From contig MEOH01000013.1 of NCBI GenBank assembly GCA_001769535.1, positions 79,838 to 143,837 on the forward strand: DNA of 64,000 bases, written 5' to 3'. Position numbers and translations under genes: made by a program. Below the pieces are notes generated by a model, which saw only the letters and a program-made list of their open reading frames with translations, searched no databases and was not told the origin of the DNA. Position 1 is the first letter of the stretch. Each line of letters begins with the position of its first letter. The stretch comes from Bacteroidetes bacterium GWF2_38_335. Its GTDB lineage: Bacteria > Bacteroidota > Bacteroidia > Bacteroidales > GWF2-38-335. Positions 1 through 64,000 of this stretch are shown here, one piece after another.

Positions 1-80
1 AATGCTATTTAGCTCCTGATTTTTCAATCATTCATCTACCTATAGGTACAATTTACTATCTTTGGACTTTATTTAAAAAA

Positions 81-1892
81 ATGGAAGTAAGACGAATTTT
101 TGACCTAACTGAGCGGTATCTCACTCTATACCAGGATAAAGATATTGCTGTAGCCGGAAAAAAAGACGGGAAATGGTACCAATATTCGATTTCTGAATAT
201 ATCGATCACATCAATAATATAAGTTACGGATTGCTTGAAATGGGCTATACCAAAGGCGATAAGATAGCTACAGTTTTCACAAACAACCGTCCGGAATGGA
301 ACATAATGGATCTTGCAATTTTACAGGCAGGCATGATTCATGTTCCGGTTTACCCAACAATAAGTGATGAAGATCATAAATATATTTTAATCCACTCTGA
401 TATTAAACTGCTAATCCTGTCTGACAACAGCCTTTATAAGAAGCTTAATAATATCGCTTCAGAAATTCCGGCTATAAAGGAAATATTTACAATTAATGAA
501 GTTGAAAATGCAAGAAACTGGCAGGAAATAGTAAATCTTGGCCGCAATAATGCACATAAGCATAAAGATACGGTAACTAAAACAAGAGATGAAATTGGTC
601 CCCATGATATGGCCACAATATTATATACCTCAGGAACTACTGGCAGTCCGAAAGGTGTAATGCTCTCACATAACAATCTTGTAACAAATTTTATTGCCGC
701 CTCAAAAATACTGCCATTGGAAAAACAGCACAGGGTTTTGAGTTTTCTTCCACTCTGTCATGTGTATGAACGGATGATGAACTACGCATATCAATACAAG
801 GGAATTAGTATTTATTATGCAGAAAACCTGGGTACCATAGCCGACGATCTGAAATTTGTTAAACCACATGCTTTCAACACAGTACCCAGATTACTCGAAA
901 GATTTTATGACCGGATAATAAATGTTGGAAAAGACCTTAAGGGCTTTAAACGAATGATTTTTTTCTGGGCGGTTCGCATTGGAAATAAATATAAACTTAA
1001 CGGAAACAATCCATTTTACAAGTTCAAACTAAATATTGCCAGAAAACTTGTTTTTTCAAAATGGAGACAGGCTTTCGGAAATGAAATATTGATAGTTGTT
1101 TGCGGAGGATCGTCTTTGCAGCCCCGACTTGAAAGGATTTTTTATGCTGCGGGGGTTCCTGTATTGAATGGGTATGGCCTGACCGAAACTTCACCGGTAA
1201 TTTCGGTTAATAATCCCGATTATATTAATCAGATGTTTGGTACAGTTGGTCCTGTCCTTGAAAATATTGAAGTAAAAATAGATGAGGATGGAGAAATTCT
1301 CTGCAAAGGTCCAAATGTGATGATTGGATATTACAAAGATCCTGAATTTACACGTACGGTTATCGATCAGCAGGGATGGTTTCATACCGGTGATATTGGC
1401 CGTTTTGAACAAGGAAGGTTTCTGAAAATTACCGACAGAAAGAAAGAAATATTTAAAAATTCTGCAGGTAAATACGTTGCTCCGCAAGTCATTGAAAATA
1501 TGCTGAAAGAATCTGATCTCATTGAACAGGTCATGATAGTAGGCGAATCAGAAAAATTTGTTTCAGCTTTGATTGCCCCTGACTTCAGTTATTTGAAAAA
1601 TTTTGCATTAAAACATAAAATTCCATTTAACGACAATCAGGATCTAATTAAAAATCCTGTTATTCTAAAAAAATACCAGGAAGAAATAAATAAATTCAAT
1701 AAAAAACTTGGTCAAATTGAGCAGATAAAACGATTTAAACTTGTTCCCGACGATTGGACTCCTGATACAGGTGCCCTTTCTCCCACTCTGAAGCTGAAAA
1801 GAAAATTTCTCTATGAAAAATATGATCTTCTTTTAAAAGAAATTTATTCATACAGCGAAGGAGAAACCAATAAAGCCTTAAAGGACAATTAA
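81..1892 (+). CDS. Long-chain acyl-CoA synthetase (AMP-forming)
   Basis: Activates fatty acids to acyl-CoA through an acyl-adenylate intermediate. The 603-residue length is normal for the bacterial long-chain (FadD15/FACL-like) branch. The ANL signature YTSGTTGSPKGV lies near residue 181, GYGLTETSPV follows in the middle, the hinge region GWFHTGDIG is near 431, and the catalytic-lysine region DRKKEIFKNSAGKYVAP is near 452-470. There is no signal peptide, so it should be cytoplasmic or peripheral at the membrane. It lies 21 bp upstream of the ElbB-like gene on the same strand and is probably cotranscribed with it. Substrate chain length cannot be read from the sequence. Confidence 0.93.
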   Translation: MEVRRIFDLTERYLTLYQDKDIAVAGKKDGKWYQYSISEYIDHINNISYGLLEMGYTKGDKIATVFTNNRPEWNIMDLAILQAGMIHVPVYPTISDEDHKYILIHSDIKLLILSDNSLYKKLNNIASEIPAIKEIFTINEVENARNWQEIVNLGRNNAHKHKDTVTKTRDEIGPHDMATILYTSGTTGSPKGVMLSHNNLVTNFIAASKILPLEKQHRVLSFLPLCHVYERMMNYAYQYKGISIYYAENLGTIADDLKFVKPHAFNTVPRLLERFYDRIINVGKDLKGFKRMIFFWAVRIGNKYKLNGNNPFYKFKLNIARKLVFSKWRQAFGNEILIVVCGGSSLQPRLERIFYAAGVPVLNGYGLTETSPVISVNNPDYINQMFGTVGPVLENIEVKIDEDGEILCKGPNVMIGYYKDPEFTRTVIDQQGWFHTGDIGRFEQGRFLKITDRKKEIFKNSAGKYVAPQVIENMLKESDLIEQVMIVGESEKFVSALIAPDFSYLKNFALKHKIPFNDNQDLIKNPVILKKYQEEINKFNKKLGQIEQIKRFKLVPDDWTPDTGALSPTLKLKRKFLYEKYDLLLKEIYSYSEGETNKALKDN

Positions 1893-1913
1893 TAAAACCG
1901 TAATTTAAAAAAT

Positions 1914-2564
1914 ATGAAAACAAAAAAAATAGCTGTTATCCTTGCCGGATGTGGAGTTTACGATGGCGCTGAAATACATGAAGCCACTCTCACATTATAT
2001 GCCATTTCAAAACTTGGTGCTGACTATGAGATTTTTGCTCCGGATATAAACCAGCATCACGTGATCAACCACCTAACCGGCAAAGAAATGAACGAAACAA
2101 GAAATGTTTTGGTTGAATCTGCCCGTATTGCCCGAGGCAAAATAAAAAACATCAACGAGCTTAAAGCAGAGGAGTTTGATGCCCTGATTTTTCCCGGCGG
2201 CTTCGGTGTAGCAAAAAATCTTTGTGATTTTGCTTTCAAAGGTCCTGAATGCAACGTAATTCCATCAGTTGCCAATGTCATAAAAAAAATGCACTCACTT
2301 AACAAACCCATTGGAGCGCTTTGTATTTCTCCGGTTATGCTTGCTAAAGTACTTGGAAAAGCAGAGCTTACCATTGGAAAAGACCAGGGTACAGCTTCGG
2401 CAATTGAAAAAATGGGATCAAAACACATTCCTGTTTCTCAGGGTGAAATAGCCGTTGATAAGGAAAATAAGATAGTTACTTCTCCATGCTATATGCTTGA
2501 TTCGAGCATCGCTCAAATAGGAGATGGCGCCTTTAATCTTGTTAAAGCAATTCTGGAACTTTAA
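1914..2564 (+). CDS. elbB: ElbB-like isoprenoid biosynthesis glyoxalase (DJ-1/PfpI superfamily)
   Basis: A 216-residue single-domain protein of the ES1/ElbB branch of the class I glutamine amidotransferase-like (DJ-1/PfpI) superfamily. It opens with a strand motif VILAGCGVYDGAE and has FDALIFPGGFGVAKNL in the middle. The nucleophile elbow is GALCISP near residue 137, with the expected cysteine. E. coli ElbB is described as a glyoxalase linked to isoprenoid synthesis, and the true substrate is uncertain. It follows the acyl-CoA synthetase by 21 bp and converges on the TrmJ-like gene. Confidence 0.88.
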   Translation: MKTKKIAVILAGCGVYDGAEIHEATLTLYAISKLGADYEIFAPDINQHHVINHLTGKEMNETRNVLVESARIARGKIKNINELKAEEFDALIFPGGFGVAKNLCDFAFKGPECNVIPSVANVIKKMHSLNKPIGALCISPVMLAKVLGKAELTIGKDQGTASAIEKMGSKHIPVSQGEIAVDKENKIVTSPCYMLDSSIAQIGDGAFNLVKAILEL

Positions 2565-2580
2565 AAATGAATTGTGACAT

Positions 2581-3267
2581 TCACTTGTCGATCATTTTTT
2601 CAAATTTCTTTATGATATAGTATATCATTTTAATGTCGGAATCGCGCATATCAGAAAGTCGTTCGTTTAACCGGACACTAAAATTACTTTCACTATTTTC
2701 ACCTGCTTTAAGCATCAGCGCATTTATTCTGCTTCTGATCTCTGCCAAATCCAGTGACTGATTTTCCAAAATACTTTTTGAGTTTACCGAAGGTATTCCA
2801 GATAATAAATATGAATAAATCATAACTGTCTGGGCAAGATTTAACGAAGGTTGTCTGTTTGCAAGAGGAACAAACGATACAATCTGACATCTTTTTAATA
2901 CATCATTTGGGAGCCCTTTGTCTTCATTTCCAAAAACAACCGATACTTTAAGTTTGGGATTTTGCTTTTCAGTAAGGAAAACTTTCAGTTCCGACGCATT
3001 AATATAATTATAGGTAGTTTTTCTTTTTTTTGCAGAAGTTCCGATAACAATATCCGAATCGGCAACAGCAAGTTCGAAATCGGAAAAAACTTTAGCATTT
3101 TCAAGGATATGGACAGAACCATGGGCCAGCCACTTGGCATTATCGCATAAATGATCTGCAGGATTTACCAGTCTGAGATCACCAAAACCCATAGTATTCA
3201 ATGCGCGCGCAGCTGAGCCGATATTTTCAGGATACTTAGGTTCAACCAATACAAAAGAAATTTGCAT
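2581..3267 (-). CDS. TrmJ-like SPOUT RNA 2'-O-methyltransferase
   Basis: A 228-residue protein of the SpoU/TrmH fold in the TrmJ subgroup (tRNA Cm32/Um32 methyltransferase). The start ISFVLVEPKYPENIGSAAR carries the N-terminal Asn and Arg of SPOUT motif 1. Motif 2, VFGNEDKGLPND, lies near residue 110 and motif 3, PSLNLAQTVMIYSYLL, near 140. The family binds SAM in the trefoil knot built from motifs 2 and 3. It is convergent with the ElbB-like gene with only 16 bp between them. Assignment to tRNA position 32 is by family resemblance only. Confidence 0.85.
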   Translation of the reverse strand: MQISFVLVEPKYPENIGSAARALNTMGFGDLRLVNPADHLCDNAKWLAHGSVHILENAKVFSDFELAVADSDIVIGTSAKKRKTTYNYINASELKVFLTEKQNPKLKVSVVFGNEDKGLPNDVLKRCQIVSFVPLANRQPSLNLAQTVMIYSYLLSGIPSVNSKSILENQSLDLAEIRSRINALMLKAGENSESNFSVRLNERLSDMRDSDIKMIYYIIKKFEKMIDK

Positions 3268-3361
3268 GAATAATTATTATTAATTCCGGAAAAAACCATA
3301 CCCTGTTTTTGTTATGAAAGAACAGGAAATTTATCAACCCGGCAATACGCTTACAGGATGA

Positions 3362-3952
3362 TTACAGCTGACCGTTTTCAATTCTGAGAATGACCTCCTC
3401 CACGTCCTTGTCTGCTCCGTCAGGATCATAATCTGCTTTAAGGTTTGATCCGAAAAGACGGGCAACAGACTGCCACATAAAGGCTGTAAGAGAGCCTTTC
3501 AAATCTTTTATCACATCAAAAGTGGTATTTCCTGTCTCACGGTCAATAAGTTTAATTAGCAGTTTTCCCTGATTCATTGAAAGATTCTTTAGCTCGGCTT
3601 CAAATTCTGACTTCAATGCCTTGTCTGCTTTTTCAATATATTTCTTCTTCTCTTTTTCGTCAGTAAATGTTGCTAGCTTTTTATTGATCTGGTTGAGTTT
3701 TAATCTTGCAAGTTTTGCATACGGATATACTTTCTTGACATTTCTGACCAATTTATAATATTCTTTCTCTTCGCGGGCGTTTTTAAATTTCTTTGGAGGA
3801 AATACAAAAATCTCCCTGATATTTATATGTGGCAATGTATCTCCGTTTACAACCCTGGTTTCCACAACATACCCCTTATCTGTAAACTGCTGTGATTTAG
3901 AGCTATAAGAAGCCGCAAACACGATTATCAATATGATCAGAATTTTTCTCAT
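3362..3952 (-). CDS. DUF4294 family secreted protein
   Basis: A 196-residue protein with an N-terminal signal peptide (MRKILIILIIVFAASYSS, then KSQQ). The body is highly charged, with the characteristic stretch VVNGDTLPHINIREIFVFPP and a long basic helical region with KKVYPYAKLARLKLNQIN. The C-terminal third contains TFDVIKDLKGSLTAFMWQS. It matches my memory of DUF4294, a family largely confined to the Bacteroidota with no known function. A periplasmic location is likely. It stands alone between trmJ and sucC, both also on the minus strand. Confidence 0.8.
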   Translation of the reverse strand: MRKILIILIIVFAASYSSKSQQFTDKGYVVETRVVNGDTLPHINIREIFVFPPKKFKNAREEKEYYKLVRNVKKVYPYAKLARLKLNQINKKLATFTDEKEKKKYIEKADKALKSEFEAELKNLSMNQGKLLIKLIDRETGNTTFDVIKDLKGSLTAFMWQSVARLFGSNLKADYDPDGADKDVEEVILRIENGQL

Positions 3953-4157
3953 CCGGGTTTTTAAATACTTATTTCAACAATTATGCCAGATAAAATGTTT
4001 TTTTTATTATAAAATTAAACGTTCATGCAACCTTTTATATTTTTCTTTAGTCTGATAAATGTAACGACTATAAAAATTGAAACAAATTTATTAAAAAAAT
4101 TAAAGATAATCCGATTTAGTGCAGTTAATCTGTACTATTTCACATCCCTCGTCGTTC

Positions 4158-4186
4158 AAAGGGGCATTTTCAGCCCCTTTTTTTTT
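4158..4186. terminator. Hairpin terminator after sucC, stronger on the + strand
   Basis: The stem GGGGC (4161-4165) / GCCCC (4173-4177) has a 7-nt loop. Flanking AAA and TTT extend the pairing. On the + strand it is followed by nine T residues, which overlap the stop codon of sucC on the other strand. On the minus strand, where sucC ends, only three T residues follow. Confidence 0.7.
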
Positions 4187-5372
4187 AAACAAGTTTTGTA
4201 ACCAGATCGGCTGCTTCCTGCAATGTAATTGCCGAATAAACCTTCAATCCTGATTTATCTATAAGTTCCTTAGCTTCTTTTGCATTGGTTCCCTGAAGTC
4301 GGACAATCACCGGAATATTTATACCTCCGATTTTATGGTATGCTTCCACAACTCCTTCAGCCACCCTGTCGCAGCGAACAATTCCACCAAAGATATTGAT
4401 CAGGATTGCTTTTACATTCGGGTCTTTTAATATAATACGGAATCCTGCTTCAACTGTTTTTGCATTGGCTCCACCTCCCACATCAAGGAAGTTGGCAGGC
4501 AATCCACCCGACAGTTTAATAATATCCATTGTTGCCATTGCCAACCCTGCTCCGTTTACCATGCAACCTACATTCCCATCCAGTTTAACAAAGTTCAGGT
4601 TATTTTCGCCTGCTTCCACCTCGGTGGGATCTTCCTCAAAAACATCGCGCATGACAGCGAGTTCTGGATGGCGGTATAAAGCATTGTCATCAAGATTCAC
4701 TTTTGAGTCGGCAGCCAGAATAAGATCATCAGAAGTTTTAAAAACGGGATTGATTTCAAATAATGAAGCATCACATTTTTCATACGTATTGTATAGTCCA
4801 ACAGTAAACTGAACCATTTGCTTGAAAGCTTTTCCAGACAATCCGAGATTAAATGCTACTTTTCTTGCCTGAAAAGGTAAAATTCCGGTTTTCGGGTCAA
4901 TTTCTTCCTTAAATATCAGATGCGGTGTTTTTTCTGCAACTTCCTCAATATCCATTCCGCCTTCAGTTGAGTACATTATAATGTTGCGTCCGGTTGCCCT
5001 GTTAAGCAAAATACTCATATAAAACTCCTGTATTTTACTTTCTCCGGGATAAAAAATACTTTGCTCAATAAGTACTTTTCTCACAATTTTCCCTTCCGGT
5101 CCTGTCTGGTGGGTTACCAAATTCATACCCAATATCTGCCTGGCATAAATAGCAACTTCGTCAAAATTTTTGGCAATTTTTACTCCACCGCCTTTTCCAC
5201 GGCCTCCAGCATGGATTTGAGCTTTTACAGCCCAGCAATCCGTTCCGGTAAGCTCCTGTACTTTTTTAGCAGCATCAACCGCTTCGCCCGGATCTGAAAT
5301 AACAATTCCTACCGGCACAGCAACCCCATTGTTTCTGAGAATCTCTTTTCCCTGATATTCATGAATATTCAT
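4185..5372 (-). CDS. sucC: Succinate-CoA ligase (ADP/GDP-forming) beta subunit
   Basis: The beta subunit of the TCA-cycle enzyme that interconverts succinyl-CoA and succinate with substrate-level phosphorylation. It has 395 residues, the usual length. It begins MNIHEYQGKEILRNNGV. The ATP-grasp domain fills the first ~240 residues, with the glycine-rich IHAGGRGKGGGVK near 52-64. The C-terminal CoA-ligase domain contains LDVGGGANA and NIFGGIVRCD. The alpha subunit (sucD) is not in the window, so the two genes are apparently unlinked. The stop codon sits in the T-tract of the hairpin at 4158-4186. Confidence 0.96.
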   Translation of the reverse strand: MNIHEYQGKEILRNNGVAVPVGIVISDPGEAVDAAKKVQELTGTDCWAVKAQIHAGGRGKGGGVKIAKNFDEVAIYARQILGMNLVTHQTGPEGKIVRKVLIEQSIFYPGESKIQEFYMSILLNRATGRNIIMYSTEGGMDIEEVAEKTPHLIFKEEIDPKTGILPFQARKVAFNLGLSGKAFKQMVQFTVGLYNTYEKCDASLFEINPVFKTSDDLILAADSKVNLDDNALYRHPELAVMRDVFEEDPTEVEAGENNLNFVKLDGNVGCMVNGAGLAMATMDIIKLSGGLPANFLDVGGGANAKTVEAGFRIILKDPNVKAILINIFGGIVRCDRVAEGVVEAYHKIGGINIPVIVRLQGTNAKEAKELIDKSGLKVYSAITLQEAADLVTKLV

Positions 5373-5470
5373 GTGACTAATTTTATTTTGTACAAGTCAC
5401 TAAAGTAATTTTTTTTTTTTACAATTTTGCAGCCAGTAAAAAAAAAAGAAAACAATTTGCCATAAAAAAA

Positions 5471-6019
5471 ATGAGGAAACTGAAAAACAGCGAATTAAAG
5501 CGACTCTCGGGTGAAGAGTTTAAAAAGGCAAAAAAAAAACCAATTTGCGTTGTGCTGGATAATATTCGCAGTGCAAACAATGTGGGTTCTGTTTTCAGAA
5601 CGTCGGATGCATTTCTCATTGAAAAAATATTTTTATGCGGATTTACCTCCTGCCCTCCCAACCCTGAGATTCACAAAACTGCGCTGGGCGCCACAGATAC
5701 TGTAGAATGGGAAAAATATGAGCATACAATAGAATTGATCAGAAAACTAAAATCAGAAGGTTACACAATAATATCTGTTGAACAGACTGAAAACTCGGTT
5801 ATGGCAGATGATTTCGTTCCTGAAAAAAATGTTAACTATGCCCTGGTTTTTGGAAACGAAGTTAACGGTGTTGATCAGGATATTGTTGACCTGTCTGATT
5901 TTTGCCTTGAAATACCTCAATTCGGAACAAAACATTCATTAAATATTTCTGTTTGTGCGGGCATTGTGCTGTGGGATTTTACAAGAAAAATGCAAGCACA
6001 ATATCCTGACAATAAATAA
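5471..6019 (+). CDS. TrmH/SpoU family RNA 2'-O-methyltransferase
   Basis: A 182-residue SPOUT methyltransferase that is minimal in length, with only a short basic N-terminal extension before the catalytic domain. Motif 1 is NIRSANNVGSVFRTSDA (about residues 31-47), motif 2 is LVFGNEVNGV (about 125) and motif 3 is IPQFGTKHSLNISVCAGI (about 150). All three hold the expected Asn, Arg, Glu, Ser and Asn residues. The RNA target cannot be told from the sequence; tRNA Gm18-type or rRNA are both possible. It diverges from sucC. Confidence 0.87.
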   Translation: MRKLKNSELKRLSGEEFKKAKKKPICVVLDNIRSANNVGSVFRTSDAFLIEKIFLCGFTSCPPNPEIHKTALGATDTVEWEKYEHTIELIRKLKSEGYTIISVEQTENSVMADDFVPEKNVNYALVFGNEVNGVDQDIVDLSDFCLEIPQFGTKHSLNISVCAGIVLWDFTRKMQAQYPDNK

Positions 6020-6076
6020 TATTTTTTAAATTTCTAACAGAAAAATTACTACTTTTAAAGGAAAAATTCGACAAAA

Positions 6077-7387
6077 ATGGACATTCCAAATGCAATTATT
6101 TTTATAGGCGCCCTGATTTTCTTTGCGCATCTTTTTAATATCATCTTTACAAAAACAAAAATTCCGGTAGTGCTTGTGTTATTATTGACGGGACTTGCAG
6201 CCGGACCAATTGCCGGATGGATAAAGCCTGAAGATTTTGGTGGGTTGGGCTATATTTTTGCTTCTGCCACCTTGGTTGTAATTCTTTTTGAAAGTGGCAC
6301 AAATCTCAAATTCAGTGAATTAAAAAAATCCATTGGAAATGCATCCCTCATAACCTTGATTAATTTTTCACTTACTGTATTAATTTCATTTATTCTGATC
6401 AGCATTTTCACCAAACTGAACAACCTCAGTGCACTTTTTGCGGGGACAATCATTGGAGGCACATCTTCGGCAATTATTATTCCATTGGTCAAACAGCTCA
6501 GAATGAACGAAAACAGTTCGGGTGTGGTAATTATGGAAGCCGCACTCAGCGATGTACTTTGTCTGATTGCCGGGGTTTCTATTTTAACCGGAATGGAGCG
6601 GGGTGCTCAAACCGTTTCTGATGTATTCAATATAATGTGGAAATCTGTACTGATTGCAATTGTTGCAGGTGTTGTCGGAGGATTTGCCTGGTCGGGACTA
6701 ATTTTGATTTTCAGGGGACTGAAAAAATCCATGTTTACCTCACTGGCTGCTGTTCTTGTTATATACGGACTGGTTGAATCTTTTGACTATAACGGAGGCA
6801 TTGCTGCTTTGGCATTTGGAATCATGCTGGCAAACAGCAGCAAGCTAAACGACAAAAAAGCATATAAAAAAGTTTTTGCTTTTAATGCTTCCGAAATCAA
6901 TCCGGCAGAAAAAGATTTTTTTGCTGAAATAACCTTTATCCTGCAAACTTTTTTCTTTGTTTACGTCGGAATTAGTTTGAGATTCGATAATTTCTGGCTG
7001 GTAATCCTCGGACTGATAATTGTAGCCGCAATAATATTATCAAGGCCATTAAGCATATCAATCCTATCAAAGAAAAAATTCACTTCCAAAGATATTGCGA
7101 TCATGTCCATTCTTTCCCCAAAAGGACTCATTCCGGCTGTTTTTGCCAGTCTGCCGCTTCAACTCGGGCTACCTTACGGACAGGAAATTCAGGATATTAC
7201 ATTTTCAGTAGTATTGTTCAGCATCGTAATCAGTTCTATTCTGGTGCTTTTTGTGAGCAAGGACCCTCTTTTCATGAAAAAACTTTTCAACAAAAATACA
7301 GAAGGTGCATTACCCGATGAAGTTGCCATTGATTCACAAACCACTGGTCAGGCAACTCCTCCCGCCATTCCTCCGCAATTACCATAA
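6077..7387 (+). CDS. Monovalent cation:proton antiporter (CPA family)
   Basis: A 436-residue polytopic membrane protein with roughly 12 hydrophobic segments. The start, IFIGALIFFAHLFNIIFTKT, and the LLTGLAAGPIAGW segment are typical of NhaP/KefB-type Na+/H+ exchanger domains. GGTSSAIIIPLVKQL and EAALSDVLCLIAG resemble the conserved core, including an acidic residue in the ion-path helix. The C-terminal tail is short, hydrophilic and Pro/Gln-rich, with no TrkA-N or TrkA-C domain. This argues for a simple Na+(K+)/H+ antiporter rather than a ligand-gated Kef system. The next gene starts 10 bp after its stop. Confidence 0.85.
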   Translation: MDIPNAIIFIGALIFFAHLFNIIFTKTKIPVVLVLLLTGLAAGPIAGWIKPEDFGGLGYIFASATLVVILFESGTNLKFSELKKSIGNASLITLINFSLTVLISFILISIFTKLNNLSALFAGTIIGGTSSAIIIPLVKQLRMNENSSGVVIMEAALSDVLCLIAGVSILTGMERGAQTVSDVFNIMWKSVLIAIVAGVVGGFAWSGLILIFRGLKKSMFTSLAAVLVIYGLVESFDYNGGIAALAFGIMLANSSKLNDKKAYKKVFAFNASEINPAEKDFFAEITFILQTFFFVYVGISLRFDNFWLVILGLIIVAAIILSRPLSISILSKKKFTSKDIAIMSILSPKGLIPAVFASLPLQLGLPYGQEIQDITFSVVLFSIVISSILVLFVSKDPLFMKKLFNKNTEGALPDEVAIDSQTTGQATPPAIPPQLP

Positions 7388-7397
7388 AATCAATAAA

Positions 7398-7817
7398 ATG
7401 AAAGGAGAAATCAAACTGGATTTCATTAAATCTGATACAACCGGCGGACATCTTTGCGTTTCGTGCAAAATTTTAGATAGAGATTACATTTTACTAATTG
7501 ACACCGGCGCTTCGCACACAGTTTTTGACAGCAACCTTCCCGCATCATTGTTCGCTGAAAAAAATAAAGAATCCTTTTCAATTGAAGGATTTTCTGAAGT
7601 TTCAGGTGCTACAGAAAGTGCCACAATTAAAGAAATTGTATTCGGAAAATTGTACTTGAAAAACCTCCATGTAAAACTTATCGATTTAAGCCATATAAAT
7701 CACGTTATCGGATCAAATTTACCTTACCCTTTGGCTGGTATGCTGGGTGGAGATTTTCTCTCAATTCACAAGGCTAAAATTGATTACAGCCGGAATAAAA
7801 TAAAACTTCATTTGTAA
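7398..7817 (+). CDS. Retropepsin-like aspartic protease
   Basis: A 139-residue protein containing one retropepsin-like fold. The catalytic motif LLIDTGASHTVFD lies near residues 33-45 and holds the expected D-T-G-A. A downstream glycine-flanked hydrophobic segment, PLAGMLGGDFLS, forms the usual second psi-loop element. One half-site only is present, so it would act as a dimer like retroviral and Ddi1-type proteases. I chose the ATG at 7398 and not the upstream in-frame ATG at 7305. That one lies deep inside the antiporter gene, and only 7398 gives a protein beginning at the domain. There is no signal peptide, so it is probably cytoplasmic. Substrate unknown. Confidence 0.8.
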   Translation: MKGEIKLDFIKSDTTGGHLCVSCKILDRDYILLIDTGASHTVFDSNLPASLFAEKNKESFSIEGFSEVSGATESATIKEIVFGKLYLKNLHVKLIDLSHINHVIGSNLPYPLAGMLGGDFLSIHKAKIDYSRNKIKLHL

Positions 7818-7928
7818 AAAATAGCATAATAACCATTTTAAGATATTGATTTATTGATATTTATAAGTTTTTTAAACAAATCTGATATGAAACTCCCATT
7901 TATAATGTGTATTACAAAAAAAAATCAA

Positions 7929-7936
7929 TATATTTG
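7929..7936 (+). promoter_or_regulatory. -7 promoter element upstream of secDF
   Basis: TATATTTG fits the Bacteroidota TAnnTTTG -7 consensus exactly. It sits 54 bp before the secDF start in a very AT-rich 173-bp gap. No clear -33 TTTG box is seen at the usual spacing. Confidence 0.5.
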
Positions 7937-7990
7937 CGGCTCAAAAATTTTTACTAAAACGAATTTATAAATTCTTAAAAAAACTAAGAA

Positions 7991-10900
7991 ATGCAAAACA
8001 AAGGAGCGATAAGGTTATTTGCCATTCTGCTTACACTGGTTAGTATTTATCAGTTAACATTCACTTATGTTACTGGCAGAATTGAAAGCAGGGCAAATAG
8101 TTTTGCCGAAGAAAAAGCAGATGCAGAAAAATCAAAAGCGCTGATTGATTCAATTGCAAATTCAAATGGAGATGTTGCTTTAATCAAATCATGCACCGAC
8201 AAGATCAGAATAATCCAGATGGATGTTCTGAAAGAAAAAGAACTAAGTTTCTTAGATTCAATTCTGGCTGCCAACGGTGATATGGGCAAAATCAAGCCAT
8301 ACATTGATTCTGTAAGAAGTTTCCAGGATGAACTGAAAAACAGACGTGAAAAATATTATCTGGATTCAATTGCCACTGAGCCTGTTTATAACTTTTTATG
8401 GTTAAGGAATTTCACTTATGCCGATTGTAAGGGCAAAGAACTGAATCTTGGTCTTGACCTTAAAGGCGGTATGAACGTAACCCTTGAAATTTCAGTTGTG
8501 GATGTGATAAAAGCTCTGGCTGGTATCAATGCAAAAGATACAACCTTCATCCGCGCCATGAGAGATGCCAAGGAAATGCAGAAAGAAAGCGACGAAGATT
8601 TTGTTCAGCTTTTTGCAAAAGCCATAAAAAACATCGATCCTGATATCAGGTTGGCTACTTTTTTCCAGACTTCAGAGATGAAGCAAAAAATTAATTGGGA
8701 AACCACTGATGAAGAAGTTATTGCCATTCTTGAAAAAGAAGCATCAGATGCTATTGACAATTCATTCAACATCCTCAGGAAACGTATTGACCGTTTTGGC
8801 GTTACCCAACCTAACATCCAAAGACTGGAAACTGCCGGAAGGGTGCTGATCGAACTTCCCGGAGTAAAAGATCCCGACAGGGCTTTGAAACTGTTGCAGG
8901 GAACAGCAAAACTTGAATTCTGGGAAACCTACGAAAACAGTGAAGTTTTCCCGGCATTGAGAGATATCAATGATAAACTTGTAAGCGTTCTGGCTGGTGA
9001 AGAAGAAACTGTTGTGGCAAAAACCGATACTATTGCAAAAGACAGCACCATTATCGCAGATAAAGCATCTGAAGAAAAAACTGACGCCTCAAAAACCACA
9101 AAAGATACTGGCAGTCTGTTAACATCAACTGATAAAAAAACCGATTCCCTGAATTCTGAAAATCTATCCGAAGAACAGTCGAAAGAAGAATTTCTTAAGA
9201 AAAACCCATTATTCGGAGTTCTTACACCATGGGTTGATAAAAACAATCAGCTTGGACAGGGTCCGATTGTTGGTTATGCACTCGGAAGAGACACCTCTAA
9301 AGTAATGAAGCTTCTGAACATGAAGCAGGCCAAAGCAATTTTGCCATACAATATTAAACTCTTATGGACTGTCAAAACATTTGATGAAGAAGGTAAATTT
9401 TACCAGCTTATTGCAATTAAAAAACCAAAAACCGGTGACAATGCCCCCCTTGAAGGTGATGCAATTACCGATGCCTATGCTGACTACTCACAAAACGGCG
9501 GACAGTTTGCTGTTGTTTACATGAACATGGATTCAAAAGGATCTGACAAATGGGCCGGACTTACCCGTGATAATATCGGACGCTCCATTGCCATTGTTCT
9601 TGATAATTATGTGTATTCTTTCCCAACTGTTAACAGCGAAATTACAGGCGGAGGCTCACAAATTACAGGTAACTTTACCATTCAGGAAGCTCAGGATCTT
9701 GCTAACCTTTTGAAAGCCGGTAAACTTCCCGCACCTGCAAGAGTTGAGAGCTACGAAATTGTTGGTCCTTCACTCGGACAAGAAGCCATCAATGCCGGTA
9801 TGATATCATTTATTGTGGCATTCCTTCTGGTTATGGGCTTCATGATGTTTTACTACAGCTATAGTGCCGGTACCATTGCAAACATTGCTCTTGTTGCCAA
9901 TATCTTCTTTATTTTTGGAGTTCTTGCCTCTTTGAACGCTGTTCTTACTCTGGCCGGTATCGCCGGTATTGTTCTTACTGTGGGTATGTCGGTTGATGCC
10001 AACGTAATTATATATGAAAGGATCAAAGAAGAAGTTGCTGCCGGTAAAGGCATTAAACTTGCCATCAAAGATGGTTATGCCAATGCGCTTTCTGCAATTA
10101 TTGACGGTAACGTGACTACTTTCCTCAGCGGTGTTGTTCTGTACTACTTTGGCAGCGGTCCAATTCAGGGTTTCGCAACCACACTTATGATTGGTATTCT
10201 TACCACTTTATTCTCAGCTATTCTGTTAACCAGACTTATTTACGAATGGGCGTTTGACAGGAACTTGAAATTAAAATTTGACATTAAACTTACCAGAAAC
10301 TTCATGAAGAATGTCAATATTGACTTTCTTGGTAAGAGAAAAATCTTCTACACAATTTCGAGTATTGTAATCGGACTTGGTATCATTTCTCTTTTCGTAA
10401 GAGGACTTGATTTCGGACTTGATTTCACCGGCGGAAGATCTTATATTGTGCGTTTTGAAAACAATGTTAGTACTGTTGATCTGCAGAAAAATCTCAACGT
10501 AGTATTTGGATCAAATCCTGAAGTAAAAACTTATGGGAAAGAAAATCAGGTAAAAATTACCACCAAATACAAAATTGATGAGGACGGAGTTAATATCGAC
10601 AGTGAAATTGACTCGCTCATGTATATTGGAATGAAAGAATATCTGGGTGATATGAGCTACAAAGAATATGTCAATCCTTCCGATACAAAAGTAGCAGGAA
10701 AAATGAGCTCTCAGAAAGTTGGTCCTACCATCGTAGATGAAATTAAAGTGGACGCTATCTGGGCTATCGGCTTGTCTCTCATAATAATGTTTGCCTATAT
10801 TGCCATCAGGTTTAAAAACTGGCAGTTTGGTCTGGGTGCTACCGTTGCTCTTTTCCACGACGTATTATTTACATTGGGTATGTTCTCCTTGTTATATGGG

Positions 10901-11323
10901 TTCCTTCCCTTCCCACTTGAAATTGACCAGGCGTTCATTGCTGCAATTCTGACTATTATTGGATTCTCTGTTAACGATACCGTGGTTATCTTTGACCGTA
11001 TCAGGGAATGGACAGGGTTGTACACCAAGCGTGAAAGAAAAGACATCATCAATGGTGCGATAAACAGTACCATCAGCCGTACAATCAACACCAGTTTAAC
11101 TGTATTACTTGTGTTGCTTGCAATGTTCCTCTTTGGAGGTGAATCAATGATGGGCTTTATGTTTGCCCTGATCATCGGTGTGATCTCCGGTGTTTATTCA
11201 ACTGTATTCGTTGCATCTGCAATTGTTTATGACACTCAGGGAAAACATGCAAAAAGTTTTGTTGTAAAAAGCAAAGGCGCAACAAAAAGTGATAACGAAG
11301 CTGCAACAGCTACTGAAGCTTAA
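7991..11323 (+). CDS. secDF: Protein translocase SecDF fusion
   Basis: SecD and SecF are fused in one 1110-residue chain, as is usual in Bacteroidota. The protein uses proton-motive force to pull exported proteins through SecYEG. The first transmembrane helix is at residues 8-25. A charged region unusual in proteobacterial SecD follows, before the D1 motif LGLDLKGGMNVTLE (about 153). The P1 periplasmic domain contains a low-complexity Lys/Thr/Asp/Ser insert (about 335-400). The SecD membrane domain lies at about 600-755 with GMSVDANVIIYERIKEE. SecF begins near 770 with NVNIDFLGKRK, has GLDFGLDFTGGRSY, and its membrane domain includes GFSVNDTVVIFDRIRE. A rho-independent terminator follows directly, so it is probably monocistronic. 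Confidence 0.97.
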   Translation: MQNKGAIRLFAILLTLVSIYQLTFTYVTGRIESRANSFAEEKADAEKSKALIDSIANSNGDVALIKSCTDKIRIIQMDVLKEKELSFLDSILAANGDMGKIKPYIDSVRSFQDELKNRREKYYLDSIATEPVYNFLWLRNFTYADCKGKELNLGLDLKGGMNVTLEISVVDVIKALAGINAKDTTFIRAMRDAKEMQKESDEDFVQLFAKAIKNIDPDIRLATFFQTSEMKQKINWETTDEEVIAILEKEASDAIDNSFNILRKRIDRFGVTQPNIQRLETAGRVLIELPGVKDPDRALKLLQGTAKLEFWETYENSEVFPALRDINDKLVSVLAGEEETVVAKTDTIAKDSTIIADKASEEKTDASKTTKDTGSLLTSTDKKTDSLNSENLSEEQSKEEFLKKNPLFGVLTPWVDKNNQLGQGPIVGYALGRDTSKVMKLLNMKQAKAILPYNIKLLWTVKTFDEEGKFYQLIAIKKPKTGDNAPLEGDAITDAYADYSQNGGQFAVVYMNMDSKGSDKWAGLTRDNIGRSIAIVLDNYVYSFPTVNSEITGGGSQITGNFTIQEAQDLANLLKAGKLPAPARVESYEIVGPSLGQEAINAGMISFIVAFLLVMGFMMFYYSYSAGTIANIALVANIFFIFGVLASLNAVLTLAGIAGIVLTVGMSVDANVIIYERIKEEVAAGKGIKLAIKDGYANALSAIIDGNVTTFLSGVVLYYFGSGPIQGFATTLMIGILTTLFSAILLTRLIYEWAFDRNLKLKFDIKLTRNFMKNVNIDFLGKRKIFYTISSIVIGLGIISLFVRGLDFGLDFTGGRSYIVRFENNVSTVDLQKNLNVVFGSNPEVKTYGKENQVKITTKYKIDEDGVNIDSEIDSLMYIGMKEYLGDMSYKEYVNPSDTKVAGKMSSQKVGPTIVDEIKVDAIWAIGLSLIIMFAYIAIRFKNWQFGLGATVALFHDVLFTLGMFSLLYGFLPFPLEIDQAFIAAILTIIGFSVNDTVVIFDRIREWTGLYTKRERKDIINGAINSTISRTINTSLTVLLVLLAMFLFGGESMMGFMFALIIGVISGVYSTVFVASAIVYDTQGKHAKSFVVKSKGATKSDNEAATATEA

Positions 11324-11340
11324 TCTGAATTAAATTATAT

Positions 11341-11371
11341 AAAAAAGTCCCCTTTGCGGGACTTTTTTTTT
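11341..11371 (+). terminator. Intrinsic terminator of secDF
   Basis: Arms AAAAAAGTCCC and GGGACTTTTTT pair perfectly around a short CTTTGC-type loop. The T-run follows 18 bp after the secDF stop. The A-rich 5' arm makes it potentially bidirectional. Confidence 0.88.
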
Positions 11372-11390
11372 ATCTTTATTTTTTTTTGTA

Positions 11391-12044
11391 ATGATCGAAG
11401 CCAAAAATATTACCAAATCCTACGGTAACCTGCAAGTACTGAAAGGCATTGACCTGTCGGTAAACAAAGGAGAGATTGCTGCCATTGTTGGAGCCAGTGG
11501 AGCCGGAAAAACAACCCTGCTGCAAATACTTGGTACTTTAAACAAAAAAGACTCTGGGCAAATAATAATAAACGGTACAGACCTTGACAAGCTTTCAGAA
11601 AAACAGATGGCACGGTTCAGAAACCAAAATATAGGATTTGTATTCCAGTTTCATCATTTACTCCCCGAGTTTACCGCCCTCGAAAATGTTTGTATCCCTG
11701 CTTTTATCGCAAAATCAAACAAAACAAAAACAACTGACAGGGCAAAAGAGCTGCTTGACTTCCTTGGTTTGTCACATCGGTTATCACATAAACCCACAGA
11801 ACTTTCAGGTGGTGAAAAACAGCGCGTGGCCATTGCCCGTTCACTGATAAACAATCCCTCAATTATTTTTGCGGATGAACCTTCAGGAAACCTCGATTCA
11901 AAAAACACACGCGAACTTTATGAATTGATTCTTTCCTTAAGAGAACGGTTTATGCAAACCTTTGTGATTGTAACACACAACATTAAACTGGCTGAAATTT
12001 CAGATAAAACTTATGTGATCAATGATGGCTTGATCATCAATTAA
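11391..12044 (+). CDS. ABC transporter ATP-binding protein, LolD-like
   Basis: A 217-residue ATPase of the MacB/LolD/FtsE type. Walker [10 protein letters not shown] lies near residue 34, the Q-loop region is [18 protein letters not shown], the signature [15 protein letters not shown] is near 137 and Walker [13 protein letters not shown] near 156. The H-loop is [22 protein letters not shown] is typical of LolD, the ATPase that releases lipoproteins from the inner membrane. No LolCE-type permease is next to it, which is common in Bacteroidota. It heads a three-gene operon with the next two genes at spacings of 9 and 2 bp. Confidence 0.88.
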
Positions 12045-12053
12045 TTCCGGTTT

Positions 12054-12815
12054 ATGCCTCTTTCAAAAAAACAGATTTTTGACTTTCTCGAGGAAAAATA
12101 CTCCTTATATAATAATGTGTCATTTATTGAAAATGATCCTGTTCAAATACCTCATTTATTTTCAAAAAAAGAAGACATTGAAATATCAGGGTTTCTCACT
12201 GCTTCCATTGCCTGGGGGCAAAGAAAAACCATTATCAACAACTCAATTAAATTGATTAAGATAATGGATTACGCACCGTATGAATATATTATGAATGCCA
12301 AAAAGCAGGATTACAAATTATTGGATGGATTTGTACATCGGACATTCAACACATCAGATTGCCTGTATTTTTTGCAATCCTTAAGAAATATCTATAAAAA
12401 ACATGGCGGTTTGGAAAATGTATTTTCAAAAAAGGAGTCCATTGAGGATGCACTGATTCATTTCAGAAAGATATTTTTCGAAATCACTCCCGAAAAAAGA
12501 ACTTATAAGCATGTTTCGGACATTACGAAAGGAGCATCTGCAAAAAGACTGAACATGTATCTCAGATGGATGGTGAGAAAAGATAAAAGAGGTGTTGACT
12601 TTGGATTATGGAATAAAATCTCACCTGCAAATCTTTTTCTGCCACTTGACATACACACCGGAAATGTTGCAAGGAAACTTGGAATACTTAAAAGACAACA
12701 AAGTGACTGGAAAGCAGTATGTGAACTTACCGGATACCTTAGGGAGCTTTGCCCCGAAGACCCCGTTAAATATGATTTTGCTTTATTTGGTTTAGGAATA
12801 TCTGAAAAATTCTGA
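12054..12815 (+). CDS. TIGR02757 (DUF2400) family protein
   Basis: A 253-residue cytoplasmic protein. It contains the pattern NDPVQIPHLFSKKEDIEISG, then GFLTASIAWGQRKTII, and later LFLPLDIHTGNVARKLG and CPEDPVKYDFALFGLG. These match my memory of TIGR02757/DUF2400, a widespread Bacteroidota and spirochaete family. The C-terminal half has an HhH-GPD-like helical flavour, hinting at nucleic-acid base chemistry, but no activity is established. It lies between the LolD-like ATPase and a tRNA N6-methyltransferase and is apparently cotranscribed with both. Confidence 0.82.
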   Translation: MPLSKKQIFDFLEEKYSLYNNVSFIENDPVQIPHLFSKKEDIEISGFLTASIAWGQRKTIINNSIKLIKIMDYAPYEYIMNAKKQDYKLLDGFVHRTFNTSDCLYFLQSLRNIYKKHGGLENVFSKKESIEDALIHFRKIFFEITPEKRTYKHVSDITKGASAKRLNMYLRWMVRKDKRGVDFGLWNKISPANLFLPLDIHTGNVARKLGILKRQQSDWKAVCELTGYLRELCPEDPVKYDFALFGLGISEKF

Positions 12816-12817
12816 TT

Positions 12818-13534
12818 ATGGCAAACGATTACTTTCAATTCAAACAGTTTAGGGTAAACCAATCCATTGCCGCAATGAAAGTGGGCACTGACGGAGTACT
12901 GATTGGAGCTTGGGCAAATTGCTCCGGGGCAAAAAAAATTCTGGACATCGGCACCGGAACAGGCCTGATAGCCCTAATGATGGCACAAAGAAGCAAGGCT
13001 ATGATTGATGCCATTGACATTGACCTGAATGCCTTTTTTGAAGCAAAAAAAAATATTGAAAAATCACCCTGGCCCGACAGGATATACATTTACAACGAGT
13101 CGTTTCAGCAATTCAGCGACAATCCATATCATACAGGCTACGATCTGATTGTTTCAAATCCGCCTTATTTTTCGGATTCGCTCAAATCTGAAGACATATC
13201 CCGAACTGCAGCTAGGCATAATTCTCTTCTGCCTTTTGAAGATTTAATAAACGGAGTCAAATCAGCATTATCAAAAAACGGTATCTTTTCTATTATTCTG
13301 CCAGTAAACGGAGCAAAGGAATTTATAGAAATGGCTGAAGAATCACAATTGTTTTGCTTCAGAAAAACATTTGTTAAACCTACTCCGGATATCGAACCGC
13401 ACCGGTTGATGATGGAATTTTCCAAAACAAAATCAGACTGCATTGAAGATTTTTTGATCATAGAATCAGGGGATAGACATCAATATTCAATAGAATATAC
13501 GGAGCTGACTAAAGATTTTTATCTGAATTTCTAG
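12818..13534 (+). CDS. tRNA1(Val) (adenine37-N6)-methyltransferase, TrmN6/YfiC-like
   Basis: A 238-residue class I SAM-dependent methyltransferase. The SAM-binding motif LDIGTGTGLIALMMAQR starts near residue 41, the acidic ribose-binding strand is AIDIDLNAFFEA and the catalytic NPPYF motif is near 114. The N/D-P-P-Y/F motif marks N6-adenine or N5-glutamine methyltransferases. The family start FQFKQFRVNQSIAAMKVGTDG is characteristic of YfiC/TrmN6, which makes m6A37 in tRNA1-Val. It begins 2 bp after the TIGR02757 gene. A palindromic repeat element begins at its stop codon. Confidence 0.87.
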   Translation: MANDYFQFKQFRVNQSIAAMKVGTDGVLIGAWANCSGAKKILDIGTGTGLIALMMAQRSKAMIDAIDIDLNAFFEAKKNIEKSPWPDRIYIYNESFQQFSDNPYHTGYDLIVSNPPYFSDSLKSEDISRTAARHNSLLPFEDLINGVKSALSKNGIFSIILPVNGAKEFIEMAEESQLFCFRKTFVKPTPDIEPHRLMMEFSKTKSDCIEDFLIIESGDRHQYSIEYTELTKDFYLNF

Positions 13535-13706
13535 TACAGACGCATGGCATGCGTCTAAATATCTCATATATTTAAATATCTCATGAATATATCTCATGAA
13601 TATATTTCATGCATCTAAATTTCTCATGAATAACCTCATTAAATGAAAATATTCATTTAATGAATATTTTCATTTAATGAGGAGACGCATAATTATGCGT
13701 CTCTAC
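13534..13706. mobile_element. Palindromic MITE/REP-like repeat element
   Basis: A 173-bp element bounded by 12-bp imperfect terminal inverted repeats (GTACAGACGCAT at 13534-13545; ATGCGTCTCTAC at 13695-13706, one mismatch). It contains a 19-bp palindrome at 13538-13556 and repeated ATCTCATGAATAT-type units at 13561-13630. A 49-bp palindrome, perfect around one central base, lies at 13634-13682, and a perfect 22-bp palindrome at 13682-13703. No coding sequence is inside. The GTAGAGACGCAT-type ends resemble repeats I have seen scattered in Bacteroidota and cyanobacteria. It is probably mobilised in trans, if mobile at all. Confidence 0.65.
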
Positions 13707-13726
13707 GACCAAAATTCGGCACACAA

Positions 13727-13758
13727 ATTGCAATAATCGCATAAAAACCATATTTTTG
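13727..13758 (+). promoter_or_regulatory. Promoter of the DUF6340-like lipoprotein gene
   Basis: A -33-like ATTG (13727-13730) lies 20 bp before an exact TAnnTTTG -7 element, TATTTTTG (13751-13758). Transcription should start near 13765. This is downstream of the ATG at 13763 and favours the ATG at 13781 as the true start. Confidence 0.6.
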
Positions 13759-13780
13759 AAAAATGAAAAAAATTAACACC

Positions 13781-14824
13781 ATGAAACGAAATAACAACAT
13801 TTTTATATCTGCTATACTGTTTGCACTGATTTTTTCATCGTGCAAAACTTCTTCGGTATATGTTGATGTTCTGGTTCCTGCAGAAATAAACCTCCCCTCT
13901 TCCATCAAAAAAATTGCAGTTACAAACCGCAGTTTGCCCGCTAAAGGCGAAGGACTAAATAATGTGGTTGAGGGATTTTTATCGGGCGAAGGCATTCAGC
14001 AGGATCGTGAATCATCGGAGAACTGTATTATGGGGTTTGTAAATACCATTGCTTCATCACCTAGATTTACTGTGGTAAGGCCGGCCGGACTAGATTTAAG
14101 AGGAACCGGGACCAAAGCATGGCCTGTACCACTTGACTGGACTGAGGTTGAAAAAATCTGTAAGGAAAATAATGCAGATGCCTTAATTACTTTGGAAACA
14201 TTTGACTCAGACAACCAGCACCGCTCTGCCGTCAGAAAAGTAACCCGCAAAATTGACGGAGTTGACAAAGAAGTTGATGAATTTACTGAGTTTCTGGATG
14301 TTTATGTTGATGCCGGCTGGAGAGTTTATGACCCTAAAACAAAGGCAGTTATTGACCAGAGTACTTTCCGCGATATGAAGGGATTTGATGCCCACGACTG
14401 GACTCCCGACGGTGCCCGAAGAAAACTTCCCCACCAGAGAGCAGCTACCAATGAAGCCGGATTGTTTGCAGGCACAAGATATGCCGCAAGGATTTCACCG
14501 GTTTGGGTAAAAGTTTCCAGAACTTATTATATCAAAGGCCACGATGATTTTAAACTAGCCAAAAACAAAGTCAGGACCAGTGATTGGGAAGGCGCAATGA
14601 CTTTATGGGAAAAGCACACCGGAGATTCTGATGAAAAAATTGCAGGATATGCCTGTTACAACATGGCTCTTGGATGTGAAGTAAATGGCAAATTGAGTGA
14701 TGCGCTTAACTGGGCAAAAAAATCATATGAGATTTACCCGAAAAGCAGTTCACGCGCATACATCAATGTAATTACCCAAAGACAGGTCGATGCAAAAAGA
14801 CTGGATGAACAACTTAAAGAGTAG
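13781..14824 (+). CDS. Lipoprotein resembling DUF6340 family
   Basis: A 347-residue protein with a lipoprotein signal peptide: KRNNN, then a hydrophobic core and a lipobox ending FSSC. The mature part begins with VDVLVPAEINLPSSIKKIAV, a stretch I associate with DUF6340, a Bacteroidota family without known function. The C-terminal region (DDFKLAKNKVRTSDWEGAMT, then IAGYACYNMALGCEVNGKLS) has the look of one or two TPR-like helical pairs. An in-frame ATG at 13763 was rejected because the promoter -7 box ends only 4 bp before it. The family assignment is from memory. Confidence 0.7.
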   Translation: MKRNNNIFISAILFALIFSSCKTSSVYVDVLVPAEINLPSSIKKIAVTNRSLPAKGEGLNNVVEGFLSGEGIQQDRESSENCIMGFVNTIASSPRFTVVRPAGLDLRGTGTKAWPVPLDWTEVEKICKENNADALITLETFDSDNQHRSAVRKVTRKIDGVDKEVDEFTEFLDVYVDAGWRVYDPKTKAVIDQSTFRDMKGFDAHDWTPDGARRKLPHQRAATNEAGLFAGTRYAARISPVWVKVSRTYYIKGHDDFKLAKNKVRTSDWEGAMTLWEKHTGDSDEKIAGYACYNMALGCEVNGKLSDALNWAKKSYEIYPKSSSRAYINVITQRQVDAKRLDEQLKE

Positions 14825-14864
14825 TTTGTTATAACTACTGTTTAACAAACTAAATTTTTATTCA

Positions 14865-16103
14865 ATGGTTTTATCCGAAGGTCTGCTGTTTATCGTATTT
14901 ATCAGCATTATTATCATCAGTTTCATTTCAGATCAGGTTCTGGAGTACCTGAATATAAAGAACAGCAGTGAAAAACTTCCTGCAGAACTTGAAGATGTAT
15001 ATGATGCCGAGAAATATGCCAGGCAAAACAGGTATGAAAAAGAAAATTACCGTTTTGATATTATCACTTCTTCTTTCTCGCTTATTACTGTTTTGCTGAT
15101 GTTTTTCCTTGGAGGTTTTCGTTTTGCTGATAACCTGGCAAGTGATATTATTTCTCACCCGGTTCTTACATCACTGATTTTCTTCGGAATTATCATGCTG
15201 GCCTCAGATATCATTGACACCCCATTTTCAATCTACAACATTTTTGTGATTGAGGAAAAATATGGTTTCAACAAAACAACCAGGAAAACATTTATTCTGG
15301 ATAAGATAAAAGGATGGCTGTTAATGGCAATACTGGGTGGAGGCATTTTTGCTCTTATCATATGGCTTTTTCAAAATACAGGTGAATATTTTTGGCTGCT
15401 TGCATGGGCTGCTGTAAGTGGATTTATGATATTTATGACCATGTTTTATTCCAGTCTGATTGTTCCCCTTTTCAATAAGCAAACACCACTCGAAGAAGGT
15501 GAACTTAGATCAGCCATTCAGGAATTCAGCATAAAGGCAGGTTTTAAACTCGATAATATTTATGTAATTGACGGATCCAAAAGATCAACTAAGGCAAATG
15601 CTTATTTTTCGGGACTTGGGACTAAAAAGCGTATTGTATTGTATGATACGCTCATAAAAGATCTAACCGTTCCGCAAATAGTGGCTGTGCTTGCACATGA
15701 AATCGGGCATTATAAGCTCAGACACACGCTTTCGTCGGTGATCACGGGAATAGTTCAAACCGGAGCTTTATTGTATTTGCTTTCCCTTTTTCTAACCGAA
15801 CATGTTTTTTCTTATGCGATGGGCGCCGATCAACCATCGTTTCATATGGGTATGATTGCATTCGGAATTCTTTTCAGTCCGATTTCAACAATTATCGGTC
15901 TGTTTATGAATACATTATCAAGGAAAAATGAATATGCTGCAGATAAATATGCAAAAGACCATTACAACGGAGAAGAATTAATTGGTGCGTTGAAAAAACT
16001 CTCGGAAAAGAATCTGAGCAAACTGACACCACATCCTTTATATGTGTTTTTTAATTATTTACATCCAACACTGCTTCAAAGGATCAGAGCAATCAGAAAC
16101 TAA
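14865..16103 (+). CDS. M48 family metallopeptidase (Ste24/CAAX prenyl protease-like)
   Basis: A 412-residue integral membrane zinc protease. Several hydrophobic segments precede the zinc site HEIGH (about residues 278-282). The third zinc ligand is in NEYAADKYAKDHY near residue 355. The order and length match the Ste24/CAAX protease 1 type and not the shorter HtpX type. The N-terminal M48 extension is present (SSEKLPAELEDVYDAEKYAR). In bacteria these proteases are thought to take part in membrane protein quality control. Its TAA stop overlaps the TAG stop of the convergent TetR gene in the shared sequence CTAA. Confidence 0.9.
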   Translation: MVLSEGLLFIVFISIIIISFISDQVLEYLNIKNSSEKLPAELEDVYDAEKYARQNRYEKENYRFDIITSSFSLITVLLMFFLGGFRFADNLASDIISHPVLTSLIFFGIIMLASDIIDTPFSIYNIFVIEEKYGFNKTTRKTFILDKIKGWLLMAILGGGIFALIIWLFQNTGEYFWLLAWAAVSGFMIFMTMFYSSLIVPLFNKQTPLEEGELRSAIQEFSIKAGFKLDNIYVIDGSKRSTKANAYFSGLGTKKRIVLYDTLIKDLTVPQIVAVLAHEIGHYKLRHTLSSVITGIVQTGALLYLLSLFLTEHVFSYAMGADQPSFHMGMIAFGILFSPISTIIGLFMNTLSRKNEYAADKYAKDHYNGEELIGALKKLSEKNLSKLTPHPLYVFFNYLHPTLLQRIRAIRN

Positions 16104-16669
16104 CAGTCTGTTAAAGTTTCCAAAATATATTTGAAATTTCTGGCCGGTTGGTTTGATTTAAAAAGTTTGGATTGCAACAAGGCTGATTCCCAAGTAAAAA
16201 TCAGAAACCTGGCAAGCTCTTCAGCAGTCATTTCAGATTTATTGCCACTATCCCCAATTGTCAAAGCTATTTTACCTGAAAGATGTTCATATACAAGCGA
16301 CAAGGCCTGCCTGAACATTTCACTTGCATCGGAAAGCTCGGCAGCCAGTTTACCAATCAATGAGCCGCCTTTAAAATCATTTCTGCCCAGATTTTCGAAA
16401 GTGCTGTCAAAAAATGCAGAAAGTTTTTCTCCCGGTGACAGAGATCGGTCAGCCAGAAATTTATCCAGAGTACTATTAAGTTCTTCGGCAATCTTATTAA
16501 TCAGTTCAATCCCAAACATTTCCTTGCTTTCAAAATAAAAGTAAAAAGAACCTTTAGGAACCCTGCAGGCATCAACAATTTCCTGAATTCCAGTGTTATT
16601 AAAACCCTTTCTCAGCATGAGTTCACTGCCTTTTTCCAGTAAGAGTTCCTTTGTTTTTTGTTTTTTCAT
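16100..16669 (-). CDS. TetR/AcrR family transcriptional regulator
   Basis: A 189-residue repressor-type protein. The N-terminal helix-turn-helix contains GFNNTGIQEIVDACRVPKGS followed by FYFYFESKEMFG, the hallmark of TetR/AcrR regulators. The C-terminal ligand domain has no recognisable ligand pocket motif. I chose the ATG at 16669, which gives KKQKTKELLL as the first helix. An upstream in-frame start at 16726 would read through the palindromic operator and is unlikely. A GACCGGTC palindrome 13 bp upstream of the start suggests autoregulation. The regulated targets are unclear, because the neighbour on the other side is a divergent-free gap. Confidence 0.88.
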   Translation of the reverse strand: MKKQKTKELLLEKGSELMLRKGFNNTGIQEIVDACRVPKGSFYFYFESKEMFGIELINKIAEELNSTLDKFLADRSLSPGEKLSAFFDSTFENLGRNDFKGGSLIGKLAAELSDASEMFRQALSLVYEHLSGKIALTIGDSGNKSEMTAEELARFLIFTWESALLQSKLFKSNQPARNFKYILETLTDC

Positions 16670-16681
16670 ATAATTTATATT

Positions 16682-16691
16682 TGACCGGTCA
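16682..16691. promoter_or_regulatory. Probable TetR operator
   Basis: A perfect 10-bp palindrome, TGACCGGTCA, sits directly upstream of the TetR gene start at 16669. GACCGGTC-centred palindromes are frequent operators of AcrR/YcdC-like TetR proteins, so this is a good candidate autoregulatory site. Confidence 0.6.
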
Positions 16692-16806
16692 GTTACAAAT
16701 ATACAACAATGATTTATAATATCCAAAAAAAATAAATTAAGAATTAATCATGTTTTCAATAAAGCGTAGGGATTGTCTTAAAAACCATAATATTAACACT
16801 AAAAAC

Positions 16807-17526
16807 TTACAGCTTAAAAGGAAAATTCAAAGTAAGTATTATTCCATACGATGCCGGGTTAAATTTCAGTTCATCTTTAGTATACGGTGTTGCATGTCCC
16901 ACATTTAATTTATCATGCAACTTAGAAAGTTTCATATTATATAGGGGCAGTTGGTAATACGGGATAATATCAAATGTAAAATCCTCATTTCCAAATGAAA
17001 AAGGAAATTTAAAAGTAAAGGAAAAATAAAAAATATCCACTGGATAGACGGGATGAGCGTATATAAAGTCCTTAGAATCTCTAAGTTTTGTCCTGAACTG
17101 CTCAAAATTCATTCCAAATACAGGCCCCATTCTAAATCCATCTGAGTGTACAATGTTTGCCCCAAACCAGTAGGTAAAACCATGATGATTAAGCCTGAGC
17201 TGTGTTATATATTCATTGCCTGAAGAGTCGGCCCATTCGGCAGTAGAAACATGCAGATGCGTATGAAAACCCAATCCGACCGAAGCAATCTTTCCGTCAA
17301 ATTTAAACCCGAATACTCCTCCGTTAAGTATTTCCGGTACTTTAAGGGAGCTGGTCATAATATAATTATTACTGTAATGGTTGTTAAAATCATCAATAAT
17401 CTTTCTAAACGGCTCTGTTTTATCCATTTTTTCAACCGACCAGCCAAAGCTCATAAAACTCTGTGAGTGTCCTATAAACACTAATGAGCACAGTATTATA
17501 AACACAATAATAAGCTTTCTTCTCAT
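16807..17526 (-). CDS. Secreted protein of unknown function, probable outer-membrane beta-barrel
   Basis: A 239-residue protein with a clear signal peptide (MRRKLIIVFIILCSLVFIGHSQS). The rest alternates polar and aromatic/hydrophobic residues (FGFKFDGKIASVGLGFHTHL, FSFTFKFPFSFG) and ends in YGIILTLNFPFKL. Both features fit a small outer-membrane beta-barrel with a terminal aromatic or Leu strand. Its ATG overlaps the stop of the preceding gene by one base (TAATG), so the two are translationally coupled. Not assigned to a named family. Confidence 0.65.
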   Translation of the reverse strand: MRRKLIIVFIILCSLVFIGHSQSFMSFGWSVEKMDKTEPFRKIIDDFNNHYSNNYIMTSSLKVPEILNGGVFGFKFDGKIASVGLGFHTHLHVSTAEWADSSGNEYITQLRLNHHGFTYWFGANIVHSDGFRMGPVFGMNFEQFRTKLRDSKDFIYAHPVYPVDIFYFSFTFKFPFSFGNEDFTFDIIPYYQLPLYNMKLSKLHDKLNVGHATPYTKDELKFNPASYGIILTLNFPFKL

Positions 17527-18596
17527 TATTCCTCAATGTTTTTCAGTATTAACAAAACCTGAAACTTACCTGTGTTTTCATCAACTCTGTAAGTTGAAAC
17601 AATGCGCAGGTTTTTAAGAGCGGCATCATACCCTTCGGCCACATATACGGGTAAACGTATGATATCAACACTGGCAATTAAAGCAGAATAGGCATCCAGT
17701 TCATGGGTAATGCCACAACAAGGTGTCTTTTGTTTGCCAAGAAATTCATCAAATTCTTTTGCTCTGGCGACAGCTTTTTCTTCATTATCATATACCTCTA
17801 GAAACAAATAAAACTCATTGCTATAAACCATTCCCTTGCCATAATCAGGAAAGGAATATGAATCGGCATTTGCAAAATTTTTGGGAGCGGTTAAAATCAC
17901 CTTATTAAAAGCAGATTCAAAAGTTTCGGAATAAACTTTATCCTGAACAGGGTTTTGATCATTATAATCTACATCAACTGGAGAGGTGTTCTGTTCACTG
18001 TCATCAGATGGAGGTTCAGAATCGGTATCCTCCTCCCCTGTTTCATTTTCGGAAACATATTCATCACTACCGTTAACTGAAGAAAACTCCTCCAACCCGT
18101 TCTCAAAACACTCATCAGACATAGAAAATCCATATTCAAGAGAATATCTCACATTGCTTAGTGTTCTATCTTCACCAAATTCAACCCTGACATTGATTGC
18201 CCGGTTGAAATCAAACCATAATCCGCCATAATCGTCTGTTTCAAGGAGACCATACTGACCAATGACACCATCAACAGTTGAAGAACTGGTCAGTCCCATT
18301 GGAAGTATTTCATTAAATGCCTCAATATCAAAAATTATTATCTCAGTAATGTCATTGTTTATGTCGGTTTCAATTTTTATTCCTCTTTTTTCATTGCTCC
18401 AAACAGGGAATTCGCCCTTCAATTTATAATAAGAAAAAAGGTTTTTGGCTTGGTCGCTGTCAATGGATTTCGACAAATAACAGAGAAGACAGTCATCATT
18501 GATACATCCCTTGGAAAATTTGGAAATTTCTTGTGAATAGGAAAGATACGAGCAAAAGAATAAAGATAAAAACAGCAGGTTTTTAATAGTTTTCAT
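17526..18596 (-). CDS. Secreted protein of unknown function with acidic linker
   Basis: A 356-residue exported protein with signal peptide MKTIKNLLFLSLFFCSYLSYS and cleavage likely before QEIS. A cysteine-rich start (KGCINDDCLLCYLS) is followed by a globular domain to about residue 170. A very acidic Ser/Asp/Glu linker (about 180-220) leads to a second domain with VYVAEGYDAALKNLRIVSTY near the end. No family recognised. It is the first gene of a two-gene operon with the small beta-barrel protein (one-base overlap), suggesting a shared envelope role. Confidence 0.65.
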   Translation of the reverse strand: MKTIKNLLFLSLFFCSYLSYSQEISKFSKGCINDDCLLCYLSKSIDSDQAKNLFSYYKLKGEFPVWSNEKRGIKIETDINNDITEIIIFDIEAFNEILPMGLTSSSTVDGVIGQYGLLETDDYGGLWFDFNRAINVRVEFGEDRTLSNVRYSLEYGFSMSDECFENGLEEFSSVNGSDEYVSENETGEEDTDSEPPSDDSEQNTSPVDVDYNDQNPVQDKVYSETFESAFNKVILTAPKNFANADSYSFPDYGKGMVYSNEFYLFLEVYDNEEKAVARAKEFDEFLGKQKTPCCGITHELDAYSALIASVDIIRLPVYVAEGYDAALKNLRIVSTYRVDENTGKFQVLLILKNIEE

Positions 18597-18691
18597 GGTT
18601 TTTCGTTTTGTTTGTTATACAAGTATATTAATAAAAATTAAAATTTCAAATCTTTTTAAGATGATTATTTACATGATTATCAAATATTCAG

Positions 18692-18699
18692 TAGCTTTG
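18692..18699 (+). promoter_or_regulatory. -7 promoter element
   Basis: TAGCTTTG matches the TAnnTTTG consensus exactly, 12 bp before the ATG of the lipoprotein gene at 18712. A TTTA at 18668-18671, 20 bp upstream, could serve as a weak -33 box. Confidence 0.5.
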
Positions 18700-18711
18700 A
18701 AATAAAAAAAC

Positions 18712-19392
18712 ATGAACCAATTATTACTTCTTTTTTTAGGCGTTTTTTCTCTATTTGCTTGCAATAATGAGAATCCTGATGATAAAAAAGCTCAGGTTAA
18801 ACCCTATGAAAACGACACAATTCATATAGAAAAACCGATTTTTGTTATTTTCCAATCCTGGATGCTGGATGTAAATCAACTGAAGCTGGTTGATACCATC
18901 AAAAACAATGCTGAAAATATCATCTGGGATGTTAGCAAAGAGCATAGCATCTGGGATGATACGCGCAGGGTTGAAAATCCATTTTTTCCGGTGATTTGCA
19001 ATTCAGACACAACCGGATTCTTACAAATATCCGACAGTACCCTGCTTTACTATGACTCCTTCAAAAAACAGGTCTGGAAAACCAAATATGCCACTACTTT
19101 CAGAAAGTATTGCAGAGCCTTTTCTTCAGGTAATTCCCTTTTCGTTTCATTTTATTCCCCTATAGCAACCGGATCAAGTCTTTTGTGTTATGATATAAAC
19201 AACGGAAAAAACCTTTGGATCGGTGATATTAAACAAATGATGATTAGCCACAGCAAATACAGAAATGAAGTTTTTATATATAAGACAAATTCAAGGATCA
19301 TAGTTGCCGGACAAGAGGCCATGGGGAATATCCTGCAGGTCATTGATAGCAAAACAGGAAAAAATCTCTTTTTTGTGGATGATAATAAATAA
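18712..19392 (+). CDS. Lipoprotein with PQQ-like repeat region
   Basis: A 226-residue lipoprotein with a hydrophobic leader and a lipobox ending LFAC, then an acidic tether (NNENPDDKK). The C-terminal half, with LLYYDSFKKQVWKTKY, SLLCYDINNGKNLWIGDI and ILQVIDSKTGKNLFFVDD, shows the spaced 'D..TGK..W' pattern of beta-propeller (PQQ-like) blades. There are too few blades for a full propeller. Unknown function, anchored in the envelope. Its stop lies 10 bp before the next lipoprotein gene, so it is the first of a three-gene operon. Confidence 0.6.
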   Translation: MNQLLLLFLGVFSLFACNNENPDDKKAQVKPYENDTIHIEKPIFVIFQSWMLDVNQLKLVDTIKNNAENIIWDVSKEHSIWDDTRRVENPFFPVICNSDTTGFLQISDSTLLYYDSFKKQVWKTKYATTFRKYCRAFSSGNSLFVSFYSPIATGSSLLCYDINNGKNLWIGDIKQMMISHSKYRNEVFIYKTNSRIIVAGQEAMGNILQVIDSKTGKNLFFVDDNK

Positions 19393-19402
19393 CCAGATAA
19401 TA

Positions 19403-20128
19403 ATGAAAATAATTAACTATTTAATTCTCATTACAGGTCTTTGCTTTTTTGTATTTTCCTGTTCAAATCCAGAAGATAATTCTGAAAGCAATAAAAAAAC
19501 TGATACTTCTGAAGTAAACAAGGCTAAAACAACTCAGAATTCAATTTCTGAAGATCTGGAAGGAAAATTTCAGGTACAGGATCTTTTTGAAAATGAAATA
19601 AGTGATGTGATCAATGCACTTGCTATGGAAGATTTTTCTCTGGCTTTAAAGAAAACAGAAAAATGCCTGAGTGACAAAAATATATCAGAAACACAAAAAG
19701 CAGCTCTCAGATACATGCATATATACTCTGTTGCAGGTTTAGTCACTGAAAAGAAAATGACTCACGATGATCTGAATAAAATTCTGACATCATACAAAGG
19801 CCAATATTTAATTACACAGAATCTTGAAATAACAAAAGGTATCAGCATGCCATTCAACCAGCTGCAGGTTGAAAAAATAAACGGTAAGAAGCTTGAAGCT
19901 ACCTGTTCTAATAATGCAGGAGTGAACATTCATTGCTTTATTAATGTTAATATGAAAAACGCACTAAACCTTGACAAGCAATTGGGAAAACATGGCTATA
20001 TCTGTGGAAAGCTGAAAACTTTCAAAACAAGTGAAAATGATGTTTTCAGTTGGATTTGTGAAATTGAACTTGACGAAGGTTTTGTGAAAATACTTGAAGA
20101 TGAATATGAAAAAATTGATGAAAAATGA
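19403..20128 (+). CDS. Lipoprotein of unknown function
   Basis: A 241-residue lipoprotein: MKIINYLILITGLCFFVFSC, with the cysteine as the lipobox, followed by an acidic Ser/Asn-rich spacer. The middle is helical (VINALAMEDFSLALKKTEKC). The C-terminal ~95 residues (LQVEKINGKKLEATCSNNAG, then CFINVNMKNALNLDK) look like a small OB-fold-type beta domain. I use the ATG at 19403, which gives a proper signal peptide. An in-frame ATG at 19304 lies inside the preceding gene and would hide it. The stop overlaps the next start by 4 bases (ATGA). Confidence 0.65.
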   Translation: MKIINYLILITGLCFFVFSCSNPEDNSESNKKTDTSEVNKAKTTQNSISEDLEGKFQVQDLFENEISDVINALAMEDFSLALKKTEKCLSDKNISETQKAALRYMHIYSVAGLVTEKKMTHDDLNKILTSYKGQYLITQNLEITKGISMPFNQLQVEKINGKKLEATCSNNAGVNIHCFINVNMKNALNLDKQLGKHGYICGKLKTFKTSENDVFSWICEIELDEGFVKILEDEYEKIDEK

Positions 20129-20580
20129 AAATTTACTTTTTAATATTTAGCCTGTTTTCTGCCTTAATTTTAACCGCACAGCAAAACAACCCTGTTTTTG
20201 ACCAAAAGCTGGCAGATTCACTGGGTGCAGATGAATACGGAATGAAAAACTACTATTTTGTGATTCTGAAAACCGGACCCACAAAGCTCACAGACACTGC
20301 TGAAATAAATACAATTTTCAGGGGACACATGGAGAATATTTTCAGACTTGAAAAATCAGGCAAATTAGTTGTTGCCGGTCCATTTGGGAAAAATGAAGAC
20401 GGATTCAGGGGACTGTTCATAATAGACGCCAAAAGCCGCGAAGAAGTACTCCAACTGCTTGATACCGATCCGGCCATTAAGCAAAAGGTTTTCGAATGTG
20501 ATATATATGATTGGTATGGCTCGGCAGCGCTGCCTGAATATATCGAGGTGCATAAAAAAATTGAAAAGAAAAAACCCTAG
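20125..20580 (+). CDS. Exported YciI-like domain protein
   Basis: A 151-residue protein with a signal peptide (MKIYFLIFSLFSALILTA, then QQNN). A YCII-related domain follows: YYFVILKTGPT, the helix FRGHMENIFRLEKSGKLVVA, then GPFGKNEDGFRGLFIIDA. YciI-like domains form dimeric alpha-beta ferredoxin-like folds; most are cytoplasmic, so export is unusual. It overlaps the preceding lipoprotein gene by 4 bp (ATGA) and is therefore in the same operon. Biochemical role unknown. Confidence 0.75.
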   Translation: MKIYFLIFSLFSALILTAQQNNPVFDQKLADSLGADEYGMKNYYFVILKTGPTKLTDTAEINTIFRGHMENIFRLEKSGKLVVAGPFGKNEDGFRGLFIIDAKSREEVLQLLDTDPAIKQKVFECDIYDWYGSAALPEYIEVHKKIEKKKP

Positions 20581-20581
20581 C

Positions 20582-21064
20582 TTATTCAATTTTGCCAATC
20601 ACCACCACATAGTTCTTTCCATATTTCTTGGCACATTTGGGACAGGTAGTATACCACATGTACCATTTTTTAATTGTGTGTCCTTTTTCTTTAGAAGCAG
20701 CTTCATAATCTTTTATCCATTTGCCGGTATCTTTGAACGGACCTTCATATACCCTACTGAAAAACTTTCCGGTAAGGGAGATATTTTCGGTATCGGGAAT
20801 ATTTTTATCAACAGCAAGGTAAAGATTCATTTTCCATTTTGAAGTATGCTCGGACAGACAAAGCCAATCGGGTACTTCAGCTTTCTCATTTCTTACTCTT
20901 GCATCCAAACGGCGCATTACTTTGCCAAAATTCATGGGCATGTACATGAAGGTGCAGACAGTGTCCCTGATAAACTTTTTATTGTTCCATTCGGTGATTT
21001 TATCCTGCCAGAGTTCAGGTTGAAACTCGGGGCAGCATTGGTCGTATTTTAAATTATCTGTCAT
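20582..21064 (-). CDS. Conserved cytoplasmic protein, GyrI-like fold suspected
   Basis: A 160-residue cytoplasmic protein. It begins with YDQCCPEFQPELWQDKITEW and continues with MYMPMNFGKVMRRLDA and SEHTSKWKMNLYLAVDKNIP. It ends with the C-terminal motif TTCPKCAKKYGKNYVVVIGK, whose paired cysteines look like a small metal or redox site. This arrangement is familiar from proteins loosely annotated as 'hydrolase' in databases. The domain order resembles GyrI-like small-molecule-binding folds. No activity is established. It is convergent with the YciI-like gene, one base apart. Confidence 0.6.
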   Translation of the reverse strand: MTDNLKYDQCCPEFQPELWQDKITEWNNKKFIRDTVCTFMYMPMNFGKVMRRLDARVRNEKAEVPDWLCLSEHTSKWKMNLYLAVDKNIPDTENISLTGKFFSRVYEGPFKDTGKWIKDYEAASKEKGHTIKKWYMWYTTCPKCAKKYGKNYVVVIGKIE

Positions 21065-21430
21065 TGCTTTTTTTTATGCAATTTAAGGAAAAGGAAGGAA
21101 ATTTTGCCGCTAATGCGCGATTTTTTTTTTATTGATAGAGAAAGAAAGGTAACATTTTTTAAAATTAGAAAGAGACGCAAAATATCACATCTCTACAACT
21201 CTGTCTTTTTGCTCGCTGCTTGATACTTGCTACTCACTACTCACCTAAACCCATCATCCATTTTCGCCGGATTAATGTTTTTCGCTCCAATGAGTTCATT
21301 ACCGGCGGTTCTTATCACGAATCGTTAAACCCCCGGCCTCCTGCCGGGGCTGAATTAACCTGGCCTTGCAGGCCGTTTGTTCTCCTGATTGTTTTCTCGC
21401 TACTTGATACTCGCTACTAGCTATTCGCTA
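21065..21430. repeat. Non-coding gap with degenerate repeats and hairpins
   Basis: No gene is seen in this 366-bp gap. It holds a degenerate copy of the GAGACGC-type inverted end (21171-21196). Two direct copies of a degenerate CTCGCTACT/TTGATACT-rich array lie at 21211-21244 and 21392-21433. A perfect 7-bp stem, CCCCGGC/GCCGGGG, is at 21331-21349. The array copies flank about 150 bp of more GC-rich sequence, as if an unrelated segment lies between two repeats. Confidence 0.5.
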
Positions 21431-22075
21431 CTAATTAACCTCCACATCAATCAGCCAGTAAGCATGAATTCGTTGGGCGAGGAATTTTCCGGGATATTCG
21501 ATTCTTCCGTTATTCATATCAAACGCCGCATCGGGCATGGGATCGCGTACGACTATAGAGGTGATTTTTGGTCCGGATGGCGTATTGATGTAACTGGCAG
21601 CAGTAATTAAAACCGTATGTCCGCCCTCTCCCGTATCATAACCGATAATGACGGGTTTTTTCTCGCCCAGTTCACGAATCAAAACAGAAGGATTTGGTGC
21701 ACCTTTACCCATTTCGGAAGAGATCGTATAGGTTGTTCCATTTGTATCCACATCAGAGCAGTTAAGCCGGTCCTGAATGGTTTCAATTGTTGCACCATAA
21801 TCGGGTAATTCTGAATTTTCATCCAGTCCGTACACTTTTTTAACTATCGAGTCCTGCGGAACATAAACCTTGTAGTAATTAAGCACCATTTCTATTGTAG
21901 CGGCCCAGCACCAGTATGAGTTGTTTTGGGCTACCATGATGTTGTCTATATCATCGCCTTCAATGCCCACGTAGTGCTTTTGGGGCATTACGGTGCGGGG
22001 ATTGGGCTGGGCGGACAGATTTATAGAAATTAGTCCGGCAAAGATTAAAAGCAATATGAATACATTTTTTTGCAT
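21431..22075 (-). CDS. Papain-like cysteine protease (AvrRpt2/C70-like), exported
   Basis: A 214-residue protein with a signal peptide ending around NLSAQP. The papain-like core follows. Q50 and C56 are in VAQNNSYWCWAATIEMVL, which supplies the oxyanion Gln and catalytic Cys. The catalytic His is in GEGGHTVLITAA (about residue 152) and an Asp in VRDPMPD follows it. The arrangement C...H...D with the SYWCWAA core matches the 'papain-like cysteine protease AvrRpt2' Pfam family (C70). Similar domains occur in peptide-processing and toxin proteins. There is no pro-domain or sorting tag. Substrate unknown. Confidence 0.75.
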   Translation of the reverse strand: MQKNVFILLLIFAGLISINLSAQPNPRTVMPQKHYVGIEGDDIDNIMVAQNNSYWCWAATIEMVLNYYKVYVPQDSIVKKVYGLDENSELPDYGATIETIQDRLNCSDVDTNGTTYTISSEMGKGAPNPSVLIRELGEKKPVIIGYDTGEGGHTVLITAASYINTPSGPKITSIVVRDPMPDAAFDMNNGRIEYPGKFLAQRIHAYWLIDVEVN

Positions 22076-22090
22076 ACATTAAAACATAAG

Positions 22091-22098
22091 CAAATTTA
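22091..22098 (-). promoter_or_regulatory. -7 promoter element for the papain-like protease gene
   Basis: On the minus strand this reads TAAATTTG, an exact TAnnTTTG match, 15 bp before the ATG at 22075. No well-spaced -33 box is visible. Confidence 0.45.
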
Positions 22099-22156
22099 AT
22101 ACCAAAATTTGAATTCTATTTTTAATACTTACCAGAATTCTCTATAAGTTGCGCCC

Positions 22157-24427
22157 TTACCTCACCACCACCTCATCCGAAAAAATCCATGACTTCCCTC
22201 CTGCTCCTTTGTGCCAGTCGGGACAGGCAATGATGTTTTGCGTTTTTACTTTTATGTAACGGGCTTTTTTTGCCGGGAATTTGCATGTAAATGTTTCGAT
22301 TACGGGTTTATCGGTTTTGTATGGGGTTTTCTTTTTCACCTCGCCGGCTTTTTTGAATTCTTTGCCGTCTTCGGATAAAAACACTTCCATATTGTCGGGA
22401 ATCCATATCCAGTAAACCAGATCCTGGATGAAATCGGCTGATACTTCTTTTACTTCGGTAACCTTTTCAAGATCAATGACTATCTCCATGTTGGTTGCTT
22501 CAAAGCCCAGCCAGTTGCAATGGAAGTCAATATCGCCCTTTAGTCCGTCTGTTAAAGCCTTTTCTCCGCCCACATCATATTTGCCGCTGAACTTATTGAT
22601 GAACTGCACTTTTTTATCAACCGCCAGATGGTTTGCCATGCCGGTTTCAAAGAACTTTTCGGTTAGGATTTTGTATTCATCCGGAGTGGGATGCCCCATT
22701 TCCTCAAACATTGTTAGTCCGGCATCTTTGGCCATTTTGACAATATTATCCAAACGGGTTTTCATTTCTGGATTGACAATCCACTGTCCGTTTTCCTTTA
22801 TAAAAACCGAATATTTCGGAGTGATATTTCTTTTGGATATTTCAAGAATGGCAAACTCGAGGGACAACCTGACGTTTTTCACTCTCTGACGGTAATTCGG
22901 ACTGTTTTTCAAACTTAATTCTGCATTATCAAGAATTTTGGTGTACTTATCAAGCAGTTTGGGTGTGAGGTAGGTCTTAACTCCATCCCAGGGGTAGCCA
23001 TAGATGTTCAAAGTACCGCCGCTTTTTACCAGTTCATCGTGCATCAGGTCAATGTATTCTTTGATGTAAGGAGCTGCCTCGCCATAATAAAGATGTATGA
23101 ATTCATTTTTCACCTTTTCGATGTCCACGTCGGGGTTCCAGAGGAGTTTTGCAATCATATATGCCTTGAGGTCGTGCAGGTCGCTAACGGCATTTCCGCT
23201 GCCTTGCTGGAACATCAGTTTTACATTATTGTCCCTGAAAAACTGAATATTTGGTTGAAGAACGTGGAGATTTGGGAATGGGTCGGCGTAGTTTCTGAAC
23301 TGCACCACATAATCCCACAGATAAATATTGTCGGTCAGTTTTCCCCAATCCACAATATCCTTTGCAAACGATCCCTCGCTTTGATCCTCGGAAATTGGTC
23401 TGTTGCGGTCGCATTCGATGGTGCAAAGCATGATGTTTACGTTTGGCTCAGGTTTGATATTTTTGGGAGCGTGGCGGGTGTACTGGTAAGCCAGTGTTGA
23501 AATCTGCTTATCGGGAAATTCTTTGGCAATGCGGTTTACAAACCAAATGAGAGTGCCACTCGGACCACCATATTTTTTATCAAGAGCCAGACATTTTTCG
23601 CACTGACAGGGTTGATAGGTGTCGTTTTGTGAAACGGACCAGTAAATGGCTTTCGGATTTTCGGCAATTCTCTTTTTCAGGTCATCCCTGATGATGGTAA
23701 AAACATCCTCGTTTGAAAGACATAGCTGGGCATCGGCAATGCGTTCGCCACTTTGAAAGGTGAAATATTCGGGGTGTGATTTAAAGTATTTCTCAGGAGA
23801 GATAAAAGTTTTAAATGTGTGCACATACAAGCCCCACTGGCTGTCGCGCACCGACTGATCGTGTAACTTGTGCCATAAGGCAAATTCGGGGTTATAGCCG
23901 TTGACGATGTGAATTTGGCGGAAGTCGAAGGCAGGTATTTCCTTTTGCACAAAATGTTTAAAACGAATGTTTTTATTTTTTGGAATAATGGTTTCATCGG
24001 GACTTAATTTTTTAACACCCAGATACTCCTCAATAAATGAATAAACTCCATAAGCAGTACTAAGGCAGTTATTTCCTGAGATGTATATATTACTGAAATG
24101 AGTCTGGATAATGAATCCATCATCGCCAAGCTCATCGTGAACAGTATCACCTGCAAACTCACCCAAAAATATAGTCATTGGTCCGGGCGTTTTAGAAATT
24201 TTCAACTCAGCTCCCGATACCTCCTTAATGTAAAACTGTAATTCTTTTGCGGCACTCATGCAAACAGAATCAGCCGTATCGCAGCAAATAACATATTCGC
24301 TTTTTCCATCAACCACCAAATCACAATCTTCATCGTGAGTTTGCATGAATGAATTGCACTGAAATAAAACCATTGAAATCAATAAAAAACCGAGAAACTT
24401 TTTCCTAAAATTATTTGTTATAGTCAT
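22157..24427 (-). CDS. DUF4838 family lipoprotein with C-terminal discoidin-like domain
   Basis: A 756-residue lipoprotein with a leader ending LISMVLFQC. An N-terminal glucuronidase-like domain holds AAKELQFYIKEVSGAELKIS. The DUF4838 core carries HPEYFTFQSGERI, AIYWSVSQNDTYQPCQCEKC (about residue 272) and LIWFVNRIAKEFPDK. The last ~130 residues (WLGFEATNMEIVIDLEKV, VSADFIQDLVYWIW) look like an F5/8 type C carbohydrate-binding module. DUF4838 proteins are predicted TIM-barrel glycoside hydrolases of Bacteroidota glycan loci. No SusCD pair is nearby. I use the ATG at 24427; a TTG two codons upstream is also in frame. Confidence 0.82.
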   Translation of the reverse strand: MTITNNFRKKFLGFLLISMVLFQCNSFMQTHDEDCDLVVDGKSEYVICCDTADSVCMSAAKELQFYIKEVSGAELKISKTPGPMTIFLGEFAGDTVHDELGDDGFIIQTHFSNIYISGNNCLSTAYGVYSFIEEYLGVKKLSPDETIIPKNKNIRFKHFVQKEIPAFDFRQIHIVNGYNPEFALWHKLHDQSVRDSQWGLYVHTFKTFISPEKYFKSHPEYFTFQSGERIADAQLCLSNEDVFTIIRDDLKKRIAENPKAIYWSVSQNDTYQPCQCEKCLALDKKYGGPSGTLIWFVNRIAKEFPDKQISTLAYQYTRHAPKNIKPEPNVNIMLCTIECDRNRPISEDQSEGSFAKDIVDWGKLTDNIYLWDYVVQFRNYADPFPNLHVLQPNIQFFRDNNVKLMFQQGSGNAVSDLHDLKAYMIAKLLWNPDVDIEKVKNEFIHLYYGEAAPYIKEYIDLMHDELVKSGGTLNIYGYPWDGVKTYLTPKLLDKYTKILDNAELSLKNSPNYRQRVKNVRLSLEFAILEISKRNITPKYSVFIKENGQWIVNPEMKTRLDNIVKMAKDAGLTMFEEMGHPTPDEYKILTEKFFETGMANHLAVDKKVQFINKFSGKYDVGGEKALTDGLKGDIDFHCNWLGFEATNMEIVIDLEKVTEVKEVSADFIQDLVYWIWIPDNMEVFLSEDGKEFKKAGEVKKKTPYKTDKPVIETFTCKFPAKKARYIKVKTQNIIACPDWHKGAGGKSWIFSDEVVVR

Positions 24428-24542
24428 TGACAATTATCAGTATTTTCAAATTAAATATGGCAAATTCGCCATAATTAAAAATTTGGATTGTTTGCAGGTT
24501 CTTTTTCTTATTCTGTTCCATATTCCTTTTAGATTAATATTC

Positions 24543-25211
24543 CTAAAAATTATATCCTATTGATAAATTTGAATAAATGACTGAACCAGCACCAATGGTA
24601 TACCATACTATGCCATGTGCAAAGTTACCTTCATAGATTGTAACAATTTCATTTCTATCACCATTCTCGTCATAATATTCAATAATCTCATCCTTTGTAA
24701 CGTTTTCCTTATATGGAAAATATTGAAATCCTAAGTTATAATCTAAGATGAATTGATCCTTTTTGCCAAAAAAATGTTGATGACCAATTTTTAGTGATTC
24801 ACCAACTGGTAAAAAGGAAACAATAATCGAACCACCGTCAAGATCTTGCCAGTCAATTATTTCATTACTAGAATTGTATTTGTTGGAGTACTTATCGAAT
24901 AATTCATCAGTTTGAAAATAGCCAATGGATAACTTAGGTTCAATGTACCAACCGGTTGGAGCATCTTTTTTAAAATAGTATCTAAATGCAGGTTCAAGTT
25001 TGACACCATACATAGGGGTAATATAAAAAAAAGATGCTGTTATTCCGCAAGTAGAACTTTGATTTAGTTTCCTTTCATATTGAAACTTTGCATTATCCAA
25101 AAGACTGAAAATTGAAATTTTTAGATTTTGACTTGATTTTGCTTCTTGACCAAATAGAATAGAGGAATTTGTCAGGAAAAATATCAATATTATTATTAAA
25201 CTTTGCTTCAT
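24543..25211 (-). CDS. Exported protein of unknown function, probable outer-membrane barrel
   Basis: A 222-residue protein with signal peptide MKQSLIIILIFFLTNSSILF, then GQEAK. Alternating aromatic and polar strands follow (CGITASFFYITPMYGVKLEP, WYIEPKLSIGYFQ, FILDYNLGFQYFPY) and it ends SNLSIGYNF. The terminal aromatic strand and absence of cysteines fit a DUF3575-like small outer-membrane beta-barrel, but the family is not certain. It stands apart from its neighbours, with 100-150-bp gaps on both sides. Confidence 0.6.
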   Translation of the reverse strand: MKQSLIIILIFFLTNSSILFGQEAKSSQNLKISIFSLLDNAKFQYERKLNQSSTCGITASFFYITPMYGVKLEPAFRYYFKKDAPTGWYIEPKLSIGYFQTDELFDKYSNKYNSSNEIIDWQDLDGGSIIVSFLPVGESLKIGHQHFFGKKDQFILDYNLGFQYFPYKENVTKDEIIEYYDENGDRNEIVTIYEGNFAHGIVWYTIGAGSVIYSNLSIGYNF

Positions 25212-25264
25212 TTCTATTTCATTGTTATTTTATTGCACAGTGGCGAATTATTAAGCACAAAAAG

Positions 25265-25362
25265 TCAATACACCATCCCGGAAGCATTCGGGATTGATGC
25301 GAAGTAAAATGTTCAATTATCCTCTTGGCCGTCAATGATCCCTTCACCACTTGGCGGTAGTT
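25265..25362. repeat. Short intergenic hairpin sequence
   Basis: The gap between two minus-strand genes contains a perfect stem ATCCCG (25275-25280) / CGGGAT (25289-25294). A more GC-rich tail around CTTGGCCGTCAATGATCCC follows. It reads as a degenerate dispersed repeat; I see no gene in it. Confidence 0.4.
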
Positions 25363-25364
25363 TT

Positions 25365-25934
25365 TTAGTTTAAAATCTCCCATGAAAATCCATTAGATTT
25401 ATACTTAATCAAACCAATAGATTTGTGAAAATACAACTCGATAGAATCTGTCAATATTTTGTAATATACATCATGGAACCACTGATCGCCGATGAAAACA
25501 GAATCAATCGAATAGTCAAAGGAAGTGAAATCTTCAGAATATTTTAAATCATTATAAAATCCTTTCCAAAAAAAGTGCATTGAGAAACCATCAATATCTT
25601 TTTCTAAATTAATTTTCAATTCTTCTATATAATTTGTGGATTTGTAATTCAACATTTCGAAATAATAAAAATCCATCCCATCTTCCGGGCAAATACATGC
25701 CCATGGTGCCTCTGAGGAAGGTTTTTCAAAGTATGTATTTTTATAGGTAACAATAAATGTCTTGACACTATCACCACACTCAAAGAAAATGGTGTCATTT
25801 TCTTCGGGAATTGGTATCCACTCTTTTTCATCATCAGTAAAACCTGGTTGAAAGTCACTACATTTGCATTTTCTGCAACTATCAAAAAGCATTATTACTG
25901 TAATTAACAAAAATATGAAAGCCAGTGTTTTCAT
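25365..25934 (-). CDS. Lipoprotein of unknown function
   Basis: A 189-residue lipoprotein: MKTLAFIFLLITVIMLFDSC, with the lipobox cysteine, then a Cys/Lys-rich start (RKCKCSDFQPG). The body is rich in Asp, Tyr and Phe (FSMHFFWKGFYNDLKYS, DSVFIGDQWFHDVYYKI) and the C-terminal KYKSNGFSWEIL resembles the end of a small beta domain. No family recognised. I chose the ATG at 25934; another ATG seven codons upstream at 25955 is possible but gives a longer basic n-region. It lies 24 bp downstream of the T9SS cargo gene, on the same strand. Confidence 0.6.
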   Translation of the reverse strand: MKTLAFIFLLITVIMLFDSCRKCKCSDFQPGFTDDEKEWIPIPEENDTIFFECGDSVKTFIVTYKNTYFEKPSSEAPWACICPEDGMDFYYFEMLNYKSTNYIEELKINLEKDIDGFSMHFFWKGFYNDLKYSEDFTSFDYSIDSVFIGDQWFHDVYYKILTDSIELYFHKSIGLIKYKSNGFSWEILN

Positions 25935-25958
25935 AGTCTGTTTTCCTTTTAGCATGGG

Positions 25959-26837
25959 TTAGTTTTTAATCAATTTTCTTTTTGTAATTACATTTTCATT
26001 TTTAAGTTCAATAAAATAAAATCCCTTTGAAAGTCCGGAAATGTTGATTTCACTCAATCCGATAACATTTCCTGAAAGTAGTATTTCTCCATTGAGATTA
26101 TATATTTTGTAAGTTGCTGGCTTGTAAATATTTCTTATTGAAATAGTGCTATTTGCAGGATTTGGGAAAATTGAAATATCATCACTCCATATGGGTTCTG
26201 TAATTCCTGTGATTATTTCTTCACAATCTTCATGGTTCCATTCGTAAGCCGGGTGAAAAGGATTTAAAAACAATCCTGTAGAAGTGTCCTGATAACATCT
26301 TAATGGTCCATTCAATGAACCATCCATAGTCGGAAACATAAATGATGTGTTCCCTATCCCTTCAATTACGTGATTTCCAAACTCAATTACCACGCCATCT
26401 CCACATGTGATAAATTGAATCTTTCTCTCCTGATCATTTACCATTATTAAACTTGTTGAATCAATAATCATCTTTAAGGGTGTTCCATTCCATGTTGAAA
26501 AATACTCAAGAATTATTGTATCTCCTTTTATGGCACTAAAGTCATAGAGCAAATGAAAATTATCATCAGCAAAGAAGAATACACTGTCATTTTCTGAATA
26601 CATGTATTGAAAGGAAGTGCCAATCGTGTCAAGATACCTTTCAACCTCAATTAATTTCCTGCAATTCTTTCCATTAATGATAGTGTCTGAAACTGACTCG
26701 AGAGTTTTAAATGAAGTCACATCGGGATTTAAAGTTCCTTGTGTGTAATGCCAGATTGAACCAATTGGTGCAAAATTCTGGGCCGTAATCTGCAATGAAA
26801 TTGCAAATAAAACCGAAAGAATTGTTGATTTTTTCAT
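25959..26837 (-). CDS. T9SS type A sorting domain protein
   Basis: A 292-residue exported protein with signal peptide MKKSTILSVLFAISLQITAQ. The N-terminal region begins NFAPIGSIWHYTQG, a pattern common in Bacteroidota secreted proteins. The last ~75 residues form a type A T9SS C-terminal domain: IFPNPANSTISI, YKIYNLNGEILLSG, INISGLSKGFYFIELKN and the basic tail KRKLIKN. The protein is thus predicted to cross the outer membrane by the PorV/PorU route and be attached or released. Function of the cargo part unknown. It is downstream of another T9SS cargo gene on the same strand, with an own promoter between. Confidence 0.85.
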   Translation of the reverse strand: MKKSTILSVLFAISLQITAQNFAPIGSIWHYTQGTLNPDVTSFKTLESVSDTIINGKNCRKLIEVERYLDTIGTSFQYMYSENDSVFFFADDNFHLLYDFSAIKGDTIILEYFSTWNGTPLKMIIDSTSLIMVNDQERKIQFITCGDGVVIEFGNHVIEGIGNTSFMFPTMDGSLNGPLRCYQDTSTGLFLNPFHPAYEWNHEDCEEIITGITEPIWSDDISIFPNPANSTISIRNIYKPATYKIYNLNGEILLSGNVIGLSEINISGLSKGFYFIELKNENVITKRKLIKN

Positions 26838-26866
26838 GTCTGACTGTTATTAACGCATGCAGTTAG

Positions 26867-26874
26867 CAAATTTA
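26867..26874 (-). promoter_or_regulatory. -7 promoter element for the T9SS protein gene
   Basis: Minus-strand TAAATTTG is an exact TAnnTTTG match, 29 bp upstream of the ATG at 26837 and immediately after the stop of the upstream gene (26878). Confidence 0.45.
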
Positions 26875-26877
26875 TTT

Positions 26878-28458
26878 TTATTGTTTAATTACTTTTCGAA
26901 AAATAACATTATTATAAGTGTATATCTTTAGAAAATATATTCCTCTGTCATAATTATAAAAATTTATCACTTTATCTGTGATACTTCCTCTAATTAAGCC
27001 CCCCCTGATGTCATATAACTCCATGTATTTCAAATTTTCTATGTCGACATTTAAGTTATTTATTATTGGATTAGGATACAATTTTGGATTATTGATTATT
27101 GAGGTTTCAGATAAATTTGAAAAAAAATCATTAAATCTTGTAACAAACATTTTAAAGTTCGAATATGGGTCTCCGGGGGCAAACAATGTATCAATTACAA
27201 TTTCATCCATATAGGTTCCTCCCAGTAAAATGTCATTATCAGGAAATTTTGCCAATGAGGTTGGATATTCAGGCTGCAGGTTATTATCTCCAATTATAAT
27301 TGAATCGATAAAATTACAGTCAAAATCATATATATTTATGTACAAATAGTCCCAATCCTGACCAGAATAATAAGTGAAATTATTGGATGTTGTTGCTCCG
27401 TAAACCGTAATAGGATTAATATTCCTGACTTCAACCAAATCAAAGTTATCTGAAAATTCTGCAAGAAATCCCGTGCCACCCGATAACTGATAATCTGCAA
27501 TTTCTATTGAATCAGAATAATATATTCCGGAAAGAAAAATAGCATCGGAACCATTAGTTGTCAAAGCCTCTATGGAAAATTCACCAACAGCAGTTATATT
27601 AACGGCCTTTATTTCAATTCCTGAGGTATCCACCACACCTATCAAAGCTTCTCTTGAAGAAAAATACGTTGTATCACCTGTATATGGATTAACAGACATT
27701 TCTAGCCCAGGAATATAAGAAATTCCGGCAAAACTTATTGTATCATTATAATAGCCACCAATAATCAATTTGTCAGAATTCATAATTACGGTGTTATTTG
27801 GAATTGATATCACGCTATATAATTCGATTTCTATAGATTTCGCCCATATAATCTGCCCATATTTGTTGAATTTGACAATAACTGTTTCCCCAATATATTG
27901 ATTGCCATCAATAATAATATTTCCTGCAGTCACTAAATAAATATTATCATTTTCGTCAAGGGTTATTTGTATGTGCTTAACAGTTCCATTATGGGCTATA
28001 TATTTTTTCCACAAACAGTTTCCATCCATGTCCAGTTTTACTATAAGTTCCCCTTGAGAACTTGTAGCTAATAATGTGGTGTCACAAATTGTTATATTAT
28101 TTGTAAAACAACCTGTAAAAATGATATTTCCTTCACTATCGGCCAGAATAGATTTTCCAATGTTTTCATTACCTTCACCTACATGTTTCAACCATATAAG
28201 ATTACCTGATGAATCCATTTTACTTATAAAAATATTAAACTGGTCCAATGGATTCGACATTAATGAAACACCCTGGATACTAATATCTTTAAAATATCCC
28301 AATGCTATACTATTAGAATTTAAATCAACACACACATCGCTTATATAAGAAGGTCCTGTTTGACAATAATTCAACCACTGACAATTCATTTGCTGAGAAT
28401 ATGAACTAGTCGATAAAAATAGTAATAATCCGCAGAATAGTTTACAAATTGTTTTCAT
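26878..28458 (-). CDS. T9SS type A sorting domain protein, beta-propeller-like (SBBP)
   Basis: A 526-residue exported protein with signal peptide MKTICKLFCGLLLFLSTSSY. The body is built of repeats such as GNLIWLKHVG, GNIIFTGCFTNNI, GQIIWAKSIEIELY and NIYLVTAGNIII, the spacing seen in SBBP/delta-60 type beta-propeller proteins. The last ~70 residues are a type A T9SS domain: LYPNPIINNLNVDI, YMELYDIRGGLI, YDRGIYFLKIYTYN, ending FRKVIKQ. It is a predicted cell-surface or secreted cargo. Its interior is very AT-rich. Confidence 0.82.
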   Translation of the reverse strand: MKTICKLFCGLLLFLSTSSYSQQMNCQWLNYCQTGPSYISDVCVDLNSNSIALGYFKDISIQGVSLMSNPLDQFNIFISKMDSSGNLIWLKHVGEGNENIGKSILADSEGNIIFTGCFTNNITICDTTLLATSSQGELIVKLDMDGNCLWKKYIAHNGTVKHIQITLDENDNIYLVTAGNIIIDGNQYIGETVIVKFNKYGQIIWAKSIEIELYSVISIPNNTVIMNSDKLIIGGYYNDTISFAGISYIPGLEMSVNPYTGDTTYFSSREALIGVVDTSGIEIKAVNITAVGEFSIEALTTNGSDAIFLSGIYYSDSIEIADYQLSGGTGFLAEFSDNFDLVEVRNINPITVYGATTSNNFTYYSGQDWDYLYINIYDFDCNFIDSIIIGDNNLQPEYPTSLAKFPDNDILLGGTYMDEIVIDTLFAPGDPYSNFKMFVTRFNDFFSNLSETSIINNPKLYPNPIINNLNVDIENLKYMELYDIRGGLIRGSITDKVINFYNYDRGIYFLKIYTYNNVIFRKVIKQ

Positions 28459-28772
28459 AGTTCGGTTCGGTTCAGTTTAAATATGTTTGCTACTCATTTA
28501 TAACCTTAATATTAATCCTATCTCCATATTACAATGAAAATATGATTAATAAGATCTGTATATTTTTTTGATAACCTCTAACAATAATACTGTTTTTATA
28601 TCAAAAAAACAAGCATAATTACCAAAAACAGTGAAAATACCATTTAAATAAAAAAAGATAATAATATGTTTTACACAACTTTATGAATTTTATAGGCAGC
28701 TCAAATCAAAAATAAATCATTTATCATTGTTTGTTTAATGGAATTTTTTCGCAATTACAAGAAAACACAAGT
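28459..28772. other. Very AT-rich gap without a gene
   Basis: Between a T9SS gene and the parD stop lies about 314 bp of very AT-rich DNA. The only coding-like item is a 18-codon open frame at 28724-28780 on the minus strand, overlapping the end of parD. I see no toxin gene. Confidence 0.5.
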
Positions 28773-28780
28773 TTAGCCAT
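28724..28780 (-). pseudogene. Possible remnant start of a ParE toxin
   Basis: An 18-codon frame begins MAKLVFS with its ATG overlapping the last codons of parD, the position and overlap expected for parE in a parDE operon. It stops after 18 codons. ParE toxins are about 95-100 residues, so this would be the truncated start of a lost toxin or a chance frame. Confidence 0.25.
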
Positions 28781-29021
28781 TTCCCTTTTGCTTTTTTAAC
28801 TTAGACAAATGGACTTCAGGATCAAAAGCATAATCCACCCCACTTTCCATCCCCTCATATATTGCTTCCTTCAGTACTTTTGCTCTGTTTTCTTCCTCTT
28901 CCAAGAGCCGCAGTCCTGCCCTGATTATTTCGCTTACATTTTTATATCTCCCTGAAGCTAAACTGCTCTGGATAAAGTTATCAAAATAACTACCCAGTGA
29001 TATTGAAGTGTTTTTGTTCAT
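28773..29021 (-). CDS. ParD-like ribbon-helix-helix antitoxin (orphan)
   Basis: An 82-residue protein of the ParD/CopG type. It has the N-terminal strand and first helix ISLGSYFDNFIQSSLASGRY, then KNVSEIIRAGLRLLEEEENR, the diagnostic RHH 'S.VIRxGLRLLEE' motif. An acidic toxin-binding helix and a flexible Lys-rich tail follow. In type II systems ParD binds DNA to repress its operon and neutralises ParE. No intact ParE gene follows. A promoter with a palindrome between its -33 and -7 boxes lies upstream, which fits autoregulation. Confidence 0.85.
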   Translation of the reverse strand: MNKNTSISLGSYFDNFIQSSLASGRYKNVSEIIRAGLRLLEEEENRAKVLKEAIYEGMESGVDYAFDPEVHLSKLKKQKGNG

Positions 29022-29036
29022 TATTTTGTTTTTCTA

Positions 29037-29068
29037 CAAAGTTACCAAAAATTGGTATAATTTTCAAG
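29037..29068 (-). promoter_or_regulatory. parD promoter with embedded palindromic operator
   Basis: On the minus strand TAACTTTG (29037-29044) is an exact -7 box, 16 bp before the ATG, with CTTG 20 bp upstream (29065-29068) as a -33-like box. Between them TACCAA (29043-29048) and TTGGTA (29052-29057) form an inverted repeat, ideally placed for ParD repression. Confidence 0.55.
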
Positions 29069-29156
29069 TTTTAATTTTGAAAATTTACTCTATTGTTATG
29101 AGTAATACTTTTCCTTATTTGATGTATTTTGCGTTGACAATAACTCACATCAATAT

Positions 29157-30194
29157 CTATATCCCACAAATAATCTCCCCAGCCCGTTCCACCATCGAAT
29201 CATCAATTCCCAAATGCGTAACCATTCTGATGAGGCCCGGTCCGAATGGCACCATTCTGAGTCCGGCAGCTTCAAATCGGTTCATCATTTCAGTTTGTGT
29301 TGAAATATCTTTTAGTTTAAAAACCACAATATTGGTTTCAACGGGTAGCACATACTCGCACCAGGGTCTTTCGGCAACTGCTGCACCCAGTTTTTTGGCG
29401 CGTAAGTGGTCATCTTTTAACCGCGCAACATTGTTTTTCAGTGCAAATAATCCGGCAGCAGCCAGAAACCCCGCCTGACGCATTCCTCCGCCCATTACTT
29501 TGCGGATGCGCCTTGCCTGCTTGATGTCTGCTTTGTTTCCTAAAAGCAAGGAACCAACAGGAGTTCCCAGTCCTTTGGAAAGACAGATGGAAATGGTATC
29601 GAACAGTTTGCCGTATTTTTCGGGACTTTCACCGGTAACGGCAAGAGCATTGAAAAGACGGGCACCATCAAGGTGAAATTTTAAATTATTTTTATTGCAA
29701 ACATCTTTAATCGGAACCAAATCATTGAAATTCCAAACAGAGCCGCCGCCCTTGTTGCAGGTATTTTCTATGACCACCAGTCGCGATAAAGGGTTGTGAA
29801 CGTCTTCAGGATTATTCAGCGATGCCATGACATCTTCGGCTTTAAACAAGCCCCTTTCTCCGTTTATCAACTTCACCGAGCAACTGGAATTAAACCCGAT
29901 TCCACCGCCCTCGTAACGATAAACATGATACAGTTGGTCGCAGATTACTTCGTCGCCCGGACGGGTATGCAATTTTATGGCAATCTGATTGGTCATGGTA
30001 CCCGAGGGACAGAATATTGCAGCTTCCATTCCGAACATATCAGCAGCAAATTCCTGAAGTTCAATAACGGTAGGATCTTCCTCAAACACATCGTCCCCGA
30101 CCTTAGCATTTAAAATGCAGTCCATCATCGCTTTAGTAGGTAAAGTCACCGTGTCGCTTCGCAAATCAATAATTGTTTTTCCTTCTGATTTCAT
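29157..30194 (-). CDS. Low-specificity L-threonine aldolase
   Basis: A 345-residue PLP enzyme that cleaves threonine or allo-threonine to glycine and acetaldehyde. It starts IDLRSDTVTLPTKAMM, the classical threonine aldolase N-terminus. The Asp-containing segment is KFHLDGARLFNALA and the PLP-binding lysine is in SICLSKGLGTPVGS (about residue 206). RIRKVMGGGMRQAGFLAA is also typical of the family. The length is normal. It stands alone on the minus strand, divergent from the Dabb gene. Confidence 0.93.
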   Translation of the reverse strand: MKSEGKTIIDLRSDTVTLPTKAMMDCILNAKVGDDVFEEDPTVIELQEFAADMFGMEAAIFCPSGTMTNQIAIKLHTRPGDEVICDQLYHVYRYEGGGIGFNSSCSVKLINGERGLFKAEDVMASLNNPEDVHNPLSRLVVIENTCNKGGGSVWNFNDLVPIKDVCNKNNLKFHLDGARLFNALAVTGESPEKYGKLFDTISICLSKGLGTPVGSLLLGNKADIKQARRIRKVMGGGMRQAGFLAAAGLFALKNNVARLKDDHLRAKKLGAAVAERPWCEYVLPVETNIVVFKLKDISTQTEMMNRFEAAGLRMVPFGPGLIRMVTHLGIDDSMVERAGEIICGI

Positions 30195-30284
30195 TTTTCT
30201 GAAATTTTTATCCTATAAAAGTGAGAAAAATTATAATTTTAAGCACTAATCAAAGCTTGATTTTTTTACAAAAAGCATAAAAAT

Positions 30285-30587
30285 ATGATCAGACACATAG
30301 TGATGTTCAAACTGAAACAGGAATACAGTGCAGAAGAAAAAGCAAAATACGCAGCAGAAATCAAGGAAAAGCTAGTCATGCTGCCTGCAAAAATCCCCGT
30401 GATTAAGAAATATGAAGTAGGTCTGGATGTTTTACAAACCGACCGGTCATATGATATTGTATTAATCGCTGAATTTGAAGATATTAAAGCACTTGACAAA
30501 TACACAGTTCACCCCGATCATCAGGAAGCGGTTGTGCTAATAAGAAAACATAGAAACGAAATTGCTGTTTTGGATTATAAATTTTAA
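30285..30587 (+). CDS. Dabb family (stress-responsive A/B barrel) protein
   Basis: A 100-residue single Dabb domain: IRHIVMFKLKQEYS at the start, an Ala/Glu-rich helix, IKKYEVGLDVLQTDRSYDIV and a C-terminal DHQEAVVLIRKHRNEIAV. These small alpha-beta barrels form dimers, and in some organisms they are linked to stress response or polyketide and catechol chemistry; here the role is unknown. Its stop codon begins an 8-bp tandem repeat array that runs up to the manA start. Confidence 0.85.
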   Translation: MIRHIVMFKLKQEYSAEEKAKYAAEIKEKLVMLPAKIPVIKKYEVGLDVLQTDRSYDIVLIAEFEDIKALDKYTVHPDHQEAVVLIRKHRNEIAVLDYKF

Positions 30588-30640
30588 TCAACTAATCTGC
30601 TAATCAACTAATCAACTAATCAACTAATCTGCTAATCAAC
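30586..30640 (+). repeat. 8-bp tandem repeat array spanning stop to start codon
   Basis: Seven units of 8 bp (AATCAACT, with AATCTGCT at units 2 and 6, the last one base short) run without interruption. They extend from within the TAA of the Dabb gene to the ATG of manA. No purine-rich ribosome-binding site is seen other than within the repeats. Confidence 0.85.
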
Positions 30641-31624
30641 ATGCTCTATCCATTAAAATTCAAAACCATCTACAAAGACAAGATCTGGGGTGGTGATAAA
30701 ATAAAAACCATCTTAGGCAAAGATTTCAGTCCACTGCCCAATTGCGGTGAAACGTGGGAAATATCAGGTGTAGCCGGAGAAATATCGATCGTTGAAAACG
30801 GTGATCTTGCGGGTAACGGACTTGATGAGCTCATTGAAATATATATGTCTGATTTAGTTGGCGAATCGGTATATGAGAGATTTGGTGATGAATTTCCCCT
30901 GCTGATAAAATTTATTGATGCCAGGGAAGACCTTTCCATTCAGGTTCACCCAAATGATGAACTGGCAAAAGAAAGGCACAATGCCTATGGTAAAACCGAG
31001 ATGTGGTATATTATTCAGGCCGATGAAGGAGCCAGAGTCATCAGCGGATTCAAAGGGCAGATTGACAAGATATCCTACCTCGACTACCTTAGCAGAAACA
31101 ATCTGGAAAAAATCCTGAATGAGGAACAAGCAAAAGCAGGAGATGTTTTTTTTATTCGAAGCGGCAGGGTTCATGCAACTGGAAAAGGAATTCTGCTTGC
31201 TGAAATTCAGCAGACTTCCGACATTACATACAGAATATACGATTACAACCGCAAGGACAGCAATGGAAATTTAAGGGATTTGCATACCGATCTGGCGCTT
31301 GACGCCATTGATTTTAATACTGAGAAAAGTTACCGAACCGATTATCAGATCGTAAAAAACACACCATCCAAAATAGTTCATTGTAATTATTTCAACACCA
31401 ATATAATAGAATTTGATAAAAAAATTGAAAAGGACTACATTTTAATTGATTCTTTTGTGATTTACATCTGCATTGAGGGTAGTTTCTCCATTGAACATGA
31501 AGGGGGAAAAGAGTTTGTGAAAAAAGGCGATACGGTATTAATTCCGGCTGCACTTAAAGAACTGTCAATCGTACCGGATTTAAAAGCAAAAATACTTGAG
31601 GTTTACATTCAAACTGAAGAATAA
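30641..31624 (+). CDS. manA: Mannose-6-phosphate isomerase, type I
   Basis: A 327-residue cupin-fold zinc enzyme interconverting fructose-6-P and mannose-6-P, feeding GDP-mannose synthesis. It has the short bacterial ManA length. The start YPLKFKTIYKDKIWGGDKI is characteristic. Zinc ligands lie in LSIQVHPNDELAK (about residues 99-111) and GKTEMWYII. DVFFIRSGRVHATGKGILLAEIQQ carries the next His and Glu, and RIYDYNRKD follows. It heads a run with the TMTC-like glycosyltransferase (43 bp later) and a DPM1-like glycosyltransferase, a grouping that suggests supply of mannose for O-mannosylation. Confidence 0.92.
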   Translation: MLYPLKFKTIYKDKIWGGDKIKTILGKDFSPLPNCGETWEISGVAGEISIVENGDLAGNGLDELIEIYMSDLVGESVYERFGDEFPLLIKFIDAREDLSIQVHPNDELAKERHNAYGKTEMWYIIQADEGARVISGFKGQIDKISYLDYLSRNNLEKILNEEQAKAGDVFFIRSGRVHATGKGILLAEIQQTSDITYRIYDYNRKDSNGNLRDLHTDLALDAIDFNTEKSYRTDYQIVKNTPSKIVHCNYFNTNIIEFDKKIEKDYILIDSFVIYICIEGSFSIEHEGGKEFVKKGDTVLIPAALKELSIVPDLKAKILEVYIQTEE

Positions 31625-31637
31625 TTAAAAAAATTGC

Positions 31638-31645
31638 TATTTTTG
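31638..31645 (+). promoter_or_regulatory. -7 promoter element before the TMTC-like gene
   Basis: TATTTTTG is an exact TAnnTTTG match located 22 bp upstream of the ATG at 31668, in the 43-bp gap after manA. The TMTC-like gene may therefore also be transcribed independently. Confidence 0.45.
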
Positions 31646-31667
31646 ATTTATTGTTAATTCAAAAAGA

Positions 31668-34226
31668 ATGAAAAAAGAACAAAAAAAACAGCTGAAAGAT
31701 CAGAAAAATGTGAAGAAAACAGGTCAGCCTGCTGTTAATAGTCAATTTACCGAAAGCAAATTCAAGCCAAACTGGACAGCCTATCTGGTCATTCTGATTC
31801 TGAGTTTTATTTTATTCGGCAATACACTTTCCCATGAATATGTTCTCGATGATGCCATTGTTGTTTCGGAAAATGAATTTGTACAAAGCGGCACCGGCGG
31901 TATTCGTGAAATTTTTACCGAAGAGCTTTTTAATGGTTTTTTTGAACAAAAAGACAAAAACCTCGTTGTAGGTGGCAGGTATCGTCCCATATCACTTCTT
32001 ACTTTTGCTATTGAATATGAATTGTTTATGGGTACTCCGTTTGACGGTCTTGACAAAAATGTAATCGAGAAAAAACTCCAGACAAGAATTGTTGTCAGGC
32101 GTGACGAGAACAACAAAGTAGTTCGTTTTATTACTCCTTTCAGAAAGTTACAGAAAGACCTTTTTAAAACGGTTATATCTTATGATGATGAGGAAAAAAG
32201 ATTGGCTTCGCGCAAGCAGTTACTGGAAAATGCACCCAAGCTTACCGATCAGGAAAAAATTACCATTCAGGACAATCTCGTTAAGATGGAAAAACGATTG
32301 CCAACCGTTTGGTTTGTCAGTCACCTGATCAATGTCTTGCTTTTTGCCTTAACCGGAATTCTGATTTTTATTGTCCTTACGCGACTGCTCGATAAATACA
32401 ACAACACCAAATGGTATTTTGGCATTCCGTTTATTGCAACGGTTTTATTTATTGCGCACCCTATTCATACCGAAGTAGTGGCCAATATCAAAGGAAGGGA
32501 TGAAATTCTGGCATTCCTCGGTGCAATTCTCACCCTGTACATGTCCTTAAAATATCTCGAAACAAAGAAAATTTATTTTTACGCCCTTGTTTTTGTTTGT
32601 TTCCTGTTTGCCTTGTTTTCAAAGGAGGTTGCTGCCACATTTATAGCAATAATTCCTGTTTCACTTTTCCTTTTTACAGGTGAAAAAGTAAAAAAAATCA
32701 TTTATACCTCTATTCCACTTGTTGCAGCAACAATTATTTTTCTGCTTATCAGGCAAAGCGTTGTTGGTCAGATAAACTCGGCGGAAATTGCCCCTGAGCT
32801 CATGAATGATTCCTTTAAAGGAATGGATTCTGTGCAAAAATATTCAGCCATATTTTTCACCTTGGGTTATTATATCAAATTGCTGATATTTCCGCATCCG
32901 TTGACGTTCGACTATTATCCGTACCATCTTATTGATTTGAGTATTGGTCTGAGCGATCCTTTTGTTCTGATTTCACTTTTTGTTAATCTGGCACTTTTCG
33001 GATATGTGCTTTATATAATTTTTAAAATGCTGCTTAGTCTTTTCAATTCGCAAAAAGAGTGGAAGCCAAAAAATCCGGTGATACAATATGGATTAATTAT
33101 TTATTTCATTGCCATCATCCCAACCTCAAACTTATTCTTCCCAATTGGTGTTTTCATGAATGAAAGGTTTGTTTATGGCGCTTCGCTGGGATTTGTTTTA
33201 ATCCTCGCTTACCTTCTTCAGGAAAAGCTGCCACTGCTTATAAAAAACCGCCAAACCCACTTATATTCATTATCAGCAATTGTCATTGTTATTTTAGGTT
33301 TGTATTCATTTAAAACCATTGATAGAAATACTGTTTGGAAAAATGATTTCACTTTGTTTACCAATGATGTTAAGATATCGGTAAACGGAGCAAAAAGTAA
33401 TACCTCAGCAGGAGGAAAACTCATTGAATATGCAGGGTTTGCCGAAAACAAAGATAAACGTGAAGAATATCTGAACCAGGCAATCGTATATCTGAAAAAA
33501 GCTGTTGAAATTCACCCCGAATACGCCGATGCTTTGATTTTACTTGGAAATGCCTATTGGGAATTAAACAGAAACATGGACAGTGTGATGTATTATTACA
33601 CCGAAATCATCAAACTCAATCCATATCATGACAGGGTGCGGACCAACATTTTCGGTACCATCATCACCCTTGAATTTGACAAGCCCGAACTGGCCGATCA
33701 AAATATTAAGCTGCTCACAAAACTATGGAATACAAAGGGAAAAGTAAAATCAAAGGAAAAAGGCGAATATTACATTGAATTCGGTAAAGTTTCTTGGGAA
33801 GTAAATTATCGCTTGGGTCGTATTTACGGGCGATACAAAAATGATCTTCCCAATTCCATTAAATATTTTGAAGCTGCCCGAAATCTGAATCCTTCAGACA
33901 TGGATTTGTTAAAAGATCTTGGTACCGCGTATGGCATGACCAATAATTTTGAAAAATCCATAGATGTTCTCAGTTCAGCACTTAAAATAACTCCGGATGA
34001 TGCACAAATGACTGTAAACCTGGCCATGAACTATTTCAATCTGGGCAGAAATGATGAAGGACTGAAGTCGTTGGAAAGGGTTTTTTCAATCAATCTGAAA
34101 AAAGAAGATGTTCCTGCGCTGATGAGCATGATGAATATTTATAAGAATTTGAAAATGCAGGAATTGGAAGCAAAAACTGTGCAGATTATCCTTAAACTTG
34201 ATCCATCACTGGCAAAACAAAATTAA
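31668..34226 (+). CDS. TMTC-like membrane glycosyltransferase with TPR domain (predicted O-mannosyltransferase)
   Basis: An 852-residue protein with a multi-spanning GT-C membrane half and a TPR tail from about residue 600. The family signatures of eukaryotic TMTC O-mannosyltransferases are present: an acidic pair EYVLDDAIVV (D61, D62) in the first large loop, YRPISLLTF (about 105-113), and FIAHPIHTEVVANIKGRDEI (about 262-280). Between the first loop and the next helix (about 115-205) there is a charged Lys/Glu-rich insert that typical TMTCs lack. The TPRs (ADALILLGNAYWELNRN, MDLLKDLGTAYGMTNNFEKS) probably bind acceptor proteins on the periplasmic side. It is followed after one base by a DPM1-like synthase. 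Confidence 0.85.
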   Translation: MKKEQKKQLKDQKNVKKTGQPAVNSQFTESKFKPNWTAYLVILILSFILFGNTLSHEYVLDDAIVVSENEFVQSGTGGIREIFTEELFNGFFEQKDKNLVVGGRYRPISLLTFAIEYELFMGTPFDGLDKNVIEKKLQTRIVVRRDENNKVVRFITPFRKLQKDLFKTVISYDDEEKRLASRKQLLENAPKLTDQEKITIQDNLVKMEKRLPTVWFVSHLINVLLFALTGILIFIVLTRLLDKYNNTKWYFGIPFIATVLFIAHPIHTEVVANIKGRDEILAFLGAILTLYMSLKYLETKKIYFYALVFVCFLFALFSKEVAATFIAIIPVSLFLFTGEKVKKIIYTSIPLVAATIIFLLIRQSVVGQINSAEIAPELMNDSFKGMDSVQKYSAIFFTLGYYIKLLIFPHPLTFDYYPYHLIDLSIGLSDPFVLISLFVNLALFGYVLYIIFKMLLSLFNSQKEWKPKNPVIQYGLIIYFIAIIPTSNLFFPIGVFMNERFVYGASLGFVLILAYLLQEKLPLLIKNRQTHLYSLSAIVIVILGLYSFKTIDRNTVWKNDFTLFTNDVKISVNGAKSNTSAGGKLIEYAGFAENKDKREEYLNQAIVYLKKAVEIHPEYADALILLGNAYWELNRNMDSVMYYYTEIIKLNPYHDRVRTNIFGTIITLEFDKPELADQNIKLLTKLWNTKGKVKSKEKGEYYIEFGKVSWEVNYRLGRIYGRYKNDLPNSIKYFEAARNLNPSDMDLLKDLGTAYGMTNNFEKSIDVLSSALKITPDDAQMTVNLAMNYFNLGRNDEGLKSLERVFSINLKKEDVPALMSMMNIYKNLKMQELEAKTVQIILKLDPSLAKQN

Positions 34227-34227
34227 T

Positions 34228-34980
34228 ATGATCAACGGAAAAAAAGTTGTTGTTGTATTACCTGCTTACAATGCGGAAAAAACGCTTGAACTGACCTATA
34301 AAGAAATTCCATTTGACGTGGTTGATGATGTGATACTTGTTGATGACCGCAGTCATGACAAAACCGTTGAAAAAGGCGTTGAGATTGGCATCAGGCATAT
34401 TGTCAGACATGAAGTCAACAAAGGGTACGGAGGAAATCAGAAATCCTGTTACCGAAAAGCCATTGAGCTTAATGCCGATATAGTCGTGATGCTACACCCC
34501 GATTATCAGTACACTCCCAAACTTATTCATTCAATGGTTTATTTAATAGCCAATGATCTTTATCAGGTTGTTTTGGGGTCAAGAATTCTTGGGAAAGGGG
34601 CCCTAAGGGGTGGTATGCCACTTTACAAGTATTTTTTTAACAGAATGCTTACCCTGTCACAAAATATAATTATCGGCGCAAAACTTTCTGAATATCATAC
34701 CGGATACAGAGCTTTTACACGCGAGGTGCTTGAAAACATAAATTACGAAGCTAATTCAGATGATTTTGTATTCGATAACCAAATGCTTTCCCAGATACTT
34801 TTTGCCGGATACGAAATTGCCGAAATCACCTGTCCGACCAAATATTTCGACGAAGCATCCTCAATAAACTTCAGAAGAAGCATGAAATACGGATTTGGGG
34901 TTTTGGGTACTTCATTGAAACACCGGTTTCAGAAATGGGGACTAGCGAGGTATGAGATTTACAGAAAAATGCGTTCTTAA
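34228..34980 (+). CDS. Glycosyltransferase family 2, DPM1-like (polyprenyl-phosphate mannose synthase candidate)
   Basis: A 250-residue GT2 protein with no transmembrane segment. It has VVVVLPAYNAEKTLELTYKE at the N-terminus, VDDVILVDDRSHDKT (nucleotide-binding DD) and the LHPDYQYTPKLI acceptor loop with Asp-Tyr-Gln. ILGKGALRGGMPLYKYFFNR and SEYHTGYRAFTREV are typical of dolichyl/polyprenyl-phosphate mannose synthases. The ATG at 34228 is used, one base after the preceding stop, because an in-frame ATG at 34198 lies inside that gene. It is the probable donor-lipid partner of the TMTC-like transferase and the third gene of the manA group. Confidence 0.85.
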   Translation: MINGKKVVVVLPAYNAEKTLELTYKEIPFDVVDDVILVDDRSHDKTVEKGVEIGIRHIVRHEVNKGYGGNQKSCYRKAIELNADIVVMLHPDYQYTPKLIHSMVYLIANDLYQVVLGSRILGKGALRGGMPLYKYFFNRMLTLSQNIIIGAKLSEYHTGYRAFTREVLENINYEANSDDFVFDNQMLSQILFAGYEIAEITCPTKYFDEASSINFRRSMKYGFGVLGTSLKHRFQKWGLARYEIYRKMRS

Positions 34981-35101
34981 ATCCCGGGGTAATTTCAGCC
35001 ACCTTTTCAGATTGCTTATTTTGCCTAATCAATTAAATTTTGTTATTACTCATTTATCTGTTATTTTTACAAACTTTAATATATGATTATTTGAAGAACT
35101 G

Positions 35102-35743
35102 ATGACGCTGCCTATTATTGTATATGGGATAATAATCGGATTTATGATTTCGATACCACTTGGACCAGTGGGTATTATGTGTATACAAAGGACTCTGAAC
35201 AAAGGACGTTTTTCAGGTTTTATCAGTGGATTGGGTGCTGCAGGAGCTGACACCATTTTTTCATTATTTGCGGTTTTCGGTGCCAAATACATCATTGATT
35301 ACGTTGAAAAACATGAAACATGGTTTCAAATCATCGGCGGTGTATTATTTTTGGCCGTGGGAATAAAAATATTTGTAACTAACCCGGCAGTCCAGCTCAG
35401 ACAAAGGCAGCATAAAAAAAAGGGGAATTCGCTTGTTTGGGACTTTATGTCTGTTTTTTTAATAACCATTACAAATCCCATTGCCATTCTTTTATTCCTG
35501 ATTGCCTTTTCCTACGTTGGTCTGGTCATTGAGCCCACCGAATACAGCAAAGCATCCATGGTAATATTGGGGATAGCAGCAGGAACCTCTGCATGGTGGT
35601 TTATACTCGCTTCAACTGTTAATCTTTTCAGGAAGCACATCACACTTAAAAGTCTTTGGTGGATCAATAAAATCGCTGGATTTCTGATAATTGTCTTTGT
35701 AGTTGGCTCAGTTATCAATATCCTGATTACAAGATTTCCGTAA
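35102..35743 (+). CDS. LysE family translocator
   Basis: A 213-residue inner-membrane protein of the LysE/RhtB amino-acid exporter superfamily. It has about six hydrophobic segments. The conserved N-terminal stretch IGFMISIPLGPVGIMCIQRT carries the GP-G-x-M/N signature, and FISGLGAAGADTIFSLFAVF and FLITITNPIAILLFLIAF are typical of later helices. It exports some small amino-acid or derivative, unknown. Isolated from the upstream mannosylation group by a 120-bp gap, and converging on the serine hydrolase gene (3 bp). Confidence 0.85.
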   Translation: MTLPIIVYGIIIGFMISIPLGPVGIMCIQRTLNKGRFSGFISGLGAAGADTIFSLFAVFGAKYIIDYVEKHETWFQIIGGVLFLAVGIKIFVTNPAVQLRQRQHKKKGNSLVWDFMSVFLITITNPIAILLFLIAFSYVGLVIEPTEYSKASMVILGIAAGTSAWWFILASTVNLFRKHITLKSLWWINKIAGFLIIVFVVGSVINILITRFP

Positions 35744-35746
35744 AAT

Positions 35747-36883
35747 CTATTTCTTTTCCAATATCTCAAACGCTGCATCAAGGTATAAAAAAGCATCATT
35801 GGTATGCGCGCCTGTTCGTTCCTCAGAACGTTTATGTCCGAGTCGCACCACCACAGCATTTTTCTGGGGAATCACAAAAATATACTGTCCTAAAATTCCG
35901 CGTGCATAAGGAATATCCATGCCCTTATAATTAATGATCCACCACTGGTAGCCGTAATAATCCACCTTTTTTCCATCTTCATCAACGAGGTATGAGGCAG
36001 AAGATAATGCATCCTCAAGATATTTTTCGGAAATAATCTGTTTTGTTCCCCATTTGCCTTTATTCAGACAAAGTTGTCCGATTCGTGCAAAATCACGGGC
36101 ATTGGAGTTAAAGCAGCAATAAGCTTTTTCCATGCCTTCTTCCTCATCAAGACACCAAAGGGCATCGTTCTTTGCTCCAAGTGGCTTCCACAATTTTTCT
36201 GACGCGTAATCAGAAATATTTTTTCCTGTTGCTTTTTGCAAAATCATAGCCAGAAGTTGCGTGTTTCCGCTGAGATATTTAAAAACTTTTCCGGGTTCCT
36301 CTATTGTTTTTAGTTTTAGAATCAACCTGTCAAGATTGGTTCCGTAATAAGCTTTGGTGGTTACTGAAAACGGACTGCCGTAGCTTTCATTCCAATTGAG
36401 ACCTGAGCTCATGGTCAGCACATCTTTAATGGTTAAATCTGCATTTTTACCTTTAGAAAACTCAGGAATAAACTCACCCACTTTTTGATCAACGCTTTTA
36501 ATTTTTCCTTCATCAATTGCAATTCCCACCAGCAATGCGACAATACTTTTAGCGGCAGAAAATGAATTGGTAAGTGAATTTTCATCGTATCCCATCCAGT
36601 ATTTTTCATATTTGATGCTGCCGTTTTCAAGAATCAGAAAGGCAATGGTTTCGAATTCCTTAAACTTATCAAGTTTTTCTGAAGATATTTCCTTTGTATT
36701 ATAATCAATGGTATTCATCCATATTTGTTCTTCTCCTGCCCTGATAACCCTATTGTCAAATATTTTATAGTCATCAATGCCTGCGTTGGTATATTTTATT
36801 GCTTTGGTGAGATAGGTGCAAGAAAATAAAATGAGTGAAATCAGAACAGATAATATTGCGGCTTTGGTAATTATGTATTTCAT
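35747..36883 (-). CDS. Serine hydrolase, class C beta-lactamase family
   Basis: A 378-residue lipoprotein-like serine hydrolase: signal ending LILFSC, then the body. The S-x-x-K active-site motif SAAKSIVALLVG is near residue 110. The Tyr-containing second motif is in FKYLSGNTQLLAMILQ, and GHKR near the C-terminus replaces the usual K-T/S-G. These features place it with the penicillin-binding-protein-like/esterase EstB branch and not with true beta-lactamases. It probably acts on envelope substrates such as peptidoglycan peptides or esters. It diverges from the promoter of the eight-gene small-protein operon. Confidence 0.87.
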   Translation of the reverse strand: MKYIITKAAILSVLISLILFSCTYLTKAIKYTNAGIDDYKIFDNRVIRAGEEQIWMNTIDYNTKEISSEKLDKFKEFETIAFLILENGSIKYEKYWMGYDENSLTNSFSAAKSIVALLVGIAIDEGKIKSVDQKVGEFIPEFSKGKNADLTIKDVLTMSSGLNWNESYGSPFSVTTKAYYGTNLDRLILKLKTIEEPGKVFKYLSGNTQLLAMILQKATGKNISDYASEKLWKPLGAKNDALWCLDEEEGMEKAYCCFNSNARDFARIGQLCLNKGKWGTKQIISEKYLEDALSSASYLVDEDGKKVDYYGYQWWIINYKGMDIPYARGILGQYIFVIPQKNAVVVRLGHKRSEERTGAHTNDAFLYLDAAFEILEKK

Positions 36884-36990
36884 AAATTTATTAACAGTCT
36901 TGATAATTAAAACAAATAAAAATACAAATTATTCATGATTCCGAATCATTAAGGTACAATTATTGTGATGATTAATCAGAATCTATTTTG

Positions 36991-36998
36991 TAAATTTG
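36991..36998 (+). promoter_or_regulatory. -7 promoter element of the Cys-Tyr small-protein operon
   Basis: TAAATTTG, an exact TAnnTTTG match, lies 16 bp before the ATG of the first gene at 37015. No well-spaced -33 box is evident (TTG at 36963-36965 is 25 bp away). No other promoter-like element is obvious until 39480, so the eight genes may form one transcript. Confidence 0.5.
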
Positions 36999-37014
36999 TT
37001 TCAAAGCCTGAAAG

Positions 37015-37443
37015 ATGAAACACCGGATGATATTATTTAAACTTCATATTTATTCACTGATATTCAATATTATTCATCAAATATTTAAACTGGTTTTTCA
37101 CCTTTACCCCTCAAAAAATATCAGAAATAAAATGATTTCTGCCGGAATTGTTATTATTACAATTAATTCAGCTCTGGTATCCTGCAATAAAAGCTCATCT
37201 GATTCAACTGATAATGACCCGAAGAATGGAAAAAAAATAGCGAAAGGAGAAGCCGGAGACATCAGTCGTAAAATAAGTAAAATTGTTTTTCTAAATATTA
37301 TTCAGACATTTACAAATAGAGAGGCCGTCAATTCGATCCGTGATTTACCATTGGAAGAAATAGAAGGTACAATAACCAACCGGCCCGATTCAACGTATAT
37401 TATAAAATGTTACGTTCCCATTGATCCTGAAACTGATTTTTAA
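37015..37443 (+). CDS. Cys-Tyr family small lipoprotein-like protein, copy 1
   Basis: A 142-residue protein, the first and second-longest of eight tandem relatives. It has an N-terminal ~30-residue aromatic and hydrophobic leader. A basic stretch (NIRNK) follows, then a second hydrophobic segment ending AGIVIITINSALVSC, which looks like a lipobox. The mature part is Lys/Asp/Ser-rich and polar (SSDSTDNDPKNGKK) and ends with IIKCYVPIDPETDF. The Cys-Tyr pair near the end corresponds to the motif just after the membrane segment in its neighbours. Function unknown. The next gene starts 3 bp after its stop (TTG). Confidence 0.7.
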   Translation: MKHRMILFKLHIYSLIFNIIHQIFKLVFHLYPSKNIRNKMISAGIVIITINSALVSCNKSSSDSTDNDPKNGKKIAKGEAGDISRKISKIVFLNIIQTFTNREAVNSIRDLPLEEIEGTITNRPDSTYIIKCYVPIDPETDF

Positions 37444-37446
37444 CTT

Positions 37447-37680
37447 TTGAAAAAGAAACTAAATATAAAACTTATGTATTTCAGACTTATAACTTATAAG
37501 ATTCTGAAAAACATTCCATTTCTGAAATCGAGATTTTCCATAAGGTACTTACTAACCGGAATGATTATATTATCACTGACAGCAACAATGCAGAACTGCC
37601 GGTCAAAAAAGGTTATTCATTGCTATGTTGGTCCGCCAGAAAATTATGAACAAGCTGACAGTCTGAAACAAAATGAGTAA
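37447..37680 (+). CDS. Cys-Tyr family small protein, copy 2 (TTG start)
   Basis: A 77-residue protein with a TTG start. The start is supported by its paralogue, copy 6: both have exactly 38 residues from the first Met to the conserved LTG, and align without gaps (MKKKLNIKL with MKKNFKIFL; then RYLLTG with KFILTG). After the second hydrophobic segment come NCRSKK and HCYVGPPENYEQADS, which hold the Cys-Tyr, Pro and Tyr-Glu positions of the family. An alternative ATG at 37474 would shorten the leader by nine residues. Overlaps copy 3 by 8 bp. Confidence 0.7.
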   Translation: MKKKLNIKLMYFRLITYKILKNIPFLKSRFSIRYLLTGMIILSLTATMQNCRSKKVIHCYVGPPENYEQADSLKQNE

Positions 37681-37969
37681 AATAAAACTATTTATATTCT
37701 TGATTCTCTTCTTTTTAACTGATACTATAAATATATTATCTGGTAAAAAGATATTCGCCAAAAGAAAAATGCTTCTTGGCGCTGTCATTATTGCATTGAT
37801 AAACAGCTCAACAGGGTGTGAAAACAAAAAGACCGGACCCCAAAAAACTTGTTACGATACAGTCCGTACAACTGAATATAATACTTTTTCATCTGATACA
37901 GCTATCATCGATACTTTATTAGAAAAAGGCATTCAAACAGTTTTAAAAAAGCAGGTAAAAACAAAATGA
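37673..37969 (+). CDS. Cys-Tyr family small protein, copy 3
   Basis: A 98-residue protein. N-terminal leader of ~23 hydrophobic residues, then GKKIFAKRKMLLGAVIIAL, a second hydrophobic segment ending SSTGC (lipobox-like). A polar Lys-rich spacer leads to KTCYDTVRTTEYNTF, the Cys-Tyr motif with a following Tyr. The tail (SSDTAIIDTLLEKGIQTVLK) is longer and more helical than in most copies. Overlaps copy 2 by 8 bp and copy 4 by 4 bp (ATGA), suggesting translational coupling. No known function. Confidence 0.7.
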   Translation: MSKIKLFIFLILFFLTDTINILSGKKIFAKRKMLLGAVIIALINSSTGCENKKTGPQKTCYDTVRTTEYNTFSSDTAIIDTLLEKGIQTVLKKQVKTK

Positions 37970-38193
37970 AAAAGCATTTAAAAATATTGCAATTTCATTT
38001 ACTTTCTGTTGTTAGTAACTTAACCAGTAACAGAAGTTTGTCAAGAAAAAAAATATTGCTTGGCATTGCAATAATTGGATTTTCAGGTTGCAATGAAAAA
38101 AATGAAGAAAGAAGAACTATGTGTTATGAACCGGTTCCTGATACCACTTATGAAATAACAGACACTTTTAATACTGATACTATTGAAAATTAA
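37966..38193 (+). CDS. Cys-Tyr family small protein, copy 4
   Basis: A 75-residue protein, the shortest. Leader of ~24 residues, SRKKILLGIAIIGFSGC (basic pair, hydrophobic core, lipobox-like SGC), a charged spacer NEKNEERR, then TMCYEPVPDTTYEITDTFN. The motif C-Y-x(2)-V-P with a following Y-E-I-x-D is well kept. The tail ends in Asp/Thr/Glu. It overlaps copy 3 by 4 bp (ATGA) and copy 5 by 11 bp. No known function. Confidence 0.7.
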   Translation: MKKHLKILQFHLLSVVSNLTSNRSLSRKKILLGIAIIGFSGCNEKNEERRTMCYEPVPDTTYEITDTFNTDTIEN

Positions 38194-38431
38194 ATTAGTA
38201 ATATACAAACTTGCCTATAAGATTGTTTCTCTGATTCATGCAATCAGTTTCAGGAAAATTTTTACCGCAAAAAAAATATTTATCGGATTAGCCATTTTAA
38301 GCATTTCAAATTCTTTTAGCTCATGCAGGACTCACAATCCACCAAGAACTTGCTATAAACCGGCTATACCTGATTATGAAATAAGTGATACCACAAAAAA
38401 CCCGGCACCTGAAAATGAAGAAAAACTTTAA
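38183..38431 (+). CDS. Cys-Tyr family small protein, copy 5 (TTG start)
   Basis: An 82-residue protein with a TTG start. The paralogue copy 7 aligns from its own ATG without gaps for 31 residues (MKIKLVIYKLAYKIV against MKLKFIFYKALYFLV; then FRKIFTAKKI against FRKLFTGKKI), which supports the TTG start. A second hydrophobic segment ends NSFSSC. Then RTHNPPRTCYKPAIPDYEIS, the clearest form of the motif T-C-Y-x-P with a later D-Y-E-I-S-D. The tail is Pro/Glu-rich. It overlaps copy 4 by 11 bp and copy 6 by 17 bp. Confidence 0.72.
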   Translation: MKIKLVIYKLAYKIVSLIHAISFRKIFTAKKIFIGLAILSISNSFSSCRTHNPPRTCYKPAIPDYEISDTTKNPAPENEEKL

Positions 38432-38648
38432 AATATTCCTTTTAATTTTAAGGATGAATACATACCGGGTAATCAGTTTTTTACCTGTTTTCAAAAATAA
38501 GTTCAGAGCAAAATTCATTTTAACCGGAATATTAATATTATCACTTTCTGCAACCATGGAAAGTTGCAGATCAAAAAAGAAAAAAACCCTTTGCTATTAT
38601 CTTCATGTTCAGGAAATCGAAATCATTGATGAAAAAACAGGACTATGA
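38415..38648 (+). CDS. Cys-Tyr family small protein, copy 6
   Basis: A 77-residue protein using the ATG at 38415. An upstream in-frame ATG at 38385 would make it longer but would break the gapless alignment with copy 2. Leader MKKNFKIFLLILRM, basic spacer, FILTGILILSLSATMESC, then RSKKKKTLCYYLHVQEIEII. Here the Cys-Tyr is followed by a second Tyr and lacks the proline, unlike its relatives. The tail is short, ending DEKTGL. It overlaps copy 5 by 17 bp and copy 7 by 4 bp (ATGA). Confidence 0.7.
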   Translation: MKKNFKIFLLILRMNTYRVISFLPVFKNKFRAKFILTGILILSLSATMESCRSKKKKTLCYYLHVQEIEIIDEKTGL

Positions 38649-38932
38649 AACTGAAATTCATTTTTTATAAAGCGTTGTATTTTCTGGTATCAGGAGTAAA
38701 TCTGATGACATTCAGAAAACTTTTTACCGGTAAAAAAATCATGCTGGGCATTATGGTTATTGGTATTGCAAACGCCATGAGTTCGTGCAAACACTTTATT
38801 CCGCACCGCACCTGTTACGACGTTGCCCCAACCAACGGTTATGAGCAAGCCGATTCGAACAAAACCATAGTAAACCCGCAGGATACAACCAGGGAAATTC
38901 TCTGTTACAAAACCACAACCCCACAAGAATAA
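38645..38932 (+). CDS. Cys-Tyr family small protein, copy 7
   Basis: A 95-residue protein with leader MKLKFIFYKALYFLV, basic FRKLFTGKKI, hydrophobic MLGIMVIGIANAMSSC and then KHFIPHRTCYDVAPTNGYEQ. A second Cys-Tyr (EILCYKTTTPQE) occurs near the C-terminus, so it carries two copies of the motif. Overlaps copy 6 by 4 bp (ATGA) and is followed after one base by copy 8. No known function. Confidence 0.72.
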   Translation: MKLKFIFYKALYFLVSGVNLMTFRKLFTGKKIMLGIMVIGIANAMSSCKHFIPHRTCYDVAPTNGYEQADSNKTIVNPQDTTREILCYKTTTPQE

Positions 38933-38933
38933 T

Positions 38934-39479
38934 ATGGATAAGGAAAAACTCATCACACCGGTTATATTAATTGCCTTAGGCATTGCTTTTATTTACGCAT
39001 GTTTTATGGTAGCTGTCAGGAAAGACAACAAAGCAGCCATTTCAAGAAAACTGAAGATCGGAGCGGCAATTATCTCGCTCACGGCTTTCATTAATACGGG
39101 AAGCTATGCTCAAAAGACCTGTTATAAGCCCGCGATTGTTGAGAAACCAAATGTCTTTATCACCAATTCGGGAAATGAAAATAATGTGCGCACCATCAGT
39201 AATGGAGGAACTTTATTAGGGAATCTAAATAATTACAATTCAGATTCGAAATATCATGTAACCATTTGTGATACAACAGGTAAAATAATTGATAAAAACC
39301 AAATGGAAATTGATTCTCTAAATACCTGGAGCATTTCCTTTGAAAACCGCACTCCGGGCAAATACATCCTGAAATTTTATGAGGCCGGATCGGGTAAATC
39401 GGAAGATGAATTAATTTACGAAACGTATATTAAAGTTTATGATCGCCGGGATGAACGGTATAATACGTGTTATTTTTGA
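38934..39479 (+). CDS. Cys-Tyr family protein, copy 8, with C-terminal beta domain
   Basis: A 181-residue protein, the last and longest of the array. Its leader has a first hydrophobic segment (PVILIALGIAFIYACFM), a basic spacer KDNKAAISRKLK and a second segment IGAAIISLTAFINTGSYA. The second segment lacks a lipobox Cys and ends in a signal-peptidase-I-like site. The mature part starts QKTCYKPAIVEKPNVFITN, so the Cys-Tyr motif sits at the very start. The remaining ~110 residues form a beta-sandwich-like domain (HVTICDTTGKIIDKNQMEI, TPGKYILKFYEAG) resembling T9SS-type folds, ending NTCYF, another Cys-Tyr. No known function. Confidence 0.72.
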   Translation: MDKEKLITPVILIALGIAFIYACFMVAVRKDNKAAISRKLKIGAAIISLTAFINTGSYAQKTCYKPAIVEKPNVFITNSGNENNVRTISNGGTLLGNLNNYNSDSKYHVTICDTTGKIIDKNQMEIDSLNTWSISFENRTPGKYILKFYEAGSGKSEDELIYETYIKVYDRRDERYNTCYF

Positions 39480-39480
39480 T

Positions 39481-39515
39481 GATGTATGATGTATGATGTA
39501 TGATGGATGATGTAT
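39481..39515. repeat. 7-bp tandem repeat
   Basis: Five units of GATGTAT (unit 4 reads GATGGAT) follow directly after the stop codon of copy 8. No gene is inside. Confidence 0.9.
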
Positions 39516-39519
39516 TTTT

Positions 39520-39575
39520 CCCATAACTTATAACCCATAACTTATAACCCATAACTTATAACTCATAACTTATAA
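39520..39575. repeat. 14-bp tandem repeat overlapping a stop codon
   Basis: Four units of CCCATAACTTATAA (last unit starts CTC) are head to tail. The last unit contains the TAA stop (39570-39572, minus strand) of the S9 peptidase gene. Confidence 0.9.
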
Positions 39576-42383
39576 TCCATATCCCGTTTCCACCCCCTTT
39601 TTAACAGCAGGCACGCCTGATTTCATCCAGACCGGAGCGGGTTTGTCTTTCAAATAATGATCGAAAAATTGTTGCATTCTTATTGAAAGATCAACGCATT
39701 GCGCCCTGTTTACCAGATTATGTTCTTCGTTGTTGTAATTAAGCAGCCAAACCGGTTTGTTTAATCGCCTCATGGCTGTAAAAAGTTCAATTCCCTGAGT
39801 CCATGGTACGGCCCCGTCGTTGTCGTTGTTCATCATTAATAAAGGTGTGTTAATCCGGTCGGCATAAAAAACCGGTGAATTCTCAATGTACAACTGTGGT
39901 TTTTCCCACAAGGTGGCTCCGATGCGGCTTTGGGTGCATTCATACTGAAACATTCTGCTTACACCTGACTCATATCTTAATCCGCCGTATGCACTGGTCA
40001 TATTGGTCACTGCTGCTCCGGCCATTGCGCAGGCAAACATATCGGTGCGTGTCACGAGATAGGCAATCTGGTAGCCACCCCAGCTTTGGCCCTGCAAACC
40101 AATTTTATCCGGATCAATATATTTTCGTTTACACATATCAACGGTACCGCTTACAATATCGTCGTAGGCACTTTGACCGGGGAAACCGGTTTTGTAGGTA
40201 ATATCCGGAACAAAGACCATGTATCCGTTGCTGGTATAATAAGCCGGAGTAATGATTGATCTGCTCGGGTGCGGTGGATTGTGGTTGTTAAGTTCATCCG
40301 AATTGCGTTCATAAAAATAAACTATCATCGGATATTTATTGGCAGGATGAAAGTCTTCGGGTTTATATAGCAATCCTTGAAGCATTTCACCCGAGAAACT
40401 TTTCCATTTCACCAGTTCAACCGAGCCCCATAGGTAATCCTGTTGCTGAGGGTTTGTATTAGTTAACTTCACTGAATCTGTGAAATCGAAATTACTTGTC
40501 CATAAATCGGGATATTCAATAAATGATTCCCTTTGCCAAATAAGCTTATTGGCTTTTTTTGCTTTTTTCAGTCCGGTAAAATCAAAATTGCCTTTAACGA
40601 GCAGTTTAATTCGTCCGGCATCCTGATAATTAAGAAGATAAAAGCCATCTTCTTTTGTTTCTTCATTAAAACCCGAAAGAAGGACTTTGTCAAGTTCGGC
40701 GTATCTTTTTTCAGGATCAGGCCACACATATTCAAATCTTGTTTTGGATTCTCTTCCCTTGCCCAGAGTAATATTTTCGGGACTTGTTTTGCCTGAGACA
40801 TCAAATTTCCACACATCGTACCGGTCATAAATGAGCACAAATTTTTCATCTTCGGTCCAGCTTACAATCTCATATGGATAAGGAATTCCGGGCATATCAT
40901 ACATTTCGTTGTAAAAATTTACCTTTAAATTTTTAGTCAGCGAAATTGTTTTCTCATCCCTGATATTATAAAGATACCATGAACTGTCGGCAGGATTATA
41001 ATATATCATTGTTTTTGCTTCGGGCGACAGGTGAACCGGGTACCCCTGCTTTTTAAGAATCATTTTGCGTGAACCATCTTCAATATTTACCAAATAAACA
41101 TCATTGTATGAAGGGGTTTCCCATGAAGACAGCATATCATACTCATCTCCCGCGAACCCTAACGCCAATGGATTTTCGCGTTTCTTTTCGATACTGATTT
41201 CAGATACAATCTTGTCAGCCAGCTGCACCATATTTAACTTTTTCAAGTGGATTACAACCTGATATCCCCTGCTTTTTTCCTTTTCAACTTCTTTTACTTG
41301 TTGCGACTGGAGTTTCTTATCCTGCCAGTTCCACACATCAACTTTTACTTTTTCGTCATCGAGCAGGGTATCCTTTATTTCCTTTTCAGGTTTTGGAGAA
41401 GTCTTGAAATAAAGTTCATTTCCATCATTTGAGAAAAAAGGAGCCGATTTTTCATTTACACACCAATCTGAGGGCATATTTTTAGTCAGGGTATCAGCAA
41501 CAGACAATACACCTGATTTAGCAGACCAGTAGAACAGACTGTATATTTTAATTTTCGCAGTATCTGCTGAAAACAAAAAAGCAATCTGATTGCCAGCCTT
41601 GTCAATAGTGAGATCTTTAGCCTTACCGTTTCTTGTTAATATGTTTTTTTCAGTTTTATCAAGGGTATTAAACACATAGACACAAGCGGTATCAATGGAA
41701 TCCTTTTTATTTGAAATATAGCAGATTAGATTACCCTCTTCAGAAATCAGATATTCATTAATACTTTCCTTTTCAAATTTTTCATTGGTAAGCGGATTAT
41801 AAATCACCATTTTAGTACCCTCATTATCTTTTTTCTTTTTTTCTTTCTTCTCCTCTTTAGGCTTTTCAGTAGTTTTAAGCGTATCAGATTTAGAAGTGGT
41901 ATCTTTTTTTTCCAATTCCTTTTCGAGATGATAAACCATCCAGTTTCCTGATTCTTTTGGCAGTTTGAAAGATTTAACCCTTTCGGTTTTCAGTATTTTT
42001 TTATCAGCAAAATAATATATTGCCATGGAATCCTTAGGCATTTTTTCCTTTTTAACTTTATCAAGCTTTGCCTTTCTTACTGAATCTTCGAACGGAACAA
42101 TTGAAAACACAGCAAAATCAGAGTTTGCAGATATCACTGCATTTTTAGCACGGGCAATTGAATCCGTTGATTTTGTGAGTATATCATAAAAATACAGGTA
42201 TCCATCACCTTTTTGGGGATATATTTCCCATGAAACAATATTTCCGTTATTTGAAATCTGCGATTTCTTTAAATTCTTCCAACTATCATAAACAGAATGA
42301 TCCAGAGGCTTTTTGCCAAGGGATTGTGAAAAAACAGCAAAAGCAAAAAGCAGAGCTGATAAGGTCCAAAAAAATCTGGTCAT
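39570..42383 (-). CDS. S9 family prolyl oligopeptidase (secreted)
   Basis: A 937-residue peptidase with signal peptide MTRFFWTLSALLFAFAVFSQ. The N-terminal ~600 residues form the beta-propeller with low-complexity Lys/Glu-rich linkers (about 165-190). The alpha/beta hydrolase domain contains the nucleophile GLQGQSWGGYQIAYLV (Ser about 767), the acid in MMNNDNDGAVPW (about 853) and the His in NNEEHNLVNRAQ (about 887). It cleaves peptides with dipeptidyl- or oligopeptidase specificity, probably in the periplasm, and may help take up protein-derived peptides. No sorting domain. The tandem repeat at its 3' end touches its stop codon. Confidence 0.93.
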   Translation of the reverse strand: MTRFFWTLSALLFAFAVFSQSLGKKPLDHSVYDSWKNLKKSQISNNGNIVSWEIYPQKGDGYLYFYDILTKSTDSIARAKNAVISANSDFAVFSIVPFEDSVRKAKLDKVKKEKMPKDSMAIYYFADKKILKTERVKSFKLPKESGNWMVYHLEKELEKKDTTSKSDTLKTTEKPKEEKKEKKKKDNEGTKMVIYNPLTNEKFEKESINEYLISEEGNLICYISNKKDSIDTACVYVFNTLDKTEKNILTRNGKAKDLTIDKAGNQIAFLFSADTAKIKIYSLFYWSAKSGVLSVADTLTKNMPSDWCVNEKSAPFFSNDGNELYFKTSPKPEKEIKDTLLDDEKVKVDVWNWQDKKLQSQQVKEVEKEKSRGYQVVIHLKKLNMVQLADKIVSEISIEKKRENPLALGFAGDEYDMLSSWETPSYNDVYLVNIEDGSRKMILKKQGYPVHLSPEAKTMIYYNPADSSWYLYNIRDEKTISLTKNLKVNFYNEMYDMPGIPYPYEIVSWTEDEKFVLIYDRYDVWKFDVSGKTSPENITLGKGRESKTRFEYVWPDPEKRYAELDKVLLSGFNEETKEDGFYLLNYQDAGRIKLLVKGNFDFTGLKKAKKANKLIWQRESFIEYPDLWTSNFDFTDSVKLTNTNPQQQDYLWGSVELVKWKSFSGEMLQGLLYKPEDFHPANKYPMIVYFYERNSDELNNHNPPHPSRSIITPAYYTSNGYMVFVPDITYKTGFPGQSAYDDIVSGTVDMCKRKYIDPDKIGLQGQSWGGYQIAYLVTRTDMFACAMAGAAVTNMTSAYGGLRYESGVSRMFQYECTQSRIGATLWEKPQLYIENSPVFYADRINTPLLMMNNDNDGAVPWTQGIELFTAMRRLNKPVWLLNYNNEEHNLVNRAQCVDLSIRMQQFFDHYLKDKPAPVWMKSGVPAVKKGVETGYGL

Positions 42384-42407
42384 GAATATCAGTTTAGAAT
42401 TAAAAAA

Positions 42408-43658
42408 TTATTTGAAATACCGGGTATGTGACTGTTTATAATCTTCATATGTACCAGTTGCAGTATTGGCTGATGTTTTCAACATTTTCTCCTCGAGAAT
42501 TTCAGCATTGGGTTTTCCGTCAAAATTTTTATTGAGTGCTCTCAGAGATTTTTTTGTACCATCAGACAAGGTAAGCAGGGGATCTCCAAGAATTACCAGT
42601 CCCATTTTCCATTTATCTTCAAGGTAGTCACCTCCTGTACTGCTGTTAAACCAGTAAATAAAAGCAGCGCCCCATGATTGGCCTGCTGCCAGTTGGCTGT
42701 TAAAATCCTGCGGCCAGTAATTGCCGCCAGTTTTTGTTGTGCCCATGGTTGCCAACCCGTATGATGTTTTCATCACATAGGTCATGGCAAGACATTCTTC
42801 GGTGAATTTTGATGCAGAGCAGTCAAACAGATTATAAAAGCTACCTTTGAGGTTTGCAGAAGATATTTCTTCGGCAGTCATATTCTGGTTGGCCCCCTCA
42901 TGACCAATGACAAGGGTTGCAGGGTACGAGTGGATCATTTGATGAACGTATTCAAAGCCCGAGCTCATTTTTTCAATATACTTTGATTTGGTTGTTTCAG
43001 CCAGATCCACTACCTGTTCATAATCAGCATACACCTGATTGACATTGAATAGTTGCGAATAATACATGGAACTCCAGTCGTCATCAATAAACAGTAGTGC
43101 TTTTTGATTTGTTAGCGATCCATTAGTCTTATAATCATGCACTTTATCCAAATAGCTTTCAATTTCAGAGGCTGTACCATCGATTCTTGAAACAAAAATA
43201 TCCAGGTTCAGATCAGAATAGCCATCATATTTACCATCATGGTCAACATCTTCCCATGTATTGTTTATATCCATCAGATAATGTTCGAAAGGAAATTCCT
43301 CGTGTTCTTTCCATGTTGATTCCATTTCATACCAGGCCACGGGCAGGTCGCCAATCAGAAAAACTCCCTGAATGGTATCGCTTTCAATATAATTTTGAAT
43401 TACAGCACGCATTTCCTCCACAGTGCCATCCTCCCATTTGTAAATAATTCCGGTTGAATTTTGAATTGACTGCAAATCTTCAACATAGCCATCCACATCT
43501 CCTTTAACGGAAGAATAAACATCCTCTGCAATGATTATCAGTATTTTATTTGGATAATATTTATCGGGAGTGGGGTCATCATCCTCATCATCACAGGAAA
43601 TAAGCACCACAGAAAACACTATAAGCAATGCAAGATAAAAATAACCAAGATTTTTCAT
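42408..43658 (-). CDS. Gingipain-like (C25/caspase-like fold) lipoprotein
   Basis: A 416-residue lipoprotein with leader MKNLGYFYLALLIVFSVVLI, then SC and an acidic DDEDDD tether. The gingipain/caspase-like fold is suggested by KILIIIAEDVYSSVK, GVFLIGDLPVAWYEM, DIFVSRIDGTASEIESYLDK, TLVIGHEGANQN (candidate His) and FYNLFDCSASKFTEE (candidate Cys nucleophile). Conserved acidic calcium-like loops occur (DINNTWEDVDHDGKYDGYSD). It lacks a prodomain and a C-terminal T9SS sorting domain, unlike true gingipains. The start at 43658 was chosen for the lipoprotein signal; an in-frame start at 43733 is possible. Confidence 0.72.
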   Translation of the reverse strand: MKNLGYFYLALLIVFSVVLISCDDEDDDPTPDKYYPNKILIIIAEDVYSSVKGDVDGYVEDLQSIQNSTGIIYKWEDGTVEEMRAVIQNYIESDTIQGVFLIGDLPVAWYEMESTWKEHEEFPFEHYLMDINNTWEDVDHDGKYDGYSDLNLDIFVSRIDGTASEIESYLDKVHDYKTNGSLTNQKALLFIDDDWSSMYYSQLFNVNQVYADYEQVVDLAETTKSKYIEKMSSGFEYVHQMIHSYPATLVIGHEGANQNMTAEEISSANLKGSFYNLFDCSASKFTEECLAMTYVMKTSYGLATMGTTKTGGNYWPQDFNSQLAAGQSWGAAFIYWFNSSTGGDYLEDKWKMGLVILGDPLLTLSDGTKKSLRALNKNFDGKPNAEILEEKMLKTSANTATGTYEDYKQSHTRYFK

Positions 43659-43758
43659 GACTTTTTTTTTTACTAAAATAGAAAAAAAATGACAGAAAAG
43701 AAAATGACCGGAAATTAGGGGAAAAAAGTTCAATTATTGAATTGAAAAGAGGCAAATA

Positions 43759-46674
43759 CTAAAGGTATTTTCCAATAATCTTAAGCAAATCCTCAGGAAG
43801 AATAGGTTTTGTGAGATAGTCATCACATCCTGCGTTGAATATTTTTTGCCTTTTATCAACCATAGCCACAGCTGTTTGAGCAATCACCGGAAGTTCCTTA
43901 TTGTGTTTTTTTATTTGTTTGGTAGCTTCATAGCCATCAAGGATAGGAAGTTGAAGGTCCATCAACACCAGATCAATATTATCAATAGCTTTACAGGTAT
44001 CGACAGCATCTTTTCCATCGGTGGCCCACAGCAATTTGGCTTTTGTGGTTGACAATGCTGATTGAATAAATTTGAAGTTTAGGTCATCATCTTCAACTAT
44101 GAGAATTACTTTATCTTCCCAATTTATTTCACTTGTTACTATTTCTTCAGTTGCAGTCAACTCGGGTTCTTCTGTAAGCTCCTTTCCGGTGATGATTCCG
44201 GGTAAAGCAAAATAAAAGCTTGAGCCCTCGCCTTCGGACGTTTCAACCCAAATCTCACCGCCCAAAAGCTCAACGATATTTTTTGAAATTGCAAGTCCGA
44301 GTCCTGTACCGCCATATTTTCTCTTATCAGGAGCATAATCAAGTTGTCTGAACCTTTCAAAAACGAAGGATTTCTGATTTTCGGGGAAGCCGATACCGGT
44401 ATCTTTCACAAAGAAAAGCACATCATCATTAAGAAAACTGCATCCCACTTCAATATAACCCTTTTCAGTAAATTTGAGGGCATTATTGGCGAGATTGATC
44501 AGCACTTGCAGCAAACGGTTTGAATCGGTAAACACTGATGTTTTTTCAGCATTTTCGGGAATGTTCAGGTTAATTTCGATATTAAATTTTTCGCGACGGT
44601 CTCTTTCTTCTTTAAAAAGTTCGAAAGCTTCGTTCAGGAATTTAATAAGATTAAAATCTTTCTTCTGAATCTGCAGTTCACCGGCTTCAATTTTTGCAAT
44701 ATCAATAATATCATCAATAAGCTTTATCAGAATATTACAGCTTGTTTTAATGTAATCATTGTATTCAAGTCGCTGCTGGGCAGTTGTTTCAGACAGGGTA
44801 AGCAGGTCGGCAAATCCGATAATTCCGTTCATGGGTGTCCTGATCTCATGGCTCATGTTAGCCAGGAAAGTGGTTTTAAGCCGGTCGGCCTGCTCGGCTT
44901 TTTCCTTTGCCTCGGTAAGCATCAGCTCATATTTTTTTCTTTCGGTAGCATCACGTGTAACGCCGTGGATGCCAACAACCTCTCCCTTATCGTTGGTAGT
45001 AAGTGAAATATTAACCTCACCCCAAACATGAGAACCATCCTTTGCAATATATTCCAGTTCCAGTATTTTTGAGAAGCTTGCTATATCAAGGTTACCCTTC
45101 AGAAGATTAGTATATTCCGTATTGAATGTATCTTCAACCAGTTTCCAGGATTCCGGCACAAGCAGTTCAAGCAGTGGTTTTTCGATGTACTCTTCAGAAG
45201 TGTATCCCAAAAAGTTTGAAACCGAATTACTTATATAATTTGTATTCAGCTTCATATCCATTGACCAAATCACATCCGACAGGTTATCAGCCAGTTTACG
45301 ATATTTTTCCTCACTGTTTTTGAGAGCCTCCTGCGATTTTTTGCTTTCGGTAATATCAGTAATGATTGCGATATAGCCGTTCACGTTGCCATTTTCATCA
45401 AACCGGTAATTCCAATCCACCTGCACCCACACCTCTTTACCGTCTTTTCTTGTATTTTTGGTTACAAAAGGTTTGTTGGAAATTGTTTTGGAAGAAACTG
45501 CAGCAAGAAACCTCACAAACTTTTCTTTTTCTTCTCCGGGTAAAATATCGAGCAGACTTTTGCCTATGAGTTCATTTTGATCGTATCCCAGGATTGTGTG
45601 ATTGGGAGCGTTGGCATAAATAAAGTTACCATCAAGATCGACTTCAGAGATGCCGTGCGGAATGGTATCCAAAAGAAACTTATATTTATTCTCACTCACA
45701 TTCAACGCTTTACCTGTGAGCTCATTTTGTATGATAACCTTACGGAGTTCATTATTTGTCTGAATCAATTCCTTTGTTCTTTCTTCCACCAATGATTCGA
45801 GCAGGTTTTTGTGATTAAGCAGTTCCTGTTCGATCTTTTTCAGTTCTGAGATATCTCTGAAAACTGCCTGAAAAACCGGACTGCCATTCAGTTCTATTTT
45901 CTGAAATAAAATATTAACGGGTATTTCGGTTCCATCAGATGCAAGAAAAACAGACTCGGGAAATGATATTTTTTCACCGGTTTTGAGTGTTGCAGTAAGG
46001 TTTTTAAAAACATCAACAGCATCATTGCGCATGCGTTCGGGCACGATCATGGAGAAATCATTTCCGATGATCTGGTCTTTTGGCAGCTTAATCATTTGTG
46101 AGGCAGAGAGGTTCACGTCAATAATTTTTCCCGAAACGGTTTCTCCCAATAGAATTACATCAGGAGCATATTCAAACAAGGTACGGTAACGTTCTTCGCT
46201 TTCAAAAACAATGTTCTGGAAATTTTTACGGGTGGTAATATCGAAGATGACACCCAATGAGCCGATAAACTCTGCACTTTCGTTAAACAAAGGTGAAGCA
46301 GAGACTAAGACGTTGATCAGCCTGCCGGTTTTCGAAACCAGAGTGGTTTCGTATTGAGAGATTTTGCCCTTTTGCCTTGAATTGGTTAGGTTTTTGAATT
46401 TCCTGAATTCGTCGGGAGTTGAGACATCTTCAATTGTTTTTCCGATCAGCTCTGCCTCAGAATATTCAAGCATTTTTGTAAAAGCAGGGTTAACATACAG
46501 GAAACATTCAAACGGGTCGGTAATGCTTATTCCGGCGATGGTTGCTCCGGTTACAGCATTGTAAAGCCGTTCATTTCCTTTCATTTGCCAGATAATGAGA
46601 TCTTTCTCATTCAGTTTGTTTTTAAGGGCCTGTACTTCGGCTTTCAAATCATCAACAATACCGCTGTTTTCCAT
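43759..46674 (-). CDS. Hybrid sensor histidine kinase with four PAS domains and receiver
   Basis: A 971-residue protein without transmembrane segments. Order: N-terminal coiled-coil; PAS 1 (~30-150; YNAVTGATIAGISI); PAS 2 (~160-275; FEYAPDVILLGETVSG); coiled-coil to ~330; PAS 3 (~330-445; LDTIPHGISEVDLDGNFIYA); PAS 4 (~455-590; LADNLSDVIWSMDMKLN). Next come HisKA with NMSHEIRTPMNG (phospho-acceptor His about 606), HATPase (~710-825; GTGLGLAISKNIVELLGGEIW) and a C-terminal receiver with Asp in LVLMDLQLP (about 904) and Lys in DDYLTKP. It is cytoplasmic and has no cognate output regulator next to it, so the output partner is elsewhere. No cofactor-binding residues identified in the PAS domains. 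Confidence 0.92.
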   Translation of the reverse strand: MENSGIVDDLKAEVQALKNKLNEKDLIIWQMKGNERLYNAVTGATIAGISITDPFECFLYVNPAFTKMLEYSEAELIGKTIEDVSTPDEFRKFKNLTNSRQKGKISQYETTLVSKTGRLINVLVSASPLFNESAEFIGSLGVIFDITTRKNFQNIVFESEERYRTLFEYAPDVILLGETVSGKIIDVNLSASQMIKLPKDQIIGNDFSMIVPERMRNDAVDVFKNLTATLKTGEKISFPESVFLASDGTEIPVNILFQKIELNGSPVFQAVFRDISELKKIEQELLNHKNLLESLVEERTKELIQTNNELRKVIIQNELTGKALNVSENKYKFLLDTIPHGISEVDLDGNFIYANAPNHTILGYDQNELIGKSLLDILPGEEKEKFVRFLAAVSSKTISNKPFVTKNTRKDGKEVWVQVDWNYRFDENGNVNGYIAIITDITESKKSQEALKNSEEKYRKLADNLSDVIWSMDMKLNTNYISNSVSNFLGYTSEEYIEKPLLELLVPESWKLVEDTFNTEYTNLLKGNLDIASFSKILELEYIAKDGSHVWGEVNISLTTNDKGEVVGIHGVTRDATERKKYELMLTEAKEKAEQADRLKTTFLANMSHEIRTPMNGIIGFADLLTLSETTAQQRLEYNDYIKTSCNILIKLIDDIIDIAKIEAGELQIQKKDFNLIKFLNEAFELFKEERDRREKFNIEINLNIPENAEKTSVFTDSNRLLQVLINLANNALKFTEKGYIEVGCSFLNDDVLFFVKDTGIGFPENQKSFVFERFRQLDYAPDKRKYGGTGLGLAISKNIVELLGGEIWVETSEGEGSSFYFALPGIITGKELTEEPELTATEEIVTSEINWEDKVILIVEDDDLNFKFIQSALSTTKAKLLWATDGKDAVDTCKAIDNIDLVLMDLQLPILDGYEATKQIKKHNKELPVIAQTAVAMVDKRQKIFNAGCDDYLTKPILPEDLLKIIGKYL

Positions 46675-46723
46675 CCAATCCTTATTTTATCATCTAAAAA
46701 GAATCATTTTCACCAGTTATTAT

Positions 46724-46731
46724 TACTTTTG
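46724..46731 (+). promoter_or_regulatory. -7 promoter element before the small lipoprotein gene
   Basis: TACTTTTG is an exact TAnnTTTG match. It ends 3 bp before a GTG that could open the frame at 46734, so the true start is the ATG at 46770. Confidence 0.5.
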
Positions 46732-46769
46732 GTGTGATTACAAATTTATATATTATTAATCAATTAAGA

Positions 46770-47096
46770 ATGCTTACCAGAGTAATACTTTTTTCTTTAA
46801 TTATATTTTCATTGCTTTCATGCAAAGAAAAGCTTTCAGCTGAAAATATGGCTAAAGATATCTGTAACTGTTTAGTAGAAAATCACATCTCAGGGAATGA
46901 CATAACTGTTTTTAATCAAAAAAGCCCATTTATGACGAATTGCGGAAATCAAATTCTTGCGGATTTAAAAATGAAACTCAGCAGTTTAAATAATGAAGAT
47001 AAAAAAAAGTATATCAAAGACTTAATTGTAGAATTAACCAAAACAGACTGTTTCTCTCCAGCCATTGATTTCTTTCTAAGTAATTTAAATTTGTAG
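46770..47096 (+). CDS. Small lipoprotein of unknown function
   Basis: A 108-residue lipoprotein: MLTRVILFSLIIFSLLSC with lipobox LLSC, then a charged spacer. A Cys-containing helical region follows (MAKDICNCLVENHIS, NCGNQILADLKMKLSSLNN). Two further Cys residues are present. No family recognised. The ATG at 46770 is chosen because the -7 promoter element at 46724-46731 leaves no room for the upstream GTG at 46734. It is probably monocistronic. Confidence 0.6.
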   Translation: MLTRVILFSLIIFSLLSCKEKLSAENMAKDICNCLVENHISGNDITVFNQKSPFMTNCGNQILADLKMKLSSLNNEDKKKYIKDLIVELTKTDCFSPAIDFFLSNLNL

Positions 47097-47316
47097 CATA
47101 CTCTTTTTTTGTCACTAAATCCATTCATTTTGTCATTTTAGCCATGAATCTTATATAAAAATCCCATGAAAATGCTTAATTTTGACGAATGATTCCATTA
47201 AATGGATAAGCAACAATTAGGATTTGATAAGATTTATTAAAAAAAAATCAAAAAAGCAACCAAAATGCAATATTTGCGTCTTTTGATTGTATATTTAAGT
47301 ATTAACACTTAAGAAA
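47097..47316. other. AT-rich gap with two short inverted repeats
   Basis: No gene is seen. Inverted repeats TCCATT-A-AATGGA (47194-47206) and TTAAGT/ACTTAA (47295-47312) lie in the region preceding the next ATG at 47317. Confidence 0.45.
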
Positions 47317-47736
47317 ATGAAGAAAATAGTAGCCATTTTAGTCTTGTTTTTCATATCAGGATTAATCTTTTCTCAAACAAGTAGCTATGATTCACGTCTT
47401 TACGTACGGTATAGCGAAACTGAACTTGAAAATATCAGGAACTCAGAGCCTCAGTTTCTTGAATTATTAACCTTCAAACTTGATCATTCTTATTATTTTA
47501 TTGATATAGATATTAATACTGACAAAACATATCCTTTGTTATATGAGATGGATTATGCCACAAAAAAGATTTCAGATGTTGCTGTGGATAATATTTCTGT
47601 TTCAGGTTTCAACATTCTTAAGTACGCCATTGAATCCAACCCCAACAACAGGGTTGTTTACAGAATAGGAAATTCAGGATTAGGACTGGTTCTTTATTCT
47701 GATAAGGAAGTTATGGCAGAATTCAACAAAAATTAA
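47317..47736 (+). CDS. Exported protein of unknown function
   Basis: A 139-residue protein with signal peptide MKKIVAILVLFFISGLIFSQ. The body contains RLYVRYSETELENIRNSEPQ and later HSYYFIDIDINTDKTYPLLY and SGFNILKYAIESNPNNRVVY, suggesting a small mixed alpha/beta fold. It lies 19 bp upstream of the giant T9SS type B gene on the same strand and may be cotranscribed with it. No family recognised. Confidence 0.6.
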   Translation: MKKIVAILVLFFISGLIFSQTSSYDSRLYVRYSETELENIRNSEPQFLELLTFKLDHSYYFIDIDINTDKTYPLLYEMDYATKKISDVAVDNISVSGFNILKYAIESNPNNRVVYRIGNSGLGLVLYSDKEVMAEFNKN

Positions 47737-47755
47737 TATTGTAAAAGACTTTCAC

Positions 47756-50700
47756 ATGAAATATATTTTAATTCCATTTTTTCTAATCATAACGCTGGTT
47801 GTAAAGTCCCAGTCATATGAAATAGATGCTTATAACGGGCAAACGGTGAACACCTGCGCTGGTACTTTCTACGACAGTGGTGGATCTGCGGGTACCTATC
47901 AGAATTATGAAAATTATTCCGTTACTTTCTGTACCGGAATGCCGGGTTCCCAGATCATTTTCACTTTCACCTCCTTTAATGCCGAAAGTGCTACATTTGA
48001 CCATCTGAACATATATGACGGACCAAATGCCTCGTCCCCGATGATTGGGAATTACGGAAGCACATCCTTAAACGGATCAGTCATTTCATCCTCAAACGGT
48101 TGCCTGACTTTCACATGGGTCACTGACGGATCGGTTACTTATGCCGGGTGGTCAGCTACAATTTCCTGCTCCTTCCCATGCCAGGAATGGGATCTCACTG
48201 CAACGCCAAGCGTTCCCTTCACCAGTGGTGATACCATTAAGGTATGTCAGGATCAACCAATAACTTTTACCGCAACAGGAAATTATTATAACAATAACAT
48301 TAACTATACTCAGTCTGACGCAGCCTCAACCTTTTCGTGGGATTTTGGCGATGGCAGTGCTGTGCAGACCGGAGCATCTGTAACCCACACATTCCCTGAC
48401 GGCGGCGGATATTTTGTGATAGTAAATGGCGCTGATGTGAACAGTTGCGACAATCAAAATTTTGAGCAAATAATAGTAATGGTTTCCACTACACCTACTT
48501 TTGTTGGAACGGGTCTTGACCCCGACACGATATGCCTGGGAGAGCAAGTTGATTTAAGTGGGTTTGTGCAGACACAACCATGGGAACAAACTGTTCCACC
48601 ACCATGGGCCGGACTTACGCATTTTGACGACTCTCATTACCAGCAAATTCAATCGGCACCGATTACTTTCGGTATATTCGCTCCGGGAGCCACACTCACT
48701 AACGTTAATGATATTTTAAGTGTATGCGCCGAAATGGAACATTCATACCTTGGCGATTTAACTATTTATCTTACTTGCCCCAACGGCTCATCAGTTAACT
48801 TTGTTTTATATCCTAATGGCTGCGGCGGCACATATCTTGGCGTTCCTATTGACGTTGGTGGCGACACCGATCCTCCGGGTACCGGATGGATGTATTGTTG
48901 GTCCCCAACTCCGGCCGTTGGTACCATGTCTTCGCTTTGCGGGGGATATTATGGAACCGGATTGCCAGCAAACACCTATTCAGCACTCGATCCATGGACA
49001 AATCTTCTTGGATGTCCTTTGAACGGCGACTGGTCAATCAATATTACTGATAATCTTTACTCAGATGACGGTTTTATTTTCCAGTGGACCATCAATTTCA
49101 ACCCTGCAATTATCCCAACTAACTTATGGGAATATCAAAACACATACTCAACTTCTGATGTACATTGGACCGGCGACAACATTGTGTCGGACAACAACTA
49201 TACTGCCACTGCCGAACCTACATCCGATGGTGATGTAACCTATCAGTTCAATGTAATTGATGACTTTGGCTGTCCATATGACACAACCGTCACCGTTCAC
49301 GTATTGCCTGCCGGCAGTCCGGGTTGCTGTGTTATGCCTGATGCTGAAGCCGGACCCGATGATGAAATATGCTCACTCAGTTATCCTTTGGTTGCTGTTA
49401 TGTCAGACATTGCCAACACCGGCGAATGGACTTACACAGGTCCTGGCACCGCAGTTTTCAGCAATGTTAATTCACCAACATCAACAGTTACCGTTTCGAC
49501 TTATGGAATGTATACTTTCACCTGGACAGAAATCAATTCTGTTGCCTGTGAAAACCCGGATGATGTAAAAATAACCTTCTATCCTACTCCCACATCCACT
49601 TTCACCTATACACCCATTATGTGTTTTGGTGAAACAACGACATTAACCTATACAGGAACAGGCACAGCGGGTGCCAACTACACCTGGAATTTTGATGGAG
49701 CAACCTCTACTCCCACCGGACAAGGTCCTCATTCCATTGGTTGGGCAGTTGCCGACACCTATACAGTTACATTAACTGTTGACGAAAACGGATGTACTTC
49801 AACATCTACATCGCAAAATATTGTTCATCCCGTAGAACTTATTTCAAGTATTGGCGCAGGAAACATTGAATGCCCCGGTGAATTTACTTCAGTTGGCATT
49901 GATGTTGATGGAGGTACAACTCCTTATACTTACTCATGGGATCCCGATCCGGGCCCCATCACATCTATCGGACCCGGAACCTATAACCTAACCATTACCG
50001 ATGCCAACGGTTGTACAAACACCCATACTTTCACCATTACCGAACCACCAGATTTTGTTTATCAGGCCACTCCTGTAAATCTTACTTGCTATCATGATAA
50101 TACCGGTTCTGTTGCCATTGATTACACCGGAGGCACTTTACCATACGTTTATTCATGGTCAGGCCCGTCAGGTTTCTCGGCCAGTTCCGAAGATGTTTCA
50201 GGAATTGGTGCCGGAACATACAATTTGCAAATAACTGATGCCAGTGGTTGCACTTTAACCGATGCAATTGTAATAACTGAGCCTGCACAGCTTGTTGCAA
50301 CAATTATCTCCAGTGAAGATGTTAGTTGTTTCGGAGTCTGCGATGGCACTGCAAACACTTCAATTACCGGCGGAACTGTTCCATATACTTATTTATGGAA
50401 TAATGGAATTACCACCGCAAATAACTCAACCCTTTGTGTTGGAACCAATGGCATTTTGGTTACAGACAGCCATGGATGTACCGCAGGAGTTACTGTAGTT
50501 ACCACCGAGCCAGCTTTATTCACATCAAGTATTGTCGGAACGAATGTAAGCTGTTTTGGCGGCAACAATGGAACAATTACTTTAACCCCGACCGGAGGAA
50601 CATTCCCGTATTCCTATAACTGGAATCCGGCTATGGCCAATTCAGGTTTCCATTCAGCTGTTGCAGCAAATTCTTATCTTGTCACAGTTACCGACATGAA

Positions 50701-52243
50701 TGGTTGCACCACTACAAACAATATTACAATTACACAGCCAGCCACTCCTATATCTGTAACATTCTCACAGGTTGACCTGTCATGTTTTGGCGGAAATACT
50801 GGTGAGATTAACATTTCTGTATCAGGAGGCTCACCGGGATATACTTATTTCTGGTCAAACGGACTAAGTTCCGAGGATGTAGTAAACCTTGGAGCAGGAA
50901 CTTATTCTGTAACTGTTACTGACACCCACAATTGCACATTTATCACAGGCACAACCATTATTCAACCAAGTCAGCTTGTACTAACTGCCTCAGTAGATAA
51001 ATGGATATGCATTGATTCGGATGTAACCATTAATGCTTCAACAACCGGAGGAACCCCACCATATTCATACACCTGGAGCAATGGTGTTATGAGTGCTTCA
51101 CAAACTGTTGGTCCGGTTGAAGATCAGATTTACACAGTTTCGGTTACCGACGTATATGGTTGTCCGAGCAACATAGAAAACGTTACTGTTTTTGTGTTTG
51201 ATTCACTGAAGATGAATCTTACTTCACAGGACTTTATAATCTGCAGTGGTGAACAGACAAATATTCTTTCATCCTTTGCAGGTGGAAATGGCGGACCATA
51301 TATTTTGTCAATAGCCGGAATGTATATAAACAATCCGCATTATGTTTCACCTACAGAAACAACAACCTACACTGTTACACTTCAGGATTTTTGCACAACA
51401 CCGGCAATAACTCAGGATATTACCATTACAGTGATCAATCCGCCTTCACTCACATTCACATGGGATGATCCGGACGGCTGTCAGCCGCACACCGTGCAGT
51501 TCAATGCGATGTCCGGAGTAGATTACGTAACTTATTCCTGGGATTTTGGTGATGCAATTAATAATTATTCCTTCCTACCCAACCCTATTCACACTTATGA
51601 GGAGGACGGATTGTATGATGTAACACTTCATGTAATTGATACAGTTAACGGATGTGAAACAATCACAACTTACGAAGATATTATTAATGTGTATCCATTA
51701 CCGGTTGCTAATTTTGTACCAGATCCGGGTGTGACGTCAATTATTAATCCGGATATTTATTTCGTGAATTTATCACAGCTTAATGATATAAATTTATGGG
51801 ACTTTGGCGATGGAGACAGTTCTGATTTTGTTTGTCCTTCACATCCATATCGCGAACCCGGCACCTATGAAATTCAGTTAATTGTAATTACCAATAACGG
51901 ATGCCGTGATACAACAACAGGTCAAGTGATTATAAAGGACGAATATACATTTTATGCACCCACTGCATTTTCACCAAACAAGGTTGAACCCAACGAAAAA
52001 TTCTTTGTAATTGGAGAAGGTATTGACCCTGAGAATTTCCAGATGATGATTTATGACCGTTGGGGTGAGTTGATTTACGAAACCGATAAATACAATCCCG
52101 ACAAACCCGACGAGTATGGCTGGGACGGAAGAGTAAAAGAAAATAAATTCGCCAAAAATGAGGTTTACACATGGCTTGTTATTTATCTTGACTTACGCGG
52201 AAATCAGCATGAAGAAGCCGGTACAGTAACCGTGATCAGATAA
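47756..52243 (+). CDS. T9SS type B sorting domain protein with SprB-type repeats
   Basis: A 1495-residue cell-surface protein with signal peptide MKYILIPFFLIITLVVKSQS. Regions: CUB-like domain (~30-140; FDHLNIYDGPNASSPMIG); PKD domain (FSWDFGDGSAVQTG, ~175); proprotein-convertase P-like domain (~310-455; MEHSYLGDLTIYLTCPNG). A PKD-like domain (~655-690) follows. Six SprB-type repeats of ~76 residues lie at ~692-1144, with GGTxPYxYxWxxG and GxGTYxLxxTDxxGC. Two PKD domains come next (SWDFGDAINNYSFLPNPIHT). The C-terminal gliding-motility-associated (type B) domain has FYAPTAFSPNKVEPNEKFFV and MIYDRWGELIYETDKY. It is predicted to be exported by T9SS as a surface adhesin. An intrinsic terminator follows. 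Confidence 0.9.
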   Translation: MKYILIPFFLIITLVVKSQSYEIDAYNGQTVNTCAGTFYDSGGSAGTYQNYENYSVTFCTGMPGSQIIFTFTSFNAESATFDHLNIYDGPNASSPMIGNYGSTSLNGSVISSSNGCLTFTWVTDGSVTYAGWSATISCSFPCQEWDLTATPSVPFTSGDTIKVCQDQPITFTATGNYYNNNINYTQSDAASTFSWDFGDGSAVQTGASVTHTFPDGGGYFVIVNGADVNSCDNQNFEQIIVMVSTTPTFVGTGLDPDTICLGEQVDLSGFVQTQPWEQTVPPPWAGLTHFDDSHYQQIQSAPITFGIFAPGATLTNVNDILSVCAEMEHSYLGDLTIYLTCPNGSSVNFVLYPNGCGGTYLGVPIDVGGDTDPPGTGWMYCWSPTPAVGTMSSLCGGYYGTGLPANTYSALDPWTNLLGCPLNGDWSINITDNLYSDDGFIFQWTINFNPAIIPTNLWEYQNTYSTSDVHWTGDNIVSDNNYTATAEPTSDGDVTYQFNVIDDFGCPYDTTVTVHVLPAGSPGCCVMPDAEAGPDDEICSLSYPLVAVMSDIANTGEWTYTGPGTAVFSNVNSPTSTVTVSTYGMYTFTWTEINSVACENPDDVKITFYPTPTSTFTYTPIMCFGETTTLTYTGTGTAGANYTWNFDGATSTPTGQGPHSIGWAVADTYTVTLTVDENGCTSTSTSQNIVHPVELISSIGAGNIECPGEFTSVGIDVDGGTTPYTYSWDPDPGPITSIGPGTYNLTITDANGCTNTHTFTITEPPDFVYQATPVNLTCYHDNTGSVAIDYTGGTLPYVYSWSGPSGFSASSEDVSGIGAGTYNLQITDASGCTLTDAIVITEPAQLVATIISSEDVSCFGVCDGTANTSITGGTVPYTYLWNNGITTANNSTLCVGTNGILVTDSHGCTAGVTVVTTEPALFTSSIVGTNVSCFGGNNGTITLTPTGGTFPYSYNWNPAMANSGFHSAVAANSYLVTVTDMNGCTTTNNITITQPATPISVTFSQVDLSCFGGNTGEINISVSGGSPGYTYFWSNGLSSEDVVNLGAGTYSVTVTDTHNCTFITGTTIIQPSQLVLTASVDKWICIDSDVTINASTTGGTPPYSYTWSNGVMSASQTVGPVEDQIYTVSVTDVYGCPSNIENVTVFVFDSLKMNLTSQDFIICSGEQTNILSSFAGGNGGPYILSIAGMYINNPHYVSPTETTTYTVTLQDFCTTPAITQDITITVINPPSLTFTWDDPDGCQPHTVQFNAMSGVDYVTYSWDFGDAINNYSFLPNPIHTYEEDGLYDVTLHVIDTVNGCETITTYEDIINVYPLPVANFVPDPGVTSIINPDIYFVNLSQLNDINLWDFGDGDSSDFVCPSHPYREPGTYEIQLIVITNNGCRDTTTGQVIIKDEYTFYAPTAFSPNKVEPNEKFFVIGEGIDPENFQMMIYDRWGELIYETDKYNPDKPDEYGWDGRVKENKFAKNEVYTWLVIYLDLRGNQHEEAGTVTVIR

Positions 52244-52260
52244 ATAGAAATGAAAATATT

Positions 52261-52291
52261 AAAAAACTCCGGGAAACCGGAGTTTTTTTTT
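52261..52291 (+). terminator. Intrinsic terminator of the T9SS type B gene
   Basis: Perfect stem AAAAAACTCCGG / CCGGAGTTTTTT around a GAAA loop with a T-run, beginning 18 bp after the stop. Confidence 0.92.
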
Positions 52292-52316
52292 GAATAAAAA
52301 TTCTTACTTTGCATGA

Positions 52317-53342
52317 ATGAAAAGCAGAATTGAAGTTGATCCCGAAAAAATAAAAGAAATCCCAATGTTCTTTATTCTGGGTCGCCCACGATCGGGAACA
52401 ACTCTTGTAAGAACAGTTTTTGATGCACATCCAAACATATCCATTCCGCTTGAAACAATTGTTATTCCGGAATTGTTTCCTGAATTTGGGCGAATAAAAG
52501 AATGGGATAAGGAAAAGATTATCAGGTTTTTTAATAAAGCGATAAAATTAAGGTACTATTCTAACTGGAGTTCAGATTCAGAAAAGTTGAAAAATGATTT
52601 GCTCAAACTTGAAGGCAAAGCAAGTTATTCAGATTTTATTAAAACATTTTATTTAAACTATGTTTCCTTCTATGATAAAAACCAAATTACATTGATCGGA
52701 GACAAAACACCTTACAATTCAAATCATATACCGCTGCTTATTAAACTTTTTCCAAAGGCAAAATTTATTCATATTATCAGAGATCCACACGAGCATATAC
52801 TCAGTATGAAAAAAGTGGACTTTGGATCTAACAGCGCTCTTGTTATATCGCAGAATTGGAAAATTCTGAATAAAAAAATTGAACGTGCAAAAAGAAAAAA
52901 TCCAGAAAAGTTTATTACTGTAAAATTCGAGGATTTTCTTATGACCCCTGAAAAATTTCTGAAGGAGTGGTGCGAATTTCTTTCCATTGAATACAGCGAA
53001 AGCATGATGAAGTTCTATGAGATTAAGGACCAAGTTAACGAACATTACACTCCCGAGCAAGTGAATAAAGTTCACAGCAGTCTTCTCAAGCCCATTGTTC
53101 CCGGAAAAATTAACGCATGGATGGATAAAATGAGCAAAAAAGATGCTATGATTTGTGAATTTGTAACTTCGAGATATATCAATAGCTACGGCTATTCCAG
53201 AATGTTTTCAAAATTTCCCCTTTTGTGGAAAATTAAAATTTTTCCGAAATACCTTTATATTGTTTTCTTTATTCACATATTCAACTATTTAAAAAACACA
53301 TCAGGTAGAAAAATTAAAACGATTTATTACAGGTTTTTTTAA
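52317..53342 (+). CDS. Sulfotransferase family protein, copy 1
   Basis: A 341-residue PAPS-dependent sulfotransferase. The 5'-phosphosulfate loop ILGRPRSGTTLVRTVFDAHP is near residues 20-39. The 3'-phosphate-binding region AKFIHIIRDPHEHILSMKKVD holds the Arg and Ser. The C-terminal part includes KFITVKFEDFLMTPEKFL and a hydrophobic segment near the end. It probably transfers sulfate to a carbohydrate or lipid. Its stop and the next gene's start overlap by one base (TAATG). The hydrophobic C-terminus suggests membrane association. Confidence 0.88.
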   Translation: MKSRIEVDPEKIKEIPMFFILGRPRSGTTLVRTVFDAHPNISIPLETIVIPELFPEFGRIKEWDKEKIIRFFNKAIKLRYYSNWSSDSEKLKNDLLKLEGKASYSDFIKTFYLNYVSFYDKNQITLIGDKTPYNSNHIPLLIKLFPKAKFIHIIRDPHEHILSMKKVDFGSNSALVISQNWKILNKKIERAKRKNPEKFITVKFEDFLMTPEKFLKEWCEFLSIEYSESMMKFYEIKDQVNEHYTPEQVNKVHSSLLKPIVPGKINAWMDKMSKKDAMICEFVTSRYINSYGYSRMFSKFPLLWKIKIFPKYLYIVFFIHIFNYLKNTSGRKIKTIYYRFF

Positions 53343-54391
53343 TGAATAGCACATCAGGCACACCGGTATTTTTCATTATAGGGCGTCCACGTTCAGGCAC
53401 CACCCTGATCCGCACCATGCTCGACGCCCATCCAAACGTGAACATACCCGTTGAGTGTCCACTGGTGGTAAACCTGTACCATAAATATAAACGCATAAAA
53501 AAATGGGATTCGTTTCAGCGGTCCAGATTCTTTGCCGATGTGACAAGTCAATGGAAATTTGAATCCTGGTCTGTAGATAAAGAAAAACTAAAATCTGATA
53601 TTGAAAATGCTCCTGAATCAACTGGTTTAGCTGAACTGATAAAAATTGTTTTTGCCTCCTACCCATCTTTCTTTGCAAAAGAAGATATTCTGTTATTGGG
53701 AGATAAAAATCCTGTTTATTCTTTGAAATACTCTTATATGAAAATACTGCTGAAGGTGTTTCCCGAAGCAAAGTTTCTTCATATTACACGTGATTACCGC
53801 GACAATTTTCTGTCGTATCAAAAAGTTGATTTTGAAGCTCCCGTTACCTCACTAATTTGTTACCGATGGAAGCATTCAGCTCACGCATCTGACAGACTCA
53901 GGGAAAAGACCGGTGACAAATTCTATTCATTCAGATACGAAGACCTTATTTCTGATCCTGAAAACAAACTGACTGATATTTGCAGGTTTTTGGGAATTAA
54001 ATATAATTCCTGCATGCTCAACTACCATAAAAAGAAAGATGAATTCATCAAACTGTATTCTGTCGAAATCATGGAAAAATATCATAAAAATGCCATGACA
54101 CCGGTTAATGCAGACAAGGCTTTTGAATGGAAGAAGAAAATGCCGGTAAAGAAGGTGAAAATAGCAGATTTTACCGTTGGGAAAACTGCTGAAAAAATGG
54201 GGTACGAAAGGCAATTCACACAACACAGCACAGTTACTGTTGTAAAAGCTCTGCCCGGAATCACCTATGGGAAATTCTGGTTTTTTCTAAGTGCCATTAT
54301 TGACTCAATGCCTTATCGAATCAGAAATTCTGTTATAAGAAAAGGTCCGGTTATGGCCTGGTTTTACGGTAAGATTTTTCGCAGACATTAA
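53342..54391 (+). CDS. Sulfotransferase family protein, copy 2
   Basis: A 349-residue paralogue of the preceding gene. The 5'-phosphosulfate loop IIGRPRSGTTLIRTMLDAHP is at residues 12-31, and the 3'-phosphate region is FLHITRDYRDNFLSYQKVD. The two share the N-terminal motif and the DxNP/DKTP segment (LLLGDKNPVYS here, LIGDKTPYNS there), but the rest has diverged. It is translationally coupled to copy 1 and its stop codon overlaps the convergent GNAT gene stop (TTAA, 54388-54391). A tandem pair suggests sulfation of two positions or substrates. Confidence 0.88.
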   Translation: MNSTSGTPVFFIIGRPRSGTTLIRTMLDAHPNVNIPVECPLVVNLYHKYKRIKKWDSFQRSRFFADVTSQWKFESWSVDKEKLKSDIENAPESTGLAELIKIVFASYPSFFAKEDILLLGDKNPVYSLKYSYMKILLKVFPEAKFLHITRDYRDNFLSYQKVDFEAPVTSLICYRWKHSAHASDRLREKTGDKFYSFRYEDLISDPENKLTDICRFLGIKYNSCMLNYHKKKDEFIKLYSVEIMEKYHKNAMTPVNADKAFEWKKKMPVKKVKIADFTVGKTAEKMGYERQFTQHSTVTVVKALPGITYGKFWFFLSAIIDSMPYRIRNSVIRKGPVMAWFYGKIFRRH

Positions 54392-55074
54392 ATTTCCCAC
54401 TCATAATAATAAATGAGGTTATCGCCTTCGGTTTTCATTTTAAAATCTACGGGAGATTCGTCAAGAAGTTTTTGGGTAAAGTGCCCTATTCCCTCTGTAA
54501 AATCAATCTTTTCGAGAACAAGAACCGAAGTGGTTTTACCTGGAGCCAAAGTACGGGCAGCTTTGATGATTTTCCTAACTTTATCTTCATAGCCATTCCT
54601 TTTCAGCACAAGGGTTTTGAAACCGGTTTCCGGGTTTTCGGAAAGCAATTCGAATCCCATTTTAATATTGTAATCAATAGCATTTCTATTGTCCTTATGC
54701 ACTTTGATATAGCATTTTTCGCCCTGTAATATATTAAAACCCACCTCAAGTAAGCAAAGAGATGCAAAAAGCGGCACATAGGTATTCAGGTATTTTTCTT
54801 CCCAGATAAACAATCCTGCCTCGGATGAACGTTCTTCAAAATTGATGTTTTTTTCATTGATCAATCCGATATATTCATTTTCATACTCAATAAGGTAATA
54901 TGAATTGTAAATGTTGTTTATGGAATCAAACCATTTTTCCTGCATTTCTGGAGTAATATAATCGCGGTATTCCATAAAACCTGAAATTTTTGGATCATTT
55001 CGCTTAGTCCGCACCAGCTCAATATGCTCCTTTCTTAATCTTATCAGCGACACGCCATATTTACAGATTTTCAT
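54388..55074 (-). CDS. GNAT-family N-acetyltransferase
   Basis: A 228-residue protein. The GNAT domain fills residues 1-160: SLIRLRKEHIELVRTKRNDP, then YYLIEYENEYIGLINEKNIN, LEVGFNILQGEKCYIKVHKD and NAIDYNIKMGFELL. This order (R/K-x-x-R-N, G-x-x, N-x-x-A, Y-x-K-x-G-F) is found in amino-sugar N-acetyltransferases. A ~65-residue C-terminal extension (TTSVLVLEKIDFTEGIGHF) is unusual for a GNAT and could be an accessory domain. It starts in the stop of the GT2 gene (TGATG), so the two are coupled, and converges on the sulfotransferases. Confidence 0.8.
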   Translation of the reverse strand: MKICKYGVSLIRLRKEHIELVRTKRNDPKISGFMEYRDYITPEMQEKWFDSINNIYNSYYLIEYENEYIGLINEKNINFEERSSEAGLFIWEEKYLNTYVPLFASLCLLEVGFNILQGEKCYIKVHKDNRNAIDYNIKMGFELLSENPETGFKTLVLKRNGYEDKVRKIIKAARTLAPGKTTSVLVLEKIDFTEGIGHFTQKLLDESPVDFKMKTEGDNLIYYYEWEI

Positions 55075-55991
55075 CAGATTTTTTCCTTTATTGTGTAAGG
55101 CGGCTTTTTATTCTGAACCATATAGATTCTTCTTAGATATTCGCCAATAATGCCCAGACTAAACAGAATAACACTTGTTGAAAATAAAATGGCTACAATT
55201 GTTGATGTGTAACCCAACGGTACGTTATGGGCTACTTTTTTGTAGATAAACCAAATACCGAGCAAAAAACTGATGATTGAAAATATCATTCCGCCAAAAA
55301 CCATCATTCGCAGAGGCACAGTTGTGTAATAAATGGTAATATTAAAAGCCAGTTTGAATAATTTCACCGGGGTATAACCCGATTTTTTTGTTTTCCTTTT
55401 ATGGTGAGACACTTTCACGAAGGAGATATCATCAGTATACCAAACCAACAATTCATCAATATACACAAAGTTTTGGTGATGAGTCAGAATTTTCTCAGCC
55501 AATTCAGTTGTAATCAATCTGAAAGACGATCCCTTGCCTGGAGTTTTAGAAACGATGGCCCCTGCTTTTTTCATGTAAGCAGATCCTGCATTTCGGTAAA
55601 ATGAATGTTGTTTTTTAGTAAAAATCCCATAAACAAGTTCAGAATTTGTTTCCCGCTGTTTTTCGATGAGCAAAGGAATGTCTTCGGGGAATATTTGCAA
55701 GTCGTCGTCGATGGTAATGATATATTTTCCTTTCACATGCTTCATTCCGCAAAAAATTGCATTATGCTGGCCATAGTTTTTTGTCAGTTTGATGCCTGCA
55801 ACAGTTTCAGGGTTGCTTGATTTTAGTTTTTTTATAAGGTTCCAGCTGTTGTCAGTACTGCCGTCATCAATAAAAATGACTTCAAATTTTCCATTGATGT
55901 TTAAAAAAACAGCTTTAATCCTCTCAAAAAGTTCTCCGATGGTATCTTCGCTGTTGTAAACCGGAACCAGAATAGAATAGTCAACATTCAT
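55074..55991 (-). CDS. Membrane glycosyltransferase family 2 (polyprenyl-phosphate sugar synthase type)
   Basis: A 305-residue GT2 enzyme of the DPM1/ArnC/GtrB type. The catalytic domain has YSILVPVYNSEDTIGELFER, FEVIFIDDGSTDNSWNLIKK and KYIITIDDDLQIFPEDIPLL. Two transmembrane helices follow near the C-terminus (MMVFGGMIFSIISFLLGIWF; STIVAILFSTSVILFSLGII). It transfers a sugar onto polyprenyl-phosphate to make a donor lipid. I use the ATG at 55991, which starts at the catalytic domain; an in-frame ATG at 56036 lies in the repeat region. Coupled to the GNAT gene and adjacent to the sulfotransferases, implying a surface-glycan function. Confidence 0.88.
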   Translation of the reverse strand: MNVDYSILVPVYNSEDTIGELFERIKAVFLNINGKFEVIFIDDGSTDNSWNLIKKLKSSNPETVAGIKLTKNYGQHNAIFCGMKHVKGKYIITIDDDLQIFPEDIPLLIEKQRETNSELVYGIFTKKQHSFYRNAGSAYMKKAGAIVSKTPGKGSSFRLITTELAEKILTHHQNFVYIDELLVWYTDDISFVKVSHHKRKTKKSGYTPVKLFKLAFNITIYYTTVPLRMMVFGGMIFSIISFLLGIWFIYKKVAHNVPLGYTSTIVAILFSTSVILFSLGIIGEYLRRIYMVQNKKPPYTIKEKI

Positions 55992-55998
55992 AGTTTTC

Positions 55999-56328
55999 AA
56001 AATGAACAACCCTGCCGCAAAGCAGCGGGGTATCAATAAAACATATTTTTATCCGCTCCAAGGGGCGGAGTATTAATCTCTTTTACCCCGACAAATTCCT
56101 TTGTCGAGGGTTACTTCACCTTCGGTGTTCGTGAGAACGCTTACGCTTAGTTGTTCAACTAAAATTTTTGATGCGTTTTCTACTTTCAAAAATTTAGTTT
56201 CACGAATAAAAACATGAATATAATTGATTTTTATCAGACAGTAAAATCTTTACTAATATTAAATGCTTCGGGCAGGCAAAAAAAAAGGAGGCACTGCCCC
56301 CTTTTTTAATATATATCAAATATTTTCT
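55999..56328. repeat. Hairpin-rich repeat mosaic, copy A, and non-coding gap
   Basis: No gene is seen. Modules in order: CCGCAAAGCAGCGGGGTATC (56014-56033); CCGCTCCAAGGGGCGG (56053-56068); a stem with arms CCCCGACAAA and TTTGTCGAGGG (56086-56110); GTTC-GTGA-GAAC (56128-56139); and a long inverted repeat with arms AACTAAAATTTTTGA (56157-56171) / TCAAAAATTTAGTT (56186-56199). The first two modules recur at 59348-59415. Confidence 0.55.
56281..56306 (-). terminator. Intrinsic terminator after the BIG2 lipoprotein gene
   Basis: On the minus strand AAAAAAGGGGGC, a short AGT loop and GCCTCCTTTTTT form a hairpin with a T-tract, 25 bp after the stop of the BIG2 gene (56329). Confidence 0.8.
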
Positions 56329-57819
56329 TTATAAGTTCACATTCACGGTGATGGTTTCAGAAGCATAAGTCCCTGAACAAACAGTGATGGTTGCAGTTCC
56401 CATGCCAACAGCCATAATTTCGCCTGATTCATTAACGGTAGCAACGGTTTCGTTATCTGAGCAGTAGGCAAGAGCCGGAGCGGATACTACTCCGCCAGTG
56501 CTGTTATAAGCAGTAGCATTCAACTGAGTAGGAACACCCGACATCAAACTGATGTTAAGAGGATCAGAGTTGGAAATCACAATACTGGAGACTGCAGCAT
56601 TTCCTGCTCCACAATCACAATCGCTGGCAATTCCGACCATAATTATAGCAGCTGCTCCAACATACATGTTGTTATGATCATATGCCATAACAAAGGTAGT
56701 CATTCCGGGCATAGCATCAGTTTTAAGGGTAACTAAACCGGTAGCATTAACAGTAGCAATATCAAAAACAGAAATACCATAAGTCGGGATCATCCAGTCG
56801 AAAGTAATTCCGGTCATTGGAGTACAGGTAGTTCTGGTGATATGGTAAGCTGTTGCAGTAAATTGCTTTGTTCCGCCCTGAGGTATAGAAAAATAGATTG
56901 GATCAACAACAACCAGGGTGTCGGGGTTTACAATGATTTCGGCCTGACCAATAATTCCGTCTGAGAAAGCCTGAATATAAGTTTTTCCTGTTTTCAAAGG
57001 AGTAACCAGTCCACTGGCATTTACAGTAGCAATATTAGGATCGAGTGATTTCCATGTAAAAGTAGTTGAAACAACTGCATCTTCTCCATTATATGCAGTA
57101 GCAGTCAAAGTTTGTGTTTCATTTTTAAAGAGGTCTTTTGATGGAGGATCCACTTCAATTCTGACAATCGGGAGAGTTATTTCAGGAACTCCGACAACCA
57201 GAACAGGGACAATCACTGAAGGAGAACCATCAAGGTTGGTAGCAGTAACAGTAATGCCGCATGAGCCAACACCTGTAAAAGTAACCAATCCGCCTGAACT
57301 TACAGTAGCAACTGCTGTGTTGCTTGATGTAAATGTGCAGGAGGGAACTGTAGCGGTCGGAGAGAAATAAACTGTTTCAAGTTGAATAGAGCCGCCCACT
57401 TCGTAAATAATTGCAGACGGAGCTACAGCAAAAACAGATGGCATCATAATTCCGAGAGGAACAGATGCTGTATAGGTAACACCATCAACACTTACTGATG
57501 CAGTAATGGTAACTGTTCCACTTGCAACCACTCCAACAACACCGGCACCTGAAATGGTACAAACTTCGGTACTGGATGTGGTCCAGGTAACTCCGCTCGG
57601 AGTAGTTACATTTCCATTCACATCAACAAGTTTTGCAGAATAAGTAATTGTTTGTTCAGGATTAATTGTTTGTGCACCGTTTTCAATAACAAGCGCATAT
57701 TTTTTTGTTGTATCGGGATCGTTGTCATCATCATCTTTCTTTTTACAACTTGACAGGACTGTCATTCCTAAGAAAGTCAGGGCCATAAAATAAACAAATG
57801 CAGTTTTCAAATTTTTCAT
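56329..57819 (-). CDS. Lipoprotein with BIG2-type Ig-like repeats
   Basis: A 496-residue lipoprotein with leader ending FLGMTVLSSC and tether KKKDDDDNDPDTTKK. It contains five Ig-like BIG2-type repeats, each with the 'A-T-V-x(2)-x-G-x-V' pattern: EVCTISGAGVVGVVASGTVT; AVATVSSGGLVTFTGVG; NIATVNASGLVTPLKTGKTY; DIATVNATGLVTLKTDAMPG; ETVATVNESGEIMAVGMG. It is probably surface-exposed, as these repeats are common in adhesin-like lipoproteins. A terminator follows. No adjacent partner. Confidence 0.85.
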   Translation of the reverse strand: MKNLKTAFVYFMALTFLGMTVLSSCKKKDDDDNDPDTTKKYALVIENGAQTINPEQTITYSAKLVDVNGNVTTPSGVTWTTSSTEVCTISGAGVVGVVASGTVTITASVSVDGVTYTASVPLGIMMPSVFAVAPSAIIYEVGGSIQLETVYFSPTATVPSCTFTSSNTAVATVSSGGLVTFTGVGSCGITVTATNLDGSPSVIVPVLVVGVPEITLPIVRIEVDPPSKDLFKNETQTLTATAYNGEDAVVSTTFTWKSLDPNIATVNASGLVTPLKTGKTYIQAFSDGIIGQAEIIVNPDTLVVVDPIYFSIPQGGTKQFTATAYHITRTTCTPMTGITFDWMIPTYGISVFDIATVNATGLVTLKTDAMPGMTTFVMAYDHNNMYVGAAAIIMVGIASDCDCGAGNAAVSSIVISNSDPLNISLMSGVPTQLNATAYNSTGGVVSAPALAYCSDNETVATVNESGEIMAVGMGTATITVCSGTYASETITVNVNL

Positions 57820-57895
57820 ATAAATTAAGTTTAAGTTTTTTCCAAATTTAAGGTATTTAATATATACAGGTCAAATAAAAAATCATAAAATATTT

Positions 57896-58495
57896 TCACA
57901 TTTTGCTGCGGGCATTCAAAAAAAGGTTTTTCATGATATCCTCAAAAATAAAGAGCGGTTCAACACTTTGTGTTCCTCTCATCCGGAGCAAAGCTCCTTC
58001 CCAGCAATAAATAATCATTTCAGCAAGCATGCGGGAATCAAACGATAAGTCAATAATTCCAAATCCCTGCGCCTCTTTTATACACTCAGAAATTGATTCA
58101 CGAATATCAAAAAAAACGTTATTTGCCTGATCTTTAATACGAGGATGCTCCTCCCCTGCCTCTTGCGACATTTTGCTGGCAAAATTGGAATAAGGCATTT
58201 CACTTTTTTTGATATATGATTCAATATATTGAGCATAAAGTGAAAAAATTCTGTCAAGCGGATCTTTAGAATAATCGCAAAGAATTACATCCATAGCTAA
58301 AGTGATTTTTTCACGGTAATAGGACAGTACCTCGAGAGCCACTTCTTCTTTGCTATTATAATAATGATAGAACGTTCCCTTTGGAATACCGGCAGCTTCG
58401 ATTATTTCATTTATGCCAGTTCCGTGAAATCCCTTTTTATCAAAAAGCTCAAAAGCAGCAACAGCTATTTCACGTTTTTTAGGATTATTTTTCAT
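57896..58495 (-). CDS. TetR/AcrR family transcriptional regulator (second)
   Basis: A 199-residue regulator. The TetR-type helix-turn-helix includes GFHGTGINEIIEAAGIPKGT followed by FYHYYNSKEEVA. The start at 58495 (MKNNPKKREIA) is chosen because an in-frame start at 58549 would lie upstream of the operator. It shares the same helix-turn-helix subtype as the TetR at 16100-16669, though the C-terminal domains differ. A GAC...GTC inverted repeat sits 26 bp upstream, suggesting autoregulation. Divergent from the metallophosphoesterase gene, which is a candidate target. Confidence 0.87.
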   Translation of the reverse strand: MKNNPKKREIAVAAFELFDKKGFHGTGINEIIEAAGIPKGTFYHYYNSKEEVALEVLSYYREKITLAMDVILCDYSKDPLDRIFSLYAQYIESYIKKSEMPYSNFASKMSQEAGEEHPRIKDQANNVFFDIRESISECIKEAQGFGIIDLSFDSRMLAEMIIYCWEGALLRMRGTQSVEPLFIFEDIMKNLFLNARSKM

Positions 58496-58521
58496 TTTAC
58501 CTTCAATTATTGCAAATATAT

Positions 58522-58533
58522 GACTAATTGGTC
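58522..58533. promoter_or_regulatory. Probable operator of the second TetR regulator
   Basis: GACTAATTGGTC is an inverted repeat with one internal mismatch per arm, between the TetR start (58495) and the metallophosphoesterase start (58613). It is well placed to control one or both. Confidence 0.5.
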
Positions 58534-58612
58534 TAATATCAAAACCCATGCATTATGGTTATGGTTTTAGCAACGCACCATTAAAAAAAAATTAACTTTA
58601 CAAAAAAAACAG

Positions 58613-59350
58613 ATGCTAACAGGTCTGATCACTGATATTCATGAGGATTTGGTTTCCCTCAAAAAAATAATAACTGCTCTTGAAAAAGCGGGCTGTACCG
58701 AATTGATTTGTATGGGCGATATCGTTGGGTATGCCAAACCATTTTACCATTATGAGGAAACAAGAAATGCCGATGAATGTGTTGAAATTATAAGAAAAAA
58801 CTGTGTAAATACTGTTTTGGGCAACCACGATTTGTATCACATAGGCAGGTTAACTGAATTTAAGGCGGGGATTATATATCCACAAGACTGGTTTACAATG
58901 GAAACTTCGAAAAAATCAAGACTTTTCGCAGACAAATTATGGATATATGATGATGATTTTCCCGTTAAGCTATCATCCGATAATATTGAATTTCTGAAGT
59001 CTTGTCCCGAATTTGCAATTTACCAGGATAGATTTTTTATTTCACATTACTTATTCCCCGACCTATCAGGTTCACTGAAGAAATTTGTAAACAATCCATT
59101 TTCTGCATGGAAACATTTCAGGTTTATAAAAAAATACGGGTGCCACACAGGAATTTGTGGGCATGTGCACCCCAATGGATTTCAATATATCAGGAAGCTG
59201 AATAGTTCATTCAGAGTGTTTTCAGAAATTAAAATATCAGGAAAAACCCAGCAATTTTGCGTTCCTCCGGTCGCTTCAGGAAAAAACAACAGCGGTTATG
59301 CCATACTTGATAAAAAAAATAGCACTATTACATCATTTAAGCTAAAATGA
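58613..59350 (+). CDS. Metallophosphoesterase, calcineurin-like
   Basis: A 245-residue metallophosphoesterase with the full set of metal-binding motifs. DxH is in GLITDIHEDLVSLKK, GDIVGY follows, GNHD is in TVLGNHDLYHI, a His is in FISHYLFPD and the C-terminal GHVHPNG replaces the usual GHTH. The order matches YfcE/MPPE-type phosphodiesterases. Cytoplasmic; substrate not evident. It diverges from the TetR gene, with the operator between them. Confidence 0.85.
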   Translation: MLTGLITDIHEDLVSLKKIITALEKAGCTELICMGDIVGYAKPFYHYEETRNADECVEIIRKNCVNTVLGNHDLYHIGRLTEFKAGIIYPQDWFTMETSKKSRLFADKLWIYDDDFPVKLSSDNIEFLKSCPEFAIYQDRFFISHYLFPDLSGSLKKFVNNPFSAWKHFRFIKKYGCHTGICGHVHPNGFQYIRKLNSSFRVFSEIKISGKTQQFCVPPVASGKNNSGYAILDKKNSTITSFKLK

Positions 59351-59526
59351 ACAATCCCACCGCAAAGCAGCGGGGTATCAGCGAAGGATTTATATATATA
59401 TCCGCCCCAAGGGGAGAGGAACCGTGTTTACGAGCTAGGCGAAGCCAATAAAACCAAGAGATCCCTCGGTTTCACTCGGGATCAGTTCGACTAGATAATT
59501 TCAGTTCACTATCGTTCCTGAAATTA
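59348..59526. repeat. Hairpin-rich repeat mosaic, copy B
   Basis: Overlaps the stop of the metallophosphoesterase gene. Holds CCGCAAAGCAGCGGGGTATC (59370-59389), the CCGCCCCAAGGGG module (59402-59414), a stem ATCCC/GGGAT (59461-59482) and a perfect 9-bp inverted repeat TAATTTCAG (59496-59504) / CTGAAATTA (59518-59526). The same first two modules are at 56014-56068. The remainder of the gap to 59647 is AT-rich without a gene. Confidence 0.55.
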
Positions 59527-59620
59527 TAGTCTCACTGATTTAATGATGGTTACATGTTAAAAATTTATAATGTTTTATTCACATCCTGCATTTTAAGGGA
59601 ACTTTTTAATTTTTTTTTCG

Positions 59621-59628
59621 TATTTTTG
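59621..59628 (+). promoter_or_regulatory. -7 promoter element before the MORN-repeat protein gene
   Basis: TATTTTTG, an exact TAnnTTTG match, 19 bp before the ATG at 59648. The leader would be about 10 nt. Confidence 0.45.
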
Positions 59629-59647
59629 ATTTTAAATTAATGGTAAA

Positions 59648-60064
59648 ATGAGGACTATTATTTTTGTACTGTTAAATTTTGTGTTTTTACTGTCTTTTTC
59701 CCAGGACAGGACTATTTCTTTCGATCAGCTTGAAAGTAAAGGAGATATAATGTATGTTATTGGTGAGAAATCTCCTTATTCAGGAAATTGCTACACCAAA
59801 TATGAAACAGGTGAAAAAGGAATGGCCGGAAAATTTATCGACGGAAAAAAAGAGGGAAAATGGATCTGGTGGTACAAAACCGGCGTTATCAAGCGGTCAA
59901 CAGAATTCAAAGATGGTTTAAAAGACGGGAACAGCATATATTATTATAAAAACGGGGTTAAAAAAACGGAGATGATTTTTGAAAAGGATAAAAATATCAA
60001 ACAAATGTGCTGGGATGAAAGTGGAAACCGCATCCCCAACCCCACCCTGGAACAATTCAGATAA
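59648..60064 (+). CDS. Exported MORN-repeat protein (YwqK-like)
   Basis: A 138-residue protein with a signal peptide (MRTIIFVLLNFVFLLSFS, then QDRT). Three MORN-type units follow: NCYTKYETGEKGMAGKFIDG, KKEGKWIWWYKTGVIKRSTE and LKDGNSIYYYKNGVKKTEMI. The family is often called the YwqK antitoxin; in Bacteroidota it is more usually a free-standing envelope protein. There is no adjacent toxin. The next gene starts with no gap at 60065, so both are probably cotranscribed. Confidence 0.82.
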   Translation: MRTIIFVLLNFVFLLSFSQDRTISFDQLESKGDIMYVIGEKSPYSGNCYTKYETGEKGMAGKFIDGKKEGKWIWWYKTGVIKRSTEFKDGLKDGNSIYYYKNGVKKTEMIFEKDKNIKQMCWDESGNRIPNPTLEQFR

Positions 60065-60526
60065 ATGAAAATTATTCCTGTTATATTTCTTTTATTAATT
60101 ATTGCTTTTTCAGGATGCAGAAACGATGAGGATTTTGAATCCTCCATGAACGCTACTGCTGAAGGATCAGAATGGTGTACTATTACAAGGATTGCCGAAT
60201 TGGACCAAAACAATCATTTTATTATTACCGGAACCTCTGAAGATGAGAAAGTGATTATCCTTACTGTTTATGGCGATGAAGAGGATACTTACACCCTTTT
60301 TGCCGACTCCACAAAAGTTGAGTTTTCAGCCACTTTCGTAAGGAATATCGAAGAAAATCCCGAAGAAGTTTATACTGCCACATCAGGCGAAGTAATCATA
60401 ACCAAACACAAAAAAAGAGAGCATCGCATATCCGGATCTTTTCATTTCAATGCCACCGCTCCCGAAGGCAACATCAGTATTACAAACGGGGAATTTGAAA
60501 ATCTCAAATATACTACAGGGGAATAA
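60065..60526 (+). CDS. Lipoprotein resembling DUF6252
   Basis: A 153-residue lipoprotein with leader MKIIPVIFLLLIIAFSGC, then RNDEDFESSMNATAEGSEWC. A small beta-sandwich follows (IILTVYGDEEDTYTLFAD, VIITKHKKREHRISGSFHFN) and it ends ATAPEGNISITNGEFENLKY. The 'SGSFxFxA...GxxxITNGxFxN' ending is what I associate with DUF6252, a Bacteroidota lipoprotein family without known function. Directly abuts the MORN-repeat gene. Confidence 0.7.
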   Translation: MKIIPVIFLLLIIAFSGCRNDEDFESSMNATAEGSEWCTITRIAELDQNNHFIITGTSEDEKVIILTVYGDEEDTYTLFADSTKVEFSATFVRNIEENPEEVYTATSGEVIITKHKKREHRISGSFHFNATAPEGNISITNGEFENLKYTTGE

Positions 60527-60550
60527 TATTGGACAGGAAATGCAATTCTC

Positions 60551-61174
60551 CTACCAATAAGTCAATGAGTACATTCCCACAACCAACAAATCAACTAAAA
60601 TTTGTAACAAAACCGGAGAAATAAACTCGATGGTTGTTTGTTGATATTTTCTATCCTTTACATTTCTGATTTCAGCAGTGTAGAAAGGTTTATTCAGGTT
60701 AACTATTCGCACTGAAGCATAAGGTTTTTCGCCTTCTTTAACTATAAAATCATTTGGATTTGGTGAAACGCCTACAAGAGTAAGGTCGGCAAGAGCAACC
60801 GGATAATCGCGATATTTATCACCATCAGCATGAATCATATAAATGGTATCGCCTTTGAACCCTGAAATAACCCCAACGAGGTATTTGGGATTTTGTTCAT
60901 CAACAATATCATTCTTTGTGAGATACATCATGGTAGCTCCCTCATGCAAACGAGATATGGCCTTTTTTCTATATCTGACATCCAGGCAGGATTGTGTTTT
61001 ATTCAGATAATTTAGTTCCTTTCCTGCTATAGTAGAATAAAAACTGTATTCAAGTTTTATTACATCGGAGCTGTCCTTAGCTGGTCCGGGGGTAAAATAC
61101 ACATCATCGTTTTGAGCAGGCAAAATATTGATTGCAAAAACAATCAGTACCAATGTTAATAGTGCAGTTTTCAT
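60551..61174 (-). CDS. Exported protein of unknown function with C-terminal membrane segment
   Basis: A 207-residue protein with signal peptide MKTALLTLVLIVFAINILPA. The body (KLEYSFYSTIAGKELNYLNK, RYRKKAISRLHEGATMMYLT) is polar and probably periplasmic. A hydrophobic C-terminal segment (PVLLQILVDLLVVGMYSLTY) could anchor it in the membrane. No family recognised. Its start is 12 bp after the stop of the upstream lipoprotein gene, and the two form an operon. Confidence 0.6.
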   Translation of the reverse strand: MKTALLTLVLIVFAINILPAQNDDVYFTPGPAKDSSDVIKLEYSFYSTIAGKELNYLNKTQSCLDVRYRKKAISRLHEGATMMYLTKNDIVDEQNPKYLVGVISGFKGDTIYMIHADGDKYRDYPVALADLTLVGVSPNPNDFIVKEGEKPYASVRIVNLNKPFYTAEIRNVKDRKYQQTTIEFISPVLLQILVDLLVVGMYSLTYW

Positions 61175-61186
61175 ATTTCGGGGTTT

Positions 61187-61861
61187 TTATTTATACACAT
61201 CATATTCAATTAAAATCCATTTTTCGTCCAGATCAACATTAGTGCGTTTAATGAGACCTATATCCCGGGCAAAATAATGGTACATGGTCACTTCCTCATC
61301 CAAAAGGGTATCGCTATTATAAAAAACAGAGTTCCCTGGTGAAGTAACTTTATATACATCATAATAATCTTCACCATCAACCTCATAAACGTCTTTCCAG
61401 TCAAAATATAGCAAGGTATTGTCTTCAGGCGGATTCATGAAAATATAATCCGAAACAAATGTTGAATCACTTAGATTTCTAATTCTTTCAACAAATTCAT
61501 TCCTACCCGACGCCAAATCATAAAAGCTGAATCCATAATATGTTGAATGGTAATAAACCCTGATTCTTTCTTCGTAGAAAGTCCGCCTGTTGATATTAAA
61601 CGGAATAGAATCGCTGACCAGACTGTCTACCATAATAGTATCGGTGCTCAGGGAATCGAGGTAGTAAATCCAGTAAGAACCAGGCTTATAAACAATGTAA
61701 TCGAGAACAGCCTTGTCAATTTTGTTTTTATTATCATCGTTTGAACCGGTATAGTTATTTGCCTCATGGTAATAATAATCTGAATCATGATAACATCCGG
61801 CTAAAACCGAAAAAAGCAATATTGCAAATATAAGATTTGTGGTCAGGTATATCTTTTTCAT
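61187..61861 (-). CDS. Lipoprotein of unknown function
   Basis: A 224-residue lipoprotein with leader ending LLFSVLAGC, then YHDSDYYYHEANNYTG. The body is rich in Tyr/Asp (YKPGSYWIYYLDSLSTD, RIRVYYHSTYYGFSFYD, VYEVDGEDYYDVYKVTS). The start of the mature domain (YIVYKPGSYWIYYLDS) is the beginning typical of several Bacteroidota lipoproteins with a jelly-roll-like domain. No family is assigned. Operon with the next gene downstream. Confidence 0.62.
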   Translation of the reverse strand: MKKIYLTTNLIFAILLFSVLAGCYHDSDYYYHEANNYTGSNDDNKNKIDKAVLDYIVYKPGSYWIYYLDSLSTDTIMVDSLVSDSIPFNINRRTFYEERIRVYYHSTYYGFSFYDLASGRNEFVERIRNLSDSTFVSDYIFMNPPEDNTLLYFDWKDVYEVDGEDYYDVYKVTSPGNSVFYNSDTLLDEEVTMYHYFARDIGLIKRTNVDLDEKWILIEYDVYK

Positions 61862-61928
61862 ATTTCCGAAATTAATCCTGTGAAAAGATACAAAAAACAG
61901 GCCAAAATGTCAAAACAAGTATGTTTTT

Positions 61929-62150
61929 TTACTTTTCTCCCACGTCAGTTTTCAATGAAGTAAGTGAACAACTCTTTTCTTCATCACATTTTGCGCAGGT
62001 AATTCCCAGCTTTTTCATGTTTTCATTCTGACTTACCTCGGTTTCGGGAAATTTACCATCTTTTTTCAAAATCATCTGAGTAGCCAGAAAAATGACTGAA
62101 AGCAGAAGAAGTATGCCGGCAATTAATATGGTTGTAAGAAATGTCTCCAT
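61929..62150 (-). CDS. Small Cys-rich membrane protein
   Basis: A 73-residue protein with one N-terminal transmembrane helix (TTILIAGILLLLSVIFLATQ). The segment ILKKDGKFPETEVSQNENM and the C-terminal LGITCAKCDEEKSCSL with three cysteines follow. I have seen the KDGKFPxTxVxxN...GIxCA pattern in small Bacteroidota membrane proteins. A resemblance to the NqrM-type metal-insertion proteins is possible but weak. The Cys cluster could bind a metal. Confidence 0.6.
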   Translation of the reverse strand: METFLTTILIAGILLLLSVIFLATQMILKKDGKFPETEVSQNENMKKLGITCAKCDEEKSCSLTSLKTDVGEK

Positions 62151-62204
62151 TCTTTTTTTTTACAAATATACAATTATTTTCCTTATTTAGAACAATTCTA
62201 AAAA

Positions 62205-62233
62205 TAAAAAACCCATGATTCCATGAGTTTTTT
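62205..62233 (-). terminator. Intrinsic terminator after the DUF2173 gene
   Basis: On the minus strand AAAAAACTCATG and CATGGGTTTTTT pair (one G-T) around a 4-nt loop. The T-run ends 22 bp after the stop at 62255. Confidence 0.75.
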
Positions 62234-62254
62234 AAAAGGGGCCAAAACGGTTTG

Positions 62255-62608
62255 TTACATATTATTATATTCAAACTTGTAACTGGCTGCCATTCTTAAC
62301 TGGAAAAAGATCTGATTAAAATCGGCCTTTGCTGTTTCAGCAATTACACCAAAATTATCCATTACGCATAATGAAAAATCACCTGATGAAAGAGCCCATC
62401 CTTTAAAACCATCCCAATTTCTTTTGCTGTGCTTATTATATTCAGCAATGCTTTCGGACAAAACACTGTTTGCTTTTCCACACAAAGCGGCCATTAATGA
62501 TGCAAGATCAGATTCAATTTCTCCATAGGATTTAACAAGTTTTCCGTCTTCTTTCGAGAATTCTCCGGCTGCGACAACTCCATTGATTTCCATAAATTTT
62601 TCTAACAT
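62255..62608 (-). CDS. DUF2173 family protein
   Basis: A 117-residue cytoplasmic protein beginning MLEKFMEINGVVAAGEFSKE, with DGKLVKSYGEIESDLASLMA, then NWDGFKGWALSSGDFSLCVM and VIAETAKADFNQIFFQLRMA. This is the signature of DUF2173, a small Roadblock-like domain family of unknown function often found in sulfur-metabolising or anaerobic bacteria. It precedes a terminator and is monocistronic. Confidence 0.82.
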   Translation of the reverse strand: MLEKFMEINGVVAAGEFSKEDGKLVKSYGEIESDLASLMAALCGKANSVLSESIAEYNKHSKRNWDGFKGWALSSGDFSLCVMDNFGVIAETAKADFNQIFFQLRMAASYKFEYNNM

Positions 62609-62913
62609 AATTGCAAAGTATTAATTAATTTATATTCATATATACAAATATATAGATATTTAATTATAAAGTCAAGTTTTTTCAGACTTTTTTTATTCTT
62701 TACCACTATAGTCAGTCCAAAAGGCCATTACATGCCGACCTTGAATAACCCCATCATAACTGCAGGGGTTATTATGCCAGAGTTCGGAACGGTTAACCTG
62801 ACAACTTGTTTAGTCCATCAACAATGAAAATCAATAGCTATTTTTCTTATTTAGAATAATTCTTATTAACTTTGTTTCGAAATAAATTACTTTTATATTC
62901 TAATTCGTTAACA
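62609..62913. other. Gap with a more GC-rich inverted-repeat island
   Basis: Between the DUF2173 and TPP-enzyme genes, the AT-rich gap contains a more GC-rich island (about 62710-62830). It has a perfect 9-bp inverted repeat AATAACCCC (62744-62752) / GGGGTTATT (62765-62773). A 31-codon + strand open frame (62732-62827) spans it. Function unclear. Confidence 0.45.
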
Positions 62914-64000
62914 ATGGAAAATCAAAATATAACCTTCGAAGATTTTAAAAAAGAAGTCCTTAATGATTATTTTACAGCTAATTTGAGTCGCAACCTAAGC
63001 ATTTTGGGAAGAAAAGAAGTACTTGGGGGGAAAGCAAAATTCGGAATTTTCGGCGACGGAAAAGAAATTGCCCAGATAGCCATGGCAAAAGTTTTTCAAA
63101 ATGGTGACTGGCGCTCGGGGTATTACCGTGACCAGACGTTTATGATGGCGGCGGGAATGTTTTCGCCTGAGGAGTTCTTCGCACAGCTTTACGGGCAGAC
63201 TGATAAAAATCTGAATCCGGGGAATGCCGGAAGGTCTTTCAATAACCATTTTTCAACAAGAAATGTAAATAATGACGGAACATGGCGTGATCTTACCAAA
63301 CAAAAAAACTCATCAGCAGATATATCTCCCACAGCAGGTCAGATGCCCAGATTGCTTGGATTGGCATACGCATCAAAACTTTTCAGAAACATCAAAGACC
63401 TGCATTCATTTAATACATTTTCTGTTTCAGGAAATGAAGTAGCTTTTGGAACCATCGGGGATGCCAGCACTTCAGAAGGGCATTTTTGGGAAACCATGAA
63501 CGCCGCTGCGGTTCTACAAGTGCCATTAGCCATCTCAATATGGGATGATGGCTTCGGAATATCTGTACCTAAAAAATATCAAACCGTAAAACAAAGTATT
63601 TCTGAGGCACTCAGAGGCTTTGAGAAATCTGACGGCACAAACGGCATTTATATTTATAAAGCAAAAGGATGGGATTATCCGGGCTGCGTCAAAACATACC
63701 GTGAAGCCATCCACAGATGCCGCACCGAACATATTCCGGTTGTCATTCATATCGAAGAAGTTACTCAACCTCAAGGTCATTCCACTTCGGGATCTCATGA
63801 AAGATATAAATCAAAGGAACGGTTGGAGTGGGAAACCGAATTTGACCCCATCAAAAAAATGAAGGAATGGATCGTTTCTTCAAATCTTTCAGATGAAAAC
63901 ACCCTTAATGAAATTGAAAACAAAGCTGCTGAAAAAGTCCGTGATGCAAAAAACAAAGCATGGTCTGATTATTCTGATCCCATCAAAGCCGAACGCGATG
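62914..64000 (+). CDS. TPP-dependent 2-oxoacid dehydrogenase E1 component (partial, runs off the window)
   Basis: A reading frame of at least 362 codons starts at 62914 and is still open at the window end. It matches the alpha-subunit-like part of the branched-chain/2-oxoacid dehydrogenase E1. It has GYYRDQTFMMAAGMFSPEEF, then NHFSTRNVN, and the TPP/Mg site GTIGDASTSEGHFWETMNAA. VTQPQGHSTSGSHERY supplies the conserved His. In Bacteroidota this chain is normally fused to the beta part, so the complete protein would be longer. The start at 62914 is the first ATG after a noncoding gap. Confidence 0.85.
   Translation, partial: MENQNITFEDFKKEVLNDYFTANLSRNLSILGRKEVLGGKAKFGIFGDGKEIAQIAMAKVFQNGDWRSGYYRDQTFMMAAGMFSPEEFFAQLYGQTDKNLNPGNAGRSFNNHFSTRNVNNDGTWRDLTKQKNSSADISPTAGQMPRLLGLAYASKLFRNIKDLHSFNTFSVSGNEVAFGTIGDASTSEGHFWETMNAAAVLQVPLAISIWDDGFGISVPKKYQTVKQSISEALRGFEKSDGTNGIYIYKAKGWDYPGCVKTYREAIHRCRTEHIPVVIHIEEVTQPQGHSTSGSHERYKSKERLEWETEFDPIKKMKEWIVSSNLSDENTLNEIENKAAEKVRDAKNKAWSDYSDPIKAERD

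Follow-up and report, generated by a model that had tools for sequence, protein, structure and literature searches.

Radical-SAM/SPASM enzymes that adjoin short lipoproteins are already represented among the Bacteroidota by the TIGR04133/TIGR04134 system, in which a Tyr-/Pro-containing motif follows soon after the lipobox. The system described here shares this arrangement and differs in that the cut-off of neither model is reached; TIGR04134 members coexist in the same genome, at three places above cut-off. QhpD, the thioether-forming radical-SAM enzyme of quinohemoprotein amine dehydrogenase, introduces Cys cross-links into a small protein whose later place of work is the periplasm. It has one dedicated substrate, whereas the present system appears to have many scattered ones.

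The SPASM maturases SkfB, anSME, SuiB, ChlB and the enzyme of structures 5why/5wgg, which we take to be CteB, share with our candidate enzyme a predicted fold (Z 23.2–25.9) and the auxiliary-cluster cysteines. They differ from it in sequence (14–19% identity) and in acting on unrelated substrates, and no RRE/PqqD domain was reported in our enzyme by Pfam. The NCBIfam model scoring best against four enzymes of this type, TIGR04303 (GeoRSP), reached 93–117 bits, far under its cut-off of 400.

The DAG-RiPPs of MNIO enzymes (ChrH/DybH) are, according to PMC12636315, modified in the core in the cytoplasm and then processed as lipoproteins, and their substrates, from peptides to proteins >30 kDa, have one short motif in common. 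The system proposed here would share that order of events and that breadth of substrate size around one short motif. It differs from the MNIO enzyme and C-terminal CPxCGxG of the DAG-RiPPs in having a radical-SAM enzyme and no MNIO match in the genome. We recognised no paper describing the enzyme–peptide pair, and found no mention of TIGR04133, in the literature searched, which excluded most subscription journals; the words lipoprotein and TonB are absent from PMC10352776.

Layout of the array

The window is a 64,000-nucleotide stretch of DNA from Bacteroidetes bacterium GWF2_38_335, on the contig C13. At 37015–39479 of its forward strand lie eight small open reading frames in tandem (Table 1). 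The original prediction described them as consecutive genes that abut or overlap, and their coordinates and lengths bear this out: three junctions from the first onward are a gap of 3 nt (1/2), an overlap of 8 (2/3) and one of 4 (3/4), followed by overlaps of 11 (4/5), 17 (5/6) and 4 (6/7) and a gap of 1 (7/8). The lengths of copies 2 and 5 presuppose TTG starts. Copy 6 has an in-frame GTG further upstream, which would give 87 aa if used. Since both flanking genes are on the minus strand, the eight genes form a separate unit.

Table 1. Features of the array and its surroundings, with positions in the window and E-values for the family profile (A4) and the leader-only profile
Feature	Positions	Strand	Length (aa)	Elements	A4 E	Leader-only E
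Flanking gene	35747–36883	−				
-7-like site	36991–36998	+		TAAATTTG, Bacteroidota type; 16 nt upstream of copy 1 ATG; weak		
Copy 1	37015–37443	+	142	Leader, lipobox-like VSC, long spacer, IIKCYVP near C-terminus	0.0034	2.1e-6
Copy 2	37447–37680	+	77 (TTG start)	Leader, QNC, IHCYVGPPENYEQAD	1.8e-6	0.007
Copy 3	37673–37969	+	98	Leader, TGC, KTCYDTV	1.1e-13	
Copy 4	37966–38193	+	75	Leader, SGC, TMCYEPVP	1.9e-10	
Copy 5	38183–38431	+	82 (TTG start)	Leader, SSC, RTCYKPAIPDYEISD	8.3e-13	
Copy 6	38415–38648	+	77	Leader, ESC, TLCYYLHVQE	1.1e-7	
Copy 7	38645–38932	+	95	Leader, SSC, motifs RTCYDVAP and ILCYKTT	4.4e-12	
Copy 8	38934–39479	+	181	Two-helix leader, then KTCYKPA; terminal NTCYF	1.5e-17	
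Flanking gene	39570–42383	−				

All eight proteins contain Cys-Tyr (CY), and its predicted placement is confirmed in the sequences: close to the C-terminus in copy 1, twice in copy 7, and in copy 8 both directly after the leader and at the C-terminal end. The second hydrophobic segment of the leader had been said usually to close with Cys, which is true of copies 1–7; copy 8 lacks this residue (..INTGSYAQKTCY). Copy 2 is nearest to copy 6, with 26 of 55 residues identical.

None of the eight proteins scored above cut-off in NCBIfam or Pfam; the nearest Pfam matches, both in copy 8, were PF18962 at 22.7 bits (cut-off 27) and PF11589 at 18.3 (25). Copy 8 represents a type of about 180 aa that elsewhere adjoins a radical-SAM gene, and 54 of 183 columns are identical to an enzyme-adjacent protein of genome G001. 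Its C-terminal part is predicted, with low confidence, to be an Ig-like sandwich (pLDDT 68.5, pTM 0.47); a fold search with the model returned no match at E<=0.001, the best being CopC (1.8e-3) and DUF3244 (3d33; 2.2e-3).

The -7-like site upstream of copy 1 resembles the Bacteroidota -7 consensus. It is weak by itself, since TANNTTTG sites number 92 on both strands of the window against 85.7 expected. Five units of the host genome were compared and had no promoter element in common, the few shared 6- and 8-mers being AT-rich or T runs.

A dispersed peptide family

The profile A4 was built from 37 enzyme-adjacent proteins, all from genomes other than this one. Against this genome it reports 12 places at E<=10, namely the family member beside the partner enzyme on contig C7, the eight window ORFs, two places on C26 and one on C27. 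All eight array members are recovered (E 1.5e-17 to 0.0034), as they also are by a leader-only profile lacking CY (E 7.6e-11 to 0.007). As judged from these profile matches, the eight proteins belong to a real, dispersed family with four further members elsewhere in the genome. A profile search for homologues had been proposed as a check, and relatives were indeed found in other genomes. The A1 search also brought up a pair of ordinary lipoproteins, on C18 and C10, neither of which is reported by A4. The match L007, from a single-copy query in the first search of this genome, was a false lead: it lies at the beginning of an exported protein of the ordinary kind.

The premise that Cys-Tyr is under constraint is upheld, and the constraint is strong. 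The leader-only profile matched 41 untrained ORFs, and 40 of these carry CY, against a mean of 4.36 after shuffling; the exception is one ordinary lipoprotein. Among 80 distinct family ORFs, a set that includes the training rows, 79 have CY, which is thus near-invariant against a mean column identity of 15–17%. A protein may carry up to three CY. The L049 array comprises 11 members by profile and two by eye, and two of its copies lack the motif, with SCD and RYY instead. An apparently broken copy on C169 of G001 (L148, L174), with a stop within the match, was excluded from the member counts.

We compared the full profile with a control set of 3772 ORFs from 72 loci around distant radical-SAM (60) or TIGR04134 (12) matches, and there was no match at E<=0.01. 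TIGR04134-type lipoproteins were its only control matches, all faint (E 0.18 to 0.51). The original prediction had likened the array to this 'radical SAM-associated putative lipoprotein' group, and the logic is the same: an enzyme and a short lipoprotein with a Tyr-containing motif after the lipobox. Membership of the array and its enzyme in the TIGR04133/TIGR04134 system is nonetheless highly improbable, and we rejected it. TIGR04134 (cut-off 39.8 bits) gave no row for the eight window proteins at E<=10 or for six relatives at E<=0.1, and of four enzymes two reached 54.3 and 53.2 bits against TIGR04133 (cut-off 425 bits), which lay outside the best 25 rows for the other two. The TIGR04134 loci among those listed have a different enzyme signature, TLxCNxxCxHCGSDC, and a different core, like YGxPxAx[YF].

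The partner radical-SAM enzyme

The likely partner is a single radical-SAM/SPASM enzyme on contig C7, adjoining another family member. It matches PF04055 with 79.6 bits (cut-off 29.5) and PF13186 with 22.9 (21.5), and 11 Cys are invariant across 16 homologues. By these scores above the Pfam cut-offs and its invariant cysteines it belongs to the radical SAM/SPASM superfamily, whose marks are CxxxCxxC and the SPASM cysteines. The genome has 36 PF04055 matches (35 above cut-off), and none is on C13; for radical SAM, the earlier statement that the window holds no modifying enzyme was therefore correct.

The enzyme was modelled with a pLDDT of 91.6. Ranked by Z, its top twelve structural alignments are all to modifiers of peptides or proteins: SkfB, anSME, SuiB, ChlB and a sactipeptide thioether enzyme. 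Viperin, a nucleotide enzyme, comes first by Foldseek E-value, and viperins stand at Z 22 in the Z-ranked list, so the fold alone is no proof of a peptide substrate. As no RRE/PqqD domain was reported, recognition of the leader by the enzyme is unexplained.

Association of enzyme and peptides

Of 295 genomes in the order, 14 have both the enzyme and the peptide family, as do 2 of 395 across the phylum, and at the thresholds used no genome has one without the other; the 15 co-occurring genomes do not amount to 15 independent events, and five contributed profile rows. An intact CY gene lies just upstream in 15 of the 20 nearest enzyme loci of named genomes, and two (L054, L058) lack a neighbouring CY gene. 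Elsewhere, the enzyme is preceded upstream by 1–13 peptide genes. The genetic signature of a RiPP precursor and its maturase, a conserved leader and core with a linked modifying enzyme, is present, the window array being linked by genome and not by neighbourhood. Homology and genome co-occurrence thus suggest the link of this array to the enzyme, with no radical-SAM gene on the array's own contig.

Co-occurrence of modifying enzymes had been put forward as a check, and it favours radical SAM, found in the same genomes, over DUF692/MNIO. Copy 3 does match NF050125, a chryseobasin-related MNIO RiPP, weakly (E 0.032, 15 of 40 bits), as modification by MNIO enzymes of the DAG-RiPP type might lead one to expect. 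Such a lipopeptide system can hardly apply here and was rejected: the genome, from an assembly 96.7% complete, has no PF05114 (DUF692/MNIO) match, the eight array proteins lack the CPxCGxG end, and the radical-SAM enzyme is present in every genome with the peptide family.

Proposed mechanism

We think it likely that the array is an orphan operon encoding substrates for a distributed radical-SAM system of protein modification, in which Cys-Tyr is modified in the cytoplasm before export. Computation establishes that the gene family exists, that CY is nearly invariant in it, that enzyme and substrates co-occur and adjoin each other, and which fold class is predicted for the enzyme; the proposal builds on these points. 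The enzyme, present once per genome, would recognise the conserved N-terminal leader and modify Cys-Tyr, most commonly as T-C-Y-[D/E], one or more times per protein. As to the chemistry, our first guess, with chances that approach even, is a cross-link centred on Cys, for instance a Cys-Tyr thioether. After export, the variable part following the motif may set the job: short tails in copies 2–7, a longer spacer in copy 1, a sandwich-like domain in copy 8 and, in members outside the array, the TonB C-terminal domain.

The products might instead be RiPPs of the natural-product kind, lipopeptides with an antimicrobial or signalling role that are secreted or sit on the surface, with the tandem copies as a diversified arsenal. 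Tandem, diversified, multi-motif precursors, such as those of L049, do resemble RiPP precursor arrays, and lipidated RiPPs from MNIO enzymes are reported in PMC12636315. We find this explanation unlikely, as the substrates include TonB C-terminal proteins and are scattered across the genome, and because, beyond enzyme and substrates, no gene family occurs in more than three of the 24 enzyme loci compared. The recurrent neighbours are receptor-like in three loci and MFS-like (by eye) in two.

If the substrate reading is true, this is an unnamed protein-modification system acting on substrates as small as tiny peptides and as large as envelope proteins of the TonB type. With it comes a further radical-SAM/substrate family, which went unnamed by every NCBIfam and Pfam model in the scans made and in which many scattered substrates apparently share one maturase. 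Gene-cluster mining centred on enzymes would overlook orphan substrates, which a leader and Cys-Tyr profile detects, and the small substrates are on offer for the discovery of new radical chemistry.

Extending the substrate reading, one radical enzyme could be a general modifier of envelope proteins. A dozen unlinked proteins destined for export, from lipopeptides of 70 residues to proteins with a sandwich domain and energy transducers of the TonB type, would all receive one and the same group derived from Cys-Tyr, which might be a redox-active or metal-binding cross-link. We regard this extension as speculative, with chances below even; if true, it would describe a protein-derived cofactor or tag system, not a natural-product pathway.

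Lipidation, localisation and TonB-type members

A loose regular expression finds a lipobox-like pattern in 59 of 80 family proteins, and these, about three quarters of the family, would be lipid-anchored and probably face the periplasm; the remaining members may be cleaved or held by a helix. The lipobox-like Cys would also suit ordinary, unmodified small lipoproteins, in which Cys-Tyr is structural or binds metal and the enzyme acts on another co-travelling target, and modification is so far unobserved. We consider this quite improbable given the adjacency, the genome co-occurrence and the near-invariant CY against so low a column identity.

Bacteroidota lipoproteins use an acidic signal for surface export. 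Directly after the lipobox Cys, copies 2, 3, 5, 6 and 7 read as net basic, copy 1 as neutral and copy 4 as acidic, and surface display of the array products appears doubtful. The original prediction of modified or displayed precursor peptides or tiny lipoproteins holds for their precursor- and lipoprotein-like character and the radical-SAM link, and is doubtful for display.

Pfam reported the TonB C-terminal domain PF03544 in none of the eight window proteins. It is present in nine of 15 family proteins scanned with Pfam, which were selected partly for a TonB-like look (L032, L036, L037, L045, L046, L130, L132, L134 and L146). These members pose the question of what purpose a radical-installed modification would have on an energy-transducing envelope protein. 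Substrates with the TonB C-terminal domain are about 190–240 aa long.

The eight-gene array in the window

The array is a real finding, and a larger one than originally reported. The eight ORFs (copies 1–8) were confirmed from the window sequence with the positions and lengths first assigned to them. On the plus strand they follow one another head to tail, with junctions that are gaps of ≤3 nt or overlaps of 4–17 nt, and since the genes on both sides are on the minus strand, the unit contains no further gene. The common architecture that had been described for them is seen in their alignment: an N-terminal region that is hydrophobic or amphipathic, then a basic stretch, then another hydrophobic segment that has an invariant Gly and, in copies 1–7, ends in Cys, and a Cys-Tyr (CY) motif common to all eight. 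No copy matched a Pfam or NCBIfam model over any cut-off. The gap after copy 8, which separates two convergent units, is filled with short repeats (TGATGTATGATGTATGATG and CCCATAACTTATAA).

Relatives and the neighboring enzyme

A profile of the eight copies (A1) was searched in 60 genomes at E ≤ 0.001 and found homologs outside the genome of origin in 4 of the 59 others, as well as in that genome itself. In G001, G056 and contig C7 of the genome of origin, the matching protein (179–187 aa) is encoded directly upstream of a radical-SAM gene (338–346 aa); in G055, the protein and its radical-SAM neighbor measure 107 and 335 aa. G001 has a second array, of three genes without an enzyme, on another contig. 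The original prediction had proposed looking for radical-SAM or DUF692/MNIO genes: the former adjoin family members in other genomes and on C7, while no MNIO match was found in the genome of origin. For radical SAM, it was also right that the window holds no modifying enzyme, as none of the 36 radical-SAM matches in the genome of origin is on the window's contig.

An alignment of four enzymes (A2) was used to scan named bacterial genomes and gave at least 174 relatives, the best 80 of which were kept. The nearest 20 among the matches listed (loci L041–L060; 39–61% identity) are 18 Bacteroidota records, including Paludibacter, Prevotellaceae, Dysgonamonadaceae, Alistipes and Marinilabiliaceae, and two Clostridia MAGs, where the enzyme gene itself is split over two frames. 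In 15 of these 20 nearest loci listed, the enzyme is immediately preceded by an intact CY gene (≤85 nt away by ORF table). The number of upstream peptide genes per enzyme varies, with seven by profile at L044 and 13 at L049 (11 by profile and two by eye).

At L059, a CY-family-like leader is fused in frame to the rear part of the enzyme; this fusion apparently arose by deletion in a decaying system. Related outer-membrane-receptor-like genes, which are common in Bacteroidota, lie near the enzyme in 3 of 24 loci.

Coordinates and state of the features discussed (C, contigs of the genome of origin; L, loci examined)
Feature	Location	Remark
Eight-gene array	window:37015-39479	copies 1–8
Short repeats	window:39480-39575	
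Enzyme gene, genome of origin	C7:8446-9456	found by A2 search
TIGR04134-type lipoproteins, genome of origin	C26:146988-147876	over cut-off; two, tandem
TIGR04134-type lipoprotein, genome of origin	C2:217605-217985	over cut-off
Leader–enzyme fusion	L059:7869-8594	broken
Receptor-like gene	L031:3386-5737	
Receptor-like gene	L054:3-2024	no CY gene upstream of enzyme
Receptor-like gene	L058:5382-7991	no CY gene upstream of enzyme
Frame change in enzyme gene	L056:1040-1080	Clostridia MAG
Frame change in enzyme gene	L057:1830-1870	Clostridia MAG
Truncated locus	L047	cut by contig end; TonB-like tail alone visible
Truncated locus	L060	no sequence upstream of enzyme present

Distribution of enzyme and putative substrates

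As a non-circular test, we searched the genome of origin with an alignment of 37 enzyme-adjacent proteins (A4), all of them from other genomes. At E ≤ 10 (48 candidates scored), it matched 12 places, all family members: the C7 partner, all eight window ORFs (E 1.5e-17 to 0.0034), two on C26 and one on C27. A second C27 protein of 91 aa (E 0.42 by A1, 9.4e-6 by ORF search) was missed by the A4 genome search. The total is 13 genes at 5 places, one of which adjoins the enzyme.

Across 295 genomes of the order, A4 (E ≤ 1e-5) and A2 (E ≤ 1e-60) matched the same 14; across 395 genomes of the phylum, they matched the same two, the genome of origin and G454, from another family. No genome in either scan had enzyme without substrate or substrate without enzyme at these thresholds, with only part of the first-look candidates scored in large genomes. 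Among the 14, G001, G055 and G056 gave rows to A2 and A4, the genome of origin gave one to A2, and L041, an A4 row, apparently comes from G027. Each of the 15 genomes with enzyme and substrates has one enzyme; in the fragmentary G070, its match spans half of the profile. Some or all members lie away from the enzyme, on other contigs or far off, in G000, G001, G027, G129 (where contig breaks may contribute) and G218. Most likely, the window array serves this radical-SAM system as an orphan substrate operon. Such a system, with a radical-SAM enzyme and leader-bearing, often lipoprotein-like substrates, is of an already known kind; its scattered substrates and TonB-type members are unusual.

The Cys-Tyr motif and the leader

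When A4 was run over 2316 ORFs of the window and related loci (E ≤ 0.01), 80 distinct ORFs were returned, training rows included; CY is present in 79, and the exception reads SCDSMP. A leader-only profile, built solely from the part before CY, gave 77 distinct matches, among them all eight window ORFs, with 41 outside its training set. CY occurs after residue 40 in 40 of these 41, compared with a mean of 4.36 and a maximum of 12 when those residues were shuffled; the one match lacking it is a lipoprotein of ordinary kind encoded close to the C7 locus. In 106 CY motifs counted, Thr precedes Cys in 52%, Asp or Glu follows Tyr in 44% and Pro is next in 29%. The sole invariant columns of a 23-row substrate alignment (A3; mean column identity 17%) are one Gly and the motif C and Y, and A4 (15%) has none because the aligner sets some CY motifs apart.

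The control set comprised 3772 ORFs from 72 loci, 60 reached via distant radical-SAM matches and 12 via TIGR04134. The full profile found nothing there at E ≤ 0.01, its best matches being TIGR04134-type lipoproteins (E 0.18–0.51), and the leader-only profile gave one chance match (E 0.0081), without CY.

The likeness to the ‘radical SAM-associated putative lipoprotein’ group that had been remarked upon does not extend to membership, which we rejected because the window family fails the TIGR04134 test. TIGR04134-type lipoproteins are over cut-off at three places in the genome of origin, which also holds the CY family, and two radical-SAM-linked lipoprotein families therefore coexist in it. In other genomes, TIGR04134 loci with their own enzyme in the stretch read (L153–L156, L158 and L160) have the enzyme signature TLxCNxxCxHCGSDC, and their core resembles YGxPxAx[YF].

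Diversity of the putative substrates

Besides tiny peptides, the family includes a type of ~180 aa, represented by copy 8 and most single partners. Pfam found a TonB C-terminal domain in 9 of 15 family proteins, a selection that favored TonB-like ones. Unlinked TonB-like members were viewed at five places. A gene for a CarboxypepD_reg receptor-like protein, which we infer to be TonB-dependent, lies upstream on the same strand at two of them, directly at L032 and beyond an intervening 146-aa ORF at L037; none was seen close by at L036, L172 or L173. A loose pattern finds a lipobox-like Cys in 59 of 80 family ORFs, and the Clostridia members have no lipobox and carry a hydrophobic segment at the C-terminus. 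What the family has in common is therefore the leader together with CY, and not a lipid anchor.

The enzyme and its proposed action

The enzyme of the genome of origin has PF04055 and SPASM domains above Pfam cut-offs. Sixteen homologs share 11 invariant Cys, which would suffice for one radical and two auxiliary clusters. AlphaFold models the L041 enzyme with confidence (pLDDT 91.6, pTM 0.90), and the best structural neighbors of the model by Z are SkfB (25.9), anSME (25.6), SuiB (24.6), ChlB (23.9) and 5why, a sactipeptide thioether enzyme (23.8), these five at 14–19% identity and viperins below them (22.4). Ranking by Foldseek E-value places mouse viperin first, SkfB third and anSME fourth; among solved structures, SkfB is the closest in sequence (E 9.6e-17), followed by viperin-like enzymes. 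Pfam reported no RRE/PqqD domain, and the nearest NCBIfam model, TIGR04303, gives 93–117 bits, its cut-off being 400. The context, taken with the fold, suggests that the enzyme modifies peptides or proteins and belongs to an unnamed family.

Because the leader is the sole part shared besides CY, the enzyme should recognize its substrates by it. Inspection by eye showed no export signal in the enzyme, and enzymes of this kind need Fe-S clusters in reduced form; its action should thus precede export. It would act at CY, after which Sec, plus the lipoprotein pathway where a lipobox exists, would carry the protein to the membrane. The proposed order is the one that PMC12636315 reports for MNIO substrates, in which modification comes before export and lipoprotein processing. 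The change at CY may be a Cys-Tyr thioether, another Cys-centered cross-link, a formylglycine-like oxidation or an epimerization, among which sequence cannot discriminate.

The enzyme genes of the two Clostridia MAGs (875 of 1030 nt identical) both undergo a +1 change of frame at one shared position, an in-frame CGG codon immediately ahead of the GGEP motif. In the long ORFs compared on the L056 and L057 contigs, none of the 2327 and none of the 3070 codons is CGG, though this codon is also scarce in two other AT-rich Clostridia loci (0 of 5513 and 1 of 3158). Programmed frameshifting, at a codon that is rare or unassigned, may account for the frame change.
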